Origin: a virus
IMG/VR virus record: IMGVR_UViG_3300043410_001917
Coordinates: 1 to 64,000 of that record
Reading direction: 5' to 3' (one strand)
DNA: 64,000 nucleotides
Part shown: positions 1 through 64,000 of the stretch, in pieces
Position numbering within the stretch: the stretch's first letter is position 1
Layout of the letters: every line of letters begins with the position of its first letter
Notes under the pieces: generated by a model
Told to the model about the DNA's origin: nothing
Databases searched by the model: none
What the model saw: the letters and a program-made list of their open reading frames with translations, nothing else
Program-made: the position numbers and the translations under genes

Positions 1-1
1 T

Positions 2-55
2 GGTTTTTTTAGTGGTATTGTTTACATGGTTCTTTATTTAAAAGGATGGTTATGA
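2..55 (+). CDS. C-terminal end of an upstream gene (partial, hydrophobic)
   Basis: The frame starting at base 2 is open from the window edge and ends in TGA at 53-55, giving a hydrophobic tail (GFFSGIVYMVLYLKGWL) that looks like the end of a membrane helix. The stop overlaps the ATG at 52 of the next gene as ATGA, the same coupling seen repeatedly in the following genes. Only about 17 residues are visible, so no function can be given and the frame could be fortuitous. Confidence 0.4.
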   Translation, partial: GFFSGIVYMVLYLKGWL

Positions 56-291
56 AAAAACTTTTGGAATTTCTAAAAAATAATTTCAGCACATGGTTGA
101 CAACTATTCTAGCATGTGTTATAATTTACCAAATGTATAATATGGACACTAAACCGTCCGAATTTAAAGACTTTAAAGATGGTGTGCAAAACCATTTGGT
201 ATGGTCAATTAAAGGTGAATGTTTCTTTGTTCGTCCACACACAGAGCAAACAGTTTTCTTGGTTCGTGTGGCAGATTGTGATAAAAAATAA
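52..291 (+). CDS. small single-pass membrane protein, unknown function
   Basis: A protein of 79 residues with a basic N-terminus (MKKLLEFLKNN) and one hydrophobic segment (about residues 14-27, TWLTTILACVIIYQMY), then a polar domain with two cysteines. It looks like a signal anchor with the C-terminal part outside the cytoplasm. The ATG at 46 directly abuts AAAGG, whereas the ATG at 52 has that Shine-Dalgarno at a proper six-base spacing, so 52 is chosen. I do not recognise a family. Confidence 0.6.
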   Translation: MKKLLEFLKNNFSTWLTTILACVIIYQMYNMDTKPSEFKDFKDGVQNHLVWSIKGECFFVRPHTEQTVFLVRVADCDKK

Positions 292-300
292 GGAGTCACT

Positions 301-627
301 ATGAGTTTATTTGTTGAAGTTAATTCCGTTGATAAAGGATGTCCAGTCATCATCAACTTGGATCACATTATCGAAATTGCACCTTTGGCCAGTGGTGGTT
401 GTGCTCTGTTCACACAAGATAGTGCTGGTATGAATTCTAAAAACGCTATGCGTGTTTCGGATAGTTATAATCTATTCAAACAATTTGCTATGGAAACTGT
501 TACTCCCGAAGATATTGCTCGTAGATTCCCTAAAGCAAAACAGGAACATACTGCTGAATTTAAACCAGAACAAACACAAAAGAAAAAAGGTAAACAAGAA
601 TTTGATATTCCAAAATTTGGTGAATAA
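301..627 (+). CDS. conserved small phage protein, unknown function
   Basis: A 108-residue protein behind a clear AAGGAG site nine bases upstream. Residues 1-65 look like a small beta-rich domain (phrases such as VIINLDHIIEIAPL, loosely like FlbD-type small proteins). The last 40 residues are charged and probably disordered (KPEQTQKKKGKQ). It lies two bases before the next gene in a run of small co-oriented genes upstream of phoH. Function unknown. Confidence 0.65.
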   Translation: MSLFVEVNSVDKGCPVIINLDHIIEIAPLASGGCALFTQDSAGMNSKNAMRVSDSYNLFKQFAMETVTPEDIARRFPKAKQEHTAEFKPEQTQKKKGKQEFDIPKFGE

Positions 628-629
628 AA

Positions 630-827
630 ATGAAATTCACATTGGTGTGTCAGTATCCAATTTACGATGAATTCACTGCTCGTAATGTTTCACCATATGG
701 TGACAAATTAACAAGTGAATTTGATGCTGTCGAATTGGATGTAATACTAGAAAACTTCACAATGTTCCTGCGTGGGTGTGGATTTCACCCTGATGGATAC
801 CTAACCTTTGTTCCACACGATGAATGA
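630..827 (+). CDS. conserved small phage protein, unknown function
   Basis: A 65-residue acidic protein starting two bases after the previous stop and overlapping the next gene (ATG at 820 inside its 3' end). No signal peptide, membrane segment or known motif is visible. The pattern of short acidic helices around VELDVILENFTMFLRGCGF and the tight coupling to neighbours support a real gene. Function unknown. Confidence 0.6.
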   Translation: MKFTLVCQYPIYDEFTARNVSPYGDKLTSEFDAVELDVILENFTMFLRGCGFHPDGYLTFVPHDE

Positions 828-1113
828 TTTATTAAAACCTACTTTTGATTGGATAAGAAGTGATTGGCACAGTAATCGTATCCGTTTTATTGTTGAGCTT
901 GTTGCTTGGGCTATTAGTATTGGGTGTAGTATTACAATGGCAATCACCGTCCCCAACCCACCGTTGTTGGGCTTGTATCCTGTTTGGATTACTGGTTGTG
1001 CCCTTTACGCTTGGGCTGCTTTCACTCGTAGGTCGTTTGGTATGCTTGCTAACTACATTCTGTTGACAAGTATCGATACCATTGGTTTGATGAGGATGTT
1101 ATGGAATCTTTAA
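820..1113 (+). CDS. multi-pass small membrane protein
   Basis: A 97-residue protein with three likely membrane helices: about residues 24-43 (LVAWAISIGCSITMAI), 47-67 (PPLLGLYPVWITGCALYAWA) and 72-95. The N-terminal 20 residues are polar with basic and Trp residues (FDWIRSDWHSNRIR). ATG at 820 overlaps the previous stop and is preferred to the upstream TTG at 808. It could be a phage envelope protein or transporter fragment. Similar small membrane proteins occur in marine T4-like phages, but no function can be assigned. Confidence 0.6.
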   Translation: MNDLLKPTFDWIRSDWHSNRIRFIVELVAWAISIGCSITMAITVPNPPLLGLYPVWITGCALYAWAAFTRRSFGMLANYILLTSIDTIGLMRMLWNL

Positions 1114-1382
1114 ACACACAACAAGTCATTGGTAATTATAATTCAGTTGGTTCTGTTTATCAAAGTGGTGGTTCTTTTAAAATTGAAGTTCCACAAGTTT
1201 CTATGATGGTTGCAAAACCACTATCATACGAATTTCGTGTGGTTGAACATGTTGATGAAACCGGTGCAATAAAAAAAGTTGGATTACAATATTCTGTGCA
1301 TGAACACGACAGTTATGGTGTCCGCCAATTGCGCCAAGGTTGGACCGATGTTCAACGTATTCAACAACCATATGCTGAGTAA
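1101..1382 (+). CDS. hypothetical phage protein
   Basis: A 93-residue soluble protein overlapping its upstream neighbour by 13 bases and its downstream neighbour by 11. The first 30 residues are Gly/Ser/Asn-rich and the rest is a mixed alpha/beta domain (YEFRVVEHVDETGAIKKVGL). No catalytic motif is visible. It belongs to the translationally coupled run of small genes before phoH. Confidence 0.55.
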   Translation: MESLNTQQVIGNYNSVGSVYQSGGSFKIEVPQVSMMVAKPLSYEFRVVEHVDETGAIKKVGLQYSVHEHDSYGVRQLRQGWTDVQRIQQPYAE

Positions 1383-1533
1383 ATGGTGGCGCCTGTGGGC
1401 AAAAGCCCTAGGTGATAAAAGTGGTAATAATGACCATGAGGCAAATATAATTGCTTGCCTAAGAACTATAATTGTGTTAACATACATCATCACAAACCTT
1501 TTTATTATTGCTGGCGTAATCCGCCATTGGTGA
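1372..1533 (+). CDS. small membrane protein with one C-terminal helix
   Basis: A 53-residue protein: a basic, Trp-rich amphipathic start (MLSKWWRLWAKALGDK), a short acidic linker, then a hydrophobic segment from residue 28 on (LRTIIVLTYIITNLFIIAGV) ending in IRHW. The same frame is open upstream to 1279, but ATG at 1372 overlaps the previous stop and matches the coupling seen around it, so the longer form is rejected. Small proteins of this layout are common in T4-like marine phages. Function unknown. Confidence 0.6.
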   Translation: MLSKWWRLWAKALGDKSGNNDHEANIIACLRTIIVLTYIITNLFIIAGVIRHW

Positions 1534-1534
1534 C

Positions 1535-2107
1535 ATGAACATCTTTTACCTTGACCCTAACCCCAAAACCTGTGCTGAAATGCATTGTGATAAGCACGTG
1601 GTTAAAATGATTATCGAATATGCTCAGCTTCTTTCTACTGCTCATAGGTTCCTTGATGGCATACCTGAACGTTTGCACCGAGAGGCAACTGGCCGACAAT
1701 ACACCCGCTATACTCTTTCAGATAGTCGTGATGATGTGCTTTATAGTGCCACTCATATCAACCACCCTTCAGCTATTTGGGTGAGAGAAGATGAGAAACA
1801 TTATCGCTGGCTGTTTCTAATGTGGTGTGAACTACTTGATGAATACACACATCGATATGGTAAAATTCATTCTTGTGCAAGGTTGCAATCAGCCCTAAGT
1901 TCACCACCATTTAATATCCCTTATGGTAATGAATGGTTTGCACCAACGCCAGCCATGCCTGTTGACCTCAAAGTTTTGTCGGACAATCCAGTTCCAGGTC
2001 GTAAATATGATTCACTCAAGTCGTATCATAAATACTATATAATGGAAAAAGTCCGTTTCGCCAAATGGAAAAATCGTAACACACCTGATTGGTTTCAACC
2101 CGCATGA
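1535..2107 (+). CDS. conserved phage protein with pyrimidine-dimer-glycosylase-like start
   Basis: A 190-residue soluble protein. Its N-terminus (MNIFYLDPNPKTCAEMHCD then KHVVKMIIEYAQLLSTAHR) resembles a family found widely in large marine phages and vaguely the start of T4-DenV-type pyrimidine-dimer glycosylases. The rest is rich in His, Trp and Tyr (HYRWLFLMWCELLDEYTHRY). I would call it a conserved phage protein with possible DNA-repair or nucleic-acid role. The assignment is from memory of sequence shape, not from a search. It overlaps the next gene by four bases (ATGA). Confidence 0.6.
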   Translation: MNIFYLDPNPKTCAEMHCDKHVVKMIIEYAQLLSTAHRFLDGIPERLHREATGRQYTRYTLSDSRDDVLYSATHINHPSAIWVREDEKHYRWLFLMWCELLDEYTHRYGKIHSCARLQSALSSPPFNIPYGNEWFAPTPAMPVDLKVLSDNPVPGRKYDSLKSYHKYYIMEKVRFAKWKNRNTPDWFQPA

Positions 2108-2382
2108 TTTATACTTTTTTGAATAAAAACACAAATGAGATTGAAGAACATACGATGCGCCTAGCTGAATATGATGAATTCAAAGAAAAAAATCCCCACC
2201 TAGAACGTTATTTTGGACCTGATAGTATTCCAGGTCTTGGTGATGGTATGCGTATGGACACACCAGGAGTTGGTAAGGCTGACTCCACATTCGAAAAGTA
2301 TGTCATCAATCGTATGAAAGAATCAATACCTGGAAATACGATTAAAACTGGCCATAAAACCAAAATGCAAAGAGAGTGGTAA
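2104..2382 (+). CDS. conserved T4-like phage protein, unknown function
   Basis: A 92-residue protein starting in ATGA overlap with the upstream stop. The first half (MIYTFLNKNTNEIEEHTMRL) has the shape of short phage proteins that begin with a two-stranded sheet describing a FmdB-like fold but lacking its cysteines. The second half is Gly-rich then basic (GLGDGMRMDTPGVGK). Similar proteins sit near phoH in cyanophage-type genomes. No activity is assignable. Confidence 0.55.
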   Translation: MIYTFLNKNTNEIEEHTMRLAEYDEFKEKNPHLERYFGPDSIPGLGDGMRMDTPGVGKADSTFEKYVINRMKESIPGNTIKTGHKTKMQREW

Positions 2383-2564
2383 TGGCTCAGATACCAGCAC
2401 TATTTTTACCCAAAAAAAATGAGGAAAAACCTCAAGTAAAAAAGCAAGAAAAGAAAAGGAAGAAACCGCCCGTGGACAAAAAGGTTTCTGCAATATTAAA
2501 AGGGAGAATTGATGGTTACAAAAAAAACAACGGCCAAATACGCAGCAGAATACTTGCAGGATGA
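2382..2564 (+). CDS. small, very basic protein
   Basis: A 60-residue protein coupled to the previous gene as TAATG and overlapping phoH by 53 bases. After MAQIPALFLPKK it is dominated by Lys, Pro and Gln (about one third Lys/Arg), so it is probably disordered and may bind nucleic acid. The long overlap with phoH and low complexity make it less certain than its neighbours. Confidence 0.45.
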   Translation: MAQIPALFLPKKNEEKPQVKKQEKKRKKPPVDKKVSAILKGRIDGYKKNNGQIRSRILAG

Positions 2565-3276
2565 TGAACACAAAACAAGACACCAACCAGTAATCAACAA
2601 TTCATTGAAAATAAAACCAGACCATTTAAAAACATTTGAACCATTAACGGAGAATCAGAGATTATTTTTTGAAATGTATAAAGGCGGCGCCTACTTTATG
2701 GGACTGTTCGGCAGTCCTGGAGTAGGCAAAACTTTTTTGGCACTCTATAAAGCACTTGAAGAAGTTTTGGACAAATCAAACTCATTCAGACAAGTGGTAG
2801 TTGTAAGGTCATTGGTACAATTACGTGATGTTGGTTTTTTACCAGGTGATTTAAATGAGAAACAAGAAATTTATGAATTACCATACAAAGAGATTGCTTC
2901 TACATTATTTGGTAGACCAGATGCATGGGATAGGTTAAAGGAGCAAGGATATGTCAGGTTTATTTCCACTACTGCTATACGTGGCATTTCTATTGATGAT
3001 GCTATTATTATTGTGGATGAAAATCAAAATCTTAATTGGTCGGAAGTCAACACAATCATTACCAGAGTTGGACACCGTTCAAAAATCATCTTCTCAGGAG
3101 ATTTTAAACAAACAGATTTGATTAAGAGTAACAAAGACCAAACAGCATTCCACAGTTTCTTGGAAGTGGCAAGAAAGATGCCATCCTTTCAGGAAATCTA
3201 CTTTACACCAGACGATATTGTTCGTTCTAGTCTAGTAAAACAATGGATTGTGGCGTGTGAAGAATTAGGATATTAA
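2512..3276 (+). CDS. phoH: PhoH-like P-loop ATPase
   Basis: A 254-residue PhoH-family protein. The ATP-binding P-loop GSPGVGKT is at residues 67-74 and the Walker B region IIIVDENQNLNW at about 164-175. The domain is preceded by about 40 residues of polar, His-rich N-terminus, and the total matches stand-alone PhoH ATPases. PhoH is a common auxiliary gene of marine phages. Family members have RNA helicase or ribonuclease roles, and its link to phosphate stress in phages is unproven. GGGAG lies upstream of ATG 2512. The gene directly abuts the following oxygenase, with no intergenic bases. Confidence 0.93.
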   Translation: MVTKKTTAKYAAEYLQDDEHKTRHQPVINNSLKIKPDHLKTFEPLTENQRLFFEMYKGGAYFMGLFGSPGVGKTFLALYKALEEVLDKSNSFRQVVVVRSLVQLRDVGFLPGDLNEKQEIYELPYKEIASTLFGRPDAWDRLKEQGYVRFISTTAIRGISIDDAIIIVDENQNLNWSEVNTIITRVGHRSKIIFSGDFKQTDLIKSNKDQTAFHSFLEVARKMPSFQEIYFTPDDIVRSSLVKQWIVACEELGY

Positions 3277-3903
3277 ATGATAAACACTATTAAACATGAA
3301 ATGTGGTCAACACCTATATGGATTGCTGACACAGGTTTTGATAAATATTTCAATGATATTATGTTGATGGAATTGAGAGAAGAACGTGACAACAATAGGT
3401 TTGATATCTATAATATATGGAATGTTAAATCGGAAAAGTTGCAAATGGTGAAGGAGAAATTGTTAGAATTACACAAACAAGAACTGTTTGAGTATTTGAA
3501 TCAAAATCATCCAGCTGGTTATGAACCATATCTATCAAATGGTTGGTTGAATTATTTTAATACCGGAGAAGGTCTGACTTTACATGACCATGCAGGATCT
3601 TTACTGGCTGCAACATATTATGTAAGTGTGCCAGAAAATTCAGGCGATATATATTTTAATGATCCTAGAGGTGCGGTCGATTGGGATTGGCGCTGTGATG
3701 GAAAAGTTAAATACACTTCCAAGTTAATTAGAATCAAACCAAAAGCGGGCCAAATTATTATGTTTCCTGCATTTCTCTTTCATGGTGTCGAAGAAAACAA
3801 ATCAAATAAACCAAGAATTACAGTTACAACAAATATAATAAATGGAGACATAAAAAACCCTCCAAAAACATTAATAAATAAGCTCTATGATAAACTACTC
3901 TAA
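3277..3903 (+). CDS. putative 2OG-Fe(II) oxygenase (PF13759-like), cassette copy 1
   Basis: A 208-residue protein with the double-stranded beta-helix signature of 2-oxoglutarate/Fe(II) dioxygenases. The proximal motif LHDHAGS (H103, D104, H105) is followed by TYYVSVPENSGDIYFNDPRG, then the distal His in MFPAFLFHGVEEN (H169) and an Arg in KPRITV that would bind 2OG. These enzymes hydroxylate or otherwise oxidise amino-acid side chains or small molecules. It begins immediately after phoH and precedes the Asn/Cys-rich protein by 12 bases, so the likely substrate could be that protein (inference). The N-terminus (MWSTPIWIADTGFD) matches the two other oxygenases in this cassette. Confidence 0.85.
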   Translation: MINTIKHEMWSTPIWIADTGFDKYFNDIMLMELREERDNNRFDIYNIWNVKSEKLQMVKEKLLELHKQELFEYLNQNHPAGYEPYLSNGWLNYFNTGEGLTLHDHAGSLLAATYYVSVPENSGDIYFNDPRGAVDWDWRCDGKVKYTSKLIRIKPKAGQIIMFPAFLFHGVEENKSNKPRITVTTNIINGDIKNPPKTLINKLYDKLL

Positions 3904-3915
3904 AACGGAATAAAA

Positions 3916-4323
3916 ATGACCACGCCAACCTCAGGTGCGATATCCTTCTCCAATGTTAATTCTGAAACAGGCCTTGCTGCTGGTGGAGCTTCTTCCAACA
4001 TGAGTTGGGTTAAGGACAATTCGAAAACCAGTGTTGGTGGAAGCACCGGTGTAGTCAAAGACATGGGTTCATTATACAATAAGGCCTATTATCAAAACAA
4101 TATGGGTGGTGCTTGTAATAATGGTAACTGCACCAATCAATGTAATTGTGGTAATATAAATTGTAATAATTGTGTTATTAGTGGAACTGTAAATTGTGCT
4201 AATTGTGACACTCAAAAATATTTACAACCAAATTGTAATTGTAATTGCACATATAATTGCACTACCACGACCACCTCATACAATTGTAATTGTGATTGTT
4301 GGATTTGTGCTTGCACTTGGTAA
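3916..4323 (+). CDS. Asn/Cys-rich protein, candidate substrate of the radical SAM maturase
   Basis: A 135-residue protein in two parts. Residues 1-66 are Ser/Gly/Thr/Asn-rich and start MTTPTSGAISFSNVN, the kind of N-terminus seen on virion or tail-associated proteins of marine T4-like phages. Residues 67-135 contain 17 Cys and 17 Asn in 69 residues, and 12 of the Cys follow Asn directly (NC dipeptides, e.g. CNCNCTYNC, YNCNCDCWICACTW). No signal peptide or known domain is seen. The gene sits 27 bases before a radical SAM/SPASM maturase, the classic order for a modified peptide and its enzyme. Alternatives are a metal-binding (metallothionein-like) protein or a disulfide- or thioether-stapled virion decoration. 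Confidence 0.75.
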   Translation: MTTPTSGAISFSNVNSETGLAAGGASSNMSWVKDNSKTSVGGSTGVVKDMGSLYNKAYYQNNMGGACNNGNCTNQCNCGNINCNNCVISGTVNCANCDTQKYLQPNCNCNCTYNCTTTTTSYNCNCDCWICACTW

Positions 4324-4350
4324 TTTAATACATTAATTTATAGGATAATT

Positions 4351-5790
4351 ATGAAATTTGAGATTCTTGCTGAACACTATACTGGTGATAGAAAAACATT
4401 CATTTATGACAATGAAACGAATATACTATCAACTGAAGATGGATTTGTTTTTGAATATCCAGAAATTAAACAACACAATCTAAAAGAAACTAAACCATTT
4501 TCAAAATATGATCCTTTAAAAAAATCAAAAGATATTACACTTATTAAGATTCAATTAGGATTATCTTGTAATTACACTTGTGATTATTGTTCACAACGTT
4601 TTGTTGAACGTCCACCAGAAACATCCAAAAAAGACATTGAAGATTTTATGAAAAAATTGGAAGTGTTGAATATAACTGAAGAACGTGGATTGCGTGTTGA
4701 ATTTTGGGGTGGAGAACCTCTTGTTTACTGGAAAACCTTAAAACCTTTAGCTGAAGCAATTGCTGAAAAATTTGGTCATTGGAAAAATAAACCAAGCTTT
4801 GGTATGGTAACTAATGGTTCACTTTTAACAAGAGAAATTTGTTCTTGGTTGTATTATATGAATTTTGGTGTTGGCATTAGTCACGATGGACCAAATCAAG
4901 ATGTTCGTGGACCAGATCCATTTGATGATGAAAACAAAAAGAAAATTATATTAGAATTTTATAAAATTATGAAAACACAAAATCGTATTAGTTTTAATGC
5001 GATGATGAATGCTAAGAACACGAACAGAAAAGAAATTAGAGATTGGTTTATTGCACTAACTGGTGATAAAGATGTTCCGATTGGAGAAGGTGGTATGATT
5101 GATGCATATGACGATGCGGCCGTATCATTATCAATTTCAAGTAAAAGTGAACATTTTGAATATAGACGAAATGCTTTCAATGATATACACACAGAAGGTA
5201 AAGAATTAAATTTTGTGTCGGTTCTTAGTAAAGTGGATGATTTTGTAAATCGTCTATTAAACCACATTGAATCAAAATATGTTGGTCAAAAATGTGGGAT
5301 GGAAAATGAGGACACAATTGCTCTTGACCTGAAAGGTAATATTGTCACTTGTCAAAACGTTTCAATTGTAGAAAATAGTAAAAATGGTGAACCACATTAT
5401 GGTGGCAACTTGGAAGACTATGACAATGTTCAATTAACATCTGTTACACATTGGAAAAATCGAGTGAGTTGTGGTGATTGTCCTGTATTACACCTATGTA
5501 AAGGTTCTTGTATGTATTTGGATGGCCATCATTGGGATGTAACTTGTAATTCTGCATATAGTGACAATGTAGTTTCTTTTGCGATTGCAATTTCCAGAAT
5601 AACAAATGGTTATATTCCTGTTACAATCAAAGCAGAAGGTTTACCCCTAGATAGACAAGATATTTGGGGAACAGTATATGAACACAAAGAAGAAACAACA
5701 AAGAAGATTATTCCTATCAAATTTGTTGCTGAAAAAATTGGCATGATTGACGATGTTGAGGTTTACGGTAAAACAACAGTAGGAAGTTAA
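4351..5790 (+). CDS. radical SAM/SPASM-domain peptide or protein maturase
   Basis: A 479-residue enzyme. The radical SAM cluster motif CNYTCDYC (C73, C77, C80) is followed by FWGGEPL (119-125). The C-terminal SPASM domain has the full seven-Cys pattern: C315, C334 (preceded by Gly at minus 5), C374-x2-C377-x5-C383-x3-C387 and C399. This is the auxiliary-cluster arrangement of maturases such as anaerobic sulfatase-maturating and sactipeptide/ranthipeptide enzymes, which modify Cys, Ser or other residues of a peptide. No sulfatase is nearby, while an Asn/Cys-rich protein is encoded just upstream. The first 60 residues could contain a substrate-recognition part, but I cannot show that. The gene is more AT-rich than phoH. 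Confidence 0.93.
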   Translation: MKFEILAEHYTGDRKTFIYDNETNILSTEDGFVFEYPEIKQHNLKETKPFSKYDPLKKSKDITLIKIQLGLSCNYTCDYCSQRFVERPPETSKKDIEDFMKKLEVLNITEERGLRVEFWGGEPLVYWKTLKPLAEAIAEKFGHWKNKPSFGMVTNGSLLTREICSWLYYMNFGVGISHDGPNQDVRGPDPFDDENKKKIILEFYKIMKTQNRISFNAMMNAKNTNRKEIRDWFIALTGDKDVPIGEGGMIDAYDDAAVSLSISSKSEHFEYRRNAFNDIHTEGKELNFVSVLSKVDDFVNRLLNHIESKYVGQKCGMENEDTIALDLKGNIVTCQNVSIVENSKNGEPHYGGNLEDYDNVQLTSVTHWKNRVSCGDCPVLHLCKGSCMYLDGHHWDVTCNSAYSDNVVSFAIAISRITNGYIPVTIKAEGLPLDRQDIWGTVYEHKEETTKKIIPIKFVAEKIGMIDDVEVYGKTTVGS

Positions 5791-5791
5791 A

Positions 5792-6502
5792 ATGTCTGAA
5801 CATTTAAACAATAACATAGAAATATTAAAAAAAGTATCCGGATGTAATGTTGAGTTGGTGAATATACCACCTCTAATAAAATCGCAAATTGATGTTGAAA
5901 GTGTGATGTTTAAATTTACAAAAAAGGGTAGAGTAGTAAATTTAATAATTCCATCTATATCTGCTGATTTCGACCACAGGTCTACAAATACACATGAAAA
6001 ATCAGAAGATTTTTTATATGCTGTTAAACAAATAATGTCAATTTTAGAATCTAACAATCAAGATGAAATTATAAAATTAAAAACTGAAATGCGAGGTGGT
6101 GGCCACGATGCACCTTGGCCAGAAATTTTGTGGCCATTATCTTTTTTTATTGACACTTCAACACATAGAATTATTATTATGAGATATGTGTATCTTGTTA
6201 CCGAATATGACGAGTGTTTATCATTATTGGTTGAAGGATTAAAAAAAATTGAAGGTGTTGTAAAAGTAGAAGTGAGAAAACGTTTAGAAGATAAAGATAA
6301 TGATGTATATTTTATTAGTTGCCACATTGATGATTTGATTTATCCTGGTATAACCAACTCTATGGTTGATTGTCATTCAGATGTTGAAACACATGAAATG
6401 ATAATTCAAAATGTCATCACAACGATACACAGTAACAAAATTAGAAACACAATGATGAATGATAGTATGCATTTTAACGAGGAAATTCATACACAACAAT
6501 GA
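5792..6502 (+). CDS. unknown protein of the modification cassette
   Basis: A 236-residue soluble protein that starts one base after the radical SAM stop and ends ten bases before the second oxygenase. It has no signal peptide, no Cys cluster and no recognised catalytic motif. A central stretch (MRGGGHDAPWPEILWPLSFF) stands out, followed by an alternating beta/alpha region (IIIMRYVYLVTEYDECLSLL) that could be a ferredoxin-like or RRE-like fold. Position between modification enzymes suggests a partner such as a recognition or scaffold protein, but that is inference. Confidence 0.7.
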   Translation: MSEHLNNNIEILKKVSGCNVELVNIPPLIKSQIDVESVMFKFTKKGRVVNLIIPSISADFDHRSTNTHEKSEDFLYAVKQIMSILESNNQDEIIKLKTEMRGGGHDAPWPEILWPLSFFIDTSTHRIIIMRYVYLVTEYDECLSLLVEGLKKIEGVVKVEVRKRLEDKDNDVYFISCHIDDLIYPGITNSMVDCHSDVETHEMIIQNVITTIHSNKIRNTMMNDSMHFNEEIHTQQ

Positions 6503-6512
6503 GATAATATAA

Positions 6513-7178
6513 ATGAAATGTGAAAATATTTTTGGTTTTCCTGTTGTTAGGATAAACTGTGAAGATGAATTAATATATAAAAATGAAGAATTAACTAAGA
6601 GTGTTAATTTCGTTTTTAATTCAAACCGTGTTATTTACCGTGATAGGTCGCTAAAAGGTGATTCACATAAAGGTGGTGGTTTAACTACTGCAAGTGAAAG
6701 TTATCTTTCTATCGTGGAACTTCCTGGTGCTCAACCACTAAAGAAATGGGTGAGCGAACAATTCCTAAAAGTAAAAGATACGATGGGTTGCACATACAAA
6801 GGTGACTCAATTTATTTCAAAAGAAGTTGGGCCAATCGTTTATATCGTGGCGGCCACGGATTGGTTCACAACCATGCCAAAATCGACAACTTCATATCCC
6901 AAATGACTGACTATGCCCGTAAGGATTTTAATCCTGATGCAGTTGGAATACTCTATGTTGATGTTCCAGAAAGTTCATCCAATCTTGTTTTTATTAACAA
7001 TGGTAGAACCCAAACCTGGATTGATGAGTATGATGAACTTGACACACACTGGATTACACCGATTGAAGGACAACTTGTGATACATCCACCAGAACTATGT
7101 CATGCTGTGAGTATTCATCATAACAATCTTCCACGTAATGTTTTTGTGTTTGATATTGATTATGTTGATGAAGAATGA
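6513..7178 (+). CDS. putative 2OG-Fe(II) oxygenase, cassette copy 2
   Basis: A 221-residue protein of the phage 2OG-Fe(II) oxygenase type. It begins MKCENIFGFPVVRINCED. It has SWANRLYRGGHGLVHNHAK, where HNH supplies the proximal metal ligands, then ILYVDVPESSSNLVFINNG, the distal PPELCHAVSIHH and NVFVFDIDY near the end. The proximal motif is HxH rather than HxD, as in several PF13759 proteins. Base composition here (one sampled line is 40 percent G+C) is closer to the phage backbone than to its AT-rich neighbours. It overlaps copy 3 by 11 bases. Confidence 0.75.
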   Translation: MKCENIFGFPVVRINCEDELIYKNEELTKSVNFVFNSNRVIYRDRSLKGDSHKGGGLTTASESYLSIVELPGAQPLKKWVSEQFLKVKDTMGCTYKGDSIYFKRSWANRLYRGGHGLVHNHAKIDNFISQMTDYARKDFNPDAVGILYVDVPESSSNLVFINNGRTQTWIDEYDELDTHWITPIEGQLVIHPPELCHAVSIHHNNLPRNVFVFDIDYVDEE

Positions 7179-7701
7179 AAATCTTTTTGCTACTCCAATC
7201 TGGACACACAAACTAGATAAAGAAACAAATGATAATATTAAACAAGAAATTGTTAATTATCAGAAAAACACTAATCTGTTTGACTCGGATACCACTGGTA
7301 TCAAAAAACTAAAAAATACCATTGTTGAAGCATACGATTCTATTGCCATCGACCACCATTTTATGCGATACTATGGTGAAGTACATGGTCGACTAAATGT
7401 AATTGGTTATGGTGTTTGTGATACACCACATAATCATATTGGTAAAATGCTTGTTGGTGTTTACTATGTGCAGGTTGGTGAAAATACAGGTGATATTTTG
7501 TTACATGACCCAAGAGGTGGAGTCAACTGGCAGAATTTAAATTTTGATCCACAAGAAAAAGATCCTAATAAAACTTGTAGAACATATCATAGAATTAAAC
7601 CTGAAAATGGTTTCTTAATTTTGTTTCCTAGTTATTTGGTTCATTCTGTTGAAACAAATCTTAGTCAAGAAGATAGAATTTCTATCGTAATTAATATTTA
7701 A
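7168..7701 (+). CDS. putative 2OG-Fe(II) oxygenase, cassette copy 3
   Basis: A 177-residue protein starting at ATG 7168, inside the end of copy 2. The frame is open upstream to 7138, but MKNENLFATPIW is the conserved start of this family. The body shows the typical PF13759 layout: DTPHNHIGKMLVGVYYVQV with HxH ligands, NTGDILLHDPRGG, then RIKPENGFLILFPSYLVHSVETN with the distal His and DRISIVINI with the 2OG-binding Arg. It closely parallels copy 1, including the DPRG turn, so 1 and 3 look like paralogues. Substrate unknown; the context suggests a modified peptide or virion protein. Confidence 0.85.
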   Translation: MKNENLFATPIWTHKLDKETNDNIKQEIVNYQKNTNLFDSDTTGIKKLKNTIVEAYDSIAIDHHFMRYYGEVHGRLNVIGYGVCDTPHNHIGKMLVGVYYVQVGENTGDILLHDPRGGVNWQNLNFDPQEKDPNKTCRTYHRIKPENGFLILFPSYLVHSVETNLSQEDRISIVINI

Positions 7702-7710
7702 GGAACATAT

Positions 7711-9240
7711 ATGAAATTTATAGTTGTTGGTGGTGGAACTTCTGGTTGGTTGACCGCATTATTCACACGAAAAATTTTCCCTGATGCAGAAATAAAAGTT
7801 ATTGCCAGCAGCGAAATTGGTATACTTGGAGCTGGAGAAGGTTCGACACCGCAATTCCCACAATTTTTAAAAAGAATTGATATTTCACCATCCGATATCA
7901 TCAAAAATGCAAAAGGCACACTTAAAAACGGAATCAAATTTACAAATTGGAACGGTGATGGTGAACACTATTATCATGGATTTCAAGACAATTTAGATTA
8001 TCTGAAAAAAACAAATTACAACTATCGTGCTGAATATCTAAACAAAATTAAAAATAATAAATGTTTGGATGATTTACATTTAACTCCATATATTTCTGAA
8101 CAAAAACAAGTAAAATATAGGAAAGATACAAATGAACCTGTTGGCCAAGATTCACTACATTTCGATGCAAACTTATTAGCCAAATATTTACAAAGTGTTG
8201 CATTTCAAAGAAACATTGAATTGATTGATGATGAGGTTGTGGGTATCAATACACATGAAGATAATTACATTAAATCATTGACATTAAAGAATAAGGGTGA
8301 AGAAACTTTAGATTTTGTTTTTGATTGCACAGGATTTAGACGATTAATCATTGGTGATTTTTATAAAACCAAATGGAACTCATACAAAGACAAGTTACCA
8401 ATGAATCGTGCTATGCCATTTTTTATTCAAAATGAAGGTGAACAATTACCTCCATATACAGAATCTATTGCAATGAAATACGGTTGGATTTGGAAGATTC
8501 CTGTTCAGGGTAGATATGGGTGTGGTTATGTGTTTGATTCTAGTTTCGCTAGTGATGAAGAAATCTTGCAGGAAATCAGAGATATGTTTGGAGACGATGT
8601 TGTTAGCCCAAGAACGTTTAGTTTTGATGCAGGTTACTATGACAAAGTTTGTGTTAATAATTGTATTGCCGTTGGTTTATCATCCGGTTTTGTTGAACCT
8701 TTGGAAGCCACAAGTATTTGGGTTCAAATTGTCGCACTAACTCAATTTGAATTTAGTAGAAACGAAATATTAACCCGCAATCAAAAATACATTGATAATT
8801 ATAATCAAACATTAAAATCAATAAATCAATCAGTATTGAATTTTATATATTTTCACTATTTAACTCCACGTAATGATAGTAATTTTTGGAAAACATTTAG
8901 AGAAAAAAATCAAGTTCTACCTTTCATTGAAAAACTGAGTGAAATTTGTGAGGAAAATATTCCTGAAAAAGAGGTTTATGAATATCTTACATCAATGGAA
9001 AATGTTCGAATTGGTTGTCAAAATGTTTCAGATACAAATATATTTTCTAGAGATAGTTGGTTACAGGTTGGTTCTGGCATTCGCTTCTTTAGTAAAGATA
9101 TTGCCGCCAAGGAATTTGAACAAAACTTTAAATATTATAAACCAAGTTTAGATATGATTGAATTACATAAACAAAACAATTTGGATCTATTAAAACATAA
9201 TCAACATTTACAAAATATAAAAGAGAAAAATAATGTCTGA
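7711..9240 (+). CDS. tryptophan-halogenase-like FAD-dependent protein
   Basis: A 509-residue flavoprotein with all hallmark motifs of flavin-dependent tryptophan halogenases (PF04820). The FAD-binding VGGGTSGW is at residues 6-13 and IGILGAGEGSTPQF at 36-49. The lysine corresponding to the catalytic Lys of PrnA/RebH is K72 in TLKNGIKFTNW. The halogenase signature WIWKIP lies at about 259-264, and SSGFVEPLEATSIW carries the conserved Glu. Length matches the family. Known members chlorinate or brominate free or carrier-bound Trp or other aromatic compounds, and also peptides. Substrate here is unknown, but the upstream Asn/Cys-rich protein has two Trp in its tail. It overlaps the next gene by eight bases. 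Confidence 0.88.
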   Translation: MKFIVVGGGTSGWLTALFTRKIFPDAEIKVIASSEIGILGAGEGSTPQFPQFLKRIDISPSDIIKNAKGTLKNGIKFTNWNGDGEHYYHGFQDNLDYLKKTNYNYRAEYLNKIKNNKCLDDLHLTPYISEQKQVKYRKDTNEPVGQDSLHFDANLLAKYLQSVAFQRNIELIDDEVVGINTHEDNYIKSLTLKNKGEETLDFVFDCTGFRRLIIGDFYKTKWNSYKDKLPMNRAMPFFIQNEGEQLPPYTESIAMKYGWIWKIPVQGRYGCGYVFDSSFASDEEILQEIRDMFGDDVVSPRTFSFDAGYYDKVCVNNCIAVGLSSGFVEPLEATSIWVQIVALTQFEFSRNEILTRNQKYIDNYNQTLKSINQSVLNFIYFHYLTPRNDSNFWKTFREKNQVLPFIEKLSEICEENIPEKEVYEYLTSMENVRIGCQNVSDTNIFSRDSWLQVGSGIRFFSKDIAAKEFEQNFKYYKPSLDMIELHKQNNLDLLKHNQHLQNIKEKNNV

Positions 9241-10777
9241 TTGTATTATTATAGGTGATGGAGTAGGTCATGCAGAAGATTTTAGTAGGATACAGAGAAG
9301 TCTAGGTGCATATAGAGTTGCTTCAGAATTAATAGAAAAAGGTTATTCAACATTCGTTTTTGATTTTATTAATGAATTCACTTTGAAAGAAATATTTGAT
9401 GTTTTAGATAAACACCTGAATGAAAAAACTTTGTGGGTAGGATTCAGCTCAACATTTTTTTGGCCGATAGGATACCAAGAAGATTTGCAAAATGTTCTGA
9501 ATAATAAAATTGAACATGAACATTCTTCTTTGAATTTAATGTATTGGAAAAATTACACTTTTGTTAAAAATATAATCGAATATATAAAAAGTAAAAGTAA
9601 GGCAAAAATTGTATATGGTGGTGCAAAAACTCCTTACACATTGATTGATAAGAATGTGGATTATTATGTTTTGGGTTATGCTGATGTGACAATTTTAGAA
9701 TTGACAGATTTCTTAGCAGGAAAAAAACAATCCATTGAACATATTGAAGAAGTAGAAATTGATGGTGTAAAGAAATATAAAATAGATTCTTTCAAGTATG
9801 CAGAACCAAGAATGGATTCCATTTCAACAAGTTGGTGGCGTAAAGAATTTAATATATTGCCTGCTGAAAGTTTACCAATTGAAACTGGTCGAGGTTGTAT
9901 TTTCAAATGTAAATTTTGTTCCTTTCCTTTACTTGGTAAGAAAAAAGGAACATATACTAGGTCTTGTGGTATAATAAGAGAAGAATTGATAAAAACATTT
10001 GAGACAACAGGAACAACTTCCTTCTACATCACAGATGATACATTTAATGATGACAATGATAAGATGGAAGAATTTCATAAAATGTTTACCAGCCTACCAT
10101 TCAAACCAAAATTAACTGGTTATTTGCGATTGGATTTGATAAACAAATACACACATCAAGCAGATTTGTTGTCTGAAATGGGTTTTGTTGGTGCTTTTTT
10201 TGGTATAGAAACATTACAACCGGAAAGTGCTAAGAGTATAGGTAAGGGATTGCATCCTAATAAGGTGAAAGATAGATTATATTGGCTCGCAGAAAAGTGG
10301 AAAAATAAAATAAATGTTACTTCCGGTTTCATTCTTGGTTTACCATACGATACCACAGATTATTTTGATGAATTATTTAATTGGTCTTTAGAAGATGACA
10401 ACCCTCTACAAGAGATTATTTTTTATCCATTGAAGTTATTCAATAATAAAACTAATAAAGAATTGGATAGATATAATTCCGAGTTTGCTATAAATCCAGA
10501 AATATATGGTTATGAATTCAATACGATAACTGATTGGAGATTACCATCACAAAAATTAGATTATAATATGTGTAAAAACATTGCAGAATATTATAATAAT
10601 ATTAGGGGACCAAAAAATAAAATTTCTTCATTCACTATGCACACTATGGCAAATTTAGGTGTATCATACGATGATATGTATAAATGCACACAAAATGAAT
10701 TGTTAAATAGATATAACTTTGAAGAATTGAATAGATTGAAGATTGAAGAATATAAAGGATTGATTTTGAATGTTTAA
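9233..10777 (+). CDS. B12-binding-type radical SAM protein
   Basis: A 514-residue protein whose first 190 or so residues resemble a cobalamin-binding Rossmann domain (opening VASELIEKGYSTFVFDFINEF and VYGGAKTPYTL), followed by a radical SAM domain. The cluster motif is CIFKCKFC (C222, C226, C229) after ETGRG, with YITDDTFNDD and FFGIETLQPESAKSIGKGL typical of this class. The classic B12-binding DxHxxG is not obvious, so cobalamin use is uncertain. Such enzymes methylate unactivated carbons or catalyse other radical steps on peptides and lipids. It starts within the halogenase gene and overlaps the exonuclease gene by eight bases, so the cassette ends tightly coupled to the replication genes. 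Confidence 0.85.
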   Translation: MSDCIIIGDGVGHAEDFSRIQRSLGAYRVASELIEKGYSTFVFDFINEFTLKEIFDVLDKHLNEKTLWVGFSSTFFWPIGYQEDLQNVLNNKIEHEHSSLNLMYWKNYTFVKNIIEYIKSKSKAKIVYGGAKTPYTLIDKNVDYYVLGYADVTILELTDFLAGKKQSIEHIEEVEIDGVKKYKIDSFKYAEPRMDSISTSWWRKEFNILPAESLPIETGRGCIFKCKFCSFPLLGKKKGTYTRSCGIIREELIKTFETTGTTSFYITDDTFNDDNDKMEEFHKMFTSLPFKPKLTGYLRLDLINKYTHQADLLSEMGFVGAFFGIETLQPESAKSIGKGLHPNKVKDRLYWLAEKWKNKINVTSGFILGLPYDTTDYFDELFNWSLEDDNPLQEIIFYPLKLFNNKTNKELDRYNSEFAINPEIYGYEFNTITDWRLPSQKLDYNMCKNIAEYYNNIRGPKNKISSFTMHTMANLGVSYDDMYKCTQNELLNRYNFEELNRLKIEEYKGLILNV

Positions 10778-11429
10778 TTATTGCCCACCAAAAGAGATTC
10801 CAAAGATTGAATCTCAAACTTTCCCTGATGGGAAAAGATATTATGTTACACCAAATGGTAAAAAATTGCCATCGGTAACTACTGTGGTGGGCGCACAGAA
10901 AAAACAATCCATTTTAGAATGGCGCCGTAGAGTTGGTGAAGATGTTGCAAACAAAATTTCCAGACAAGCAACATCACGTGGCACCAATATGCATACGATG
11001 TGTGAATACTATTTGAACAATGAACCAAAACCACCAGGTAACGTCATGCCTGATGCGAAAGAATTGTTCATATCAATCAAACCATATCTAAACAAAATCA
11101 ACAATATACATTACCAAGAAGTTGGTTTGTGGTCTGAACAATTAGGTTTGGCGGGTCGTGTAGATTGTATTGGTGAATATGAAGGTAAGTTATCTGTTAT
11201 TGATTTTAAAACATCCAAAAAAATCAAAACACGTGAATCAATTCTAGATTATTTCTGGCAAACTACTGCATATGCATTGATGTATGAAGAATTGATTGGA
11301 CAACCTATTGATGATTTGGTAATCATTATGGCGGTAGACAATGAACAACCAATCATCTTCAAAGAAAAAACACAAGACCATATTGAAGGTTTAGTTAGAG
11401 CTATTGATTATTACCACAAAAACAGTTGA
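10770..11429 (+). CDS. PD-(D/E)XK nuclease, RecB/Cas4-like phage exonuclease
   Basis: A 219-residue nuclease. The active-site pattern is GRVDCIGEYEG (D132) followed by VIDFKTSKK (D145 and K147). An upstream helix SRGTNMHTMCEYYL carries the His and Glu-type residues of RecB-like folds, and the downstream DYFWQTTAYALMYEEL fits the QxxxY motif of the same superfamily. Proteins of this size, often annotated as exonuclease in T4-like marine phages, act in recombination or host DNA breakdown. The start overlaps the upstream gene, and the 3' end contains the -35 box of a sigma70-like promoter. Confidence 0.85.
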   Translation: MFNYCPPKEIPKIESQTFPDGKRYYVTPNGKKLPSVTTVVGAQKKQSILEWRRRVGEDVANKISRQATSRGTNMHTMCEYYLNNEPKPPGNVMPDAKELFISIKPYLNKINNIHYQEVGLWSEQLGLAGRVDCIGEYEGKLSVIDFKTSKKIKTRESILDYFWQTTAYALMYEELIGQPIDDLVIIMAVDNEQPIIFKEKTQDHIEGLVRAIDYYHKNS

Positions 11430-11454
11430 CAAACTAAATAAATTGGTGTATAAT
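11426..11454 (+). promoter_or_regulatory. consensus sigma70 promoter
   Basis: TTGACA at 11426-11431 and TATAAT at 11449-11454, separated by exactly 17 bases, are perfect consensus boxes. Transcription would start near 11461, which is the ATG of the small membrane gene. A CTAAATA late-type box (11433-11440) lies within the spacer. A promoter this strong suggests early expression by host RNA polymerase of the downstream HNH endonuclease and tmRNA. Confidence 0.8.
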
Positions 11455-11460
11455 ACAATT

Positions 11461-11592
11461 ATGGATAAATTATTTTTACTTGTTATTGTTGTAGGTTTAC
11501 ACGCTTATTGGATTTATAAGTTGGTAAACTATGATTGGAATAATTTTGAAAAAGATTCAGAGGGTGACGATTTTTTGAAACCCTATGAGTGA
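11461..11592 (+). CDS. small single-pass membrane protein, possibly leaderless
   Basis: A 43-residue protein, MDKLFLLVIVVGLHAYWIYK then a short acidic tail (DSEGDDFLKPYE). It has one membrane helix at about residues 3-19. The same frame is open upstream to 11404, but the consensus promoter ends at 11454, so a transcript from it would begin at or next to the ATG at 11461. No ribosome-binding site precedes it. It may be translated from a leaderless or longer read-through mRNA, or be a chance frame. Confidence 0.45.
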   Translation: MDKLFLLVIVVGLHAYWIYKLVNYDWNNFEKDSEGDDFLKPYE

Positions 11593-11637
11593 TTATGGTT
11601 GTATGAAGCAACTAGAAACGTATTCTGTAATCTTCAA

Positions 11638-11659
11638 CTCCACTAAATAAAAGTGGAGG
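11638..11659 (+). promoter_or_regulatory. RNA hairpin over the HNH gene ribosome-binding site with a late-promoter-like loop
   Basis: CTCCACT (11638-11644) pairs perfectly with AGTGGAG (11652-11658) around the loop AAATAAA. The 3' arm contains most of the GGAGG Shine-Dalgarno of the HNH gene starting at 11665. The box ACTAAATA (11642-11649) lies across the 5' arm and loop. Early read-through RNA would fold and hide the site; RNA started by a late promoter here would lack the 5' arm and leave it free. This is the logic known for T4 I-TevI; here it is inferred from sequence only. Confidence 0.6.
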
Positions 11660-11664
11660 TGTAT

Positions 11665-12210
11665 ATGAGAAGTTATTCCTTGATTTGTTGTGATGGTTGC
11701 GAAAAACAATTTGAAAAAGAAACAAGATATGTAAAAGCGGCTGAAAAGAAAGGTAGACGCCTTTACTGTTCACTATCTTGCCATGCAAAACACACAAGAG
11801 AAGAAAAGTTGGGTGTTTGGGTGCATAGTGAAGAAAACAAGAAAATGGCCAGAAGTTTGGCTGGTAATAGAAAGGATGAATATAGTCCTTTCAGAACACT
11901 ATTAAAAAGTTGTAGAACAAGAACTAATAAAGGTGGGAATCCAAAAGGTGATTTTAATTTGGATTTACCATATCTCAAAGAACTTTGGGAAAAACAAAAC
12001 GGTAAATGTGCCATCACAAAGGTTGACTTAATTTTAGAATCTAGTTATAATAAAAATTATCAAGCGTCACTGGATAGAATTGATAGTTCCAAAGGATATG
12101 TGAAAGGCAATGTCAGATACATTAGTGTATCCGCAAATTGGTTAAAGAATAACCTGGATGATGAACACATAAAAGAATTTATCCGGATTTGTAAAATGGT
12201 AGTAAACTGA
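11665..12210 (+). CDS. HNH endonuclease (homing-type)
   Basis: A 181-residue protein. The N-terminus has a zinc-ribbon-like set of Cys pairs (ICCDGCEKQF and LYCSLSCHAKH). The C-terminal half has an HNH-type core: NGKCAITKVDL, then ASLDRIDSSKGYVKGNVRYIS and SANWLKNN. This matches free-standing phage HNH nucleases with the LDRID and GYV.GNV signatures. The GTG at 11653 is inside the ribosome-binding site, so ATG 11665 is the start. It lies directly upstream of the tmRNA gene, a place where mobile endonucleases often insert. Expression probably depends on the hairpin over its ribosome-binding site. Confidence 0.88.
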   Translation: MRSYSLICCDGCEKQFEKETRYVKAAEKKGRRLYCSLSCHAKHTREEKLGVWVHSEENKKMARSLAGNRKDEYSPFRTLLKSCRTRTNKGGNPKGDFNLDLPYLKELWEKQNGKCAITKVDLILESSYNKNYQASLDRIDSSKGYVKGNVRYISVSANWLKNNLDDEHIKEFIRICKMVVN

Positions 12211-12259
12211 TTTTTTGAAAAGTTGGCAAGACGCCGGGGCAGCACCGGCCATCTCCACC

Positions 12260-12323
12260 AAAAGAATTCTTCACCCTGTATAGAGACAGACAAGTGCTAT
12301 AGACTATACTAAAGAGTTCTTTT
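12260..12323 (+). other. processed intervening segment of the permuted tmRNA
   Basis: The segment between the acceptor CCA and the GGGG of the coding piece has AAAAGAATTCTT (12260-12271) facing AAGAGTTCTTTT (12312-12323), twelve pairs with one G-U. This extends the acceptor stem in the precursor and would hold the two halves together for cutting at both ends, as expected of a pre-tmRNA that is matured to two RNAs. Confidence 0.75.
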
Positions 12324-12411
12324 GATGGGGATGAACCAGTTTCGATTGACAAATTAGTAAATTAATTGGCTACCCGACACAGATAGTCGTAAAAACTAAA
12401 TCAAAGTAAAC

Positions 12412-12444
12412 GCAAACGATGAAAAGTTCGCATTGGCAGCCTAA
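12412..12444 (+). other. tmRNA tag reading frame ANDEKFALAA
   Basis: GCA at 12412-12414 is the resume codon. The frame reads A-N-D-E-K-F-A-L-A-A and stops with TAA at 12442-12444. The E. coli tag is ANDENYALAA, so the start ANDE and the ALAA end, which recruits ClpXP and related proteases, are retained. Tagged products would be degraded by host proteases. Confidence 0.92.
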
Positions 12445-12515
12445 ACGCTGACTAGGGTTTCGGTAGGTTTCCTCGTAACAGAATAACCTACTATCTTTTA
12501 TTAACAGGAGAAAAT

Positions 12516-13058
12516 ATGAAAAAAAGTTTAGTTGCTCTAGCAACAATGGTTTCATTGTCAGCATTTGCTGGTAGTTATGTTCAAGTTGAACAAGAACATG
12601 TTATCGGGCGTGCAGGTGCTGCAAATAGTGAAGCAACTTACCTACGTGCAGGTAAGGATTTTGGAGACACATCGGTTAACTTGCAAAGTCGTACCGCTCG
12701 TTTTTCAACAAACAGCATCAGTTCAAGCCTAGAAGGAACTGTTTCTAACAAAAACGCAAGCATTCTTGGTATCACACCATTCGTTGGAATGGGCCACGAT
12801 TTTGGTGGAACCGCTAGTGGTTACAATTATGGCCTAGTTGGCGCATCAACTGGTGTTAAAGTTGGACCTGGTTCAGCATATGCAGGTGTTAAAACCCGTG
12901 TATTGCGCCAAAATGATTCCGATCCAAAGCAAACAGTTGTATACGCTGGTTACAACATGCCTGTTGCCAAAGATGTATCATTTAACGTTGGTCTAAGTCA
13001 TTCAGGCCAAGACATTAAAGAAAGAGGCGTTTCAGCTGGTCTTTCTTTCGGTTTCTAA
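12516..13058 (+). CDS. secreted outer-membrane-protein-like beta-barrel protein
   Basis: A 180-residue protein with a signal peptide (MKKSLVALATMVSLSAFA, cleavage likely after AFA). The rest alternates hydrophobic and polar residues as in a small beta barrel, and the C-terminus SAGLSFGF ends in Phe, as outer-membrane proteins do. The body is Gly/Ser/Asn-rich with few charged clusters. An AGGAG site precedes the ATG. This would be a phage-coded envelope protein; possible roles are changing the surface to exclude other phages or affecting adsorption. No family can be named. It lies just after the tmRNA. Confidence 0.75.
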   Translation: MKKSLVALATMVSLSAFAGSYVQVEQEHVIGRAGAANSEATYLRAGKDFGDTSVNLQSRTARFSTNSISSSLEGTVSNKNASILGITPFVGMGHDFGGTASGYNYGLVGASTGVKVGPGSAYAGVKTRVLRQNDSDPKQTVVYAGYNMPVAKDVSFNVGLSHSGQDIKERGVSAGLSFGF

Positions 13059-13062
13059 ACCG

Positions 13063-13070
13063 CCTAAATA
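13063..13070 (+). promoter_or_regulatory. late-promoter-like box CCTAAATA
   Basis: CCTAAATA lies 73 bases before the ATG at 13144. It resembles the T4 late box TATAAATA at its last six bases and is identical to the box at 15277-15284. Confidence 0.5.
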
Positions 13071-13075
13071 AGTAT

Positions 13076-13095
13076 ATGGGTTCGGTGGAACCCAT
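13076..13095 (+). terminator. perfect hairpin between genes, weak terminator
   Basis: ATGGGTTC (13076-13083), loop GGTG, then GAACCCAT (13088-13095) form a perfect 8-base-pair stem. It follows the OMP-like gene, but the next bases are TTAAAAAA, not a T-run, so it is more likely an RNA-processing or stability element or a leaky terminator. Confidence 0.45.
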
Positions 13096-13143
13096 TTAAA
13101 AAATCCACTATCACACATTACACAACACAATTAGGAGAAAACT

Positions 13144-13431
13144 ATGTCAAACATGACACCTTTTGAGATCCGTCTTGAACTATTAAAAATGGCGAGAGAC
13201 ATGTTATATGATTCATACAACGCAGAAAGAGACCGTCTACAACAAGACTGGAACATCAAATGCGATACTGCAAAGGCCAAAGGTGAAACACCACCTGAAC
13301 ATCCGGCTTTGCCAGCAATCCCCTCAGAACAAGATATTATCAACAAAGCCCAAACACTAAACGGCTTCGTTTCTAATATTCAATCACCAGAACCAACCAC
13401 AAAAGTTCTGTCTACAAAGAAATCTACCTGA
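13144..13431 (+). CDS. hypothetical conserved phage protein
   Basis: A 95-residue protein behind AGGAG. Residues 1-40 look helical with charged/aromatic heptads (MTPFEIRLELLKMARDMLYD), then a Pro-rich stretch (GETPPEHPALPAIPSEQD) and a polar tail. Similar short proteins occur in marine T4-like phages. No signal peptide, membrane segment or motif is seen. It lies between the hairpins at 13076 and 13437, probably as its own unit. Function unknown. Confidence 0.65.
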   Translation: MSNMTPFEIRLELLKMARDMLYDSYNAERDRLQQDWNIKCDTAKAKGETPPEHPALPAIPSEQDIINKAQTLNGFVSNIQSPEPTTKVLSTKKST

Positions 13432-13436
13432 GGGTT

Positions 13437-13452
13437 AGGGGCTTAGGCCCCT
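13437..13452 (+). terminator. short hairpin after the 13144 gene
   Basis: AGGGGC (13437-13442), loop TTAG, GCCCCT (13447-13452) form a GC-rich 6-base-pair stem followed by TTTA. It lies six bases after the stop and 22 bases before the next ATG. The T-run is short, so termination would be partial. Confidence 0.55.
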
Positions 13453-13473
13453 TTACACACACAAGGAGAACAA

Positions 13474-13965
13474 ATGAAGTTTTTATCAACTTTAATTTTA
13501 TCTTTATCTATTTTATTTTTGCCTGTAAAGGCATATCAAGCACAACCAGATTTACAACAACAGGTTAGTGCAAATATAAATCAACAAATCCTTTGCATGG
13601 CTAAAAACATTTATTATGAAGCTGCAATGGAACCACATGAAGGAAAGTTGGCCGTAGCACAAGTCACAATCAATCGTGCCAACAATCCAAATTATCCAAA
13701 AGATTTTTGCGGTGTTGTTTACCAAAAGACAGGTCAAACATGCCAATTTACATGGACTTGCGAGAAGGTTGGTCCAGTAAGAAACCCATATGCTTGGGAA
13801 GAATGTTTATATATTGCCAAGAGAGCAATGACAGAGGCAATCTTACACAAAGAGATTGCCAAGGCTCGTGCAATGTTTTACCATGCAACATATGTTCGTC
13901 CAGGTTGGTCAAACATCCGACCTGTAAGAACAATTGGAAACCATATTTTTTATACGAAAGCTTGA
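13474..13965 (+). CDS. secreted SleB/CwlJ-type cell wall hydrolase (endolysin candidate)
   Basis: A 163-residue protein with an N-terminal signal peptide (MKFLSTLILSLSILFLPVKA). The rest fits the SleB/CwlJ hydrolase family (PF07486): IYYEAAMEPHEGKLAVAQV with the catalytic Glu, then VINRANNPNYP-like and TCQFTWTC. Such enzymes cleave peptidoglycan. Export by the Sec pathway would allow lysis without a classic holin, or it could act at the periplasm during adsorption or release. It has AAGGAG before the ATG and is followed within two bases by gp33. Confidence 0.85.
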   Translation: MKFLSTLILSLSILFLPVKAYQAQPDLQQQVSANINQQILCMAKNIYYEAAMEPHEGKLAVAQVTINRANNPNYPKDFCGVVYQKTGQTCQFTWTCEKVGPVRNPYAWEECLYIAKRAMTEAILHKEIAKARAMFYHATYVRPGWSNIRPVRTIGNHIFYTKA

Positions 13966-13967
13966 TT

Positions 13968-14189
13968 GTGCCGACAAAAACAGAGATTAATGAATTTAGT
14001 GAAATGATTAGTGGAAAATCGGTTGCCTTGCAATGTTCCCATATGGAGGCAATCGTTTATCATTGTGAAGAAACTGGTATGGAAGTTGATGTGGCTTCTA
14101 CTCTAATATCAAGTGCTTTGAAAGCAAAGATTAGAGAAGAAGCCCAAGACTTGAATTTGTTGAAGAAAAGTTCTAAATTGCCTCTATGA
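13968..14189 (+). CDS. gp33: gp33-like late transcription coactivator
   Basis: A 73-residue protein starting at GTG 13968, two bases after the endolysin stop. Its layout, PTKTEINEFSEMI then MEAIVYHCEETGMEVDVAS and LKAKIREEAQDLNLLK, matches gp33 of T4-like marine phages. The frame is open further upstream to 13707, but that part overlaps the endolysin. gp33 bridges the sliding clamp and RNA polymerase to allow late transcription with gp55. The order gp33-gp59-gp32 is the same as in T4, which supports the assignment. It overlaps gp59 by four bases. Confidence 0.75.
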   Translation: MPTKTEINEFSEMISGKSVALQCSHMEAIVYHCEETGMEVDVASTLISSALKAKIREEAQDLNLLKKSSKLPL

Positions 14190-14794
14190 CCGAAACGACA
14201 GGATTTGAAGCATATGCCCTCTACCAAAGCATTAAACTTCATTTTACTTCTGATTCTTACGATTTTTTTCGCTATAACGGAAAAACCAACGTATCAAAGG
14301 ACAACTTTGCAAACAACAAAGCTAAGTATTCCTTTTATAAACTTTCCAGGAAGTATAGTTTAGAAGAATTACGGTCGTTTTATATTGCCAATTTTCTGGA
14401 AACTACCGTGAATTGGGTTGGTGATATATCAGGAGTGGAAGGTGAAGAAAATTATAAAAAATGGCAAAAAAGAAACCAGAGCTTGACTTACAAGTTCGAA
14501 CAAGATATAATAGGACTACTTAACGCAACACAATCACCAAATGAAATGTTGATGGTTGAAGATGGACAATATCCATTGTTGTTAAAAGAAATGACTTATG
14601 GTAACATAAGCATAGAAACGGTTTGTATATTGAATGATATTATGAATTTCTTGCCGATGTGGTCTAAGAAAATAACAGACGATGTTGTTTGGCCATCATA
14701 CAAAAGAAAGATTGAAAAATATACACCATTTATTCATTATGATAAACAAAAATTTAAAAATATTTTGAAAGAAAGTCTGAAAGAACATGCCTAA
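14186..14794 (+). CDS. gp59: gp59-like loader of the gp41 replicative helicase
   Basis: A 202-residue protein. The start FEAYALYQSIKLHF, then YDFFRYNGKT, KYSFYKLSRKYSLEELRSFYIANF and NWVGDIS line up with T4 gp59 (217 residues), and the C-terminal WPSYKRKIEKYTPF fits too. gp59 loads helicase gp41 at forks and recombination intermediates, acting with gp32. It overlaps gp33 as ATGA and the HAD nucleotidase by eight bases, so all are probably co-translated. Confidence 0.85.
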   Translation: MTETTGFEAYALYQSIKLHFTSDSYDFFRYNGKTNVSKDNFANNKAKYSFYKLSRKYSLEELRSFYIANFLETTVNWVGDISGVEGEENYKKWQKRNQSLTYKFEQDIIGLLNATQSPNEMLMVEDGQYPLLLKEMTYGNISIETVCILNDIMNFLPMWSKKITDDVVWPSYKRKIEKYTPFIHYDKQKFKNILKESLKEHA

Positions 14795-15281
14795 AATTAA
14801 TTGTATCTACCTTGATATGGATGGTGTAATATGTGACTTTGAAAAGAGATACAAAGAATTGTTCAATATTTTTCCCGCAGAAGCGAGGAACAATAGAGAG
14901 TTTGATAAATTTTTTGATGAGTTTATTGCTGGTAATAACTTTGCAACATTAGAAATGATGCCAGACGCTATGCAGTTGATTATGGCATTACGTAATGCAT
15001 TGCCACCAACACAGATTCTTTCCTCTACTGCCAGTCAAAAAAGATACGATTCAATTTCAAAACAAAAAATAGAATGGTTGGAAAAACATGATATTGATTT
15101 CCAACGCAATTTTGTTCCAGGTAAACAGCATAAGAAAAAATATGCTAGAAAAGACACACTAATTATTGATGATACCGAAAGTGTTATCAATGAATGGCGT
15201 GCAGCAGGTGGTTTGGCAATCTTTCATAGAAATATTCCAGATACCTTGGCACAATTGAAGTTTCTACTAGAAAGTGCCTAA
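14787..15281 (+). CDS. HAD-type 5'-nucleotidase (deoxyribonucleotidase-like)
   Basis: A 164-residue HAD-superfamily phosphatase. The nucleophile motif is LDMDGVICDF near residue 9, the second motif is the ILSST region near residue 74, and LIIDDT (near residue 125) is the metal-binding motif. The layout resembles the NT5C-type 5'(3')-deoxyribonucleotidases, which dephosphorylate nucleotides and would feed nucleotide salvage. It lies between gp59 and gp32, where marine phages often insert metabolism genes. Its 3' end overlaps the CCTAAATA late-type box. Confidence 0.85.
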   Translation: MPKINCIYLDMDGVICDFEKRYKELFNIFPAEARNNREFDKFFDEFIAGNNFATLEMMPDAMQLIMALRNALPPTQILSSTASQKRYDSISKQKIEWLEKHDIDFQRNFVPGKQHKKKYARKDTLIIDDTESVINEWRAAGGLAIFHRNIPDTLAQLKFLLESA

Positions 15282-15284
15282 ATA
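15277..15284 (+). promoter_or_regulatory. late-promoter-like box CCTAAATA before gp32
   Basis: CCTAAATA straddles the end of the nucleotidase gene, 74 bases upstream of the gp32 ATG, and is identical to the box at 13063-13070. Confidence 0.5.
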
Positions 15285-15312
15285 ATATTATATAATGAAT
15301 AATGTGGACAAT

Positions 15313-15341
15313 CCGTTTTATATTCCGTTAATATTCCGTTT
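15313..15341 (+). repeat. triple TCCGTT repeat in the gp32 leader
   Basis: CCGTT occurs at 15313, 15325 and 15336 within an AT-rich leader, spaced 12 and 11 bases, each in a TTCCGTTA or ATCCGTTT context. In T4, gp32 represses its own mRNA by binding a leader. These repeats could be a comparable operator, but this is inference. Confidence 0.45.
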
Positions 15342-15358
15342 TAAGAAAGAAGGTAATT

Positions 15359-16252
15359 ATGAGTATTGATTTTTCAAGCCTAAAGAAAAGTTCAGGCAAT
15401 CTGGACAAGTTGAAATCTAAAGTAGCAGAGCTCAACGCATCAACAGAAGGCAAATCCGATAAAGAAAATTTTTGGCGACCAGAAGTGGACAAAGCCGGTA
15501 ACGGCATGGCTACGATTCGTTTTCTACCAGCAGCTTTTGTTGATGGTGATGACGGTCTTCCTTGGGCTAAGATTTTCGAACACGGCTTTCAAGGTCCTGG
15601 TGGTTGGTTAATCGACAAATGTTTGACAACCAAGAACCAGCAATGTCCAGTTTGTGAACACAACAACAAATTGTGGAACTCTGGTATTGAAGCCAACAAA
15701 GAAATTGTTCGTAAGCAAAAACGCAAACTATCTTACATTGCAAACGTGTATATCGTAAGTGATCCAAAGCATCCAGAGAACGAAGGACAAGTTAAATTGT
15801 TCAAGTTTGGTGCCAAGATTTTCGAAAAGATTACAGAGGCAATGAATCCACAGTTTGAAGATGAAACACCAATCAATCCATTTGATTTCTGGAAAGGTGC
15901 TAACTTCAAGTTGAAGATTACTAAGGTTGCAGGTTATCAGAACTATGATAAGTCTGAATTTATGTCACCATCAGCATTGTTGGATGACGATGCAGAACTA
16001 GAGAAGATTTGGAAGTCTCAGCATTCTCTTTCAGAGTTGACTGCTGACAAAGAATTCAAGTCTTATGATGCTTTGAAAACACGTTTGGATAAAGTTCTTG
16101 GTTTGAATGATGATGGTGATGCTCCAAGAGCAAGAACCACAGTTGAACAAGCTAAGGCTGCACCTAAGAAAGTTGCTGATGATACTCCACCATGGGAACC
16201 AGCAACAGACGATGATGACATGGCATATTTTGCCAAGTTGGCTGACGATTAA
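15359..16252 (+). CDS. gp32: gp32 single-stranded DNA-binding protein
   Basis: A 297-residue protein closely following T4 gp32. The basic N-terminus for cooperativity is MSIDFSSLKKSSGNLDKLK. The zinc site appears as FEHG (His), DKC and QCPVC (C-x-x-C). Downstream, LSYIANVYIVSDPKHPENEG and NPFDFWKGANFKLKITKVAGY are conserved core phrases. The tail is acidic (DDDDMAYFAKLADD), as in gp32. It coats ssDNA during replication and recombination and works with gp59 from the same operon. An AAGAAGG-type site precedes ATG 15359. A strong terminator follows. Confidence 0.95.
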   Translation: MSIDFSSLKKSSGNLDKLKSKVAELNASTEGKSDKENFWRPEVDKAGNGMATIRFLPAAFVDGDDGLPWAKIFEHGFQGPGGWLIDKCLTTKNQQCPVCEHNNKLWNSGIEANKEIVRKQKRKLSYIANVYIVSDPKHPENEGQVKLFKFGAKIFEKITEAMNPQFEDETPINPFDFWKGANFKLKITKVAGYQNYDKSEFMSPSALLDDDAELEKIWKSQHSLSELTADKEFKSYDALKTRLDKVLGLNDDGDAPRARTTVEQAKAAPKKVADDTPPWEPATDDDDMAYFAKLADD

Positions 16253-16286
16253 AAACTAAATCGCTCCTTTCTTCGCCTTTAGTTTA

Positions 16287-16308
16287 CCCCGCCTAGTGCG
16301 GGGTTTTT
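16287..16308 (+). terminator. rho-independent terminator after gp32
   Basis: CCCCGC (16287-16292), loop CTAGT, GCGGGG (16298-16303), then five Ts at 16304-16308. It works on the plus strand; the minus-strand equivalent has no T-run. The convergent minus-strand gene ends right at the T-run. Confidence 0.92.
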
Positions 16309-17750
16309 CATATCATCCGTGTAGAATCAATAATCAAACCCATGAATGTTGGTTCATCATTTCTAACCGATATCTCAATAGGTCTTAAACCACTCTTAGG
16401 TTGAGTTTTGGTCACGTTGTTGACGGTTCTATTGATTGAGCTTGCATCAGGTGTTTGATTTGCAGCAATATTAGCAAAATTAACTTGATTTGTTAAATTC
16501 GAAACGGGTGCTGATGTTGGTGGTGATTGAACTGGTTGTGCTGCTGGTGGGCTTGGTGTTGGTTTTGGTTTACTTCTTTCTTGTTTTGGACCAGCAATTT
16601 GATTGCCTTCAGCATCAAATATTTGTCCTTCTGGTGCTTCTGGAATGGCATTTTCTTTCTTTTTCACAGGAACAGCAGTAGGTTCTGGTTCACTTGAAGG
16701 TCCAATCAAATCATCTATTTCTTTTTTTGGTAATTTTTTGGTGTCTCTCAAATACTCACGCACACCAACATTATAATATTTTGTCAAAAATGGCGCATCT
16801 TCTAGTAAACCTTTTAATTTCTCTTGTTTTTTCTTTTCTTTTTCCAAATCTTCTTTAGATTTTGCACTATTCAACGCCGCAGCTGCTAAAGCTGTGTCAC
16901 TACCAACATCTCCTTCAATTAATTGTTGACGTTGTTCATCCGACATATTAGCAAGCACATTAGTAGCACCATAAGTTAATGCGGCACCACCAGCAAGAAC
17001 ACCGGTTACAGTAGCTGCACCAGAAGCAGCAAATGCTGTTGCTGCTTGTAGTCCCCAACGACCAGCAGAAGCAAGAGATTCAGCAACTTTTACACCCACT
17101 TTTTTAGCAATCTCAAGTAGTGTGTTTTTCATCAAAGAAACCAAGTCAGCTAAACCTTTTAATTTTTCCCACAGAGAATCCCACATTGATGTTTCTTCTT
17201 TAACTGCTGTTGCTGTGCCACCAGAATTCATGTGTTTCATCAATTTTTGTAAAGTATCAATCAGTTCTTTATGGCGTCTTTCCTTTTCTGAAGAAATTTC
17301 TTCTTCTTGATTTTTTAGTTGTTCTCTCAATCTAACATCATCTTCACGTGAAGATTTCAGAAATGAATATATCTTGGCTAATTGTTCATTAATTCCTTCA
17401 TCACCACCTTCGCCAGAAAGTTTATTAATTTTTTCAGCGGTGCCTCTGCCACCTATAACACTTTTTGTTCGTCCTGTAAAATAGTCAATATCTTTTTGAC
17501 TTCTACCCATAAGTTTACCAGCAAGAGCTGGAGCAAATCTGGAACCAAATGTCATAAATTTAATGATGTTTAATGGATCAAATTTTTCTTTGAATCCTTT
17601 AATTCTTGCTTCGCTTCTGAGAGAAATGGTTTTACCGATAGCACCAAATAAACCTTTATTTGGATCCGCCAATTGGTCAAGGACCATATCAGAAAACTTA
17701 GATTTTCTGATTCTTCTGGCTTGTTGGTAATTTAGTTTATTGTCTGCCAT
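16308..17750 (-). CDS. putative tail tape-measure or baseplate hub protein
   Basis: A 480-residue protein read on the minus strand. The N-terminus is basic (LNYQQARRIRKSKFSDMVL) and followed by GLFGAIGKTISLRSEARIKGF and MTFGSRFAPALAGKLMGR. A long helical stretch rich in Glu/Lys (EEEISSEKERRHKELIDTL) is followed by an Ala/Gly-rich hydrophobic segment (about residues 235-262), then a Pro-rich C-terminus. This mix is typical of tape-measure/hub proteins. It is the last gene of the block with gp26, gp51 and gp54, which fits a T4 gp29/gp28 role. The exact T4 counterpart is uncertain. Confidence 0.55.
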   Translation of the reverse strand: MADNKLNYQQARRIRKSKFSDMVLDQLADPNKGLFGAIGKTISLRSEARIKGFKEKFDPLNIIKFMTFGSRFAPALAGKLMGRSQKDIDYFTGRTKSVIGGRGTAEKINKLSGEGGDEGINEQLAKIYSFLKSSREDDVRLREQLKNQEEEISSEKERRHKELIDTLQKLMKHMNSGGTATAVKEETSMWDSLWEKLKGLADLVSLMKNTLLEIAKKVGVKVAESLASAGRWGLQAATAFAASGAATVTGVLAGGAALTYGATNVLANMSDEQRQQLIEGDVGSDTALAAAALNSAKSKEDLEKEKKKQEKLKGLLEDAPFLTKYYNVGVREYLRDTKKLPKKEIDDLIGPSSEPEPTAVPVKKKENAIPEAPEGQIFDAEGNQIAGPKQERSKPKPTPSPPAAQPVQSPPTSAPVSNLTNQVNFANIAANQTPDASSINRTVNNVTKTQPKSGLRPIEISVRNDEPTFMGLIIDSTRMI

Positions 17751-17753
17751 TTT

Positions 17754-19598
17754 TTACTTTCTTTGATGTGCTGGTCTATCATCAACTGGTTTAGGATTTG
17801 ATGGTGATGTTGTTTCATTTACATTATTAACATTAACATTTATTCCTAAATTCTTTTCTGCTTTTAAACCTTCATGTAATTGTGTATTTAAATAAGTTGC
17901 TCTGGCGGTATCATTACTAAAAGCACCACGAACTTGGTCGACTTTAGCAATATCTACTTTTCCTTTACCCGCTGTTAATAAAATTAAAGCCTTGTTTAAG
18001 TCATCTGGATTATCATAAGAATTTAAAATATTAAGACCTTTTGCATAACCAGCTTTTAATTTTTCGACCGACAGTTTTGGATCCAAACTGTTAGCTGCTA
18101 ATAAAGCCAAATATGCTAAAGTAGCTTGTGAAGTTGTTTTTACATCTTTATTGATTAATTCCGGATTGTTAACTAAATCTAAACCCATAAATTTACCAAG
18201 AGCTTCGTAGGTCTCTTTGTGTGTTATACCAATCAAAGACCTACCTTTGTATTTTTCTCCACCTTTATAACCAACAGCTTCAAAAAATTTACCTGGATCC
18301 GCATCTTCTATTACAGATTTCCATTGTTCAGAGGACCATTTTTTACCAAAAGTAAAATTCATATACGCAGTACCGGCACCTGGTCCAGTTTGTGGTGCTG
18401 ATGAATCTTTACCTTTTATTTTTTCATATTTGTCAGGCGGAATTTTAGATTTTCCGGACTCCATATTACGCCAAGTATTTTTGTAAGCTACTGGACCTTC
18501 TTCACTTAATGTTTGTCCCGCTTGAGTTTCTTTTGCAGCAACAACCATAATACTAGCTGCAACAGCTGAAGAAGCTCCCATTCCAGTAAGTTCTTTTTTG
18601 ATGTTTGCCGCTCTTTGAACCGCATCTAATCCTTTTAATCCTTCACCTTCTTTACCAACTTTTGTTGCTGATTTGGGTGGTTGTGGTGCAGGTTTGTTTG
18701 GCTGTTTTGTTGGTTGTGCAGGTTGTTCTGGTTTTTCTGGAACCTTTTCAGCTTTTTTTTCTTTTTCCGCAGCTTCACGTTTTAAACGTTCTTGTTCTTC
18801 TTTTTTTAATCTTTCTGCGGTTTCTTGTTTTTTCTTTTCCTCAGCAGCCTTCTTTTCAGCTTCAGCTTTAGCCTTTTTATCAGCTTCTTCTTTAGCTTTC
18901 TTTTCAGCTTCTTTTTTCGAAACATCCTCTTTCTTGGGTGCTTCCTGTTTTTTAGGAACTTCTTCTTTCTTAGGAGCTTCTTCCTTTTTTGGAGTCTCTT
19001 GTTTTTTAGGAGCTTCTTCTTTCTTAGGTGCTTCTTCCTTTTTTGGAGTCTCTTGTTTTTTAGGAGCTTCTTCTTTCTTAGGTGCTTCCTGTTTTTTAGG
19101 AGCTTCTTCTTTCTTAGGTGCTTCCTGTTTTTTAGGAGCTTCTTCTTTCTTAGGTGCTTCCTGTTTTTTAGGAACTTCTTCTTTTTTTGGAGCCCCTTGT
19201 TTTTTTGCTTCTTTTTCTTCGGCCTTCTTCTCACGGCGAACAACTCTCTTTGGTTTTGGTTGTCTACGTAAAGTTAAAGCCCTAATAATTTCTTTGTGTC
19301 TTTTTTGTTCTTGGGAATCGTTTTCTTCTTTTTTATTGGATTGTTGTTCTCTTTCCAATTTTAAATCGTCACGATTTTGAACCAACATCTTGTAAATTTC
19401 ACCAAGATATTCGGTGTTGGACATTGGTCCGGCAGTATCCGTTGTGTGTTTGGTTGAACCAAATTTTTTGTGTAGTATATCACCAACTTTATTGACTGTT
19501 CTTTTCAATAACCCAGCGGATTCTTTAGATTTTTCAGACACGACAGGACTAGACGAAGAATCGCCTTTGTCCTTTTTGTTATTGCCAAATAAATTCAT
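17754..19598 (-). CDS. repeat-rich virion protein with GH19-like lysozyme domain
   Basis: A 614-residue minus-strand protein. Residues 1-130 are polar and partly helical. Residues of about 130-225 are repeats of KKEEAPKKQEAP type, and then there is an Ala/Lys/Glu-rich helix to about 320. The C-terminal part (from LKGLDAVQRAANIK) has the shape of a GH19-type glycosidase: a catalytic-type Glu in VVAAKETQAG around residue 355 and YKGRSLIGITHKETYEALG then LDLVNNPELI, which correspond to the conserved GRG.IQLTG and LVNNP regions. This would cut peptidoglycan during injection, replacing the lysozyme domain of T4 gp5. Its start overlaps the end of the gp51 frame as ATGA. Confidence 0.7.
   Translation of the reverse strand: MNLFGNNKKDKGDSSSSPVVSEKSKESAGLLKRTVNKVGDILHKKFGSTKHTTDTAGPMSNTEYLGEIYKMLVQNRDDLKLEREQQSNKKEENDSQEQKRHKEIIRALTLRRQPKPKRVVRREKKAEEKEAKKQGAPKKEEVPKKQEAPKKEEAPKKQEAPKKEEAPKKQEAPKKEEAPKKQETPKKEEAPKKEEAPKKQETPKKEEAPKKEEVPKKQEAPKKEDVSKKEAEKKAKEEADKKAKAEAEKKAAEEKKKQETAERLKKEEQERLKREAAEKEKKAEKVPEKPEQPAQPTKQPNKPAPQPPKSATKVGKEGEGLKGLDAVQRAANIKKELTGMGASSAVAASIMVVAAKETQAGQTLSEEGPVAYKNTWRNMESGKSKIPPDKYEKIKGKDSSAPQTGPGAGTAYMNFTFGKKWSSEQWKSVIEDADPGKFFEAVGYKGGEKYKGRSLIGITHKETYEALGKFMGLDLVNNPELINKDVKTTSQATLAYLALLAANSLDPKLSVEKLKAGYAKGLNILNSYDNPDDLNKALILLTAGKGKVDIAKVDQVRGAFSNDTARATYLNTQLHEGLKAEKNLGINVNVNNVNETTSPSNPKPVDDRPAHQRK
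18920..19205 (-). repeat. tandem 12-codon repeat encoding KKEEAPKKQEAP
   Basis: Near-identical 36-base units run through this stretch, each with the plus-strand form of AGGAGCTTCTTCTTTCTTAG and variants. They encode a Lys/Glu/Pro-rich linker between the N-terminal helices and the lysozyme domain. Copy number is probably unstable. They also keep several other frames open, producing long false reading frames. Confidence 0.85.
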
Positions 19599-19789
19599 TT
19601 ATTTTTTCTTTGTCGTTCTTTTAGTTTTTGGTTTTCTTCTTCCAAATATTGAATCAACATAGCAACGTAGATATCTCGTTCCCAAGGTATCATATTCTCA
19701 AGTTCAGTAAGACTATACTTATGGTGTTGCATCAATGAAAAGTTAGTCTTGTAATAATTTTTTAAGTCATCATAACCAAGTATTAGCCG
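19595..19789 (-). CDS. gp51: gp51-like frame, probably made by -1 frameshifting from gp26
   Basis: The minus-strand frame reading RLILGYDDLKNYYKTNFSL then MQHHKYSLTELENMIPWERD and YVAMLIQYLEEENQ has 64 residues and ends at 19595, where TGA overlaps the ATG of the next gene. Its sequence fits the small gp51-type tail proteins of T4-like marine phages. There is no ATG, GTG or TTG between the last in-frame stop and this coding stretch, so it has no start. It abuts the slippery T-TTT-TTC at the end of gp26, and a -1 shift there would make a 304-residue fusion. An internal TTG or ATG start within the 64 residues is possible but would remove much of the domain. Confidence 0.7.
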   Translation of the reverse strand, partial: RLILGYDDLKNYYKTNFSLMQHHKYSLTELENMIPWERDIYVAMLIQYLEEENQKLKERQRKNK

Positions 19790-20508
19790 AAAAAACTTTC
19801 GAGGCCCTCCACATCCAAGTGGTGTTCAAAACCACACTTGGAACAAGTCATATCAATTTTCTTTTTCAGTTTTGGAATACTATTGAAAAAATTCTCAAGT
19901 TTCTCAAACTGTTCCTGATTCAACTGTTCAATAAACTCAATCATTTCTTCCGTTGTAACTTCATTTGCATAATGGAACTGTTCACCATCATAAACATATT
20001 CAATACAATTAGCTAACATATTAAAGGTAACTTCAGTAATATCTTCCAAATCAACAGAATCTTTGACCAATCTGAATGGTGGATATTTCATCTTAACAGA
20101 AATTGTATCAGTTAATTGAATTTCAGGATCAACATATTCTTCCTGAACGGGAAAAATTTCAGTCAAGTTAACTTTTGCTTCCATAATATTTCCACAAACT
20201 TTTTCCTCAACTTCATTGTTACAACGATATTTTGATTCAGAAATTTCACCAACAGATTTTGCTCTCAGTTGTAGGAAATAATATTCAATGTCTATAATTG
20301 GTAAATCATCAATATCAACATCTTTAGACAATGTGCATACATTTAATATTTCTCTTACATTATGTTGAATGGTTTTGGCATCGGAAGATTCCATGGCCAT
20401 CATTAATGCTTTTTGTTCTCTGACCAAGTATGGTCTGTATTTTATGTCCTTTTTAGAAACAGGTAATTGCAATTCATATGTTGGCACTTCAAGTTTTGGT
20501 AAAGCCAT
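19783..20508 (-). CDS. gp26: gp26-like baseplate hub/tail assembly protein
   Basis: A 241-residue minus-strand protein. MALPKLEVPTYELQLP, then YRPYLVREQKALMMAMESSD and DIEYYFLQLRAKSVGE match gp26 of T4-like phages (PF12322). Four cysteines (CNNEVEEKVCGN and CSKCGFEHH) could form a zinc ribbon. T4 gp26 is a hub assembly protein, possibly a chaperone. AAGGAG precedes the start. The end AGT TTT TTC GGC TAA contains a slippery heptamer. Confidence 0.85.
   Translation of the reverse strand: MALPKLEVPTYELQLPVSKKDIKYRPYLVREQKALMMAMESSDAKTIQHNVREILNVCTLSKDVDIDDLPIIDIEYYFLQLRAKSVGEISESKYRCNNEVEEKVCGNIMEAKVNLTEIFPVQEEYVDPEIQLTDTISVKMKYPPFRLVKDSVDLEDITEVTFNMLANCIEYVYDGEQFHYANEVTTEEMIEFIEQLNQEQFEKLENFFNSIPKLKKKIDMTCSKCGFEHHLDVEGLESFFG
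19789..19795 (-). promoter_or_regulatory. slippery heptamer T-TTT-TTC for -1 frameshift
   Basis: Read on the minus strand, TTTTTTC is in the X-XXY-YYZ phase relative to the gp26 codons (AGT TTT TTC). The -1 shift continues with CGG CTA ATA into the gp51 frame and bypasses the gp26 stop six bases later. This is the classic arrangement of tail assembly chaperone G/GT genes. Confidence 0.65.
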
Positions 20509-20523
20509 AATAACTCCTTATCA

Positions 20524-21192
20524 TCATTCATTAAAATTTATTGGTGAATTCACAGCATCTGCCATAGAATTAAAACCACTAGACAAACCACTTCCAAGAG
20601 AACCTCCCAATCCACCAAGAGAAGTCGCTACAGATTCTAAACCTGCATCCAAAAGATCCATACCCAAACCTTGTAGAGATAGATTTTTCCAGTAGGTGTA
20701 TGCAAATGTAACCGATAGTTTGTGATAACCATCACCGTTCCAATCTAAATCTAGTTGATTCATTGAAATTGGATATGCATCAATCAAACTCACAGAATAA
20801 GTTTTTTCATTTGCAGTATCATATTGGTTAATTGTAATTGTCGTTGCGTAATTTTCTTTGTAACGCATATTGTTGTTGTAGGTTGGATTGATAAAATTCA
20901 ACCAACCGTCAAAAAGAAATTTTTGAGACATATCTTCATCAACAATAAAAGTCAAATCAATATCGTTGTATGTTGTCAGATATGGAAACTTTTCTACTGG
21001 ACCATATGTTTTTTGATCCATTGTGGAAAGACTTTTACCCGGCAAGTTTGCAACTTCACAACGATATTTCAAAGTTCTTGCTGTTTTCACATAAGGTATC
21101 AATGTTAATGGTATTGGTATATCAACATCAAACCTACTGGTTCTTGCTAAGTCACCACGAAAACTTGATTTAAATTCGCTAATCGTAGACAT
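20524..21192 (-). CDS. gp54: gp54-like baseplate-to-tail-tube initiator
   Basis: A 222-residue minus-strand protein with tail-tube-type beta fold: RFDVDIPIPL, YRCEVANLPGKSL, YLTTYNDIDLTFIVDED, FDGWLNFINPTYNNN and KLSVTFAYTYWK. The arrangement (loop, DW/GW, strand, then DVTFAY-like ending) parallels the second half of T4 gp54, which starts tube growth on the baseplate. The tail end is Gly/Ser-rich (GLGGSLGSGLSSGF). An AAGGA site precedes the ATG. Confidence 0.75.
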   Translation of the reverse strand: MSTISEFKSSFRGDLARTSRFDVDIPIPLTLIPYVKTARTLKYRCEVANLPGKSLSTMDQKTYGPVEKFPYLTTYNDIDLTFIVDEDMSQKFLFDGWLNFINPTYNNNMRYKENYATTITINQYDTANEKTYSVSLIDAYPISMNQLDLDWNGDGYHKLSVTFAYTYWKNLSLQGLGMDLLDAGLESVATSLGGLGGSLGSGLSSGFNSMADAVNSPINFNE

Positions 21193-21810
21193 TTAAGAGG
21201 TCCTTATTTCTTGAATAGAATCTTGCCAGACTTGTTTTGGTTGTGCTTTTTTAAATTGATGCACAGGTAAATATGTTGCCACATCCCACTCATTAGGTTC
21301 CACAGCCAAAATTCTGGATTTTATGTGATTATAAAGGTAGTGTTTGATGCAAGGTCTAAACTCTTTTAGTCTAGAGGATGCGTCCAGGATTGGATAGGTT
21401 ATACGGATTCTCTTAATTTCATCATCATCGTTGTAGATTGCAAAATTCAATAATTTTCTCAGGAAAATGACCCTGTATTTTAATGGTAAATAATGTAGGT
21501 TTAATCCTATGAACCCATCCGGCAATCTTTTTAATGGTAATACCAGTGGAAACCTATCATAATATGGTAAACTATCCTTAGTTTTTGGATCGTATACAAA
21601 ATAATACATACCACCCATCAAAAACTTTTGGCGGTCACCAGGTCTTGTCCACCTAGATTTTTCTTTTGTTATAGGCACAGAAAGTCGACCTGGATTTCTA
21701 AGTGTTGCAATTTTCTGCATCAACCAGCGTAGAGATTCACGGCTCATTGTTGGGTGTTGAGCCGCAATCTTTTCTTCTGTTAATGTAGTAAGTATGGATT
21801 TTGTTATCAT
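21193..21810 (-). CDS. conserved T4-like virion protein, candidate gp2 (DNA end protector)
   Basis: A 205-residue minus-strand protein. KFLMGGMYYFVYDPKTKDSL, then FPLVLPLKRLPDGFIGLNLH and LPLKYRVIFLRKLLNFAIY, FRPCIKHYLYNHIKSRIL and EWDVATYLPVHQF are conserved in T4-like marine phages. It is next to gp4, as T4 gene 2 is, which suggests gp2, the protein that protects packaged DNA ends. The similarity to T4 gp2 itself is not obvious, so this is tentative. The frame opens upstream to TTG 21864, overlapping gp4 by 43 bases; ATG 21810, just after a CTAAATA-type box, is preferred. No clear ribosome-binding site is seen. Confidence 0.6.
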   Translation of the reverse strand: MITKSILTTLTEEKIAAQHPTMSRESLRWLMQKIATLRNPGRLSVPITKEKSRWTRPGDRQKFLMGGMYYFVYDPKTKDSLPYYDRFPLVLPLKRLPDGFIGLNLHYLPLKYRVIFLRKLLNFAIYNDDDEIKRIRITYPILDASSRLKEFRPCIKHYLYNHIKSRILAVEPNEWDVATYLPVHQFKKAQPKQVWQDSIQEIRTS

Positions 21811-21821
21811 CGGATATTTAG

Positions 21822-22256
21822 TTACAGTCCGAGGTGGTCTTCCGTAACTAATTTGAATTCCCAACCCCTATCTAAACAATATTCTGTTGCAGCCTTCCAT
21901 TTGGCTTGATTTACACCCCACGTTGCAACTTCTTGTATGTATTGTTTGGTAACCCGTCTTTTGGCCACAGGTTGCATAGTTTGTTTCTTTGGTTTAACTT
22001 CAAGCATCATCGTTCTTGTTCGACCATCTTTGTCTCTAACTTTAACCAAAAAATCGGGAAAGTATCGATGCATACGACCATCAACTGGAGATTTATAGGG
22101 TATGGTCAATTCTTCTGAAGCCCAAGACACAATATTTGGATTTTTGTCGAGCCAATTCATCACTCGACATTCCCATGACGAGCGATATATGATGTTTTTT
22201 GGATCCCCAACATATTTTTGAGGATTTGAAGGTCGGAACTTTCCAGAATATGCCAT
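21822..22256 (-). CDS. gp4: gp4-like head completion protein (TnsA-like fold)
   Basis: A 144-residue minus-strand protein very like T4 gp4. GKFRPSNPQKYVGDPKNIIY is followed by RSSWECRVMNWLDKNPNI and PDFLVKV, then LEVKPKKQ, which together form the nuclease-fold core: E in WE, D in PD and E-x-K (PD-(D/E)XK/TnsA-like). gp4 finishes the head before tail joining and may trim DNA ends. Its start is only 33 bases from the divergent gp48 gene. Confidence 0.88.
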   Translation of the reverse strand: MAYSGKFRPSNPQKYVGDPKNIIYRSSWECRVMNWLDKNPNIVSWASEELTIPYKSPVDGRMHRYFPDFLVKVRDKDGRTRTMMLEVKPKKQTMQPVAKRRVTKQYIQEVATWGVNQAKWKAATEYCLDRGWEFKLVTEDHLGL

Positions 22257-22261
22257 AAATA
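22254..22261 (+). promoter_or_regulatory. late-promoter-like box CATAAATA before gp48
   Basis: CATAAATA matches seven of eight bases of the T4 late box TATAAATA and lies 28 bases before the gp48 ATG, a usable spacing. It overlaps the divergent gp4 start. Confidence 0.65.
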
Positions 22262-22289
22262 GTATATATCACTTTTCTAGAAAACAATC

Positions 22290-23345
22290 ATGGCAATTAT
22301 TTCAATACCAACATCAATCGGTGGTCTAAACATACCTGGCGGTATATTTGGTGGTCCCCTATCAGATTTATTCGATTCGGGTGTTGGACATTTCTCATAT
22401 CAATATCCTAGGGACCTTGGGAGTTCCAGTAAAGCTCACGCTGTTTATTTCACAATTAAAGAGGTTGAAGAAGTTAAATTAAATGAATTACCAGGTTTTG
22501 TTGAAAAGGGTGTTGAAGTTTTAAGTGCAACCGGTGAAAATCTTTACAACGATTTTAAAAGTGAAGGTGGATTTTTAGGTATAACATCAAAGGTTCTTGG
22601 AGGAGCAACCGACTTATTCACCGGCGACTGGAAATCAGGTTTAAATACTATTTTTGGTGGATTAACTGGTGCGGTGAGGTCAACTGTTGGTGTTTATGAT
22701 GCGGTTGGAAGTTTTTTAAATCAACAACGAAGCACGCCAGTTGGACAAATTGCTTTGTATATGCCAGAAAATTTCAATTTATCAACAGCTTTATCTTATG
22801 ATGACACATCCACATTAGCTTCAGCAATGGGTGCAATACCACTAATTGGTGGCGCCGTTAAAACAGCAACCAATCTTGCTGGTGGCGGAGACAATGATGC
22901 TTTTAAGTTGATTTTAAATAGAGCAGGTTATGTTTTTAATCCACAAAAACAAGTATTGTTTCAAGGTGTTAATTTTAGAGATTTTAATATGTCATTTACT
23001 TTTACACCATATTCAGCAGCTGAAGCCGAGCAGGTGAAAAATATTATTGAGAAATTTAGAATGTATGCGTCACCAAAAAGAAATTCTCAACTTGACACAG
23101 GAGAAAACAAATCCAATATGTTTTGGGTTCCTCCGGCTTTATTTGAAATAGATTTTAAGCAATATGGCCAACACAATGATAAGTTACCAAAATTGAAAGA
23201 TTGTGTTATAGAAAGTATTGATGTTAATTATACTCCAAATGGTTGGACAGCTCACAGTGATGGTGCACCGGTTCAAACAGTTCTAACAATCAATTTCAAA
23301 GAAATATCATTGATTGGTAGAGATGATATTCAAGCAGGTTATTAA
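22290..23345 (+). CDS. gp48: gp48-like baseplate tail tube cap
   Basis: A 351-residue protein. Phrases such as FSYQYPRDLGSSSKAHAVYF, IALYMPENFNLSTALSY and QVLFQGVNFRDFNMSFTFTP, then MFWVPPALFEIDF, closely follow T4 gp48 (364 residues). gp48 sits under gp54 at the base of the tail tube and is needed for baseplate completion. The middle is Gly/Ala-rich. It starts the long plus-strand baseplate operon and is followed by gp53 after two bases. Confidence 0.9.
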   Translation: MAIISIPTSIGGLNIPGGIFGGPLSDLFDSGVGHFSYQYPRDLGSSSKAHAVYFTIKEVEEVKLNELPGFVEKGVEVLSATGENLYNDFKSEGGFLGITSKVLGGATDLFTGDWKSGLNTIFGGLTGAVRSTVGVYDAVGSFLNQQRSTPVGQIALYMPENFNLSTALSYDDTSTLASAMGAIPLIGGAVKTATNLAGGGDNDAFKLILNRAGYVFNPQKQVLFQGVNFRDFNMSFTFTPYSAAEAEQVKNIIEKFRMYASPKRNSQLDTGENKSNMFWVPPALFEIDFKQYGQHNDKLPKLKDCVIESIDVNYTPNGWTAHSDGAPVQTVLTINFKEISLIGRDDIQAGY

Positions 23346-23347
23346 AA

Positions 23348-23968
23348 ATGAAATATTTTAATTCTTTACCTAAAGTTGTTTACACAGACAAAAACAACAC
23401 CAGAACCTTATACACAAATTTAATGTCTAGAGCAAGTGTTATTCCAAGTGTATTAAATAATGCTTTATCTTTTTATGACTATGATATTCAGGATGAAGAT
23501 ACACCAGAAATTGTAGCACACAAATATTATGGTGACATTAATCGTTTCTGGATTGTATTATATTGTAATCAAATTAATGATCCGTTATGGGATTGGCCAT
23601 TAAGCAACAGAAAATTTCAACAATATATGGCGAATAAATACAACGGTTCAAATTCAAATCCGAGTGGTCTTTATCCAGATAGTATTCACCACTATGAGAT
23701 AGTTAAATTGAAAACTTCTTCTTCAACAACACAAACACAAGAAGAAAGAATAATTTGTTCACAAGAAGATTATGATGCAGCTACATTTAATGATTATCCG
23801 ATTATTACTGTTGGTTCAGAAACAATTAGTTTTGTAATAACAAAAAAAATTGTCACCAATTATGAATATGAATATGAATTAAATGAATCAAAAAGAAAAA
23901 TTAAAATATTAAACAAAGAGTATGCAGCTCAATTTGAAAAAGAATTTGTAAATTTAATGAAAAATTAA
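23348..23968 (+). CDS. gp53: gp53-like baseplate wedge protein
   Basis: A 206-residue protein. The core AHKYYGDINRFWIVLYCNQIN then DPLWDWPLSNRKF corresponds to T4 gp53 AIYGNPQLYWVLLMCNDNYD and its following lysozyme-like LysM-type fold. The C-terminus has a long helix (KRKIKILNKEYAAQFEKEF). gp53 clamps wedges around the hub. It abuts the gp27-like gene by one base. Confidence 0.85.
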   Translation: MKYFNSLPKVVYTDKNNTRTLYTNLMSRASVIPSVLNNALSFYDYDIQDEDTPEIVAHKYYGDINRFWIVLYCNQINDPLWDWPLSNRKFQQYMANKYNGSNSNPSGLYPDSIHHYEIVKLKTSSSTTQTQEERIICSQEDYDAATFNDYPIITVGSETISFVITKKIVTNYEYEYELNESKRKIKILNKEYAAQFEKEFVNLMKN

Positions 23969-23969
23969 T

Positions 23970-25271
23970 ATGGCCATATTTGCACAAGATTTTGATTTAG
24001 AATCGGTTGATATTATTGCCGATAACGACCAAGTAGTTAAAATAAAATATCTCGTTGTTGAATTAAACTTCTTTGAGGATATATTCTCTTTTGCTTGTTC
24101 AGGAAACGTAGTTGTGCGAGATGCATTGGGCATCATCGAAAAATTAAAATTAGACGGTTCCGAAATCATTCAAATTTCGTATGGCAAATCCACAAGCACA
24201 ACGAAAAACACAAGAAAATTCAGATTATATAAAATTGGTAATAGAATACCTGCCGGTAATAAAACATCAGAACATTTCACATTGTATTTTACATCGGAAG
24301 AAATGTTTATTTCAGAACAATTAAAATTGAGTAAACCATTTAAGGGATTACCAATTTCTGAAATGATTCAAAGAATATTGATTGATGAAATTAATGGATT
24401 GGCTGTTTCTAGAGATAGATTACAAGCAATACAACCAACATATGGTTTGTATGATATGATTGTTCCAAAACTTAAACCATTTGAAGCTATAAGTTGGTTG
24501 TCGAATTATGCTTTGCCTGGTGAAGGTCTAGGTGCGGATATGATATTCTTTGAAACTAAAGATGGTTTTTATTTTGCATCACTTGGAACACTATTTGCAA
24601 ATGATCCTATAGCACAATACAAATATCAACCATCAGACACAGAAACTTTTAAAGCGGTCGATTTGTTCAATATTCTAAATTACGAATTCGTAAAAACATA
24701 CGATTCATTGGAAGCAACCAATTCTGGAATGTATGCGAACAGGGTTATCACAATCGATCCTATTTCTAGAACAAAGATTGTAACAGATTTCAACAAGGCA
24801 TCCTTACCTGGTTACAGCCAAACCGGAACAAACTTAAATAGATTTGGTAAATATTCAGAAGAAATGGTTGAAAGTAACTTGAAATTGGTTTTTGGAAATG
24901 CAAACCAATTAAATGAAGAATATGTAAGTCAAAGTCCAGAAAATGTTGCCAAAAACATCAATGCAGAAATATTTGTTCCAAATAGAACAGCACAATTAGC
25001 TTTAGCCCACTATACAGTAATGAAGGCAATTGTTCCTGGAAATAGTAATTTAACTGTCGGACAAACATTAGATATTCAATTAAATTCTTTTGGTATACAA
25101 GGGACAGGAAATCAATCTTCTATGGGAGAAGATATATATTATTCGGGAAAGTATTTAATTACAGCTGTGCGACATATAATACAAACACAAGGTGTATATC
25201 AAACAGTTTTGGAATTGGCCAAAGATACTTCTTCTATGGAATTCCCAAGTCAACAATATGCACTTTCATAA
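23970..25271 (+). CDS. gp27: gp27-like baseplate hub protein
   Basis: A 433-residue protein with the tube-like beta fold of hub proteins. ESVDIIADNDQVVKIKYLVV, then NFFEDIFSFACSGNVVVRDA and RKFRLYKIGNRIPAGNK lead into a central domain (ISEMIQRILIDEI, SWLSNYALPGE) and a C-terminal VMKAIVPGNSNLTVGQTLDI then GKYLITAVRHI, the latter typical of gp27/gpD hubs. It would form the trimeric hub that carries the gp5 spike, whose gene follows nine bases later. Longer than T4 gp27 (391). Confidence 0.8.
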   Translation: MAIFAQDFDLESVDIIADNDQVVKIKYLVVELNFFEDIFSFACSGNVVVRDALGIIEKLKLDGSEIIQISYGKSTSTTKNTRKFRLYKIGNRIPAGNKTSEHFTLYFTSEEMFISEQLKLSKPFKGLPISEMIQRILIDEINGLAVSRDRLQAIQPTYGLYDMIVPKLKPFEAISWLSNYALPGEGLGADMIFFETKDGFYFASLGTLFANDPIAQYKYQPSDTETFKAVDLFNILNYEFVKTYDSLEATNSGMYANRVITIDPISRTKIVTDFNKASLPGYSQTGTNLNRFGKYSEEMVESNLKLVFGNANQLNEEYVSQSPENVAKNINAEIFVPNRTAQLALAHYTVMKAIVPGNSNLTVGQTLDIQLNSFGIQGTGNQSSMGEDIYYSGKYLITAVRHIIQTQGVYQTVLELAKDTSSMEFPSQQYALS

Positions 25272-25279
25272 GGTGAAAA

Positions 25280-25600
25280 ATGAGTTTTATAGGTAAAGAT
25301 GGTTTTATATGGTGGGTCGGAGTAAACGAATTCAGGGGTGATCCTTTGGGTTTAGGCCGATGCAAGGTTAGAATTTTTGGATGGCATACAGATAACAAAA
25401 CAGAATTGCCGACCGAAGATTTACCTTGGGCTTTGCCGATGTATCCAATTAATCATTCAAAATCTTTTTCAGCACCTATGTTAGGTGAATGGATTGTTGG
25501 TTTCTTCATGGATGGTGTAGCTGGTCAAGCACCTGTTATGATGGGTGTTTTACCAGGAATAGAGAAACCAGCAAGTAATACAGTTCAGGAGATATATTAA
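25280..25600 (+). CDS. gp5: gp5 N-terminal OB-fold domain as a separate protein
   Basis: A 106-residue protein matching only the N-terminal OB-fold of T4 gp5: FIWWVGVNEFRGDPLGLGRC then KVRIFGWHTDNKTELP, DLPWALPMYPINH and WIVGFFMDGVAGQAPVMMGV. In T4 this domain connects gp27 to the lysozyme and spike. Here it stops after GIEKP, without lysozyme or beta-helix. The stop and next start overlap as TAATG. The spike appears to be encoded separately at 26445. Confidence 0.8.
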   Translation: MSFIGKDGFIWWVGVNEFRGDPLGLGRCKVRIFGWHTDNKTELPTEDLPWALPMYPINHSKSFSAPMLGEWIVGFFMDGVAGQAPVMMGVLPGIEKPASNTVQEIY

Positions 25601-26439
25601 TGGCATATGATTACAGTCAAGAGCCAGCAGAACCAGGAGCAAAAGATTTGCCACCAGCTGTTGGCAATGAAAATTTGAAACCTCCGCCAGGAGCTGAGAA
25701 TGACGGTCGTGTGGTGGGCACACCAACTATACCTGCATCCGCAAGAGGTATTGTTGATAAAACAAGTCGTGGAAATAACAATAAAAAATTGGCTCACGTA
25801 TGTAATTTTATTGATGAAATGCGTAAAAATATATACTTGAAAAAATTTATCAAGGCAACAGCACAAGCAATTAGAGAAGGAATTCGTAAAATTTTATCAG
25901 CTTTGGGTTTTACAGACAAAACTGGTCTTTTTGCAGCTGCTGCAGCTAAATTAAAAGAAGCTGCTCGATGGTTAAAAACCGTTCAAAAATATTTAAAAGA
26001 TGTAATCGATTTTGAAAGATATGTGTTAGCATTTATCACAAAAATTAGAGCACTAATTGCATGGATTCGTTCATTACCAGCAAGATTTATGGCACTTTTA
26101 GCACAATGTTTGGCCAAATTTTTAAAATTGGTTGGTAGTGTTTTTACTGATTTCTTTAAAGAACTTACAGCCGGAGAAGATACTGGTTTTGGTGATTTAC
26201 TAAAAGAAACTAAAAATTTATTAAACGAAACTGTAAAAACAGTAAAATTGGCTGCTACTGCTGTAGCTGGTGCTGGAGCTATTGCCGCATCAGCTTCAAC
26301 ACTTTTAACAGTGCCGGCATCATCAGCTGACTTAAAAGCAGCAAATAAAACAATTGCACAATATAAAGCAACGTTACCTTCCACTCAAGATGTTACCGAT
26401 GCAGCAAAAGTAACACCAGTAAGTAAATCTACACCTTAA
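25600..26439 (+). CDS. hub-associated protein replacing the gp5 middle, unknown function
   Basis: A 279-residue protein coupled to the gp5 OB gene. The first 65 residues are Pro/Gly-rich (SQEPAEPGAKDLPPAVGNEN) and probably extended. The rest is helical and Ala/Lys-rich with hydrophobic stretches (TAVAGAGAIAASASTLLTV), suggestive of a membrane-active or coiled segment. There is no lysozyme motif. In cyanophage-type genomes gp5 has likewise lost its lysozyme. A role in the spike complex is inferred from position. Confidence 0.6.
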   Translation: MAYDYSQEPAEPGAKDLPPAVGNENLKPPPGAENDGRVVGTPTIPASARGIVDKTSRGNNNKKLAHVCNFIDEMRKNIYLKKFIKATAQAIREGIRKILSALGFTDKTGLFAAAAAKLKEAARWLKTVQKYLKDVIDFERYVLAFITKIRALIAWIRSLPARFMALLAQCLAKFLKLVGSVFTDFFKELTAGEDTGFGDLLKETKNLLNETVKTVKLAATAVAGAGAIAASASTLLTVPASSADLKAANKTIAQYKATLPSTQDVTDAAKVTPVSKSTP

Positions 26440-26444
26440 TTATC

Positions 26445-27320
26445 ATGGAAACATCAGACATTAATTCACCGCCGGTTCCAGGACTCTGGACTGAACCAGA
26501 ATCTGCAGCCAATACTTATTACCAGCCAGTTTATCCATATAATAATGTTCAACAAACAGAAGCTGGTCATAAACTTGAAATGGATGACACACCAACCAGA
26601 GAACGTGTGTGTTTGTCACACAGAACAGGAACATTTATTGAAATGCATCCTAATGGTGATGAAGTTCACAAGGTATATGGTAACGGATTCACAATCATTG
26701 TTTCGAATAAAAACGTATTGATTGCAGGAGATTGTAATATTGAAATTGTAGGTGATTGTAATATAAAAGTTGGAAAAGACATGAATGTTGAGGTCGGTGG
26801 AAATTATAATTTGCAAGTTAAAGGTGAAACCAATATTAGGTCTATCGGTAATGTGGATATTTCGGGTGATACTGATGTTAGGATTACAGCTGATGAGAAT
26901 TTTGGTGGAACGATGTATCTTGGTGCAGCAGACCATATATCAGTTGCTTCCGACTTAAACGTTGGTGGTTCAATTCACGCAGATATGATAAATGCAGACT
27001 CAAGAGTTACCGCATTGGCTGGAGTTTATGCTGGATATGATGGTTTCACAACCTCTGGTGGACTTTCTGTTGGATTTCCAACCCCAGCATCACCGGTTGC
27101 AATTGCAGGACAAATACATTGTGTTGGAACAATAAATGCAGCTGTGGCTATGAATACACCATTTCTTACTGCAAAATTAGCGGAAGTTGGAATTCTAGAT
27201 GCAGTTTTGATGGCCGACAAGGTCAATTCATCAATATTTAATGCACATATCCATCCAAATGGTAATCAAGGAGCTCCAACAGGAACACCAGTGACACCAT
27301 TTAATGGTGCAGGTGTGTAA
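26445..27320 (+). CDS. gp5 C-terminal-like beta-helix spike
   Basis: A 291-residue protein. Residues 60-150 (from RVCLSHRTGTFIEMHPNGDE and YGNGFTIIVSNKNVLIAGD) run as eight-residue repeats: NIEIVGDC, NIKVGKDM, NVEVGGNY, NLQVKGET, like the VxxGNxxx octads of the T4 gp5 beta-helix. The first 50 residues are an extended linker. The C-terminus (INAHIHPNG, AGV) resembles spike tips with a metal-binding HxH. With the OB protein at 25280 it would form the central spike that pierces the outer membrane. Confidence 0.75.
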   Translation: METSDINSPPVPGLWTEPESAANTYYQPVYPYNNVQQTEAGHKLEMDDTPTRERVCLSHRTGTFIEMHPNGDEVHKVYGNGFTIIVSNKNVLIAGDCNIEIVGDCNIKVGKDMNVEVGGNYNLQVKGETNIRSIGNVDISGDTDVRITADENFGGTMYLGAADHISVASDLNVGGSIHADMINADSRVTALAGVYAGYDGFTTSGGLSVGFPTPASPVAIAGQIHCVGTINAAVAMNTPFLTAKLAEVGILDAVLMADKVNSSIFNAHIHPNGNQGAPTGTPVTPFNGAGV

Positions 27321-27332
27321 TGAGGAGTTAAT

Positions 27333-28136
27333 ATGGTAGCAGTGGCAAACGCAGCAGGAATTTGGCAATCTTTTGGTTATAATTTTGATGATCCAAATGG
27401 AAACATAAAGGAATTATCAGATGAAACGAAATCTCATCTAGAATCTATGCCACCATTTATAAAGTCATGGCAGGCTCAAGATATTGCAAATAATGACTTT
27501 GGTGGTTATTATCAAAATCCGGTGGGCAGTGTAGCTTCATTGATTTATCAAACCGCAAGTCATATTGTAGTTTCAACTACCGGTGTAACAAATTTATCGA
27601 ATGTTCATACTTCCGCAACGGGTCTAGTGGCCAACGCAGACAATTTCCGAACACATACAGCCAGATTATCTGGTTTAATTGAAAATAATGGAACAGACAC
27701 TCAAAACGTGTATATGGAACAAGCTATGTCGTTGGGCAGAACTGCCATGTATATAACAAATCAAACGGATGGTATAACAAACAATGCGCCGATTTTGGGT
27801 AGTTTTTCTAGTATTATGATAGAGCCACAACTTACGGCAAATAGTGATATATTATTAACCTATAAAGAACAACTTAATGGAAGCATTAATGTTTCTTTGT
27901 CCTTTTCAAATTTGACAAGCTCACAGATAACCACAATAGATAACCACATAAACAGTCTAAATGACTTTATGAATTATAGAAGAACCTCGGATATTAATTT
28001 TTATACTAATGTAAAAGTTTTTGTGGATGGTTATAATAAAACGAAAAAACTCAATAATATGGGAGAATCTGAAAAATATTTGATGAATAATTTCATCGGA
28101 ACCGAAAAAGCAAAGAACAGGATCAATAATAGTTAA
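27333..28136 (+). CDS. hypothetical structural protein in baseplate operon
   Basis: A 267-residue protein. It has Asn/Thr-rich loops in the first 110 residues (NDFGGYYQNPVGSVASLIYQ), a region of short repeats about LSNVHTSATGLVANADNFR, and a C-terminal helix with Lys/Asn pairs. No family is recognised. It is the last gene before a terminator-like hairpin and the gp25 promoter, and is followed by the only sizeable gap in the baseplate operon. Confidence 0.65.
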   Translation: MVAVANAAGIWQSFGYNFDDPNGNIKELSDETKSHLESMPPFIKSWQAQDIANNDFGGYYQNPVGSVASLIYQTASHIVVSTTGVTNLSNVHTSATGLVANADNFRTHTARLSGLIENNGTDTQNVYMEQAMSLGRTAMYITNQTDGITNNAPILGSFSSIMIEPQLTANSDILLTYKEQLNGSINVSLSFSNLTSSQITTIDNHINSLNDFMNYRRTSDINFYTNVKVFVDGYNKTKKLNNMGESEKYLMNNFIGTEKAKNRINNS

Positions 28137-28153
28137 TTGCCGAAATTTCGAAT

Positions 28154-28179
28154 TTTTCGATTCCGGCCCGAAAATTTTT
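28154..28179 (+). terminator. AT-rich terminator-like hairpin before gp25
   Basis: TTTTCG (28154-28159) pairs with CGAAAA (28169-28174), followed by five Ts at 28175-28179. A self-complementary CGAAATTTCG lies just upstream at 28141-28150. The stem is short and AT-rich, so termination would be weak. The 97-base gap 28137-28234 has no further gene. Confidence 0.4.
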
Positions 28180-28222
28180 CCGCACACTTCCAAAAGTCCA
28201 AAAAGCGAATCCACTCCTAGCA

Positions 28223-28230
28223 TATAAATA
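28223..28230 (+). promoter_or_regulatory. perfect T4 late box TATAAATA before gp25
   Basis: TATAAATA matches the T4 late consensus exactly. The gp25 ATG is only four bases after the box, so RNA starting there would be leaderless or the box serves later genes. Other late boxes in the window mostly leave a leader of 15 bases or more. Confidence 0.7.
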
Positions 28231-28234
28231 AAAG

Positions 28235-28630
28235 ATGGCAACCAACATACAAAAATTATTCTCAGACATAGACTTCACACTCGCAAAGAGACCTGTGTTG
28301 GGTGATATCGCTTTGAGTTATGACAGTCAAGCTGTCATACGTTCAATCCGAAATATATTATTGACCAAAAAATATGAAAAACATTGGAATCCATATTTTG
28401 GTTCAAACATAGACACATTACTATTTGAAAATGTGTCTTTTGCGGCTGCAAATGCACTTGAAAAAGAAATTGCATCTACAATAACAAATTTTGAACCCAG
28501 AGTCAACCTCAAAAATGTTGTGGTGGAACCATTTACAGACAAAAATGCCTATAATGTTACTTTGACGTTTTTTATAGCCAATGCAACACAACCAACTACT
28601 GTAACAGTTTTTTTAGAGAGAAATAGATAA
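28235..28630 (+). CDS. gp25: gp25-like baseplate wedge protein
   Basis: A 131-residue protein with the gp25/GpW-type lysozyme-like fold (no catalytic activity). AKRPVLGDIALSYDSQAVIR then SIRNILLTKKYEKHWNPYFG and EKEIASTITNFEPRVNLKNV follow the T4 family closely, including the EPR motif. gp25 with gp6 and gp53 forms the wedge core that triggers sheath contraction. It is preceded by a TATAAATA box and followed by gp6 after one base. Confidence 0.93.
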   Translation: MATNIQKLFSDIDFTLAKRPVLGDIALSYDSQAVIRSIRNILLTKKYEKHWNPYFGSNIDTLLFENVSFAAANALEKEIASTITNFEPRVNLKNVVVEPFTDKNAYNVTLTFFIANATQPTTVTVFLERNR

Positions 28631-28631
28631 A

Positions 28632-30713
28632 ATGGCAGGTGCAAACTCAAATTTCAACATAACAGAACTAGATTTTAATTCTATAAAGTCTAGTATAAAA
28701 AATTATATGAAGGACAATGGTGTTCTTCAAGATTATAACTATGAAGGTTCTGCCTTGTCCACATTGTTGGATGTTTTGACTTATAACACACAATATAATG
28801 CATACTATTTGAATATGGTGGCCAATGAAATGTTTTTAGACACGGCAATACAAAGAAATTCTGTCGTTTCTCAGGCTAAATTATTAAATTATGTTCCAAA
28901 ATCTGCAATTGCTCCAACAGCCACAATCAATATTACAGTAAACAATGTAACAACAGATGAATCGTTGACATTACCAAAATACACAAACTTTTTGGCAGAA
29001 GCCGTTGATGGAATAAATTACAACTTTGTTAATATGGATACACATACTGTAAACGTTGTTAATGGAGTTGCACAGTTTAATGAAATCGTATTGAAACAGG
29101 GAAATGCACAATCATATTCTTATACGGTTGACAAAGGAACTAATCCAAAATCATTTTTTAAAATACCTAACGTAGATATTGATACAACCACACTCTTGGT
29201 TGTTGTGCAAGAATCTTCCTCAAATACATTAATAACAAATTTTACACGTGCTGATAACTTTCTAACATTGGATGGAAATTCCAACGTGTTCTTCTTGCAA
29301 GAAGGTCTGAATGGTTATTACGAAATATATTTTGGTAATGGAGTTTTAGGTAAAGACTTAAATAATGGAAATATTGTTAGACTTTCATTTGTTTCTACTA
29401 AAGGAGTAAGTGCTACTGGTGCGAATAGTTTTACAGCTATGGCCACGATTGGTGGTTATGGTGACATAGTTGTTACACCAATTTATGCAGCATCACAAGG
29501 CGCCGACAAAGAAAGTATAGATTCCATTCGTTTTCAAGCACCAAAATCATATGCAGCACAAAAAAGAGCTGTCACACAAGATGACTACATTACCGCAATA
29601 CAACAGAACAATTTAGGTTATTCTTTTGATGCAGTCAATGTTTGGGGTGGTCAACAAAATGATCCTCCAGTATATGGTCGTGTATTTGTTTGCGTTAAAC
29701 CATCTGGTTCCTATACACTAACTGAAAATCAAAAATCAAAATTGATTAGAGAAGTTTTAAAACCTATATCAATTATGACTGTTGAACCAACATTGGTTGA
29801 TCCTGATTATACTTACATACAAATTACAGCAAATGTTCTATACGATCCTAAGAAAACGGTTTTAACATCATCACAGATTAAAGCATCAGTAAGAAATGCT
29901 ATCAACAATTATTCTAAAACAACTCTCAACACATTTAACTCAACCTTTAAAGCTTCAGATTTTAATAATTTAATTAATTCGGTTGAACCATCAATTATAA
30001 CAAACGAAATTTCAATCAACCTACAAAAGAAATTTTTCCCAAATCTAACCACACCTACGACATACAAGTTACACTATGGTGCTGAGTTGGATAAGGGTAT
30101 GTTTTTGACTGGTATTTTGAGTTCACCAACAGTTGTTTATAGAAACCCACTAAACTTGGCACAAACAATCCAAGGTTTGATTATCGAAGAAGTTCCTTCA
30201 TCGACAGGTGGTGTTGAGTCTATCACACTTACAAACCCTGGTTTTGGGTATCAGTCACCACCAACAGTCACCATTTTAGGTGATGGTTCTGGTGCAACAG
30301 CACAAGCCGTAGTGGTGAATGGTGTTATACGAGAAATAAAGGTGTTAAACAAAGGAACAGGTTACACCGCAGCAATCGTAAAAATTACTAATGCTGCAAA
30401 CGATACAACAGGAACACTAGCTGCAGCAACTGCCACACTTGAAGGTAAATATGGAACATTAAGAACATATTACAATAGTGATTTGAATGTTAAAACCGTA
30501 TTCAATGGCAACATTGGAACAGTAGATTATAAAGGTGGTATTATTACATTGAATGCTTTTGCTCCAATTCAAGTTGACAACCCATTAGGTCAATTAACTG
30601 TGACAGCAAAACCAGTTTCAACAATCATTTCATCAACTTACAATAGAATTATTACAGTAGATGAATTTGATCCACAATCAATCATTGTTAACGTAACAGC
30701 TAAATCAACATGA
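28632..30713 (+). CDS. gp6: gp6-like baseplate wedge protein
   Basis: A 693-residue protein (T4 gp6: 660). The start NITELDFNSIKSSIKNYMKD, then YEGSALSTLLDVLTYNTQYN and AYYLNMVANEMFLDTAIQRN are the conserved gp6/J-type region. The middle (ESIDSIRFQAPKSYAAQKRA and VTQDDYITAIQQN) matches the baseplate J-like core. A later GGVESITLTNPGFGYQSPPT repeat unit also occurs in gp7 and the DUF4815-type protein. The gene overlaps the next by four bases. Confidence 0.93.
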   Translation: MAGANSNFNITELDFNSIKSSIKNYMKDNGVLQDYNYEGSALSTLLDVLTYNTQYNAYYLNMVANEMFLDTAIQRNSVVSQAKLLNYVPKSAIAPTATINITVNNVTTDESLTLPKYTNFLAEAVDGINYNFVNMDTHTVNVVNGVAQFNEIVLKQGNAQSYSYTVDKGTNPKSFFKIPNVDIDTTTLLVVVQESSSNTLITNFTRADNFLTLDGNSNVFFLQEGLNGYYEIYFGNGVLGKDLNNGNIVRLSFVSTKGVSATGANSFTAMATIGGYGDIVVTPIYAASQGADKESIDSIRFQAPKSYAAQKRAVTQDDYITAIQQNNLGYSFDAVNVWGGQQNDPPVYGRVFVCVKPSGSYTLTENQKSKLIREVLKPISIMTVEPTLVDPDYTYIQITANVLYDPKKTVLTSSQIKASVRNAINNYSKTTLNTFNSTFKASDFNNLINSVEPSIITNEISINLQKKFFPNLTTPTTYKLHYGAELDKGMFLTGILSSPTVVYRNPLNLAQTIQGLIIEEVPSSTGGVESITLTNPGFGYQSPPTVTILGDGSGATAQAVVVNGVIREIKVLNKGTGYTAAIVKITNAANDTTGTLAAATATLEGKYGTLRTYYNSDLNVKTVFNGNIGTVDYKGGIITLNAFAPIQVDNPLGQLTVTAKPVSTIISSTYNRIITVDEFDPQSIIVNVTAKST

Positions 30714-33700
30714 TAGATACAGGACAACTAACATCTATACTGGTCAAAGACCAGTTACCGGAACACATCCGTGATAATTCTAATTACGAAAACTTCCATA
30801 CATTCCTGAAGGCATACTATGAATGGATGGAACAGACAGGTAAGGTTTCAGATAGAACAAAAAATCTTTTATCTTACAAAGATGTGGATGAAACTACGGA
30901 AGAATTCTTAGACTACTTCACAAATGATTTTCTTCCTTTCTTTCCAAAAGAAACACTTCTAAGTAAAGAAGAAACAATCAAAGTTGCGAGACAATTATAC
31001 CAAACAAAAGGAACTCCAGCATCATATGAGTTCCTGTTTCGTGTTCTATTTAATTCTGAATTTGAAGTTTTCAATACTAAAGAAGCAGTATTCAAAGCTT
31101 CTTCTGGATTATGGTATGTTTCAAAGAGTTTAAAACTTGCATCAAGTAACAGAAACTTTTTAAACACCAAAAATCTTAGAGTTTTTGGTATAGAATCCAA
31201 ATCAATTGCAACAATTGAAGCCGCAGTTTTAGTCGGTGAAAAAACAGAAATTTTTATTTCTGATATTGAACGTCTGTTTGAATCTGGTGAGTTTGTTAAA
31301 ATTGTAGATTCAAACAATCAAGATGTTTTATTTGACGGTGAAATATTGACCGCAAAAATTGTAGGTCAAATCAGTCAAATCAAAATCAATTCACAAAAAC
31401 GTGGTTCATTATATCAACCTGGTGATCCTGTTGTTGTGTATGATGGTATGGATGATCCTGTTAATGGTGTAGGTGCATCAGCGATTGTTTCAGAAACAAC
31501 CAAAGGTTCTCTACAAAGAATTAACGTAGTTAATGGTGGTTTTGGTTACTCATTGAAACCAAATACAATCGTAACAGTTCTCAATGGTGGTGGTGCCAAA
31601 GCAAATGTGTATGCATTGTCCGAATACTTACCACCATCTTATACAATTGTTAATGCTGGAACAGGTTATAGAGTTAATGATAGAGTCAATCATTCTAATG
31701 CCGCATTTGCTTATGTTACAAGTGTAAATCAAAATGGTGCTATTACTGGTATAAAATACGTTCCATCGGTAAATGCTCAAGCAATAGTGAGTTTAACAGC
31801 AACAGTTGAATCATCTAATCCTTTAGCAACTGGTGCAATTATAACCACTGCACCAGCACCAGGAAATGCTAGAGCAAATGTAAGTTACATACCAATAGAT
31901 GTTATTGGTTTTAAAGATGATGTTATTATTAGCAACAGTCATTTCTTTTTTGCAAATATGGCCAGTGCAAATGTCAATACAAGATTGATTGATGCACTTT
32001 CATTCTCAACACTAGAAACAAGTTCAATCTTTAGTATGGTTGTTGATAATGGTGGCGGCGGTATTGCTGCCATACCAGATATTCAAGTCACATCCACTAT
32101 ACCAACAGAAGATGAATTTGATACCTATTCAGCCGCACGTTCTGATATTGCGCCATTAGGAATCTTAGCACCAATACAAATCATTAAAGGTGGTGGATGG
32201 TATCAAGCAAACGATAAGATTGTTTTTAGTGGTGGTTCTGGTCGTGGTGCATACGCAAACGTTACATCTGTTGGTGCAAACGGAACTATCACAGGAATTT
32301 CTTATGTGTTTAATCCTAATGATCCATTTCCAATGTATCCATTGGGTGGAACGGGATACAAAAACGAATTTTTACCAGCAGTAACAGTTCAATCGGCAAA
32401 TGCACAGGCATCAGGTGCGATACTAACTGTTCCTGGAATATTAGGAACAGGCGCAGAGTTTTCTTTGGTTGTTGACCGAGTAGGTTCAGTCACATCAATT
32501 GCACTTGAAAATTACGGTGAAGATTACTCATCACAACCTGGTGTTTCTTTGAAGGTTCAAGACATTGTTGTTTCAAATGTGGCAATAGAAAACTTACCAC
32601 GTAAGGGTGAATATATTTACCAAGGTCCAACAATCGACCTGTCCACATATACAGCCAGAGTAAATTCAATTTCTCTATTGGCACCAGATGCAAACACAGA
32701 ATTGTCTTTGTATAATCTACAAGTCTTTAACTATAATTCAAATCCAAATCCAAACTTGATGTTGAAGATATTGGGTGAAGATAGAAATATTAATTTGAAG
32801 ATGGCAAACTCTGCCTTCCCACAATTCACAAAGACACATTCATATTATGATGCGTCAGGAAATAAAACAGTATTCACCAGAAATTATAACAAACAAGGTT
32901 ACATTTCATATGGTGATGGTTCCGCAAAAGCAAATGCAACTTTCTTAAACGGTCTTGTTATTGGCGAAGGTCAATATTTAACTACACAAGGTCAACCAAG
33001 TTCGTTTGACATTATGCAAGATGATAGATACAATAACTTTACATATCTAATCACCGTTGACAAAGAAATTTCAAAGTATAGAGAAGTTTTATTGGGTCTA
33101 TTGCATCCGGTTGGTTCGAATGTGTTGGGTCGTTATGGATTAAAATCTTATAACAACGTAAATTTACATTCACAAACTGCATCATATACTGGAAAACCTT
33201 GGTCTTATTATGCAGGCGAACACGTTTCAGATGCAATTACCATTGTCACAGATTTTACCAATAAGAGTAACAACGTTATTAAATTTAACCATACACCTTA
33301 TGTGGATTTGGAAGAAGTATTAACACCCCACTCAACATACATTCAAATTGAATCTAAAAACGGACCGAATGTTTATTCGGAAATTATTGGTGTTAATGGA
33401 ACAACGAATGAAGTTACATTGGCATCTAATGTTTGGTTAACATATTCAAACGTTGCGGTTGTTACCGGAAATTCTGGTTCGAACGCACTAAATATTACAT
33501 CTTTAACTGGTCTTTTTGACCTAATGAACAATGGAAATTATAGTGATTCGGAACATCCAATAAAAGATATTGTTTATAAAGGTGACACGATTCTTGTTGA
33601 TAATAATACAAGTAAAGTGGTCAACACAGTTGATTATGTCAACCAGAAAATATATTTAACAACCAACCTGACAGCTCATGCAAATTCACATTTGGCTGTA

Positions 33701-33847
33701 AAGAGAAACTTTGTAGCAAATAGTACCATATCTTCAAATCAAATAAAAATTATTGGTTCAAATGGTTTACCTTATGTTCCAGCATTTGTCAGTGAAAATG
33801 GTATATTAATAACAACAGAACAAGAAGAATCAATCCTTTTGGGGTAA
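30710..33847 (+). CDS. gp7: gp7-like baseplate wedge protein
   Basis: A 1045-residue protein, near T4 gp7 (1032). It starts MIDTGQLTSILVKDQLPEHI and has FLKAYYEWMEQTGKVSDRT, LDYFTNDFLPFFPKETLLS and TKGTPASYEFLFRVLF, a pattern seen in gp7-like proteins of marine T4-like phages. From about residue 250 there are several GGGxY/NxVTSV-type beta units (e.g. VNGGFGYSLKPNTIV, IIKGGGWYQANDKIVFSGGS) like those in gp6. It links gp6, gp8 and gp10 in the wedge. The C-terminus is a separate beta domain. Confidence 0.75.
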   Translation: MIDTGQLTSILVKDQLPEHIRDNSNYENFHTFLKAYYEWMEQTGKVSDRTKNLLSYKDVDETTEEFLDYFTNDFLPFFPKETLLSKEETIKVARQLYQTKGTPASYEFLFRVLFNSEFEVFNTKEAVFKASSGLWYVSKSLKLASSNRNFLNTKNLRVFGIESKSIATIEAAVLVGEKTEIFISDIERLFESGEFVKIVDSNNQDVLFDGEILTAKIVGQISQIKINSQKRGSLYQPGDPVVVYDGMDDPVNGVGASAIVSETTKGSLQRINVVNGGFGYSLKPNTIVTVLNGGGAKANVYALSEYLPPSYTIVNAGTGYRVNDRVNHSNAAFAYVTSVNQNGAITGIKYVPSVNAQAIVSLTATVESSNPLATGAIITTAPAPGNARANVSYIPIDVIGFKDDVIISNSHFFFANMASANVNTRLIDALSFSTLETSSIFSMVVDNGGGGIAAIPDIQVTSTIPTEDEFDTYSAARSDIAPLGILAPIQIIKGGGWYQANDKIVFSGGSGRGAYANVTSVGANGTITGISYVFNPNDPFPMYPLGGTGYKNEFLPAVTVQSANAQASGAILTVPGILGTGAEFSLVVDRVGSVTSIALENYGEDYSSQPGVSLKVQDIVVSNVAIENLPRKGEYIYQGPTIDLSTYTARVNSISLLAPDANTELSLYNLQVFNYNSNPNPNLMLKILGEDRNINLKMANSAFPQFTKTHSYYDASGNKTVFTRNYNKQGYISYGDGSAKANATFLNGLVIGEGQYLTTQGQPSSFDIMQDDRYNNFTYLITVDKEISKYREVLLGLLHPVGSNVLGRYGLKSYNNVNLHSQTASYTGKPWSYYAGEHVSDAITIVTDFTNKSNNVIKFNHTPYVDLEEVLTPHSTYIQIESKNGPNVYSEIIGVNGTTNEVTLASNVWLTYSNVAVVTGNSGSNALNITSLTGLFDLMNNGNYSDSEHPIKDIVYKGDTILVDNNTSKVVNTVDYVNQKIYLTTNLTAHANSHLAVKRNFVANSTISSNQIKIIGSNGLPYVPAFVSENGILITTEQEESILLG

Positions 33848-33850
33848 AAA

Positions 33851-34894
33851 ATGTCAACAGTAAAAATTTCACAACTACCAGAAAATAGTCCAACAACAAA
33901 CACAGCCAATACAATTTTGCTTGGTGTTGATTTGGAACAAAGTGTTACTGGCATCTATACATTAGGTGATATTTTTGCCTTGTCGGATGCATATGCTCAA
34001 GCGGCATTCTTACAGGCAAATACACCTTCAGAGGTTGCCAATTCTGCTGGTGTTTTTGCAAACGGAGCTTTCGACACCGCAAATACCGCATTAGAAACTG
34101 GTGTTGATGCATATCTAAGAGCTAATGCTTCTTACGATTCACAGAATACCACAGCAATTTTTGCCAACGGAGCATTCGTAGTTGCTAATTCTTCCTATGC
34201 CGCACAAAATACCACGGCATCATTCGCTAATGGTGCATTTACAAGAGCAAATTCTGGTTTCGCAACAGCAAACTCAGCAGCATCTTTTGCTAATGGTGCA
34301 TTTGTTGCAGCCAACTCTGGCGCAAACTTTGCCAATGCAGCCTTCACAAGAGCAAACTCTGGTTATTCCGCTGCAAACTCAGCAGCATCTTTTGCTAACG
34401 GCGCATTTACACAAGCGAATACAAATACAACAACTGTTGCCTCTGCATATAACCAAGCAAATGCGGCATATAACTATGCAAATACATCATTACAAAACAC
34501 TTCTAGTATTGTTGTCGATACAAACTTGACAGTACCTGGTACATTAACAGTCTCTGGAGCATTGTATGCAGCAAATACAATTAGAACTCCGACTATATTT
34601 CCAGGATCTCAAACAGCAATCACTGTTAGTTTTTCAAATTCTGGTATGGTCAAGGCAAATATTGCAGCTGATTTGGTGGTAACATTAAGTTCTTTTGTTT
34701 CAGGAAAATTTGTTGATTTGATTATTACTAATACATCTGGTCAACAACATATAATTACACATGGTTGTTCTGCAATTAATTCCACAGTAGGTGCAACTTC
34801 ATTCAACTTGGGTTCTACAAAAACTTGTTATCTAAGATATTTTAGTTTTGATGGTGACCTTGCAAATACATATGTTTCAGCCACATATCAATAA
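33851..34894 (+). CDS. short fibre-like protein with FANGAF heptads
   Basis: A 347-residue protein. The N-terminal 50 residues (MSTVKISQLPENSPTTNTAN) resemble short fibre or attachment domains. Residues of about 70-210 are built of Ala-rich heptads with five or six FANGAF units separated by ANSxAS-type pieces. The last 100 residues are a beta-rich domain (SGKFVDLIITNTSGQQH). The same heptads occur in three other fibre genes downstream. It sits between gp7 and gp8, where T4 has no fibre gene. Confidence 0.75.
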   Translation: MSTVKISQLPENSPTTNTANTILLGVDLEQSVTGIYTLGDIFALSDAYAQAAFLQANTPSEVANSAGVFANGAFDTANTALETGVDAYLRANASYDSQNTTAIFANGAFVVANSSYAAQNTTASFANGAFTRANSGFATANSAASFANGAFVAANSGANFANAAFTRANSGYSAANSAASFANGAFTQANTNTTTVASAYNQANAAYNYANTSLQNTSSIVVDTNLTVPGTLTVSGALYAANTIRTPTIFPGSQTAITVSFSNSGMVKANIAADLVVTLSSFVSGKFVDLIITNTSGQQHIITHGCSAINSTVGATSFNLGSTKTCYLRYFSFDGDLANTYVSATYQ

Positions 34895-34900
34895 TAAATA
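34893..34900 (+). promoter_or_regulatory. late-promoter-like box AATAAATA before gp8
   Basis: AATAAATA ends four bases before the gp8 ATG at 34905. Spacing is as short as at gp25. Confidence 0.45.
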
Positions 34901-34904
34901 AATC

Positions 34905-36284
34905 ATGGCAAATAAAAATTTACTTACAAGCGCATCAAAGGTTTCACAGATAGACCTATTGTATTTCGCACCTGTTGCGGTGGTTCCACCGGCAATTACA
35001 ACTCCATTAAATTCTTATTATTGTTTTCTTTCCAAACCAACTCCTTGGGCAGATGAAAACAATCCACCAGAACCAACTGGTGATTTAAAAACTATCAAAC
35101 AAATACAGAAAAATATCTTTGTTGCAAAACAAATTAAAACAAGTGATATTTGTCCTGTAATTCAACGTGTTGATTGGACCGAAAATTCCGTCTATGATAT
35201 TTTCCGTGATGATATAGACATTTTAGAAAAAGATTTGAATGGTTATTTAAAATACACTTTCTATGTGAAAAATAAATACGACCAGGTTTTTAAATGTCTT
35301 TGGAATAATAACGAACAACCATCCACAAGAGAACCATACTTTGAACCAGGAACATATTCTGCCAACAGAATCTTCCAAGGTGACGATGGATATAAGTGGA
35401 AATTCATGTATACAATTGATACCGGTTTAAAATTGAAATTCATGGACAAAGAATGGATGCCAATTCAAATCGGATCAAATACACCAAATCCACTGGTAAC
35501 ATCCGCTGGCGCAGGCAGTATAGATGTTATTAACGTTGTTGATGGTGGTTCAGGATACGACACCGTAAACGCCGTGGTCTATGTAACAATTACAGGTGAC
35601 GGGACAGGTGCCACGGCATCAGCAAACGTTGAATCATTGGATGATGGTGGTTCTATACGTGATATTATTGTTGTGAATCCAGGTGGAAATTACACTTATG
35701 CTAATATTGCAGTAACATCCGCAATTGGTGGTAATGCAGTTCTAACTTGGGCAACATCTCCTGTTGGCGGTCATGGTTTTGATCCAATATCTGAGTTAGG
35801 TTGTGAACATATTATGTTGACTGCACAGTTTGATGGTGATGAAAATGGATACGTTCCAACTGAGATTGATTATCATCAGGTTGGTATTTTGGTTAATCCA
35901 ACCACAAAACAATCCAGTCCAGAACCAGCAAACGGAGCTATCTACAGCACAACAACAAACGTAATTGTTGCACCTGGATCGGATGCAGGTTACGCACCAG
36001 ACGAATTTGTTTATCAAGGAACAGAAAATAATCCTACATTTTATGGGACAGTTTTGAATTTTGAGGCTGATTCCAATATGATTAGGCTGATAAATACAAC
36101 CGGAACTCCATCAAATAACAGTCCAATATTTGGTCAATCGTCTAAAGTAACAAGAACATTATTGTCGTATAACAGTCCAAACTTTGCAGTGAATTCTGGT
36201 TATTTGATTTATGTTGAAAATAGGACTGGTATTCAAAGAAGTGCTGATGGTATAGAACAATTCAGATTCGTATTAGGTTTCTAA
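34905..36284 (+). CDS. gp8: gp8-like baseplate wedge protein
   Basis: A 459-residue protein (T4 gp8: 334) with a gp8-type beginning (LTSASKVSQIDLLYFAP, SYYCFLSKPTPWADENNPPE) and EKDLNGYLKYTFYVKNKYDQ, RIFQGDDGYKWKFMYTID and EWMPIQIG as landmarks. The extra length comes from a GGSGYDTVNAVVYVTITGDG-type module, which is also found in gp6 and the next large protein. gp8 joins gp6, gp7 and gp10 in the wedge. Confidence 0.9.
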   Translation: MANKNLLTSASKVSQIDLLYFAPVAVVPPAITTPLNSYYCFLSKPTPWADENNPPEPTGDLKTIKQIQKNIFVAKQIKTSDICPVIQRVDWTENSVYDIFRDDIDILEKDLNGYLKYTFYVKNKYDQVFKCLWNNNEQPSTREPYFEPGTYSANRIFQGDDGYKWKFMYTIDTGLKLKFMDKEWMPIQIGSNTPNPLVTSAGAGSIDVINVVDGGSGYDTVNAVVYVTITGDGTGATASANVESLDDGGSIRDIIVVNPGGNYTYANIAVTSAIGGNAVLTWATSPVGGHGFDPISELGCEHIMLTAQFDGDENGYVPTEIDYHQVGILVNPTTKQSSPEPANGAIYSTTTNVIVAPGSDAGYAPDEFVYQGTENNPTFYGTVLNFEADSNMIRLINTTGTPSNNSPIFGQSSKVTRTLLSYNSPNFAVNSGYLIYVENRTGIQRSADGIEQFRFVLGF

Positions 36285-36293
36285 GGGAAAAAA

Positions 36294-39200
36294 ATGGCTT
36301 TAAATTTTAACGTTGATCCATACTATGACGATTTCGATGGAACAAAAAACTTCCACCGTATATTGTTTAAACCTGGTGTTGCTGTGCAAGCCAGAGAGTT
36401 AACGCAAGCACAAACAATATTACAAAATCAAATCACAAGTTTCGCTGACAACATCTTTAAACAAAACTCACCCGTTAGTGGTGGTCAGGTCACAACAAAC
36501 TTTGATGTAAAGTATATCAAAATTCAAGCAGAATATAACGGTATTACTATTGATGTTGAACAGTTTCAAAATAAACTAATTAGAAATGCAGACGGAACAA
36601 TTGTTGCTAGAGTTGTGGCCACGGCCGTTGCAACAGGAACATCTGGTGAAGGCGATCCGGCTACATTAGTTGTTTCTTATAAAACAGGAACACATTTCAC
36701 AGACAACGATATCATCTATGACGCAGACTCCAATCTAACTTGCCAAGCTATGCCAAGTGATGCGGTTGGTTCTTCTTCAATCGCTTCAATTGCACAAGGT
36801 GTATTCTATGTTTTGGGTAACTTTGTTCAAGTTAATCCACAGACTGTAATCTTAGACAAGTATGGTAATCTTCCATCAAGACGTATTGGTTTGGAAATTA
36901 CAGAAACAATTTATGATTATGCAACAGACAATTCATTATTGGATCCAGCAGTTGGTGCATCCAACTATCAAGCACCAGGTGCAGACCGTTATGTAATCAG
37001 TCTACAATTATCTTCTAGACCATTATATCTTGGTGATGATGCTTTGTTTATTGAATTGGTTCGTGCAGAAGAAGGAAATGTATTTAAAATGGTTGATGGT
37101 TCCGTGTATGCAGCCATCGATGATTACTTTGCTAAGCGTGACTATGAAACCAATGGTGATTATATTGTTGAAGAATTCAAATTAACACCGAAAGTTTATG
37201 ATGAAGATGCAGACAAATATACAATGACTGTCGGCAAAGGTTTGGCATATGTTCATGGATATCGTGTGGAGAATCCAGCACCACTTAATATCATTTCCAA
37301 CCGTGCAAGAACAACTGCAACACAAGACAACGAACCAGCATTTATTGACTATGGTAGTTATTTCTTAGTAAGTAATGTTGCGGGTTCTGGAACATATACA
37401 TTTCCAGTAACAACTGCCAACACCGTAGATTTTCATTGTGTTGCAAATACGGATATTAATACAGCAAACGCAACAACATACAATTCTACATTGGTTGCAA
37501 CAGCTTATATTCGTGGCCTACAGTTTGATAATAGTCCAGTAACAGCCGATGGAAGCACATACGTTTACAAAGCACATGTTTACGATTTAGTAAACAAATC
37601 AATTTCTGCAAATGTTATTACGGCAAATTCAACCTCTATAACATTACCTTCTGTTAATGGAAAAACATCTTCAGTTGACCATGCATATGATGGTGTTGAT
37701 GTAACAATCACCAAAGGCACTAACGCTGGTGAAACAAGAACAATTTCAAACTACAACGGAACAACCAGAGTTGCAACAGTAAGCCAGGCCTGGAGTGTTA
37801 CGCCAGATAGTTCATCTGTTTATGTTTTAAATTTTAACACACCAGATGTTGAATCCATGGTGTTTACGGGCACATCTTATCCAAAAACAATATATGCAAG
37901 TGCGGACATTGATGACACAGGTAAAACAGGAAACATTTCTTCTGGTGATACTGTGTTCCAAAATCCAAATATACCAGAAATGGTGTACCCAATTGGTAAC
38001 CCATATGTTTCCACCATCACATCACCATCTTATACAACATATCAAGAAATTAAAGGTGTGAATTTCAACGTATCTGGTGGAACAATTACCGCAACAATCG
38101 ATTTTACTGGAAGTTATGCTGGCGTCATTAAACATTTAGGTAACGAAGGCACAACACTTTCTGGTGACGTTGTTGAACAATGTTACACAATCATTGTAAC
38201 AGATAGACAATCAAACTCCACACTAACCAATGGACAAATTGTTCCATGGACAATTAATGGACGTTCTGTTACCTTAAACAACGATGGTTCTGTTGCAAAC
38301 TTTTCAACAGCAACATCAGATTTGTCAGCGTTCACAGCAACAATTATTGCCAAAGTATTTGTTACAGATGGAACAAACACAAGTCATGTGTTAAAAATTA
38401 AAAATTTAGTAAAAGGAAATACTGCAATCGTAAGTAGTAATGCGTCTGCTTACATGACTACAATTGCAACAAATACTTTTGTGGATGATTCTTCTAGTTC
38501 AACTGGTCATGTATACATCAAAAAAGGTGGTGTTTTGTCTAGTGGCAAACAATCATTATATCTTTCTGATGTTAAGAGAATTGTAAAAATCATTGATACA
38601 AAAACTGATATACTTCCAACTGTTGCTATGTTAACGGATGTTTCATATGATGTTACAAATCGTTACATATTTGATAATGGTCAAAGAGATAGTTACTACG
38701 ACCATGCGTCCATATCATTGAGACCTGGTGCAGCAAAGCCCGTTGGTAATTTATTAATTATTTTAGACTATTATAAACATGCGGGTGGTGATGGTTACTT
38801 TAGTAAAATGTCATACATAGATACTTCAAGTTCACCAGAAGATTATAGAGAAATTCCAGTCTACGTGAGTAAACACGGTGCAGCTTATGCGTTGAGAGAT
38901 TGTTTGGACTTTAGACCTTCAAGACTTAATGCACAGTCACAATTTGTTTTCCGTTTCTCAAATCCTTCTTCAACCAGATTGGGTGTTTTACAGCCAGCCA
39001 ATTTGTCAACATTTGTATGTGATTATTCTTATTATCTTGGCCGTAAAGATAAATTGGTTATCACCAAAGATAAAGAAATTAAAATAATTGAAGGTTCACC
39101 ATCAATTAATCCTATTGCACCAAACGAACCAGATAAATCATTGGTATTGGCAAATATTACACTGAAACCATACACAAGTTATGTTCCTTCAGAACTATCT

Positions 39201-42200
39201 TCTGGACTATCCGACCTTTCAATATTACAGACTCAGCACCGCCGTTACACCATGTCTGATATTGCTGGTTTGGATACAAGAATTAATCGTATTGAATACT
39301 ATACCTCTCTAAGTCAATTGGAACAAAGCGCAAACGCATTACAAATTTCTGATGCATATGGATTGAATAGATTTAAAAATGGTATTATGGTTGATGATTT
39401 CTCAAGCTTTGCAGCTGCTGATGTTGGAACAGGAGATTTTAATGCTTCCATTAATCGTAGAACAAAACAATTAACAGCAAAACAACACGTTAAAAACTTT
39501 CCATTGAAGAATTTGTCTTTAATTTATAGTATGAATAAGACAACAAGTTCTGCTATCGCATCACAAAATTTTGCTAAAACAACCAATGGTTCAACAAATT
39601 ACTTCTCATTACCATACACAACAACAAATTTAGTTGCACAAAAATTGGCAAGTAGAACAGTCAACATTAATCCATTTGCTGTTACTACTGCAAAAGGATT
39701 GGTATCATTATCTCCAAACGTTGATAATTGGGTTGATTCAACTTACTCACCATCATTATTAATTGTTGATCCCAATTTACATATATGGCAGAGTGGAAAT
39801 GAATTAAATACTTTGCTCACTGGAGATTGGCAAACTGTTTCTGCAACATCACAATTGGTTGGTAGCACATCAACAACATCACAATCGACTGTCAACCACG
39901 AAAACCATGGACGTTTTAATGGTCCTTATGGAACAAACGTTGGTTATACAGAACATATTACCGAAACATTTACAACAGAGACATATAAAGTTACGACAAA
40001 TCAATCTAGAAATGATATTGTTGGTAATTACAGTCAAATAGATAACACCTATTCATTGAATAACGGTTATATTAATGATATTAGTATTCTTCCTTGGATA
40101 AGAAAACAAGAAGTTGTTATTTCCGCTTTCAATTTACTATACAAAACACAAATACATGGTTTCTTTGACACAAAAAATGTCGATAATTATATCAGAAAAT
40201 CAAATGAAATTGAATTGACAAACGTTGCCGGTTCATTTAGTCAAGGTGATATTATTGGTTACTATTCGTCAGGAACATATTTTCCAACTGGTATAGTTCT
40301 TGGTGTTTATGAATATCCAGATACCAATAATTGTAGATTGTATGTGGCTGGAGATGGCAAGACAACAACTTACAATAATGGACTTTCATTACAGAATTCA
40401 CACTATAATAGTGATGGTGTTTATCAAAACACCACTGCTCAAGGAACATTTGTTAGTCAGAAACACAGAGGTGGATTGGTTCAAACTGTTGGAAGTTCCA
40501 CATCAATAACATTATCTAGTTTAGCTTCAAGTGATAATACAGATTATGTTGGACAAACATTATATATTACTTCTGGATCAGGAAAAGGTCAATCAGCCGT
40601 TGTATCTAGTTATAATGGAACAACAAAGGTTATAACATTAACAACAGGAATAACCTGTTCTGCTGGCGATATCTATTCTATTGGAACATTCGTAACAAAT
40701 GAAGAAGGATCTTTCTACGGCGTATTTACCATTCCAGAAAATACTTTCCAAACTGGAACAAGAGTGTTCCGTATGGACAATCGTTTGAATGATAACGAAA
40801 GCACCATTACAACTTATGGTGAAGGTTCCTTCTATGCTTCTGGTCTACAAACCAACAAACAAAACATAGACTTTGGTGCATCACCATCTGGTGCAAAAGA
40901 CACCTTCACTCAAGTTAATAAACAAACAGTAATATCTTCCGCAACAAAGAACCTTTATAATAGAAGTGTTTGGATTTCACCATATGATCCTGTTGCACAA
41001 ACATTTATTATAGACAAAGATAATTATCCAAACGGCGCTTTCTTGACATCCATTAAAGCATTTTTTGCAAGCAAACCTACAAGTGATACAGCTCCAGTAA
41101 CTTTGTCGGTTGTCGGAACATTAAATGGTTATCCAAATGGTTCAACATTGGATAATGGTATTGTTACATTACCTGCATATAAAATTAAAACATCAGAGTC
41201 ACCTCAATATTTGGATTCAACAGCATATACAGAATTTGTTTTTGATTCTCCAGTTTATGTTCAACCCGAAACACTATATGCATTTATTTTAAAATCATCA
41301 TCCAATGAATATACATTATATGCTGCAGCAAATGGTGATAATGCATTACCTTCATCAGTTAAAAATCTCGTAACCGATCCATATCCAAGTTCAATCACAA
41401 AGATTTCTGGTGCGCCGTATGTTGGTGGTTTATTCTTATCACAAAACGCACAGACCTGGACCGTGGATCAAAACCAGAGTTTGATGTTTACAATCGAACG
41501 TGCTAAGTTTGACATTACAAAAACACCTTCAATCAGAATGGTTGTTCCTAAGAAAATGCCACAAAGAACATTGATTGAAGATAGTGTTGATTACTATACC
41601 AATGCAAACAATTTAACTGATAATATTGGAACAACATCAAACAAAGACTTGTTGGTTGATGCTTTCAACCTGTCAACAACAGATTTTGTTCCTTCTTCAA
41701 CAAAAATATCATATACTTACTCTGCAATGTTGCAAAATGGTGCGGATACATCCGAAATTTCTGTCAATCCAGGAAGATACGGAACAACCATGTATAACCA
41801 CATTTATTTGAATGATAATAAAGGTGAAAGAATCATTAAAGCAAACTCAACAACATCATTCTCAATGTATGGTTATTTGGAATCTACAAATGATGCTGTA
41901 TCTCCTTTTATTGCCGATTCTGGAACATCAGTATTTGCAATTCAATATGATATTAACAACTGTCCATTATCCAATAATTTGATTACCGTGACAGACGGCG
42001 GCAGTGGTTATAATGTTCAAACAACAACAGTAAGCATTTCTGCACCAACAGGAAAGAATAGTGAACAAGCTTATGCAACCGCAAACGTGGTGAATGGAGT
42101 GATTGACGCAATCTATATCACAACACCTGGTGCGGGATACATTGAGACACCTACAATTACTATCACAGATGCAAACACTACACCAGGAACAGGTGCAACA

Positions 42201-42665
42201 GCAATTGTAGCTGGTGAAACATCAAGCCGAGGTGGTCCTGCAGCTGCAAGATATATGTCCAAAAAAGTAGTTTTGGATGGTGGTTTTGATTCAGGTGACC
42301 TAAATGTTTACATATCTGCATATCGTCCAGTTGGAACAGATATTAATGTATACTATAAAATTTTGAGTAGAAATGATACACAGAATTTTGATGATGGTGT
42401 TTGGCAATTAATGACAAAGACCAGAAGTTCTGATGGAAACTATTCACAAACAAGAGAAGATATACGTGAATACACCTTTTCACCAGGTTCATTAGGTGTT
42501 GATGCAGGTTACGTTTCTTATACTGGAAATGGTGGAGAAACATATTACGATTTCAGTCAATTTGCAATCAAGATTGTAATGACTACAACAGACAAAACTC
42601 TTGTTCCTTTCTTGGCGGATATGAGATGCATTGCTCTGCCACCAAATACTAATACCACATTTTAA
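36294..42665 (+). CDS. giant DUF4815-type baseplate-peripheral or fibre-base protein
   Basis: A 2123-residue protein starting MALNFNVDPYYDDFDGTKNF then HRILFKPGVAVQARELTQAQ, the signature of DUF4815 phage virion proteins. The first 550 residues are this region. The middle is beta-rich with Thr/Ser/Asn loops and probable coiled parts. Near the end are NNLITVTDGGSGYNVQTTTV and a C-terminal domain ending SQFAIKIVMTTTDKTLVPFL. It likely sits at the baseplate edge, taking the place of T4 gp10 and attaching fibres. It directly precedes the fibre genes. Confidence 0.8.
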   Translation: MALNFNVDPYYDDFDGTKNFHRILFKPGVAVQARELTQAQTILQNQITSFADNIFKQNSPVSGGQVTTNFDVKYIKIQAEYNGITIDVEQFQNKLIRNADGTIVARVVATAVATGTSGEGDPATLVVSYKTGTHFTDNDIIYDADSNLTCQAMPSDAVGSSSIASIAQGVFYVLGNFVQVNPQTVILDKYGNLPSRRIGLEITETIYDYATDNSLLDPAVGASNYQAPGADRYVISLQLSSRPLYLGDDALFIELVRAEEGNVFKMVDGSVYAAIDDYFAKRDYETNGDYIVEEFKLTPKVYDEDADKYTMTVGKGLAYVHGYRVENPAPLNIISNRARTTATQDNEPAFIDYGSYFLVSNVAGSGTYTFPVTTANTVDFHCVANTDINTANATTYNSTLVATAYIRGLQFDNSPVTADGSTYVYKAHVYDLVNKSISANVITANSTSITLPSVNGKTSSVDHAYDGVDVTITKGTNAGETRTISNYNGTTRVATVSQAWSVTPDSSSVYVLNFNTPDVESMVFTGTSYPKTIYASADIDDTGKTGNISSGDTVFQNPNIPEMVYPIGNPYVSTITSPSYTTYQEIKGVNFNVSGGTITATIDFTGSYAGVIKHLGNEGTTLSGDVVEQCYTIIVTDRQSNSTLTNGQIVPWTINGRSVTLNNDGSVANFSTATSDLSAFTATIIAKVFVTDGTNTSHVLKIKNLVKGNTAIVSSNASAYMTTIATNTFVDDSSSSTGHVYIKKGGVLSSGKQSLYLSDVKRIVKIIDTKTDILPTVAMLTDVSYDVTNRYIFDNGQRDSYYDHASISLRPGAAKPVGNLLIILDYYKHAGGDGYFSKMSYIDTSSSPEDYREIPVYVSKHGAAYALRDCLDFRPSRLNAQSQFVFRFSNPSSTRLGVLQPANLSTFVCDYSYYLGRKDKLVITKDKEIKIIEGSPSINPIAPNEPDKSLVLANITLKPYTSYVPSELSSGLSDLSILQTQHRRYTMSDIAGLDTRINRIEYYTSLSQLEQSANALQISDAYGLNRFKNGIMVDDFSSFAAADVGTGDFNASINRRTKQLTAKQHVKNFPLKNLSLIYSMNKTTSSAIASQNFAKTTNGSTNYFSLPYTTTNLVAQKLASRTVNINPFAVTTAKGLVSLSPNVDNWVDSTYSPSLLIVDPNLHIWQSGNELNTLLTGDWQTVSATSQLVGSTSTTSQSTVNHENHGRFNGPYGTNVGYTEHITETFTTETYKVTTNQSRNDIVGNYSQIDNTYSLNNGYINDISILPWIRKQEVVISAFNLLYKTQIHGFFDTKNVDNYIRKSNEIELTNVAGSFSQGDIIGYYSSGTYFPTGIVLGVYEYPDTNNCRLYVAGDGKTTTYNNGLSLQNSHYNSDGVYQNTTAQGTFVSQKHRGGLVQTVGSSTSITLSSLASSDNTDYVGQTLYITSGSGKGQSAVVSSYNGTTKVITLTTGITCSAGDIYSIGTFVTNEEGSFYGVFTIPENTFQTGTRVFRMDNRLNDNESTITTYGEGSFYASGLQTNKQNIDFGASPSGAKDTFTQVNKQTVISSATKNLYNRSVWISPYDPVAQTFIIDKDNYPNGAFLTSIKAFFASKPTSDTAPVTLSVVGTLNGYPNGSTLDNGIVTLPAYKIKTSESPQYLDSTAYTEFVFDSPVYVQPETLYAFILKSSSNEYTLYAAANGDNALPSSVKNLVTDPYPSSITKISGAPYVGGLFLSQNAQTWTVDQNQSLMFTIERAKFDITKTPSIRMVVPKKMPQRTLIEDSVDYYTNANNLTDNIGTTSNKDLLVDAFNLSTTDFVPSSTKISYTYSAMLQNGADTSEISVNPGRYGTTMYNHIYLNDNKGERIIKANSTTSFSMYGYLESTNDAVSPFIADSGTSVFAIQYDINNCPLSNNLITVTDGGSGYNVQTTTVSISAPTGKNSEQAYATANVVNGVIDAIYITTPGAGYIETPTITITDANTTPGTGATAIVAGETSSRGGPAAARYMSKKVVLDGGFDSGDLNVYISAYRPVGTDINVYYKILSRNDTQNFDDGVWQLMTKTRSSDGNYSQTREDIREYTFSPGSLGVDAGYVSYTGNGGETYYDFSQFAIKIVMTTTDKTLVPFLADMRCIALPPNTNTTF

Positions 42666-42667
42666 TT

Positions 42668-42898
42668 ATGGAATTGTTGAAAGTTAAAGGCACCAAGCTG
42701 GTAAGAGATACCAGAAGTGGTGCCATTATCAATCAAGACAAAACGGGACTGGATGAATATTTGGCCAAGCGCCGTGGTATGCAAGCCCAAAAAGATGAAA
42801 TAAATAAAGTAAAGTCTGATATTTTGGAAATGAAAAGCGACATGGCAGATATCAAAGATTTGTTAAAAAAACTATTAGAAAAAGGTTCAAATGGCTAA
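42668..42898 (+). CDS. small coiled-coil protein
   Basis: A 76-residue protein. The first 35 residues form a polar head (VKGTKLVRDTRSGAIINQDK), and residues 38-72 form a regular coiled coil (EINKVKSDILEMKSDMADIK). It begins two bases after the large protein and overlaps the next fibre gene by eight bases. Such small proteins are seen near baseplate-fibre junctions in marine T4-like phages and may be a connector or chaperone. Confidence 0.65.
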   Translation: MELLKVKGTKLVRDTRSGAIINQDKTGLDEYLAKRRGMQAQKDEINKVKSDILEMKSDMADIKDLLKKLLEKGSNG

Positions 42899-45800
42899 TA
42901 CAGTTACTACATTAAGTTATGCCAATACATTCGGCCAGTGGTTGGCCGCTACCGATGCATTGATTGCTGAAAATAATGTGTTGGCCACAGACAACTACGT
43001 AAAAGATTCGGGAACAATTTATCTTTCTGAAGGAACATTAAACGCATTACAATCTAACGGTAATGTTATTATTCAAAAGGCCTTGATGATTCAAGGTGTA
43101 GGTTCATATGCAACAGTTCAAAACGATTTAACAGTTCAACGCCAAGGTTTATTCACAAATACAGAATTAAGTTTAGTTGCATCAGGTAATGTAAATGTAG
43201 ACAAAGTTTTGACCGTTTCTGGTTCTGGATATGGTTTGCATGTGGAAAATGATGCTCAAGTGGATGGTGATTTGTATGTTGGTGGTGACCTAGACCTTAA
43301 TATATTAGAAGCTCGTGAAAAAGTTAATACTGCCACGGTTTCTGTAACAGGTTCAACATATACAAACAAACTACAAGCAAACAATTCAATTCTAACTACT
43401 GTATTGACCGCTAATAGTGATTTTTATACAAGTCGCATACAAGCAAACACTTCAATACTAACAACAGAACTTCAAGCTAACACAGTTATCAAATCCCAAA
43501 CAATTTCTGTATCAACAGGAATGTATGGCAACTCATTACAGGCCAATTCTAGTGTTAATACAGCAAATGCTTCTATAACAGGAACAGTATACACCAAACA
43601 TCTACAAGCAAACTCAACCGTTAATACAGCAAATGCTTCCATAACAAGCAATCTGTATGTTGGTTCTGTAATTGCAAATAATGAAATTATTGTTCCGTTA
43701 ATTCTTGCCACAGGAAATGTTTCTATTAATGAGAATTTGAATGTAAGTCAAAACGCATTTATAAACAACATATACACAACAGATGGAATGCATAGCGATT
43801 TGCTCTTTGCAAATACAGTTTACATTCAAAACAATATTTCAACAATTGGTAATACAAATTCAGCTTCGTTCTTTGCAGGATCAAACGTAACATCACCAAC
43901 AGTATATACAACCGAAACATATGGTGATAATATAACCGCAAACGTCAAAGTTTATGCTGCTGATGTTGATGTGGAAGGAACAACACTTACACGTTTCTTA
44001 CAAGCAAACTCATCCACTAATACATCCAATTCTAGTGTGGTGAACACCAGCTATACAAAATACTTGGTAGCCAACACATTGGTAACAACAGCAGGTCTTG
44101 CGGTAACAGGTAAAACACATACCAATACTTTGCAGGCAAACACATCTGCAAATACAGAAACTTTATCTGTAACACAACGTGCATTGATTGACCGTGTTCA
44201 AGCAAACACATCAGTTAATACAGAAATTTTAAGTGTATCAACTACAGCTCTTGTTAAAAATTTACAAGCAAATAGTCAAGTAAATACTGCTGTAATGAGT
44301 GTAACAGGAAATGTATACACAAACAGAGTGTTAGCTAATTCATCCGTAAACACACCAACATTAATTGTTACAGATAAAATTGATGCTAATGATGCTTCAG
44401 TTTTTGTAAACGATTTGGAAACTTTAGGTCAATTATCGGTTGGTGGTAACTTTGTCATCAACGGTGAAACAATTTACAATTCAAATGTATTTACATTAAA
44501 TGCAGGATCAAATCAAGGACAATTCAGTTCTATTGCTGTAAATAGAGGTATATCTGGTGCAAACGGTGAGTTGCGTTGGAATGAATCACAAGAATGGTGG
44601 GAAACATATGGTGTTCACACTGGTGACTATTACAGAATTCTAACTGATGAACATCTAAGTGATGTATTGGATTCTACAAATTCATTGGTTGTTGCATCTT
44701 CAAAAGCTGCAAATACTTTGAACGATAAGATTCAAACTGCAAATACATTCTTGCAAGGTCGTGTAACTTCTGCTGCAAGTTTTGCTAACGGTGCTTTCTC
44801 AAGAGCCAATGCATCTTACACCGCACAAAATACAACAGCAACATTTGCCAACAGTGCTTTTGCACATGCAAATGCGGCTTATGCTTCCGCAAACAACGTT
44901 GCACCACAGGTTGCACCTGCGTTTAACCAAGCCAACGCAGCGTTCGATAAAGCAAATACAGTTGTTGCAACAATCAGAGGAACAACCGGTTCAGTTTCGG
45001 CAAACAATGCTGGTGTTACCTTAAAGAGTAACAATGGTATTGTTATATTTGCCACAAATGATAATCAAAGTGGTAACGTTCTTTCAATTAGCACATCACA
45101 AGACCTGAGAACTACCGCATCACCAACATTTGCCGGCCTTTCTTTGACAACACCTTTGCAAGTAGGCCAAGGCGGCACAGGAACCACCTCACACGCATCT
45201 TTGTTTGATTTGGCGGTGACTGCTGCAGCAGGTTCTGGTTCCTCAGGAAAAGTTTTGGGAACCGATGGTGCTGGTAACTATTCTTGGGTAACAGGTGGTT
45301 CAGGTGGTGGCGGTGGCGCACAACCTGGTTCTAGAATTTCATCATCACGTTTGTCTTATACTGGTGATGACGTTACTGCCAAATTTGCCACACCAACATT
45401 CAGTACAGGCACACAACTACGTGCATACATTAATGGTGTTCGTCAATTAGAATCTGAATATTGGTCATTTACTTCAAACTCTACTATTTGGTTTACAAAT
45501 ACACCAACAACTGGAGATAAAATTCTTATTGAAGTTGATGGTTATGCGGTGTATGAATACTATGCAAATAATATTGCATATGGTCCTGCATCAGGTGATA
45601 TGGTTGGCGCAACAATTCAAGATGCAATTGACAACTTAGAAACCAGAAAGATGCCAAAAGCAGGCGGCACATTTACTGGTCGTGTTGATGGTTTGACAAT
45701 GCCAACAACAACATCTAATACTGTGTTCGCAACTACACAATTCGTAAACCAATATGCAAATGCTGGTTACACATTGACACACAGTATTACTGGTAATGCA

Positions 45801-47123
45801 GGCACAGTAACAAACGGTGTATATACATCCGGTTCTTATGCAAATCCATCTTGGATTACAAGCATTGCAAACACAAAAATTTCAGGAACAATTGCTGATT
45901 CACAATTGATTGATAGTGGAGTAACAGCAAACTCTTATGGAAAAGCAAACACCGTTCCAGTAATTAAAGTTGATGCAAAAGGTAGAGTTACTGGTGTAAC
46001 TAACACCACAATTTCTATTACCAAATCTCAAATCAGTGATTTCCCCACAATCACCGATACAACCAATGCTGATAACATTACTTCAGGTACATTATCTACT
46101 GCTCGACTTGCAGATATTGCGAATTTGACAACAGGCGCATATGGTGGTTCAAACAAAGTAGCAAAGGTTACTGTTGATGCAAAAGGTAGGATTACTGCTG
46201 CTGAAGATGTGCAAATTTCTTTGACTAAATCAGCTATAACAGACTTCCCAACATTGGCTGCATCAGCAACAACAGATACCACTAACGCAAGTAACATTAC
46301 AAGTGGTACATTGCCTGACGCAAGAATGCCAACTGGCTACGCAAAATTGGCCGGCGCAGATTTTACAGGTGCAACAACGGTAACCGGCACAGGTAAAATA
46401 ACATTAGCTTCGAGTGGTGATATTACCGCATATAGAACTGGTGATACTACTGGTGCAATTTATCTGAACAAAGCACAAACCAGATATCTATACAATGACG
46501 GAACAAAATATTATTTGAATGGCCAAGGTTTACAGGTTAACGGATCAGATGTTCTTAATACTTCTGACGAATTTAAGATTACAGGCACAAGAAATTACAG
46601 GTCTCAATCTTCGGTTGGAACAGGAAATCAATCTGGAACATTAGTGTGTTATGGTGATAACGGTGCAATCGGTACAAACCATGCGGTCATGTCTTTCCAC
46701 AGACCAGGTTCATATGCCATCAACATGGGTCTTGATAACGATAATATTTTCCGTATTGGTGGTTGGAGTGATGGAACAAATTCATATAGAATGACATTGG
46801 ACACCATGGGTAATGCAGTTTTTAAAAATAACGTTACCGCTTATTCTGATGTTAGATTGAAAACAAATATTGAAACAATCACAAACGCATTAGAAACTGT
46901 ATCCAAAATGCGTGGCGTTACATATGAAAGAATAGATTCTGGAATAAAAGGTGTTGGTGTTATTGCTCAAGAAATCAAAGAGGTGTTACCAGAAGTTGTT
47001 ATGGAAGCATCTAGCGAAGAAGAATTCATGTCAGTTTCTTACGGCAATATTGTTGGTGTTTTGATTGAAGCCATTAAAGAACTTAAAGCAGAAATTGAAG
47101 AACTAAAAGGACAAATTAAATGA
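42891..47123 (+). CDS. tail fibre with C-terminal S74 intramolecular chaperone
   Basis: A 1410-residue fibre. The first 130 residues resemble an attachment part (VTTLSYANTFGQWLAATDAL). Residues 140-500 have repeats of about 15 residues with LQANSSVNTANASITG-type units, a long trimeric shaft. A short FANGAF heptad stretch lies at about 625-650. Further C-terminal are FPTITDTTNADNITSGTLST-type repeats. The end has the S74 endosialidase-type autocleaving chaperone: YSDVRLKTNIETI with Ser1319-Asp1320, then GVGVIAQEIKEVLPEVV and IEAIKELKAEIEELKG. The chaperone would be cut off after trimer folding. It overlaps the next gene by four bases. Confidence 0.88.
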   Translation: MANTVTTLSYANTFGQWLAATDALIAENNVLATDNYVKDSGTIYLSEGTLNALQSNGNVIIQKALMIQGVGSYATVQNDLTVQRQGLFTNTELSLVASGNVNVDKVLTVSGSGYGLHVENDAQVDGDLYVGGDLDLNILEAREKVNTATVSVTGSTYTNKLQANNSILTTVLTANSDFYTSRIQANTSILTTELQANTVIKSQTISVSTGMYGNSLQANSSVNTANASITGTVYTKHLQANSTVNTANASITSNLYVGSVIANNEIIVPLILATGNVSINENLNVSQNAFINNIYTTDGMHSDLLFANTVYIQNNISTIGNTNSASFFAGSNVTSPTVYTTETYGDNITANVKVYAADVDVEGTTLTRFLQANSSTNTSNSSVVNTSYTKYLVANTLVTTAGLAVTGKTHTNTLQANTSANTETLSVTQRALIDRVQANTSVNTEILSVSTTALVKNLQANSQVNTAVMSVTGNVYTNRVLANSSVNTPTLIVTDKIDANDASVFVNDLETLGQLSVGGNFVINGETIYNSNVFTLNAGSNQGQFSSIAVNRGISGANGELRWNESQEWWETYGVHTGDYYRILTDEHLSDVLDSTNSLVVASSKAANTLNDKIQTANTFLQGRVTSAASFANGAFSRANASYTAQNTTATFANSAFAHANAAYASANNVAPQVAPAFNQANAAFDKANTVVATIRGTTGSVSANNAGVTLKSNNGIVIFATNDNQSGNVLSISTSQDLRTTASPTFAGLSLTTPLQVGQGGTGTTSHASLFDLAVTAAAGSGSSGKVLGTDGAGNYSWVTGGSGGGGGAQPGSRISSSRLSYTGDDVTAKFATPTFSTGTQLRAYINGVRQLESEYWSFTSNSTIWFTNTPTTGDKILIEVDGYAVYEYYANNIAYGPASGDMVGATIQDAIDNLETRKMPKAGGTFTGRVDGLTMPTTTSNTVFATTQFVNQYANAGYTLTHSITGNAGTVTNGVYTSGSYANPSWITSIANTKISGTIADSQLIDSGVTANSYGKANTVPVIKVDAKGRVTGVTNTTISITKSQISDFPTITDTTNADNITSGTLSTARLADIANLTTGAYGGSNKVAKVTVDAKGRITAAEDVQISLTKSAITDFPTLAASATTDTTNASNITSGTLPDARMPTGYAKLAGADFTGATTVTGTGKITLASSGDITAYRTGDTTGAIYLNKAQTRYLYNDGTKYYLNGQGLQVNGSDVLNTSDEFKITGTRNYRSQSSVGTGNQSGTLVCYGDNGAIGTNHAVMSFHRPGSYAINMGLDNDNIFRIGGWSDGTNSYRMTLDTMGNAVFKNNVTAYSDVRLKTNIETITNALETVSKMRGVTYERIDSGIKGVGVIAQEIKEVLPEVVMEASSEEEFMSVSYGNIVGVLIEAIKELKAEIEELKGQIK

Positions 47124-48094
47124 CAACAAAGATAACGCCATCAGTATTGGCAAACACAGCAGTCACTGCTGGTTCTTATGGTACAGCTTCACAAATACCA
47201 ACAATTGAAATTGATGCACAAGGTCGAGTGACAGGTGCAACACAAACGCCTGTACAAATTAGCACAACTCAAATTACTTCAGGAACAATTGCTGATGCAA
47301 GACTACCCACAAAGGTGACCGCAGGATCTGTAGGCTCGGCGAATAAAGTTTCACGTTTGACAGTTGATGCTTATGGTAGAGTTACAGCTGCTTCTAACGT
47401 AGATATCCAAATTACTACATCACAAATTACTGGTTATCCAACTTTTGCAACATCAGCCACAACCGATACAACAGTTGCAGATAATATTACAACAGGAACT
47501 TTGCCCGCAGGTAGACTACCAACTACAGCAGTAACAACCGGAACATATGGTTCTTCCGATGGAACACAATACTCAAGATTTGTGGTTGATTCTTACGGAA
47601 GAATTACATCATCAGCAAACGTTTCCATCCAAATACCAACCTCTCAAGTTACTGGATTGGCAACATCTGCAACCACAGACACAACTGATGCAGCAAACAT
47701 CACAACTGGATTTTTACCTTCTGCAAGATTAACAATTACTGGCGTAACTGCTGGTTCACAAGGTTCACAATCTCATGTTCCTAGATTTACTGTTGATAAT
47801 AGAGGCAGATTAACTTCTGCAAATAGTATTGCAATCGCAATTAATGCATCACAAGTGGCTGGTTTGGCCGCTGTTGCAACATCTGGTTCTTATTACGACC
47901 TGCGTGATAAACCATTCATACCAACTGTAATCAACACGTTGTCAGCTGCTTATCCTATTGGTTCTGTTTACATGAATGGTTTAGATGGTGCAAACCCTTC
48001 CGTTTTGTTAGGTTTTGGAACTTGGACTGCTGTAGCAAACACAACTTTCACACCAGACATTGATCCATTGTATGTCTGGATGAGAACGGCCTAA
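47120..48094 (+). CDS. tail fibre/collar protein with tail-collar C-terminus
   Basis: A 324-residue protein made of repeats of ITSGTIADARLPTKVTAGSV type (ITTSQITGYPTFATSATTDT, NITTGTLPAGRLP) that also occur in the preceding fibre. The C-terminus LSAAYPIGSVYMNGLDGANP, LLGFGTWTAVANTTFTPDID is the classic start of a phage tail collar domain, but the protein stops soon after at LYVWMRTA, so it may be cut short or only needs this part. It starts with ATGA overlap. Confidence 0.8.
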   Translation: MTTKITPSVLANTAVTAGSYGTASQIPTIEIDAQGRVTGATQTPVQISTTQITSGTIADARLPTKVTAGSVGSANKVSRLTVDAYGRVTAASNVDIQITTSQITGYPTFATSATTDTTVADNITTGTLPAGRLPTTAVTTGTYGSSDGTQYSRFVVDSYGRITSSANVSIQIPTSQVTGLATSATTDTTDAANITTGFLPSARLTITGVTAGSQGSQSHVPRFTVDNRGRLTSANSIAIAINASQVAGLAAVATSGSYYDLRDKPFIPTVINTLSAAYPIGSVYMNGLDGANPSVLLGFGTWTAVANTTFTPDIDPLYVWMRTA

Positions 48095-48097
48095 CAA

Positions 48098-48105
48098 GAT
48101 AAATA
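48098..48105 (+). promoter_or_regulatory. late-promoter-like box GATAAATA
   Basis: GATAAATA lies 20 bases before the ATG at 48126 and matches seven of eight bases except the first of the T4 late box. An AAGGGG ribosome site follows. Confidence 0.6.
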
Positions 48106-48125
48106 CCTCTAAGAAGGGGATATAA

Positions 48126-48467
48126 ATGCCAGCAGGTTACCAAGAATTATTTTTAGAACAAGGTTCCAATTTCAATACATCCATAACTCTCGACCAGGCG
48201 GATGGAACACCCTTTCAATTAGTTGATTGTCAAGTTAGAGCTAATATGAAAAAATCATATTACTCTAGCAGCACAACAGCAGAATTTGTTATAACAATTA
48301 ACGATCCAACCGAAGGTGTTATCATTATGTCTTTGCCATATGCAAACACAGCCAATATCCCAGCAGGAAGATATGTTTATGATGTTATCATAAAAGATCC
48401 GAATAATGTTGTTTCGAGGGTTTTGGAAGGAGTTGTGAATGTTTTACCTCAGGTTACTGTATTTTAA
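48126..48467 (+). CDS. small beta-sandwich virion protein, unknown
   Basis: A 113-residue protein. LEQGSNFNTSITLDQADGTP, VDCQVRANMKKSYYSSSTT and LPYANTANIPAGRYVYDVII show strand pairs of an Ig-like or upper-baseplate-type fold. C-terminus VLEGVVNVLPQVTVF. It begins a unit of adaptor-like genes after the fibre genes. Role unknown, probably virion attachment of a fibre. Confidence 0.65.
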   Translation: MPAGYQELFLEQGSNFNTSITLDQADGTPFQLVDCQVRANMKKSYYSSSTTAEFVITINDPTEGVIIMSLPYANTANIPAGRYVYDVIIKDPNNVVSRVLEGVVNVLPQVTVF

Positions 48468-48476
48468 AGGAAAAAA

Positions 48477-49010
48477 ATGCCAACAGTAACAGTTAGACAG
48501 CCAGCAACCGTTAAAGTAAGGGTTGAAGGACAAAAAACTAAAGTCCAAACACTTTCTTATGGAACAAAAACACTTAGAAGTTTAACGGACTTATCACTCA
48601 CTGGTGCAAACACTGGTGATGTAATTGTTTATAATTCCGAAACGAAAACATTCGGTGTAAAAGGACTTGGAACAGATACACCGGTCCATGGTAGTTTGAT
48701 ACCAACAGAATCTAGAATGTTTGACCTTGGTTCCAGAACTAAAAAATTTCGAAGTTTGTATCTAAGTGGTAACACCATCGATTTGGATGGAACAGTAATT
48801 AAAGCTGAAGGAACAACTGGCGCCGTTTCGATTACTGCAAAACCGACAGATGCTATTCCCGACCCAATTGCTATTGTTATCTCACCAGTTGGTGGTTTTG
48901 CACCAGTTCAAACTGTCGGAGGCATAATAGACCCTACTGCTGTTCAAGCAGCAGTGGCAAATTCGGTAACTTATTTGGCATTTAAAGGTGCGGATGCAGG
49001 AATGTTTTAA
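48477..49010 (+). CDS. adaptor-like structural protein ending GADAGMF
   Basis: A 177-residue protein. Basic N-terminus (VTVRQPATVKVRVEGQKTKV), then LTGANTGDVIVYNSETKTFG, then a beta domain with IPTESRMFDLGSRTKKFRSL, which resembles short fibre-base units. The C-terminus FKGADAGMF resembles the DGGxF tails of its neighbours. Its ATG follows AAAGGAAAAAA. It probably belongs to the tail-fibre attachment set. Confidence 0.65.
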   Translation: MPTVTVRQPATVKVRVEGQKTKVQTLSYGTKTLRSLTDLSLTGANTGDVIVYNSETKTFGVKGLGTDTPVHGSLIPTESRMFDLGSRTKKFRSLYLSGNTIDLDGTVIKAEGTTGAVSITAKPTDAIPDPIAIVISPVGGFAPVQTVGGIIDPTAVQAAVANSVTYLAFKGADAGMF

Positions 49011-49013
49011 AAT

Positions 49014-49238
49014 ATGTCAAATACCACGATACAGATATTACGTTCTTATGCAAATACAGCACCAGCAAACCTAGCAGATGGTGAATTGGCATATTCGTTT
49101 CTGTCAAATACTCTTTTCATTGGTAGCACAACGTTGAATGTCGAGACTCAATTATGGTCCAACAACATCATTAGTATTGGTGGACCAGATTATATTGCTA
49201 ATGCGGTTAGTATAATTGACGGTGGCATTTTTTCATAA
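49014..49238 (+). CDS. stand-alone fibre N-terminal (adaptor) domain
   Basis: A 74-residue protein. The stretch NTTIQILRSYANTAPANLAD then GELAYSFLSNTLFIGSTT is almost the same as the first 50 residues of the large fibre at 49283 (NTSILIKRSTTVG, GELAYSYLSNTIFIGSPD). It ends VSIIDGGIFS. It looks like an isolated copy of the attachment module with only a short tail, perhaps a capping or competitor protein. Confidence 0.7.
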   Translation: MSNTTIQILRSYANTAPANLADGELAYSFLSNTLFIGSTTLNVETQLWSNNIISIGGPDYIANAVSIIDGGIFS

Positions 49239-49241
49239 ATA
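49234..49241 (+). promoter_or_regulatory. late-promoter-like box CATAAATA
   Basis: CATAAATA spans the stop of the small adaptor gene and lies 41 bases before ATG 49283; it is identical to the box before gp48. Confidence 0.6.
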
Positions 49242-49282
49242 GATAATAGGATTAGTCCAACAAAACAACAAGGATAATAATA

Positions 49283-51172
49283 ATGGCGAATACCTCAATT
49301 TTAATTAAACGTTCCACCACGGTAGGGCGTCCAGTAAGCTTACAAGCTGGTGAACTGGCGTATTCCTACTTATCTAATACCATATTCATCGGTTCACCTG
49401 ATGGAAATGGTGTTGTTAATGTTGGTGGTCAATACTATACATCTCAAATTGATTCTGCAACCAATCTAAACACAGGCGGAACGCTAGTTCGCCGTGATTC
49501 AAATGGTAACGTTTCGTTGGGTTATGTTACTGCTACCGGTATTGATGTTGCTAACATCACCGGTAACGCAAACTCTGCAACTCAATTCCAAACCGACAGA
49601 TACATCAACGTTTCTGGTGGTGACATTACTGCATCTGCACAGTTGTTCAATGGTACTGCAAATGCAACATTAAGTGCGTCACTTAACTCTGTTTCTGGAC
49701 TAAGTGCTGGTGTATATGGTGGTACAACCGCTATACCAGTTGTTACTGTGGCTGCCAATGGTCGTGTCATGGCAATTGCCAACACAAGTATTTCCACCGA
49801 CTTAAACATTGCTGGTGATTCCGGCACAGACACAATTCACCTTGGATCGGATACATTGACATTTGTTGGTGGTGAAGGTATAACTTCAACTGTTACAGAC
49901 AATACAGTTTCTTTTGGTGTTGACACAACAGTTGTTCGTGCAAATACCGCATCAATGAATCAAACAATTGATGGTGACATTACCATCAGCGGTAACTTGC
50001 ATGTTCTTGGTACACAAACAGTTATTACAACTGCAACACTTGAAGTTTCTGACCCATTACTATATCTTGCTGGCAACAACTATGTATCAGATGCAGTTGA
50101 TATTGGTTGGGTTGGTAACTACAACAATGGTTCTGCTAACCTACATGCTGGTATTATCCGTCATGCTGGTGATAAAGACTTCTATATCTTTGATGGTTAC
50201 GACCAAGAACCAGATTCAAACGTTATTGACATTACTGGCAACGGTTTCCATGTTGCAAACTTACATGCAAATCTAATCTCTGCATGGTCTAACGTTACAT
50301 CTTTACAAGTTGGTACATTAAACGTTGCGGGTGCAACAACACTTAAATCATTAACATTGACTGATGACTTGACAGTATCCAACGGTGGTACTGGTGCAAG
50401 TTCATTCACTGCTGGTGCAATCCTTGTTGGTGATGGCACAAACTCACTAAAGACTCTTGCAAACAGCACATATACCGCAACAGGAACAGGCGCTGCAAAC
50501 AATACAGTTTCTTCAATTACCGTAGATGCATATGGTAGAGTAACTGCTGCAACATTTGAACAGATTAGTGGTCTAACAGTTGGTCAAGGTGGTACAGGAC
50601 AATCATCATTCACTGCTGGTCAAGTTGTTATTGGCAATGGTTCAGGTGCATTGCAACAACTTGCAAACGTATCTTCTATCAACACCAACGTTGCATCTTC
50701 TAACACAGTATCTAACATCACAACAGATGTATATGGTCGTGTAACAGGATTCACACAACAAGAAATCTCTGGTCTATCAGTTGCACAAGGCGGTACAGGT
50801 GCTTCTTCACTAAGTGCTGGTGGTTTGTTGATTGGTAATGGAACAGGTGCAGTTTCTACACTTGCTAACGTTACATATACATTGACTGGTACATTAGGTG
50901 CAGCCAAAACAATTACATCTTTGACTGTTGATGCTTACGGTCGTGTAAGTGCTGCAACTGCTGCTGACATTTCTGGTTTGACTGTTGCACAAGGCGGTAC
51001 GGGTGCTTCTACATTCACCGCAAAAGGTATCGTATACGGTGATGGAACAAATGCGTTATCAGTTACTGCTGCAGCTGGCACATCCGACCAAACATGGTCT
51101 AACCAGATTCTTACAACAACCAATGCGGGTGTTCCAGTCTGGACATCCACTCTGGATGGAGGTCAATTCTAA
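49283..51172 (+). CDS. tail fibre with GGTGxS repeats
   Basis: A 629-residue fibre. The N-terminal adaptor NTSILIKRSTTVGRPVSLQA with GELAYSYLSNTIFIGSP is followed by a beta domain (GVYGGTTAIPVVTVAANGRV; a later WVGNYNNGSANLHAGIIRHA with DFYIFDGYDQEP). Four copies of a module starting LTVAQGGTGASSFTAGG-like then GNGTGAVSTLANVTYT make up the distal half. The C-terminus is TLDGGQF. It likely makes part of a long side fibre. GGTGAS-type modules are known from phage tail fibres. Confidence 0.82.
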   Translation: MANTSILIKRSTTVGRPVSLQAGELAYSYLSNTIFIGSPDGNGVVNVGGQYYTSQIDSATNLNTGGTLVRRDSNGNVSLGYVTATGIDVANITGNANSATQFQTDRYINVSGGDITASAQLFNGTANATLSASLNSVSGLSAGVYGGTTAIPVVTVAANGRVMAIANTSISTDLNIAGDSGTDTIHLGSDTLTFVGGEGITSTVTDNTVSFGVDTTVVRANTASMNQTIDGDITISGNLHVLGTQTVITTATLEVSDPLLYLAGNNYVSDAVDIGWVGNYNNGSANLHAGIIRHAGDKDFYIFDGYDQEPDSNVIDITGNGFHVANLHANLISAWSNVTSLQVGTLNVAGATTLKSLTLTDDLTVSNGGTGASSFTAGAILVGDGTNSLKTLANSTYTATGTGAANNTVSSITVDAYGRVTAATFEQISGLTVGQGGTGQSSFTAGQVVIGNGSGALQQLANVSSINTNVASSNTVSNITTDVYGRVTGFTQQEISGLSVAQGGTGASSLSAGGLLIGNGTGAVSTLANVTYTLTGTLGAAKTITSLTVDAYGRVSAATAADISGLTVAQGGTGASTFTAKGIVYGDGTNALSVTAAAGTSDQTWSNQILTTTNAGVPVWTSTLDGGQF

Positions 51173-51219
51173 GCTGACTATATAATGTAAACGTTTTTTC
51201 TATATGATAGGAGTTTGAA

Positions 51220-51915
51220 ATGAATAATGAGAAATATTTAAATTATTATATTGAGACATTAACAACCACAATGACAGATTGTGTGATTCGAAATGTCTCA
51301 ATGCAAGCGAATGCTAAAATTACTGATGAGGTTGTAAAAGAACAAAGTGAAAAAATTGATGCGTTGGTTAAATCTAATGGTGAGTTGCAAAAAACAATTC
51401 AACAATTAGAACAATCTAAATTGACTAATGAAAATAATACAATTAATGATTTGAAAAATAAAGTTTCTGAATTGGAAGGAAAAATTTCCACACAGAAACA
51501 AGAACATGAGGAATTAATTAGTAAATTCCGTGATTATGATAGTGTTAAGAATCAAGCAACACATGTTGAAACATTTAAAGGTGAATTGATTAGAGCTAGA
51601 GAAGAAACTAACCGAGTTCGTGTTGAACTTGAAAATAGAATCAACTCTATTAATGCTGAAAATAATGGTAAAATTAATGGTATTAATGAAGAAAATGAAA
51701 AGAATGTTAGATTATTGATTCAAAAACATGAAACTGAAAAAGCAAATCTTAATAACAGAATTGCTGAATTAACTGATAAAATTGACTACTTACAACTGTC
51801 TCCTGCCAAAAGAAAAAAAATTGATGAACAACTTAAAGATTCATCACCAACAACAATCGTAACAGATTTAATTGGTGTTGAAAATAGTGTACTCAAGGAC
51901 GGCGGAACGTTTTAA
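51220..51915 (+). CDS. coiled-coil protein in the fibre cluster
   Basis: A 231-residue protein of mostly long alpha-helix (NGELQKTIQQLEQSKLTNEN, VSELEGKISTQKQEHEELIS, EETNRVRVELENRINSINAE), with clear heptads. It has a C-terminal 30-residue tail LIGVENSVLKDGGTF sharing the DGGxF end of its neighbours. Unlike fibres around it, it has no Gly/Ala repeats. It may be a fibre connector or a fibre chaperone. An AGGAG-type site precedes the ATG, behind TATAAT without a -35. Confidence 0.7.
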   Translation: MNNEKYLNYYIETLTTTMTDCVIRNVSMQANAKITDEVVKEQSEKIDALVKSNGELQKTIQQLEQSKLTNENNTINDLKNKVSELEGKISTQKQEHEELISKFRDYDSVKNQATHVETFKGELIRAREETNRVRVELENRINSINAENNGKINGINEENEKNVRLLIQKHETEKANLNNRIAELTDKIDYLQLSPAKRKKIDEQLKDSSPTTIVTDLIGVENSVLKDGGTF

Positions 51916-51919
51916 GTAA

Positions 51920-52357
51920 ATGTCAAACACATCGATACAGTTAAAGAAATCAGGACAAACCGGAAATACACCATCAGGCCTTGCTTATGGTGAGGTTGCA
52001 CTTAACTATGCCGATGGTAAACTGTATTATAAAAACAGTCTTGGTGGAACATCATACATTTCCAACCAGTTTTCTTTTGACACAATCAACTCCAACAACT
52101 CCCTAATATTTGCGGGAAGTGGTTCAGATACCTTATCTATTGCTGCTGGTGATAATATCACTATCAGCACCAATACGACCACAAAAACAATCACAATCAA
52201 CGCATCGGTTGCTGGAGGAAGCGATCCAGGACCTGCGTTTGACCGTGCAAATGCAGCCTATGTTCATGCAAATGCAGCATATGCCAAGGCAAATACCGGA
52301 ACAACAGCACTAGATGTAAACTCCGAAATTATTGCGTTTACTATAGCCATGAGTTAA
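51920..52357 (+). CDS. short fibre adaptor with Ala-rich heptads
   Basis: A 145-residue protein. The start NTSIQLKKSGQTGNTPSGLA with GEVALNYADGKLYYKN is the same adaptor type as at 49014 and 49283. After a beta part (LIFAGSGSDTLSIAAGDN) come ANAAYVHANAAYAKANTG heptads like those in the FANGAF fibres. The C-terminus is IIAFTIAMS. The order adaptor, then 52388, then 52716 suggests a fibre set with attachment, knob and shaft parts. Confidence 0.7.
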   Translation: MSNTSIQLKKSGQTGNTPSGLAYGEVALNYADGKLYYKNSLGGTSYISNQFSFDTINSNNSLIFAGSGSDTLSIAAGDNITISTNTTTKTITINASVAGGSDPGPAFDRANAAYVHANAAYAKANTGTTALDVNSEIIAFTIAMS

Positions 52358-52359
52358 CG

Positions 52360-52367
52360 AATAAATA
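52360..52367 (+). promoter_or_regulatory. late-promoter-like box AATAAATA
   Basis: AATAAATA lies 20 bases before ATG 52388, followed by AAAGGTAACGGG as ribosome site. Confidence 0.55.
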
Positions 52368-52387
52368 AAAGGTAACGGGAAAATAAA

Positions 52388-52714
52388 ATGGCAAATACAT
52401 TTAAAAATTATTCACAAGCAGGAGTTGGAACATCAGCATCCACAATATATACAGCTGGTTCTGGTGTGACATCCACAGTAATTGGTATGACAATTGCTAA
52501 CATATTAAACACAACAATAACAGCAAACGTTATTGTAAATACTGGCGGTTCAGATTTTTATATGGTGAAAATGGCAGAAATTGAACCAGGCAGCTCTTTG
52601 ATTACAATAGGTGGAGACCAAAAATTAGTTTTAGAGGCAACAGATTCTATAAAGGTTTCAACAAGTAACGCTTCTGCGGCCGATGTTATTTTAAGTTTGT
52701 TGGAAATAACATAA
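52388..52714 (+). CDS. small beta-sandwich protein, fibre accessory
   Basis: A 108-residue protein made of short strands with Thr/Ser/Val (GVTSTVIGMTIANILNTTIT) and NTGGSDFYMVKMAEIEPGSS then VLEATDSIKVSTSNASAADV. It resembles the protein at 62763 (NITNTTGTAVTATIYWNNGA, EEGQSIGVTAAT, YEVIS): both read as a strand, NTTIT-type turn, PGSSL/PPNSAL and a final VILSLLEIT/CSYEVIS strand. It likely is a trimer knob, neck or accessory of a fibre set. Confidence 0.7.
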   Translation: MANTFKNYSQAGVGTSASTIYTAGSGVTSTVIGMTIANILNTTITANVIVNTGGSDFYMVKMAEIEPGSSLITIGGDQKLVLEATDSIKVSTSNASAADVILSLLEIT

Positions 52715-52715
52715 T

Positions 52716-55601
52716 ATGAAGTTCTCCTACATTGGCAACCAGAGTAATAGAGATGTAAGGTTGGCCGGTGGGTTTGCCAATGGAGCATTCACCACTGCCA
52801 ACTCAGCAGCATCTTTTGCCAATGGTGCTTTTGTTCGTGCTAACAATTCACTTAATGTTAGTAGCGGCGGCACAATAACAGGTGACATTTCAGTAACAGG
52901 CAATATTATTGTTACTGGAGCAAACACATCTTTAGGTGAGATTAGTAACGTTCACATTTATGGTGGTAATACTGGTCAAGTATTAATTACTGATGAATTT
53001 GGAAATTTAAGTTTCATTGATTTTCCATCAATTCAATCCACAGTATATACAGCAAACACAATATCATTAACAAATGGTGTATATGTTTCTGGTAATGTTG
53101 ATAGCATCAAAACTTTAAATGATGGTGATTATTATCAAATTACCGATGGAACAAATACTGGTCCCGCATGGATTATAACAACAACTTTTGAAGGTGTTTC
53201 AGCATTCAATAGGGTAGTCACAAACATAGACTATACCGCATCTTCAGGACATACAATATATTTTCAAGTATATAACTATGACACAACAGCTTGGGATAAT
53301 ATTGGTTCTTATTCTGGCTCATCTGGTTATATACAATATGCACTTGCAGTATTAAACTACTCGTCATACATCAACACATCTAGTGGTGGAACCGTTCAGG
53401 TTCGTTTGTATCATTCAAACACAGGTAATGCAGGTCACACAACAAAATTAGACTATCTTGCTTTAGAGTTTGGAACAACAGGTCAACAAGGACCTAGAGG
53501 ACCAACCGGACCAACTGGCGCAACTGGTTCTGGTATTAATCCTGGTGGAACAGCAGGTCAAATATTATTAAAAAATAGTTCGACAAACTATGATACTTCA
53601 TGGTCAAATAATTTAATTGATGCATGGAACACTGCTAATGCAGCCTTTACAGCTGCAAACACCTCATCAGGAACTTATGCAGCTTCTGCTTTCGACCAAG
53701 CCAACACAGCGGCATCGTTTGCTAATGGTGCTTTTGACCAAGCCAACTCAGCAGCATCTTTTGCCAATGGTGCGTTCTTAAGAGCCAACGCATCTTACAC
53801 CGCACAAAATACCACAGCTTCATTTGCAAATGGTGCTTTTGTAACAGCCAACTCAGCTGGTTCATTTGCTAATGGTGCCTTTGTAACAGCCAACTCAGCT
53901 GGTTCATTTGCTAATGGTGCCTTTGTAACAGCCAATTCGGCAGCTAGTTTTGCAAATGGTGCCTTTGTAACAGCCAATTCGGCAGCATTATTTGCCAATG
54001 GTGCTTTTGACAAAGCCAATTCAGCTGGTTCATTTGCTAATGGTGCATTTAGTAGAGCTAATAGTGCGTATTCTCAAGCAAACTCAGCAGCTTCATTTGC
54101 AAATGGTGCTTTTGTAACAGCCAACTCAGCAGCAGATTTTGCAAATGGTGCTTTCACATCTGCAAATTTAAAATTTAATAGTAGTGGTGGTACAATTTCT
54201 GGTGATGTAAACATCACTGGTAACTTATCAATCACAGGAAACACATTCAGCACCAGCGCAACACAAATTGTTGCTAATGATACTCTGTTCATCATGGGAA
54301 CAGGAAATTATTCTGGTGATGTTCTTGATATAGGTTTTGCAGCTCACTATAATAATGGCACTAATGCACACACAGGTCTAATAAGAGATTCCGGCACCAA
54401 AGAATGGCAGTTGTTTGAGGAATATACACCTGAAGTTGGTGCAAACAACAATATTATCATTACTGATAGTTCCTTTAAAATTGCTACACTAAATGCAAAT
54501 TTAAAGTCAACTACAATAACAATTAAAAATATTGACTTATTGCCATATGTAAACAATGCATATGATAAAGCAAATTCTGGTGCATCTTTTGCCAACGGTG
54601 CATTTTTAGTTGCAAACTCAGCAGCATCTTTTGCCAATGGTGCCTTTGGCCAAGCCAATTCGGCAGCTTCATTTGCAAATGGTGCTTTTGTAACAGCCAA
54701 CTCAGCTGGTTCATTTGCTAATGGTGCATTTTTAGTTGCAAACTCAGCAGCTAGTTTTGCTAATGGTGCCTTTGTAACAGCCAATGCATCTTATACAGCA
54801 CAAAATACAACCGCTGGATTTGCTAACGGTGCTTTCGTTACAGCCAATTCAGCAGCTAGTTTTGCTAATGGTGCCTTTACAACTGGTAATAGTGCCGCTT
54901 CATTTGCTAATGGTGCCTTTGTAACTGCTAACTCAGCAGCTAGTTTTGCTAATGGTGCTTTCGATAGAGCCAATGCTGCATTTAATGCTGCAAATACAGG
55001 TGGTTCCAGCACGGATTCGTGGGCAAGGTCTCAGGCCAATGCTGCATTTAATGCTGCAAATACTGCTGTTTCCGCAAGTGGTTCACTAACTGGTTATGTT
55101 GATGTATTTACAGGTGATGGATCAACTTCAAATTTCTCTTTATCAACAACACCAAACAATGAAAATATTACGTTTGTTGCTGTGCAAGGTGTTTTGCAAC
55201 CAAAAGCTTCCTACTCTTTATCCGGAAGCACCCTAACATTTGATTCTGTAATACCAAATTCAGCATATATTGAAGTAACTACCTTATCTGGTGCCGGCGG
55301 CGGCAGTTCGATTTCTTGGTATATTGCAAACGCAAATACAACAATGGTTGCAAGTCGTGGTTATTTTGTTGATACAACAGTTGGTCCATTGACAATGACT
55401 TTACCAGCTACAGCAACATTAGGAGATACAATTAGAATAAATGATTTGGCAGGAACATTTAGTGCAAACAATTTAACTATTAATCGAAATTCACATAAAA
55501 TTGAAGGCGCAACAAATGATTTGTTGGTGAATGTGGACCAAACCAGTTTTGGACTAATATATAGTAATAGCACCTATGGATGGAAAGTAATAGAACTATA
55601 A
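52716..55601 (+). CDS. long tail fibre with FANGAF heptads and a collagen-like patch
   Basis: A 961-residue fibre. It begins MKFSYIGNQSNRDVRLAGGF, then two FANGAF units. A beta domain follows (GDISVTGNIIVTGANTSLGE; YIQYALAVLNYSSYINTSSG). Near residue 260 is a collagen-like GPRGPTGPTGATGSG. Two arrays of Ala-rich heptads with about ten and nine FANGAF units are separated by GDVLDIGFAAHYNNGTNAHT, a domain also present in the fibre at 49283. The end is a beta domain (GYVDVFTGDGSTSNFSLSTT). It is probably the main shaft of a side fibre. Confidence 0.85.
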   Translation: MKFSYIGNQSNRDVRLAGGFANGAFTTANSAASFANGAFVRANNSLNVSSGGTITGDISVTGNIIVTGANTSLGEISNVHIYGGNTGQVLITDEFGNLSFIDFPSIQSTVYTANTISLTNGVYVSGNVDSIKTLNDGDYYQITDGTNTGPAWIITTTFEGVSAFNRVVTNIDYTASSGHTIYFQVYNYDTTAWDNIGSYSGSSGYIQYALAVLNYSSYINTSSGGTVQVRLYHSNTGNAGHTTKLDYLALEFGTTGQQGPRGPTGPTGATGSGINPGGTAGQILLKNSSTNYDTSWSNNLIDAWNTANAAFTAANTSSGTYAASAFDQANTAASFANGAFDQANSAASFANGAFLRANASYTAQNTTASFANGAFVTANSAGSFANGAFVTANSAGSFANGAFVTANSAASFANGAFVTANSAALFANGAFDKANSAGSFANGAFSRANSAYSQANSAASFANGAFVTANSAADFANGAFTSANLKFNSSGGTISGDVNITGNLSITGNTFSTSATQIVANDTLFIMGTGNYSGDVLDIGFAAHYNNGTNAHTGLIRDSGTKEWQLFEEYTPEVGANNNIIITDSSFKIATLNANLKSTTITIKNIDLLPYVNNAYDKANSGASFANGAFLVANSAASFANGAFGQANSAASFANGAFVTANSAGSFANGAFLVANSAASFANGAFVTANASYTAQNTTAGFANGAFVTANSAASFANGAFTTGNSAASFANGAFVTANSAASFANGAFDRANAAFNAANTGGSSTDSWARSQANAAFNAANTAVSASGSLTGYVDVFTGDGSTSNFSLSTTPNNENITFVAVQGVLQPKASYSLSGSTLTFDSVIPNSAYIEVTTLSGAGGGSSISWYIANANTTMVASRGYFVDTTVGPLTMTLPATATLGDTIRINDLAGTFSANNLTINRNSHKIEGATNDLLVNVDQTSFGLIYSNSTYGWKVIEL
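53690..54980 (+). repeat. two arrays of 42-base repeats coding FANGAF-ANSxAS heptad pairs
   Basis: Repeats of 42 bases (14 codons, two heptads) with consensus of TTTGCTAATGGTGCTTTTGT then AACAGCCAACTCAGCAGC occur in two tandem groups, about 53700-54170 and 54570-54980. Similar units are at 33990-34430, 44770-44900 and 61640-62390. Near-identity between units within and between genes offers sites for homologous exchange. Confidence 0.85.
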
Positions 55602-58600
55602 TGACAACGACAAATTTAACAAATATAAGAGCAAATGCCTGGACAAATGTTGTAACCACAATTATTTCAACAACTGGTTCTTCTGGTGGTCCAAAAATTT
55701 CCAGCATTTCATATCCTGGAGATGATGCTGCGGCTGATGTAAATGGTGGACAAACAATCACATTAACCGGTTCAGGTTTTAATTCTGGTGCAAGCGTTAT
55801 AATTAATGGAACTTATGCTGGTGTTGTTACTGTTGTAAGTAGCACATCAATTACATTTACAGCTCCAGCACAAAGCGCAGGAACATATGCAATTTATGTT
55901 GTCAATACGGATGGCGGTACAGCAATTGCTGTTCCAGGAATAAGTTATAGTGGAACACCAACTTGGAGTAATACAGCCGGAAGCATAGCAACAGTATATG
56001 AAGCTTCAAGTATAAGTTCTCAATTAGGTGCAACAGGTGATGCGCCAGTAACATATAGTGTATATTCAGGAACATTACCTCCAGGAAGTTCTTTGAATAC
56101 AACTACCGGATTAATATCAGGAACATCAGCAGCAACATCAAGTCCAACAACTTATAGTTTTACTGTTCGTGCAACCGATGCACAAAATCAAGATACAGAC
56201 CGAGCATTTAGTATAACAGTTAATCCTGATGTTGTCACATGGAGTTCACCTGCTGATAACTCAACCACCACAACATACGAATATGTTGCAATAACTCCAG
56301 TATCATTATCAGCAACAAGTGCAGCTGGTAAATCCATAACATATACAGCAAATGCATTGCCTACTGGTGTCACATTAAGTGGTTCAACAATTTCAGGAAC
56401 ACCAACAACGGTTGCAAATACAAATACACGTGTGACTGCTAACGCTGCGGCAACTTATAGAACAGCAACAAAAGATATTAATTTTGTGGTTAACCAAGAC
56501 GTTGTTACGTGGAATAGTCCAGCAAACAATACAGTTTATTCAGTATATACTGATAGTGCTATAACACCCGTAACACTATCAGCAACAAGTGCGGCCGGAT
56601 TTGGTGTAACATATGCAGCAAATACTTTACCAACAGGTCTCACTTTAAGTAGTGGAGTAATTTCAGGAACACCAACAGTTGTTGGAAATACTGATACATT
56701 AATAACAGCTACAGCCGCAACAACAAATAGAACAAAAGTTGCCACATTTAGTTGGATTGTAACTGTTGGTGGTGATCCATATTTTAAAAATACAACACTA
56801 TTATTGAGTGCTAATACTGATGTTATTTCAACCCCACTTATTACTGATAAGAGTTTATTTAATGCACAAATGACCGTTTTTGGTGATTGTAGAGCAAGCA
56901 ACTTTAATCCATACAGTGAAGGTTATTACAGCAATTATTTTGATGGTACTGGAGATTACATCACAGCACAATCAATAACCCTCGGAACAAACCCATTCAC
57001 TATTGAGTTTTGGGCATATCCAACATCAATACCTACAAACGCTATTATATTTGGTACTGCAACAAACGGAGGCATACAACTACAAACTGATAGTGCAGGA
57101 AATATGTCGGTTGGAACATATGGGGTATCAAATACATTATCAACATCAGGAACTCCGTTTGTTACGAATAGATGGCTTCACATTGTGGTTGTGAGAAGCG
57201 GAACCGGCACTAACCAAACAAGCGTTTACTTCAATGGAGTTCGTTATGCTAATGGTACAGTATCCACAAACTATGTTGCGGGCACGGCAACCATTGGTGG
57301 GTTAGCGTCACAGACGTTTTTTGGGTATATTAGCAATTTCAGATTAGTTGTCGGTACAGCACTGTATGACCCAACACAAACTACAATAACCGTACCAACA
57401 TCACCATTGACCGCAGTTGCAAATACACAACTATTAACTTGTTGTTCAAATAGATTTCTTGATAAATCAACTAATGCGACAACAATAACAGTTACAGGTA
57501 ACGTAAGTGTTTCTCCAGAAATTCCATTTGCTGCGCCTAATAATAATTATGGTAGTATCTACTTTGACGGCACAGGTGATTATGTTATGGCTAACAGCAA
57601 TCCAGCCTATGCGTTTGGTGCGGCTTCAGGAACAAGTAATGATTTTACTGCTGAATGCTGGGCTTATTTTACTGCTATACAATCAGCTCAAAGTCCAGGC
57701 TTAATGTCTGTTGCAAACTCAGCATCAAGCACAGGTTGGCAAGTTTATTATGATCCTTCTTCTGGTTGGGGAGTCCGTTCTAATGCGGCTAACATATTCA
57801 CAAATGCTAGTCCACCAGTTGTTGGCAGATGGTATCACGTAGCATACGTTAGAGCCGGATCAACACATACATTGTATATTAATGGTGTTTCAATTGCAAC
57901 AAGCACAACAGCTGCAACTTGGTCTGACCAAGTATTCTATTCTGGATACACACCAATTGGCCAAAACGTATATGGTTATGTCAGTGATGTAAGATTGGTG
58001 AAAGGTGTAGCAGTTTATACAGGCAACTTTACTCCACCAACATCACCATTGGCCATTTCACAATCTTCAGGAACCAATATTGCTGCTGTTTCTGCGGGAA
58101 ACACAAGTATATTATTATTCCAAAATAATGGAAGTCATAACAATAATCACATTAAAGATTCTGCAAATGCAATGACAATTATCACAAGAGCCGGTAATGT
58201 TCAAGCAGGAACATTTAGTCCTTATGGTGATAATTGGAGTGTTTATTTTAATGGTTCTTCCGACTTTTTAACAGTTAGTGGAACAACAACACTTAACGTT
58301 GCTAGCACAGGTGCATATACAATCGAATCGTGGGTTTATCCAACTGGAAGTAGTTCATATAGTTGTATTGCCTCAAAGGATTGGTCTCCAGGAACTACAT
58401 ATGCATCATTCACAGTTTATCTTGATGCTTCAAGAAAAGTTAACTTTTCTGGCGGCAATGGAACAACAAGCGCAACCGGATCTTTTGGATTTACTGGTGT
58501 AAATGCAGTAGCATTAAACACTTGGTCACATATTGCTGTTGTTGTAAGTGCTGGAACATGGAAAATTTATATCAATGGCCTATTAGATGCGACTGGTAGT

Positions 58601-61450
58601 ATGGGAACGGGAGTTGTTGGTGTTAGCACAAATGCAATGATTGTTGGTGGGTCCAATAGCGGTGGTTCAGGAACAGCATATTTTATAGGTCATCTGTGTG
58701 ATACAAGAATTACAAAATCTGCCATTTACACAGCAAACACCTCAACAAGCACAACTCCATTATTAGCAGATACAAACACTCAAATATTAGTTTGTAATTC
58801 AAATAGATTTATTGACAAGAGTTATAATGCATATGCATTAACCGCAACAGGTGCACCAAGAACTATAAAATTTAGTCCATATGCAACCATCAACTCATCA
58901 TTACCAAAATATTATAGTTATGCTTTTGGTTCAACATCAAACTATTTGTCAGTAACACCTAAAGGAACAGTTTTTCCTTCATCTGGAAATAGTTGGACGG
59001 TTGAGGGTTGGTTTATGTTTAAATCATTTGCAGCTGTTTGTGGTTTAGCGACTGTTGGTGATTTATTAGAATTTAAAGTTACCAGCAGCACACAAATACA
59101 GGCAATTTATAGAAACACACCAGCTTCACCTGTATGGACAACATTTACTGGAACATATTCATTCAACACCTATACATGGTATCATATTGCATTGGTGAAT
59201 AATAATGGTTCTCTACAAGTTTATGTGAATGGTACATCAACAGGAACAGCAGCTGCTGTAGGTGCAATGGCCGATGGTGGAACCGGCGCAAATGCAATGT
59301 GGATTGGTGGAAATGACACCTTCGCTTTTGCATCTTTAGACCAAACACTCAACGGATATATCTCAAATTTCAGAACAGCAAATACTGCGGTATATACCGG
59401 AAACTTTACTGTTCCAACAACCCCATTGGCAATTACACAATCAGCTGGAACAAATATTTCTGCATTAACAGCTGGACAAGTTAAGTTATTAACTTGCCAT
59501 GAGAACGTAATTTCAGATGGAACAAGCAATAATATTGTTATAACATCTACTGCTAATACGGCATTACCGATTTCACCATTTACTGTGACAACAAATAGTG
59601 CGTCTTATAGTCCAACAACATTTGGTGGTAGCATATACTTTGATGGTACTGGAGATTATATAACAATACCAACAACAACTACGTCAGCTGCCACAAACCT
59701 TGGTGCTTCTGGTGATTTCACCATTGAGGCGTGGATTTATAACACATCAACAGCTGCTACATCTAAACTGATATTTGGTAATTGGAATGCTGGCTCAAAC
59801 GGTGGTTATCAACTATACCTAAGAACAAACAACAGATTGGTGTGGCAAGCGTATACACAAAACTCACCAGATTCTGCCACACTTGATGTTCCAGTAAATG
59901 CATGGACTCATGTGGCATGGGTTAGAATGACTAACGTTGCCTACACTTATATTAATGGAGTTTTAAAAGACACTACAGCATTAACCAACAGTTGTGTTGG
60001 CCTTGCGTCAGCAGTATCTATGGGAGCACAAGACACTTCTTTGGCTTCTAATTATTTCCCAGGATATATCTCAGATTTACGTGTAACAAAGAAAGCATTA
60101 TACACTTCTAATTTCTGGCCAGGTCCAACACCATTAACAACTGTTGCGTATGCTAACAACAGAACTGATGCTTCAAATACATATACAGCATCTATGTTAA
60201 TCTCTGGTGCATCTGGTGGTATGATTGATGCAACACAAAAAAATAACATTGAAACAATTGGTGATGTTCACACAGTTCCGTTTAGTCCTTATAGTGGAAA
60301 TTATTATAGTAATTACTTTGATGGCACTGGTGATTATTTAACTTTCCCTAATAGTTCAAACTTTGCATTTGGCACAGGCGCATTTACAATTGAATTTTGG
60401 ATTAATGGACCACTTAACAATGACAAACACATTGTAAATGGTCGTGCTGCTATTGGCACGATGCACATAACAACAGGCGGTTCTGCAAGCACAGCAGGCT
60501 CACTTCGTTATGTTGGTAGTAGCACAATTACAACAGGAAGTGTATTGATAACAGACAATTTATGGCATCACTGTGCAATCGTTCGTGATGGTTCAAACAA
60601 TGTGACATTATATGTTGATGGTGTCAGTCAAGGAACAGGAACAGACACAACAAACTACACATCAACCAGCGGCACTTGGTTTATAGCAAGTAACGATAGT
60701 TCCGTTGGTGGCGCCGGCACCAACACTCCAACAGCATATATTTCTAATTTAAGAATTGTTAAAGGAACGGCCATCATACCTAGTGCAGGTGGACCAACAA
60801 GTCCATTAACCGCTGTTTCAGGAACAAGTTTGTTAACCTGTCAATCCAACAAACTTAAAGATAGTAGTGTGAACAATAATGTATTAACCAAAAACGGTGA
60901 TGTGTCTGTCAAATCAACAAATCCATTCCGAGTTAATACTGGATTGAGTTATTGGTTTGATGGTGCCGGTGACCGATTGGCTATTCCATATAGCATAGCT
61001 TCACCTGCATTATTATCACAAGTAGGTGCGTTTACCTTTGAATGTTGGTTTATGATGACAACACAACCTGGTGTTAACACATATTTGTTAGGTAGAAATG
61101 CTGGCGGATTCTTTGGTATAGCTATCAACACTTCAAATATTTTAATAGTTGATAAACAAGGTGTTGGAACACAAATTACAGGCACAACCACATTAAAACT
61201 TGGACAATGGTATCATATAGCAATGTCTTATGATGGCACATATACTAGATTATTTTTAGATGGTGTGTTAGAAGGAACTGTTGCTGGCACAGGTGGTGAT
61301 GGTAGTGCAGCCACAACAATTGCATATTATGAAGCGCTTGGAACTTCAAGTTTTTATGGTTATATTTCTGATATAAGATTTACAAAATATGCACGATACT
61401 CATCAAACACAACATTTAGTGTTCCAACATCACCAGTATTATTGCAATAA
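55601..61450 (+). CDS. giant fibre or adhesin with Ig-like and seven LamG-like modules
   Basis: A 1949-residue protein starting at ATG 55601 (TAATG with the preceding stop). Residues 30-115 form an IPT/TIG-like Ig domain (ISYPGDDAAADVNGGQTITL). Three He_PIG-type domains (APVTYSVYSGTLPPGSSLNT; KSITYTANALPTGVTLSG; FGVTYAANTLPTGLTLSSG) lie at about 120-390. Seven concanavalin/LamG-like modules start near residues 441, 649, 876, 1101, 1341, 1565 and 1780, each beginning YFDGTGDYI or like, and ending in FxGYISDxR. They probably bind host-surface glycans. No transmembrane segment is visible. No chaperone domain is seen at the end. Confidence 0.85.
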   Translation: MTTTNLTNIRANAWTNVVTTIISTTGSSGGPKISSISYPGDDAAADVNGGQTITLTGSGFNSGASVIINGTYAGVVTVVSSTSITFTAPAQSAGTYAIYVVNTDGGTAIAVPGISYSGTPTWSNTAGSIATVYEASSISSQLGATGDAPVTYSVYSGTLPPGSSLNTTTGLISGTSAATSSPTTYSFTVRATDAQNQDTDRAFSITVNPDVVTWSSPADNSTTTTYEYVAITPVSLSATSAAGKSITYTANALPTGVTLSGSTISGTPTTVANTNTRVTANAAATYRTATKDINFVVNQDVVTWNSPANNTVYSVYTDSAITPVTLSATSAAGFGVTYAANTLPTGLTLSSGVISGTPTVVGNTDTLITATAATTNRTKVATFSWIVTVGGDPYFKNTTLLLSANTDVISTPLITDKSLFNAQMTVFGDCRASNFNPYSEGYYSNYFDGTGDYITAQSITLGTNPFTIEFWAYPTSIPTNAIIFGTATNGGIQLQTDSAGNMSVGTYGVSNTLSTSGTPFVTNRWLHIVVVRSGTGTNQTSVYFNGVRYANGTVSTNYVAGTATIGGLASQTFFGYISNFRLVVGTALYDPTQTTITVPTSPLTAVANTQLLTCCSNRFLDKSTNATTITVTGNVSVSPEIPFAAPNNNYGSIYFDGTGDYVMANSNPAYAFGAASGTSNDFTAECWAYFTAIQSAQSPGLMSVANSASSTGWQVYYDPSSGWGVRSNAANIFTNASPPVVGRWYHVAYVRAGSTHTLYINGVSIATSTTAATWSDQVFYSGYTPIGQNVYGYVSDVRLVKGVAVYTGNFTPPTSPLAISQSSGTNIAAVSAGNTSILLFQNNGSHNNNHIKDSANAMTIITRAGNVQAGTFSPYGDNWSVYFNGSSDFLTVSGTTTLNVASTGAYTIESWVYPTGSSSYSCIASKDWSPGTTYASFTVYLDASRKVNFSGGNGTTSATGSFGFTGVNAVALNTWSHIAVVVSAGTWKIYINGLLDATGSMGTGVVGVSTNAMIVGGSNSGGSGTAYFIGHLCDTRITKSAIYTANTSTSTTPLLADTNTQILVCNSNRFIDKSYNAYALTATGAPRTIKFSPYATINSSLPKYYSYAFGSTSNYLSVTPKGTVFPSSGNSWTVEGWFMFKSFAAVCGLATVGDLLEFKVTSSTQIQAIYRNTPASPVWTTFTGTYSFNTYTWYHIALVNNNGSLQVYVNGTSTGTAAAVGAMADGGTGANAMWIGGNDTFAFASLDQTLNGYISNFRTANTAVYTGNFTVPTTPLAITQSAGTNISALTAGQVKLLTCHENVISDGTSNNIVITSTANTALPISPFTVTTNSASYSPTTFGGSIYFDGTGDYITIPTTTTSAATNLGASGDFTIEAWIYNTSTAATSKLIFGNWNAGSNGGYQLYLRTNNRLVWQAYTQNSPDSATLDVPVNAWTHVAWVRMTNVAYTYINGVLKDTTALTNSCVGLASAVSMGAQDTSLASNYFPGYISDLRVTKKALYTSNFWPGPTPLTTVAYANNRTDASNTYTASMLISGASGGMIDATQKNNIETIGDVHTVPFSPYSGNYYSNYFDGTGDYLTFPNSSNFAFGTGAFTIEFWINGPLNNDKHIVNGRAAIGTMHITTGGSASTAGSLRYVGSSTITTGSVLITDNLWHHCAIVRDGSNNVTLYVDGVSQGTGTDTTNYTSTSGTWFIASNDSSVGGAGTNTPTAYISNLRIVKGTAIIPSAGGPTSPLTAVSGTSLLTCQSNKLKDSSVNNNVLTKNGDVSVKSTNPFRVNTGLSYWFDGAGDRLAIPYSIASPALLSQVGAFTFECWFMMTTQPGVNTYLLGRNAGGFFGIAINTSNILIVDKQGVGTQITGTTTLKLGQWYHIAMSYDGTYTRLFLDGVLEGTVAGTGGDGSAATTIAYYEALGTSSFYGYISDIRFTKYARYSSNTTFSVPTSPVLLQ

Positions 61451-61453
61451 ATA
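61446..61453 (+). promoter_or_regulatory. late-promoter-like box AATAAATA
   Basis: AATAAATA overlaps the stop of the LamG protein and lies 42 bases before ATG 61496. The gap 61451-61495 has no other feature. Confidence 0.55.
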
Positions 61454-61495
61454 TGGAATTAAAACAAAATGGATCATATTGGGTAACTCAATAAA

Positions 61496-62773
61496 ATGTC
61501 TCTATTAAAAGTAAAACCATTCATCATAGATGATGACACAGCAAGTTCTGCATATGCAGCGCAGAACACTACAGCTGTGTTTGCCAATTCTGCTTTCGAT
61601 AGAGCTAATGCAGCATACTCACAAGCAAATACTGGTGCACCGGATGGTTGGGCAAGAACACAAGCCAACAATGCATATAATACAGCCAATTCTGCTGGTT
61701 CATTTGCTAATGGTGCCTTTGACCGTGCAAATGCTGCATATGCAGCTGCAAACAATGCGACAGATACATGGGTAAGAAACCAAGCCAATACGGCTTATGA
61801 TACAGCAAATTCATCTGGTGTATTTGCTAACGGTGCTTTTGTAACAGCCAATTCAGCAGCATCATTTGCTAATGGTGCTTTTGTAACAGCCAACTCAGCT
61901 GGTTCATTTGCTAATGGTGCCTTTATTACCGCAAACACAGCATATGGGTGGGGTAACCATGCATCAGTTGGTTATGCAACGACAACTTATGTTGGAACAG
62001 AAATTGCCAATCTTGTTAATTCTGCACCATCAACATTAGACACATTAAATGAATTAGCAGCTGCATTAGGTAACGATGCTAATTTCAGCACAACAATTAC
62101 CACAACTCTTGGCATCACAAATTCATTTGCTAATGGTGCTTTCTTAAGAGCTAATGCATCTTATATTGCTCAAAATACCACAGCATCTTTTGCAAATGGT
62201 TCATTTGATAAAGCCAATTCTGCTGGTTCATTTGCCAATGGTGCATTTTTAGTTGCAAATTCTTCCGCATCATTTGCTAACGGTGCATTTATAACGTCCA
62301 ATTCAGCAGCATCATTCGCTAATGGTGCGTTTGTTACAGCAAATTCATCATCAGATTTTGCCAATGGTGCTTTTGCTCGAGCAAACGCAGCTTATGCACA
62401 AGCAAATACTGGAGGTGGTGGTAGTGGTATAACGTATACTGCATCTAATACAGCACCATCGACACCGCATGTTGGTGACCAATGGTATTTGATTGCAACA
62501 GATATTCTTTATGAATATATAAATGATGGAACAAGTAATGTTTGGGTTGATACAACTTCACCAACATTAACAAATAACAGCACACTTAGTATTACAGATG
62601 ATTGGGTAAGAATTAAAGCCAATTCATCATATGACGCAGCTAATAGTGGTGCATCTTTTGCAAATGCGGCTTTCACACGAGCCAACTCAGCATATGCTGC
62701 GGCAAATTCAGCAGCATCTTCTGGATTAACTACAGGAAAAGCTATTGCAATGGCAATAGTATTTGGAGGATAA
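61496..62773 (+). CDS. fibre with FANGAF heptads and a conserved fibre module
   Basis: A 425-residue fibre. After MSLLKVKPFIIDDDTASSAY it consists of Ala-rich heptads with about ten FANGAF or FANSAF units, broken by YGWGNHASVGYATTTYVGTE and LDTLNELAAALGNDANFST, a module common in phage fibres. Then comes ITYTASNTAPSTPHVGDQWY, a small beta domain, and a final helix AIAMAIVFGG. It overlaps the next gene by 11 bases. Confidence 0.8.
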   Translation: MSLLKVKPFIIDDDTASSAYAAQNTTAVFANSAFDRANAAYSQANTGAPDGWARTQANNAYNTANSAGSFANGAFDRANAAYAAANNATDTWVRNQANTAYDTANSSGVFANGAFVTANSAASFANGAFVTANSAGSFANGAFITANTAYGWGNHASVGYATTTYVGTEIANLVNSAPSTLDTLNELAAALGNDANFSTTITTTLGITNSFANGAFLRANASYIAQNTTASFANGSFDKANSAGSFANGAFLVANSSASFANGAFITSNSAASFANGAFVTANSSSDFANGAFARANAAYAQANTGGGGSGITYTASNTAPSTPHVGDQWYLIATDILYEYINDGTSNVWVDTTSPTLTNNSTLSITDDWVRIKANSSYDAANSGASFANAAFTRANSAYAAANSAASSGLTTGKAIAMAIVFGG

Positions 62774-63143
62774 AATGGCAGCAGTAAACGTAGTCAATGT
62801 AACAACAATTTATGGTAAAACGGTAGCAGCAAATTTAACCTCTACCTCGGCCACAAGCATTGTAAGTAATGCTGCAAGTTCATCGACACTAATTAAAATT
62901 AATACTTTGAATATTACTAACACAACAGGAACAGCAGTTACAGCAACCATTTATTGGAATAATGGTGCCAATCTTACTGGAACTTCATTTAATATTCTCA
63001 ACACCAGTGTTCCTCCAAACAGTGCATTGACAGCTATAGACAAAAACGCTCCTTACTATTTGGAAGAAGGCCAAAGTATAGGTGTAACAGCTGCTACAGC
63101 TAATACATTTATTGTTACTTGCAGTTATGAGGTAATCAGCTAA
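62763..63143 (+). CDS. small beta-sandwich fibre accessory, paralogue of 52388
   Basis: A 126-residue protein. LIKINTLNITNTTGTAVTAT, IYWNNGANLTGTSFNIL, VPPNSALTAIDKNAPYYLEE and QSIGVTAATANTFIVTCSYE show the alternation of a beta-sandwich, and its order matches the protein at 52388. It follows a FANGAF fibre in the same way, suggesting the same role in fibre structure. TAATG links it to the next gene. Confidence 0.7.
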   Translation: MEDKMAAVNVVNVTTIYGKTVAANLTSTSATSIVSNAASSSTLIKINTLNITNTTGTAVTATIYWNNGANLTGTSFNILNTSVPPNSALTAIDKNAPYYLEEGQSIGVTAATANTFIVTCSYEVIS

Positions 63144-64000
63144 TGTCCCAAAACGGTGGTATTAGAGGTCCTGGTCAAATAGTTACGTCAACCGCACCAG
63201 CAAAAAAAGCCAATCTTAGTGAAGCACAACAATATTCTTCTCTAGGAAATTGGCCAGGTTTGATATTTTATCAAAATTATTCCACACCTGGAACCTATTC
63301 ATTCACTTCACCAATCGATGGCAATATTTCTTATATGGCTATCGGCGGTGGCGGTGGCGGTGATAATGGAAATGTTGGTGATGGTGGCGGAGGCGGTGGC
63401 GGTGGCGGCGGTTGCATATATGCTTCTAATGTTGCTGTGAGTGTTGGTGATATATTAACTATTGTTGTTGGTGCTGGTGGATCTGGACCAGCAACATACA
63501 ATTCAGATTCTAATCCTGGTGGAAATAGTTCAGTCACTTTAACTCAAACCGGAAAAACAAATTTTGTCATAACAGCTCAAGGTGGTTATGGTGGCAAAAC
63601 TTATCCAGCTGGAGTGAGTTTAGGTGGAATGTATGATTATACAGCATCATACAACAACGGAACTGTAGCGGGCGGAAGCAATAAAGTTCTAGGAACATAT
63701 GCCGGCGGTGGCGGCGGCGCTGGATACAATGGCGGTGGAGGTGGCGGCGGTGCTGCAAGTGCAGGTGGTAACGGTGGTGGCGGCATAGGTTCAATTGGCA
63801 CAAATGGTGCTGGAACAATTGGTCCTACCGGTGGCCAAGGTGGTGCTGCAAGTACAACTGCAAGCGCACCAAGTAGTGGCGGCGGCGCAGGAGGTTCAGG
63901 TCAACATGATATAACAGGCGGCGGTGGCGGAGGAGGATATACGTATAGTTCCTCAGTACCAACAACAGCCGGCGGCAATGGAAATGGACTTACAACCAGC
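63143..64000 (+). CDS. glycine-rich fibre tip or adhesin (runs off the window)
   Basis: The frame starting at ATG 63143 (TAATG with the previous stop) is open to the window end, 286 codons. The N-terminus MSQNGGIRGPGQIVTSTAPA precedes a domain with WPGLIFYQNYSTPGTYSFTS and DGNISYMAIGGGGGGDNGN. It continues with runs such as GDGGGGGGGGGGC and later GGGGGAGYNGGGGGGGAASA, typical of Gly-rich tail-tip proteins and of the polyglycine sandwich of T4-type gp38 adhesins. It probably determines host range. The long GGC/GGT tracts also raise copy-number instability. The 3' end is not in the window. Confidence 0.8.
   Translation, partial: MSQNGGIRGPGQIVTSTAPAKKANLSEAQQYSSLGNWPGLIFYQNYSTPGTYSFTSPIDGNISYMAIGGGGGGDNGNVGDGGGGGGGGGGCIYASNVAVSVGDILTIVVGAGGSGPATYNSDSNPGGNSSVTLTQTGKTNFVITAQGGYGGKTYPAGVSLGGMYDYTASYNNGTVAGGSNKVLGTYAGGGGGAGYNGGGGGGGAASAGGNGGGGIGSIGTNGAGTIGPTGGQGGAASTTASAPSSGGGAGGSGQHDITGGGGGGGYTYSSSVPTTAGGNGNGLTTS

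Follow-up and report, generated by a model that had tools for sequence, protein, structure and literature searches.

Organization of the cassette

The window analysed here comprises 64,000 nucleotides (positions 1 to 64,000) of the virus record IMGVR_UViG_3300043410_001917, which is 67,330 bases long. An eight-gene cassette lies in it between phoH (2509-3276), which directly precedes it, and a PD-(D/E)XK nuclease gene (10770-11429), which closes its 3' side, all on the + strand. The first gene encodes a 2OG-Fe(II) oxygenase (3277-3903; PF13759 with E 1e-20, TIGR02466, phrog_81) and is followed by the candidate substrate, a 135-aa virion-type protein with an Asn-Cys tract and a C-terminal Trp (3916-4323), by a radical SAM/SPASM maturase (4351-5790; PF04055, E 4e-10; phrog_1802, E 2e-63) and, directly 3' of the latter, by a partner protein of two alpha/beta halves (5792-6502). 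The remaining genes encode a second type of 2OG-Fe(II) oxygenase (ogB, 6513-7178, E 1e-6), another PF13759 oxygenase (7138-7701, E 3e-19), a flavin-dependent tryptophan halogenase (7711-9240; PF04820, E 1e-97) and a B12-type radical SAM enzyme with CIFKCKFC at residue 222 (9233-10777; radical SAM, E 3e-13). According to the ORF list and the coordinates, neighbouring ORFs are separated by 27 bases or less or overlap slightly. The original prediction, made from the sequence alone, was accurate in gene positions, order, orientation and gaps, every ORF lying where it had been placed, and its enzyme classes were confirmed by Pfam, PHROGs and NCBIfam profiles. On reading, the genes downstream of the cassette look like T4-like structural genes. 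The window also encodes, at 12516-13058 and 13474-13965, two proteins whose N-termini look like signal peptides; by eye, one is similar to an outer-membrane barrel and the other to a cell-wall hydrolase.

An Asn/Cys-rich protein beside a SPASM radical SAM enzyme

The 135-aa protein contains 17 Cys, 12 of which directly follow Asn. This pairing exceeds chance, as 20,000 shuffles of residues 61-135 did not reach it once. Asn also precedes 374 of the 545 Cys in 30 homologues, among which N106, C107, N108, C109, T112, N114 and C115 are invariant; these residues belong to the conserved motif NCNC(N/A)CTYNC (residues 106-115, 4231-4260, + strand). The C-terminal tract, read from the sequence as NCNCDCWICACTW followed by the stop codon (4282-4323, +), ends with the codon of Trp135 (4318-4320, +), which is the predicted halogenase target because a terminal Trp co-occurs with the halogenase. 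At about one quarter to one third of the conserved Asn/Cys positions, relatives use different synonymous codons, a pattern expected when selection maintains the protein. No family for this protein was found in Pfam, PHROGs or NCBIfam. In loci L003-L008 a homologue immediately precedes the radical SAM gene.

In the radical SAM enzyme, the CxxxCxxC cysteines (C73, C77 and C80) are invariant across 25 diverse members, and so are the seven Cys of a full SPASM signature (C315-X13-G-X4-C334, C374-X2-C377-X5-C383-X3-C387 and C399), tested as the pattern CX9-15GX4C..CX2CX5CX3C..C. The AF2 model (pLDDT 89) matched anSME (3e-13) and CteB (1e-12) best in the PDB, then TigE, ChlB, SkfB and SuiB. All of these enzymes modify peptides or proteins, and CteB forms thioethers. 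By motif, Cys pattern and fold, the enzyme belongs to the class of SPASM radical SAM peptide/protein maturases. The NCBIfam profile of the PapB ranthipeptide maturase (NF047865) ranked above those of sulfatase maturases, with 81 bits against a curated cut-off of 340 that was thus not reached. PapB connects Cys with Asp or Glu across 0-6 intervening residues (PMC9413430), a tolerance that makes Cys-to-Asn/Asp links in the NCNC tract chemically plausible.

Linkage of the Cys tract and the radical SAM enzyme in relatives

A tblastn search with the radical SAM enzyme against 50,697 phage records found close relatives in three records from two phages, Achromobacter JWF (two records) and 2-1; the remaining matches had less than 30% identity and covered the query only partly, and no relative was found in the cyanophages of this set. 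In JWF and 2-1 the radical SAM gene belongs to the tail module: 706 bp separate it from a preceding fibre gene, PJWF_00028 in JWF, whose Asn-Cys tract is followed immediately by Hint-type sequence. The enzyme was directly preceded by an Asn-Cys protein in 6/6 of the closest IMG/VR contigs. As tblastn with the Asn/Cys protein itself gave no match among annotated phages, we used DNA motif scans, which yielded 96 and then at least 120 further stretches, with the enzyme nearby in most of the readable ones.

Because these loci had been chosen by the motif, loci were then chosen by the enzyme. An Asn-Cys-repeat protein was present in 74/80 viral loci fetched by the radical SAM enzyme alone (66/71 without identical enzymes) and in 59/80 loci from bacterial genomes, mostly prophage-like (still 59/80 without identical enzymes). 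Among loci chosen by phoH, the tract occurred in 18/19 that hold the enzyme and in 0/61 that lack it (Fisher 5e-17, for loci that are related to one another and of which the enzyme-free ones are shorter, with a median of 8.5 vs 12.8 kb). The window's own type escaped our initial, strict tract rule, which was widened after the data had been seen and applied in the same form to the controls. Asn stands before Cys at 518/818 tract positions. By the widened rule 21/80 genome loci have no tract. Some of them hold shorter tracts and the Variovorax type holds none; several apparent misses are shorter tracts such as NCNCMG and NCDCHC. In prophage operons of Limnohabitans and Thalassobacter, tail-fibre genes, the tract protein, a PF13759-type oxygenase and the radical SAM gene occur together.

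The core pair is widespread and not a local oddity, and the window holds one ornate case of it. This core consists of the candidate substrate and the SPASM radical SAM enzyme, which a PF13759 oxygenase usually joins; the halogenase, ogB and the B12-type radical SAM enzyme are add-ons of one branch. The original prediction had named linkage in relatives as its check, and the core pair passed strongly in both enzyme-chosen sets and against the enzyme-free controls. Of the complete tailoring pathway that it had proposed, the linked core pair stands, but the eight genes do not form a single fixed pathway. Nor is the system special to T4-like phages, where it had been placed, since it also occurs in prophages and Achromobacter phages.

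Three observations concern individual loci. The Cys repeat goes out of frame in the tract gene of L461 (4626-4880), next to intact radical SAM and halogenase genes, probably through an assembly slip or alternatively through a change in repeat length; having no readable tract, this locus was set aside. Three loci titled as Akkermansia and Klebsiella MAGs (L317, L321 and L375) carry a radical SAM gene of the Limnohabitans-prophage type and are possibly misbinned contigs. The single assemblies of Magnetospirillum sp. SS-4 (L366, L368, L370) and Alphaproteobacteria MAG02 (L311, L331, L341, L343) hold three or four different radical SAM copies.

Position of the tract in probable virion proteins

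The tract was found in three forms. In the first, the tract forms the very C-terminal end of its protein, which is roughly 70 to 600 aa long. Several of these proteins have matches in tail-fibre or collagen-like tail families, and many prophage proteins end in tracts such as NCNCNCRC. In the second, it precedes an autoprocessing domain, either Hint (JWF, L034, L085, L126) or an S74 chaperone (L019). The Hint domain of JWF begins directly after NCNCDCNCNCS and the S74 chaperone of L019 starts one residue past ...NCDCNCDCFW; among the Hint and S74 matches, only these two exceed the Pfam cut-offs. Cleavage takes place at Ser-Asp in S74 domains and ahead of the first Cys in Hint domains. The tract would then become terminal, or lie one residue from the end, because cleavage removes the downstream domain. 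In the third form, the tract is internal in a 300-aa protein, upstream of a conserved domain beginning CSKIIC, and the assumption that all tracts are terminal was rejected on account of this group. The domain, beginning CSKIICTKLYEIGLM, occupies the C-terminal half of the 300-aa proteins of L010, L013, L020 and others, after the Cys tract, and the L010 copy, the one searched, had no Pfam or PHROG match.

Relatives of the substrate thus match fibre families or S74/Hint domains, and the window protein itself has no family match. That the product is a virion part and not a secreted toxin, as originally proposed, is well supported by relatives whose fibres end in the same Cys tract. The location of the window pair, apart from the tail genes and between phoH and the nuclease, counts against a tail-tip reading.

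Companion enzymes and the terminal tryptophan

In 58/76 viral and 53/80 genome loci a PF13759-type oxygenase gene is found no more than 5 kb from the radical SAM gene, so that at least one such oxygenase is a frequent companion. The add-on genes differ between relatives; within the window-type loci, ogB and the B12-type enzyme are confined to the Trp/halogenase branch. Window-type loci have a member of the partner-protein family (5792-6502 in the window) immediately after the radical SAM gene; the L007 member is split into two short homologous ORFs. Iterated searching gave 35 distinct relatives of the partner protein and no Pfam, PHROGs or NCBIfam family, and its AF2 model (pLDDT 82) matched no PDB fold under E 0.07. 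For the enzyme at 9233-10777, the nearest families are B12-type (TIGR04072, 9e-20, and the PhpK family, 6e-16, both under cut-off), with the B12-binding domain itself reaching only E 0.036; it had no match among the 50,697 phage records.

The halogenase has an intact GxGxxG at residue 7 and an intact WxWxIP at residue 259, and its best PDB match is a Trp 5-halogenase (2wet, 1e-56), with VirX1 (6qgm) at 5e-52. Where enough downstream sequence was available, a halogenase accompanied 16/16 window-type proteins ending in Trp, including the S74 form with Trp just ahead of the cut, and 0/17 window-type proteins without it (Fisher 9e-10). In loci chosen by the halogenase and holding the radical SAM enzyme, Trp was kept in 19/19 distinct tracts, and in addition in a second S74 form, L481. 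The residues flanking it vary (ACTW, FNCW, CDCW, ACLW), which indicates that Trp itself is held. On the enzyme tree two changes suffice for either trait, and one if only starred branches count; the idea of many independent cases was accordingly rejected in favour of one or two events. The halogenase and the terminal Trp therefore show strong co-segregation over few events, and the halogenase would act on this residue.

Phage halogenases also occur without the core pair, near oxygenases and fibre assembly genes. In Synechococcus phage syn9 (L457, 4467-12407), which has no relative of the SPASM enzyme, the tail-fibre assembly genes are directly followed by three 2OG oxygenase genes and two tryptophan halogenase genes that adjoin each other. 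Such halogenase/oxygenase sets may have other virion proteins as substrates.

Proposed maturation of a virion protein

With the genes linked, the tract terminal in many relatives, the enzyme signatures intact and Trp co-occurring with the halogenase, we consider it fairly likely that the cassette encodes a RiPP-like maturation of a virion protein, which is most likely a tail-fibre tip. Support for the core of this reading, in which a radical SAM enzyme is dedicated to the Asn-Cys tract of virion proteins, comes from loci chosen in several ways. The substrate would be the 135-aa structural protein, with most Cys of its tract placed after Asn. The SPASM enzyme would act on this tract, most likely by forming C-S thioether links from Cys to neighbouring residues, as its fold and closest relatives suggest. 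Hydroxylation of residues in the 135-aa protein is the probable role of the PF13759 oxygenases, and in the window branch the flavin halogenase would halogenate the C-terminal Trp, to judge from their co-occurrence. A stiff, modified end at the distal fibre end could then serve receptor contact or stability. Phages thus probably build chemically modified tail tips, possibly for host binding. The fuller account, in which phages of several groups cross-link Asn-Cys fibre-tip tracts by radical SAM chemistry for receptor contact, then hydroxylate them and, in one branch, halogenate Trp, is held tentatively, at a little under even chances.

It is possible, though unlikely, that the Cys tract serves as a fibre tip that binds metal, with iron or another metal held by the CxC repeats of a trimer and the role of the radical SAM enzyme limited to tuning or protecting this tip. 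The CxCxCxC spacing is like that of the HxH motifs of T4 gp37 and marine phages (PMC11705849), several tract carriers match tail-fibre families, and such a tip is compatible with modification and may even be its purpose. By itself, however, metal binding leaves unexplained the near-obligatory radical SAM partner and the preference for Asn before Cys.

Oxidation of Cys to formylglycine, as by anSME, giving aldehyde tips that react with host amines, is improbable, even with anSME as the top fold match and the JWF radical SAM gene annotated as anSME. The target motif of anSME is of the CxPxR type, but the tract has no such motif, and the profiles put PapB above the sulfatase maturases. Very improbable is a true secreted RiPP, cut from the protein as a small toxin or signal and released at lysis: the enzyme classes and the Cys-rich substrate are typical of RiPP clusters, but no transporter or peptidase was recognised in the operon (ORF list, Pfam, PHROGs, NCBIfam), the relatives carry the tract at the end of long tail fibres, and self-cleaving domains at the terminus (Hint and S74) are in keeping with virion maturation. 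We give even less weight to unrelated auxiliary genes gathered in a variable region, with another substrate for the radical SAM enzyme, since the core pair is joined in distinct phage groups and prophages and absent from all enzyme-free controls, even if add-ons vary among relatives and halogenases also occur in phages without the pair.

If maturation of a fibre tip is correct, adsorption tips would include enzymatically made chemical structures beyond folded protein, and the prediction of host range from sequence would change. It would explain the radical SAM, oxygenase and halogenase genes of many aquatic phages, now filed as auxiliary metabolism, provide a large, so far unused collection of peptide-modifying enzymes that come with their own substrates, and give the phage halogenase a candidate natural substrate in the C-terminal Trp.

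Comparison with known systems

A search of open-access papers on phage radical SAM enzymes, tail modification and RiPPs gave no account of this system. The enzymes and the logic of precursor plus maturase are known from RiPPs, and the substrate class and likely virion use are, as far as found there, undescribed. In the window and its relatives, as in RiPP systems, the putative precursor is encoded beside the modifying enzyme. Ranthipeptide and sactipeptide maturases such as PapB and CteB share the enzyme class, signature and fold, and a Cys-rich substrate encoded next door, but here the substrate is a virion or tail-fibre protein and no leader peptidase or exporter was seen.

SrpI, which brominates the C-terminal Trp of a ribosomal precursor (PMC10858898), likewise pairs a halogenase with a ribosomal protein ending in Trp; its substrate is a proteusin precursor with a long leader, whereas ours is a phage structural protein. 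VirX1 of cyanophage Syn10 is also a phage flavin-dependent halogenase (PMC8407142), with no natural substrate given in the consulted passages of that source, and differs in that the SPASM enzyme was not found in cyanophages. Radical SAM cassettes are reported to be variable in the host-recognition region of pelagimyophages, and the consulted passages of that report propose no substrate or function for them (PMC7029224); they are likened to the present cassette by description only. Finally, the iron-binding receptor tip of T4 gp37 (HxH) has a similar repeated X-x-X motif near the fibre end, but the repeat described here is built from Cys instead of His and comes with a dedicated modifying enzyme.

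Follow-up and report, generated by a model that had tools for sequence, protein, structure and literature searches.

An Asn/Cys-repeat protein and its linked radical SAM/SPASM enzyme as a candidate phage system for the modification of tail-protein tips

What is the role of a small phage protein whose C-terminal part abounds in Asn-Cys dipeptides? The question is raised by ORF 3916-4323 (+ strand), which translates into a 135-aa protein (hereafter, NC protein) and lies in the window, that is, the whole 64,000-nucleotide stretch of the viral record IMGVR_UViG_3300043410_001917 that was analyzed. An earlier note on this DNA had proposed that the protein is a modification substrate of tail or virion type, possibly carrying a halogenated Trp. 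This core proposal withstood all comparative tests described below. We consider it probable that the locus encodes a RiPP-like, phage-borne system for the modification of tail-protein tips, in which the NC protein would be the substrate, a radical SAM/SPASM maturase would staple its NC stretch, and tailoring enzymes would finish the tip.

The NC protein and its gene block

Alignments divide the NC protein into two parts. The N-terminal part, residues 1-66 (3916-4113, + strand), presumed to be the tail-type or leader part, begins with a motif common to the family, MT[LT]PxSGxIxxSD. The remainder, residues 67-135 (4114-4320, + strand; ending ...NCNCDCWICACTW), is recognized by composition and alignment as an Asn/Cys-rich tail and is presumed to be the modified stretch. 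Its 69 residues include 17 Cys, 17 Asn and 12 NC dipeptides, and Trp occupies positions 129 and 135, the latter being the last residue of the protein; the counts given in the earlier note were thus reproduced. Upon shuffling of residues 67-135, the mean number of NC dipeptides was 4.19, and 12 or more were reached in 0 of 200,000 shuffles, whereas CC dipeptides are absent (0 observed versus 3.2 expected). The pattern is common to the family: across 61 members (90% non-redundant), 791 of the 1061 Cys residues are preceded by Asn, which accounts for 25% of the region, and the tail carries the conserved motif DxxxWLQxNCNCxCTYNC. This family-wide motif rules out chance or a simple DNA repeat as the origin of the pattern.

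The NC protein of the window matches no Pfam, PHROG or NCBIfam model, and its N-terminal part, taken separately, matches no PHROGs or Pfam model. A hand-typed consensus of residues 1-66 produced zero matches in 50,697 phage records, a tblastn search of the phages collection with the NC protein gave no match, and the predicted structure is poor (pLDDT 52). The view that residues 1-66 look like a phage structural start thus has indirect support at most: no family model matches them, but relatives fuse the same start to tail-fibre domains (see below).

The neighboring genes, all on the + strand, encode a series of putative modification enzymes. Directly upstream of the NC gene is a 2OG-Fe(II) oxygenase (3277-3903; PF13759, 74 bits, cut-off 27), and 28 bases behind it starts the gene for a radical SAM/SPASM enzyme (4351-5790; PF04055, 40.5 bits, cut-off 29.5; phrog_1802, E 1.9e-63), the presumed maturase of the NC protein. 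This is followed directly by a companion (5792-6502; iterated profile search, E 8.7e-46) without a Pfam match, which consists of a ~100-aa unit repeated here in tandem; the same unit occurs after the maturase in loci of the Trp and Gly-Gly types, and single units are present in L031 and L089. Next come two more 2OG-Fe(II) oxygenases (6513-7178, PF13759, 29 bits; and 7138-7701, PF13759, 69.6 bits; cut-off 27), both possible tailoring enzymes. The listed start of the second overlaps the preceding gene, and the true start is likelier the ATG at 7168. The block continues with a flavin-dependent tryptophan halogenase (7711-9240; PF04820, 328 bits, cut-off 21) and a second radical SAM protein (9233-10777; PF04055, 50.7 bits), also a possible tailoring enzyme, which scores 14.3 bits with a B12-binding model (below the cut-off of 32.1) and possibly binds cobalamin. 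The NC gene is located close to phoH and an exonuclease gene, outside the tail-gene block; tail and fibre genes lie further along the 67,330-base record, as judged by ORF lengths and starts. Separately, positions 63140-64000 of the window encode a Gly-rich, fibre-adhesin-like stretch, and a similar Gly-rich part is fused to the NC stretch in L021 and L103.

Linkage of NC proteins and maturases in both search directions

A protein search of viral contigs with the radical SAM enzyme of the window yielded six loci, all six with an NC protein directly upstream (L005 and L006 share an identical protein). When the conserved core, NCNCxCT[Y/F..]NC, was used as a DNA pattern, 96 stretches were retrieved. 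In the 101 rows of the motif search (window copies excluded; several represent the same contig fetched twice or near-copies), a maturase is encoded on the same strand in 95 cases and no more than 100 bases away in 86, and in the 6 rows without a maturase the contig ends on the side where relatives carry it. At the 90% level, 61 of 96 NC proteins with a complete start are non-redundant; a second non-redundant count is 127 of 220. A second pattern, CxCxC before the Hint start FPAGT, matched 17 stretches; together with Achromobacter phages JWF and 2-1, a maturase was found in 14 of 19 rows, and the remaining rows are either truncated shortly after the gene or, for L111 (a one-residue ORF), a chance match. 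One candidate for a Hint fibre without a maturase, L118, was dropped: its locus stops 2053 bases behind the gene and therefore gives no verdict on linkage, the maturase of its relative L115 starting 1984 bases behind.

For the reverse search, an alignment of 18 maturases was compared with contigs of viruses and bacteria, the NC motif playing no part. Relatives numbered at least 587 in viral and 106 in bacterial contigs, and the best 80 of each were examined (79 of the viral ones were new). Under a fixed rule for NC-type ORFs (three CxC within 40 residues or five NC; ORF length at least 40), an NC/CxC ORF was present in 71 of 79 viral loci (from the best 80 of at least 587) and, on the bacterial side, in 60 of the 80 best loci out of 106. 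Reading by eye, which added 4 viral and 6 bacterial loci and removed 2 doubtful bacterial matches, brought the numbers of loci with an NC-type protein among these best 80 of each to 75 of 79 and 64 of 80, respectively; no NC stretch was seen in the other 4 viral and 16 bacterial loci, part of which are short or cut. By comparison, the fixed rule gave 3 matches in 1.65 Mb of shuffled loci and 5 in 124 kb of control phage DNA, all of the latter being antisense ORFs of 43-56 aa in the window. The bacterial maturase loci include Limnohabitans, Polynucleobacter, Burkholderia, Magnetospirillum and Roseobacter-type genomes, and the maturase gene lies before or behind the NC gene, depending on the locus. 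L233 and L240 were discarded as NC loci, their sequence being without NC, and in L131 (~4939) the NC tail ...ACACWICACACW occurs only in a stop-broken frame, with intact copies in L129 and L130.

Thus, the NC protein and the maturase are linked in both search directions. Homologues without a linked maturase, named in the earlier note as evidence against the proposal, are not what is seen, nor is the maturase-free arrangement of a metallothionein, the maturase being linked to the NC protein throughout.

Tail-protein context and accompanying enzymes

In 74 representatives the NC stretch is terminal, and in 66 of these at most two residues follow the last Cys. Elsewhere it is followed by a Hint domain, an S74 domain or a domain of about 165 residues and unknown fold, 'type b', which is found in 42 of 84 viral representatives. 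Behind the NC stretch, Hom_end_hint scores above the cut-off in JWF, 2-1 and L089 and below it in L038, L108, L112 and L113, and other Hint models match L271 and L279 below the cut-off. The S74 chaperone domain is above the cut-off in L023 and L143, both of which read ...C-F-W directly before the S74 start. S74 and Hint domains of tail fibres are self-cleaving, S74 domains cutting themselves off near a conserved Ser, and such cleavage in L023 and L143 would expose a C-terminal Trp.

In other relatives, the NC stretch forms the C-terminal part of tail-fibre proteins of 300-600 aa, and tail-fibre or gpJ-like genes lie upstream of the three bacterial loci inspected (L257, L226 and L214). The tail-fibre and self-cleaving domains of the relatives support the suggestion that the protein is of tail type. 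As it is the relatives that carry the tail domains and context, while no domain matches the NC protein of the window itself, the phage-tail setting is strong for the relatives, and for the window protein we infer it from them.

Several other genes recur in these neighborhoods. A protein of the c45 group (270-320 aa, 22-36% identity) adjoins the NC gene in prophages and in phages of the NCNCNC type (for example, L214 4375-5229, L226 4575-5387 and L019 6391-7353; no Pfam match for those of L019 and L214). Prophage genes of ~200 aa between the NC protein and the maturase encode PF13759-like 2OG-Fe(II) oxygenases scoring below the cut-off (L246 5183-5812, L257 4349-5998, L226 5387-5941). In type-b loci (L014, L016, L017 and others), the maturase is upstream, and an Asp/Asn beta-hydroxylase and small genes are downstream; seven type-b loci have a fatty-acid desaturase upstream.

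The type of tail matches the set of accompanying enzymes. Of the 64 viral representatives whose downstream flank extends for 3.9 kb or more, 17 combine a C-terminal Trp with a halogenase, 47 have neither feature, and none has one without the other (ends read after removal of Hint, S74 and type-b parts; halogenase at 40% identity or more). Five of the 17 loci (L129, L143, L148, L150 and L196) are outside the set from which the idea was generated. The Fisher values, 1.9e-7 for the idea-generating data and 7e-16 for the pooled data, both ignore relatedness. The maturase tree, from which L178 (truncated at its 5' end) and L283 (lacking a maturase ORF that passed the filter) were omitted, shows two changes for Trp and two for the halogenase, and its well-supported branches contain one independent pair. 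Because the match sits on only one or two branches, the Fisher value cannot be taken as a sign of repeated co-evolution. The bacterial locus L283 has a Trp end and no halogenase within 9.2 kb. The suggestion of a halogenated Trp is therefore upheld insofar as Trp goes with the halogenase in viral loci, but is qualified by the one or two branches and by this exception.

The presumed target of the window halogenase is the C-terminal Trp of the NC protein. The enzyme contains the GxGxxG, WxWxIP and K.G..F motifs, the first two of which are also present in 12 of 13 neighbors of its cluster, and resembles PrnA, RebH and VirX1 (6qgm, 4.6e-52). L208 carries a halogenase and no NC ORF, its contig starting 25 bases before the maturase. 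Sub-threshold halogenase relatives (21-24% identity) are encoded in NCNCNC-ending loci, such as L066, L185 and L189; that of L066 (1173-2357, - strand) matches the Trp_halogenase model but is without GxGxxG and WxWxIP. A relative of tryptophan halogenase was also noted in L190. Among isolated phages, the best halogenase match (42.8%) is in Pelagibacter phage HTVC008M (L125 6983-8377), where it lies amid head and tail genes in a stretch with no annotated radical SAM gene.

Two other tail types show comparable matches. A Gly-Gly end and the c28 protein are both present in 6 viral representatives and both absent in 24; Gly-Gly without c28 was found in bacterial loci L210, L248 and L278, and c28 without Gly-Gly in L209. 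In the Gly-Gly-ending loci L005, L021, L049, L103, L104 and L203, c28 (245 aa) is located behind the maturase, as is, flank permitting, a PP-loop protein with an SGGIDS motif (Pfam sub-threshold). The Asp/Asn beta-hydroxylase (in L034, PF05118, 30.9 bits, cut-off 22.6) accompanies 30 of 30 type-b representatives versus 0 of 73 others, a match that counts as one event because type b is one clade.

Predicted chemistry and comparison with known systems

The maturase has the hallmarks of a radical SAM/SPASM enzyme. In a comparison of 57 relatives (31-73% identity to the window enzyme), the radical SAM motif CX3CX2C (C73, C77, C80) and GGEP (G120-P123) are invariant, as are the SPASM positions C315, G329, C334, C374, C377, C383, C387 and C399; the SPASM pattern, C..GX4C, CX2CX5CX3C, C, comprises seven SPASM-type Cys. 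None of the NCBIfam models shown is matched at its curated cut-off; the highest score is that with the ranthipeptide maturase PapB (NF047865; 81.1 bits, cut-off 340). The solved folds closest to its AlphaFold2 model (pLDDT 93.3) are CteB (Z 23.3), which is a thioether-forming enzyme, ChlB (20.1), anSME (19.4) and TigE (18.5), and the epimerase EpeE is also among the fold matches (Z 12.4). No RiPP recognition element (RRE) was recognized in the maturase and no PqqD-type Pfam model matched it; residues 1-57 of the model form strands and no helices.

Asn directly precedes Cys in 75% of viral and 67% of bacterial cases, and it stands three places before Cys in 36% and 42%, respectively, against Asn backgrounds of 24% and 17%. 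The latter spacing is that of NxxcA, in which, according to the excerpted text of PMC8326336, Cys23 is joined to the C-beta of Asn20 by a thioether. In excerpts of PMC9413430, PapB is described as joining Cys in vitro to Asp or Glu with zero to six residues between. On the strength of the Asn spacings and the NxxcA and PapB precedents, Cys-Asn thioethers would be the likeliest product and, provided that the NC protein is a substrate, a rather likely one. The precedent originally invoked needs a correction: a Cys-Asn link does exist, but it is that of NxxcA, whereas freyrasin joins Cys to Asp (PMC8326336, excerpted text).

It is unlikely, though worth weighing, that the same enzyme acts on the same substrate through other radical chemistry, be it epimerization or oxidation of the alternating repeat, or C-C or other links. 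The dipeptide periodicity would suit a residue-by-residue epimerase, placing, for example, D-residues at every second position, and EpeE is among the fold matches; however, CteB and the other SPASM folds score far above EpeE, and both Cys and Asn are conserved, with CC avoided. Furthermore, proteusin epimerases are described in the excerpted part of PMC8326336 with a radical SAM cluster only, whereas the maturase keeps the SPASM Cys. We regard as improbable the explanation that the Cys-rich end binds metal or forms disulfides while the radical enzyme serves another target in the gene block. CxC-rich ends are usual metal ligands, and the poor model of the NC protein is compatible with this explanation, but phages and prophages keep the NC stretch and the enzyme linked even where their maturases share as little as ~30% identity and gene order varies, and metal binding needs no pattern in which 75% (viral) of Cys follow Asn. 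Slighter still is the chance of a free, diffusible phage-coded RiPP, such as an antibacterial peptide with residues 1-66 as a cleaved leader, for although the leader-core layout, maturase, halogenase and oxygenases resemble RiPP gene clusters, Pfam, PHROG and NCBIfam scans revealed no protease or exporter among the genes at 3277-10777, and the relatives are C-terminal parts of fibre proteins or precede Hint/S74 fibre-maturation domains.

In the mechanism that we infer for tail-tip modification, a tail-type protein would carry the C-terminal Asn-Cys stretch as substrate, and the maturase would bind it and work along the stretch, joining Cys sulfur, most likely, to carbons of nearby Asn to give a stapled tip. 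Which further phage enzymes complete the tip would depend on its last residues: in the window phage, the flavin halogenase would halogenate the C-terminal Trp, and hydroxylation of residues may fall to the 2OG-Fe(II) oxygenases. For genes that continue past the NC stretch, self-cleavage of the Hint or S74 domain would probably leave the modified stretch at the tip of the tail protein in the virion. Our preferred guess is that such a tip probably serves as a rigid, protease-proof contact with the host surface.

More tentatively, and with somewhat more doubt than confidence, we envisage a combinatorial virion-tip chemistry of tailed phages and prophages, in which radical SAM stapling would be shared, interchangeable enzymes (halogenase, Asp/Asn hydroxylase, PP-loop protein, 2OG oxygenases and B12-type radical SAM proteins) would each be suited to particular terminal residues, and release of the finished end would fall to a Hint or S74 domain. 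If this holds, viruses would finish receptor-binding or tip proteins with natural-product chemistry otherwise used for peptide antibiotics, and at least one group of viral halogenases would gain a concrete natural substrate class. It would also offer new stapling enzymes for long repeats, hint, as read from the genes, at a reason for tips to resist proteolysis and to pierce or grip hosts, and explain the presence in lake and sea phages of radical SAM, 2OG oxygenase and halogenase genes now filed as auxiliary metabolic genes. In excerpts of PMC7029224, PMC8407142 and PMC10452541, halogenase and radical SAM genes of phages are classed as accessory or metabolic. Searches of an open-access library yielded no description of the NC protein/maturase system. 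The chemistry is probably of a known type; for a virion-tip substrate, we know of no counterpart.

Among known systems, ranthipeptides (PapB/freyrasin, NxxcA, CteB/SCIFF) likewise pair a radical SAM/SPASM enzyme with an adjacent Cys-rich substrate, and CteB provides the closest fold. They differ in that the substrate here is a phage tail-type protein with NC repeats rather than a secreted peptide, that the window maturase falls under all NCBIfam cut-offs with no RRE found, and that the bond is a predicted one. SrpI/SrpE and MibH resemble the window locus in that a flavin halogenase is accompanied by a neighboring peptide with a Cys...Trp end; in the excerpted text, SrpI brominates the C-terminal Trp of the core LCCCW (PMC10858898). 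Here, in contrast, the genes are phage-coded, the substrate is paired with a radical maturase instead of a YcaO enzyme, and the activity is predicted. VirX1 of cyanophage Syn10 belongs to the same enzyme family as the window halogenase; the review table in the excerpt of PMC8407142 gives no natural product for it. Unlike the window, the stretch of Synechococcus phage syn9 homologous to that of VirX1 (L127 5467-8572) encodes two tandem halogenases behind tail-fibre genes and no NC ORF, and none of the eight neighboring proteins read ends in Trp; the substrate of the syn9 halogenases may be another tail protein. Finally, the self-cleaving fibre domains, the S74 intramolecular chaperone and Hint, are found directly behind the NC stretch in some relatives, with the difference that cleavage in these proteins would expose a modified peptide end.

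Follow-up and report, generated by a model that had tools for sequence, protein, structure and literature searches.

gp26 and the adjoining gp51 frame of an IMG/VR virus very probably form one gene for a short and a −1 frameshifted tail assembly chaperone

Results

One locus, two predicted products

The gp26 gene studied here and the gp51-like frame at its 3′ end make up, with high confidence, a single gene for two proteins, a short tail assembly chaperone and a minor long form of 304 aa that would arise by −1 frameshifting. This reading is built on a slippery site close to the gp26 stop codon, the overlap of the two frames, an open −1 frame that is conserved among relatives, selection on both the site and the product, and a modeled gp26 fold resembling that of chaperones. 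The window, that is, the whole stretch of 64,000 nucleotides that was analyzed, is part of the 67,330-bp record of an uncultured T4-like phage (IMGVR_UViG_3300043410_001917); the features of the locus are given in Table 1.

Table 1. Features of the gp26-gp51 locus and its neighbors in the window.
Feature	Coordinates	Strand	Properties
gp26, short form of the chaperone	19783..20508	-	241 aa; stop codon 19785-19783; PF12322 1e-57, phrog_150 2e-61
Slippery heptamer T_TTT_TTC	19789..19795 (read 19795-19789)	-	In gp26 phase
GGAGGG, Shine-Dalgarno-like	19805..19810	-	Lies 9 nt 5′ of the heptamer; probably stimulates the −1 slip
−1 open frame with gp51 domain	19595..19825	-	Translated, as predicted, only after a slip at the heptamer; stop codon at 19597-19595
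gp26-gp51 frameshift product, long form	19595..20508	-	304 aa, predicted from a −1 slip
Tail tube-like gene	20524..21192	-	Directly upstream of gp26; phrog_45 1.4e-42, PF06841 4.6e-7
614-aa coil-rich ORF	17754..19598	-	Directly downstream; GH19-like segment (PF00182 1.2e-6); candidate tape measure or tail lysin
480-aa coil-rich ORF	16308..17750	-	Second tape-measure candidate; 47-aa motif common to the 614-aa ORF

Profile searches placed both parts of the predicted product in the T4 families. The score of gp26 against PF12322 was 195.7 bits (curated cut-off, 24.5), which makes it a member of the T4 gp26 family (PF12322/phrog_150), and the gp51 piece matched phrog_634 (“baseplate hub assembly catalyst”) with an E-value of 4.1e-30 over residues 2–63, which makes it a member of the gp51 family. 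The gp51 piece also matched phrog_150, at positions 235–276, immediately after the gp26 part.

A first-pass annotation of this DNA had pointed out a T_TTT_TTC in gp26 phase near the stop codon and a −1 fusion of 304 residues. Both are borne out: gp26 ends in the codons GAA AGT TTT TTC GGC TAA, with the A-site codon starting six bases 5′ of the stop, and the length and coordinates of the fusion agree with the window sequence. Its statement that the gp51 frame begins after the end of gp26 was slightly inaccurate, as the −1 frame is open from ∼40 nt inside gp26 and the two frames overlap. The proposed lack of a gp51 start codon is true of the junction but not of the frame as a whole, which contains a TTG (19735) and an ATG (19732) 48–51 nt past the gp26 stop, neither preceded by a Shine–Dalgarno (SD) sequence. 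The predicted junction peptide of gp26-gp51 is ESFFRLILGYDDLK.

The same annotation had placed the pair next to a tape-measure gene. Position and relatives are in favor of this, as profile searches recognize the genes at this position in Cr30, phiM19, and Vibrio D484 as tape measures, but neither downstream ORF of the window (614 and 480 aa) gave a significant tape-measure profile match. These two candidates adjoin each other (16308–19598, minus strand), and the 614-aa ORF contains long KKEEAPKKQEAP-type repeats. At its upstream border, this ORF shares an ATGA (19595–19598, minus strand) with the gp51 frame, its ATG overlapping the stop codon of that frame, as expected for translational coupling.

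Conservation of the frame and the slippery site

Presence of the slippery site across relatives had been named as a check on the proposed frameshift, and the site was present almost throughout. The comparison comprised 323 loci with a gp26 gene (IMG/VR contigs identified in four scans, nine phage records, and the window), and a frame was counted as open when it continued for at least 90 nt beyond the gp26 stop. This was the case for the −1 frame in 319 of the 323 loci, for the +1 frame in 2, and for frame 0 in 3. The four exceptions in the −1 frame were three loci cut by contig ends and one with a broken gp26; in no evaluable relative was the −1 frame closed. When the loci were grouped at 85% identity over 250 nt, a canonical X_XXY_YYZ heptamer was found in 130 of the 132 resulting clusters (TTTTTTC in 105, TTTTTTT in 17, TTTTTTA in 7, and TTTTTTG in 1), and in 114 clusters the site was equally far from the stop codon.

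The two clusters without a canonical site, VAP7 and CBA120, both belong to the Ackermannviridae; T-rich Phe codons remain there and would permit a single-tRNA slip. In gp26 of Ackermannviridae (L011:2938-3744 and L331:3001-3804), the −1 extension is kept with only ATT TTC instead of T_TTT_TTC, a sequence that suggests a single-tRNA slip or another route. Among records beyond the main set, TTTTTTC was present in Aeromonas phage AS-yj (Straboviridae, Emmerichvirinae) and Vibrio phage D479, and weaker T runs were present in VPALA and Klebsiella phage FKP10; all four keep the −1 extension. In public records, the gp51 extension is annotated as a CDS of its own whose start varies (L003:5765-5899, L004:4717-4899, and L008:3714-3875), though it is a −1 extension of gp26.

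Selection on the site, its surroundings, and the −1 product

Codon usage around the site was evaluated for the 130 loci chosen for having it (only 2 of 132 lacked it), with clusters treated as independent, which, being related, they are not fully. Under these terms, the codon preceding TTT ended in T in all 130 loci (78.5 expected from synonymous usage), irrespective of whether the encoded residue was Ser, Asn, Asp, Ala, or Gly. The A-site codon was TTC in 105 clusters and TTT in 17, the opposite of background Phe usage, which is 69% TTT. An SD-like match of at least 5 nt was present upstream of the site in 74 of the 130 loci, compared with a mean of 39 and a maximum of 52 in 200 synonymous resamplings. 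These matches were mostly GGAGG, GAGG, or AAGGA, located 8–10 nt upstream of the site, and SD-like sequences are known to stimulate −1 frameshifting at a spacing of 9–14 nt (review, PMC5009743). This departure of codon choice from synonymous expectation indicates selection on the nucleotides at the site. With the window as reference, substitutions in the −1 frame were distributed 591:142:1326 over codon positions 1, 2, and 3; judged from these alignments, the −1 frame is evolving as a protein.

No stable RNA structure was found downstream of the site in the window (z near 0), where a stimulator of this kind is consequently unsupported. The 130 loci as a group folded better downstream of the site, with a mean z of −1.33, compared with −0.22 for upstream controls. 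A marine clade has an 11-bp stem that the window lacks (e.g., L319:2212-2256 and other register-42 loci). Its first base lies 5 nt beyond the slippery site, 92% of cells are paired, and both sides have changed in a compensatory manner at three of its pairs. The presence of this stem in the marine clade and its absence from the window make downstream stimulators look lineage-specific.

Fold of gp26

As a sequence search of the gp26 profile against solved structures returned nothing relevant, folds were compared instead. gp26 alone was modeled (pLDDT 90), from an alignment consisting of the window and viral-contig proteins only. The best matches, over approximately residues 1–88, were YqbN (3klu; Z 7.4) and the HK97 tail assembly chaperone (2ob9; Z 6.9), followed by the PICI ORF19 protein (5ir0; Z 5.8); the next row had a Z of 2.7. 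YqbN is presumably a member of a tail assembly chaperone family. Foldseek gave no significant E-value for the gp26 model. The similarity of the predicted N-terminal domain to tail-chaperone folds is hence moderate, all Z-scores being below 8. Support for the −1 fusion and for the analogy with G/GT tail chaperones that the first-pass annotation had drawn comes from the conserved site and frame, the biased codons, the purifying selection acting on the −1 frame, and the gp26 fold.

Apparently separate genes for the two forms in T4

That annotation had also suggested that gp26 and gp51 would be the T4 version of the chaperone pair. T4 appears to have the same pair, but from two genes, and frameshifting between them is ruled out: gene 51 is on the strand opposite to gene 26, and the end of T4 gene 26 (GAG TTC TTT GAG TTA CTA TAA) has no slippery site. 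The profile of the fusion aligned with T4 gp26 at 10–238 and with T4 gp51 at 23–281, in the latter case covering both domains in one stretch. In addition, phrog_150 was matched by T4 gp26 as well as by T4 gp51, and the two matched each other with an E-value of 2e-6 (single comparison). From the shared matches and the two-domain alignment of gp51, the short and long forms seem to have separate genes in T4, gp51 being the genome-encoded long paralogue. Thus, the families (phrog_150 and phrog_634) and an N-terminal part common to short and long forms are the same in T4 and the window, but the long form is a separate, divergent gene in T4 and would result from a −1 frame change at one locus in the window. 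As to a second, fused long-form gene elsewhere in the genome of the window, PF12322 had one match only in the 67,330-bp record; the record may be incomplete, and a gp51 that has diverged may escape the profile.

Discussion

The proposed course of events is that ribosomes translating gp26 reach T_TTT_TTC, where the two Phe tRNAs would re-pair one base back, probably aided by the internal SD-like GGAGGG. A share of the ribosomes would then continue into gp51 at a presumably useful rate and synthesize gp26-gp51. By analogy to lambda G/GT (PMC5009743), the gp26 part may bind the tape measure and the gp51 part may recruit the tail-tube protein, and both forms would leave before the virion is completed.

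A different origin of gp51, as a separate protein made by termination–reinitiation or by internal initiation in the −1 frame, with GGAGGG serving a coupled restart, would accommodate the many records that annotate gp51 as its own gene, the ATG that overlaps or closely follows the gp26 stop in some relatives (e.g., Cr30, Moby, and Vibrio D484), and the possibility, noted in a review (PMC5009743), that an SD sequence close to the end of a gene is there for coupling. We consider it very unlikely. A start codon (ATG, GTG, or TTG) of the −1 frame, no more than 12 nt beyond the stop, is present in 59 of the 132 clusters but not in the other 73, and 40 have none up to +42; in the window, the junction has no start codon and the internal TTG and ATG lack an SD. 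Moreover, reinitiation leaves the invariant T_TTT_TT and the T-ending codon before it unexplained. These same nucleotides bear on transcriptional slippage, in which an extra U in some mRNAs would yield an identical fused product and for which the longer T runs of some relatives (AGT TTT TTT TAA) could speak. Bacterial transcriptional slippage usually needs longer runs, and that of the window comprises only six T; in 105 of 130 clusters the run is broken by a C as the last base of the A-site codon despite TTT being the commoner Phe codon, so that the T run is kept short. An SD-like element at −1 spacing would also have no role in such slippage, which we regard as highly improbable.

The heptamer could further be viewed as a chance T-rich stretch in an AT-rich genome, with gp51 a decayed or unrelated ORF. 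TTTTTTC as such is indeed no more frequent in the window than expected (35 occurrences against 39). In-frame T_TTT_TTN is nevertheless rare there, with only 27 instances in the 20,634 codons of ORFs of at least 120 aa, and only 6 of 54 such ORFs have an in-frame X_XXY_YYZ within their last 24 nt. The decisive argument against chance, as far as sequence comparison reaches, is conservation across loci: the site persists while neighboring residues vary, the −1 frame has its codon-position bias, and the absence of any closed frame among evaluable relatives already contradicts a decayed ORF. Chance is ruled out by this conservation of site and frame, and its probability is accordingly negligible. 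A −1 frameshift from gp26 into gp51 remains our preferred interpretation.

The predicted cassette has counterparts in known systems. Compared with lambda gpG/gpGT (Xu, Hendrix and Duda 2004; review PMC5009743) and other frameshifted chaperones, gp26 has an N-terminal fold that can be aligned with that of the HK97 chaperone, but sequence homology is not detectable, the protein is longer, at 241 aa, and has an additional C-terminal part, and the site is T_TTT_TTC. Phage Adele and the Vandenendeviridae/Andersonviridae, which are phage families different from that of the window, likewise have a −1 frameshift that is conserved; its T-rich site, GTTTTT, is close to the end of TAC-N, and the −1 frame is open in all genomes (PMC12846349). 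The E. coli dnaX −1 cassette (PMC5009743) similarly combines tandem slippery codons with an upstream SD-like stimulator 9–14 nt away; its codons are for Lys rather than Phe, and a downstream stem was not seen in the window, though the marine clade has one.

The idea of T4-like chaperones is not new, having been published in outline by Vladimirov, Gautam and Davidson (2022, Virology 566:9-15), who identified the tail assembly chaperones of T4-like phages, as related by PMC10885494 and PMC12846349. According to the PRFect paper citing that work (PMC10885494), some T4-like phages have one short gene and one fused long gene, and according to the Adele paper citing it (PMC12846349), polyT slippery sites have been recognized in the TAC-N genes of T4-like phages. 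No description of an upstream SD-like element under synonymous selection or of a clade-specific downstream stem was found in searchable papers, among which Vladimirov et al. 2022 was represented by papers citing it.

A 2016 review stated that the tail chaperone frameshift is conserved among long-tailed phages “except T4” (PMC5009743); the present comparison indicates that it is kept in most T4-like groups sampled. Records such as those of S-SM1, phiM19, and S-T4 list gp51 as a stand-alone gene where it would be the frameshift extension of gp26. The locus offers a candidate upstream stimulator and a natural comparison between a frameshifted and a duplicated pair. The chances are even, in our estimation, that a conserved internal SD-like stimulator at −1 spacing is the main driver of the T4-like frameshift, that lineage-specific downstream stems supplement it in one or more marine clades, and that gene duplication took the place of the whole arrangement in the T4 branch; if true, the route from frameshifting to a pair of separate genes could be traced.
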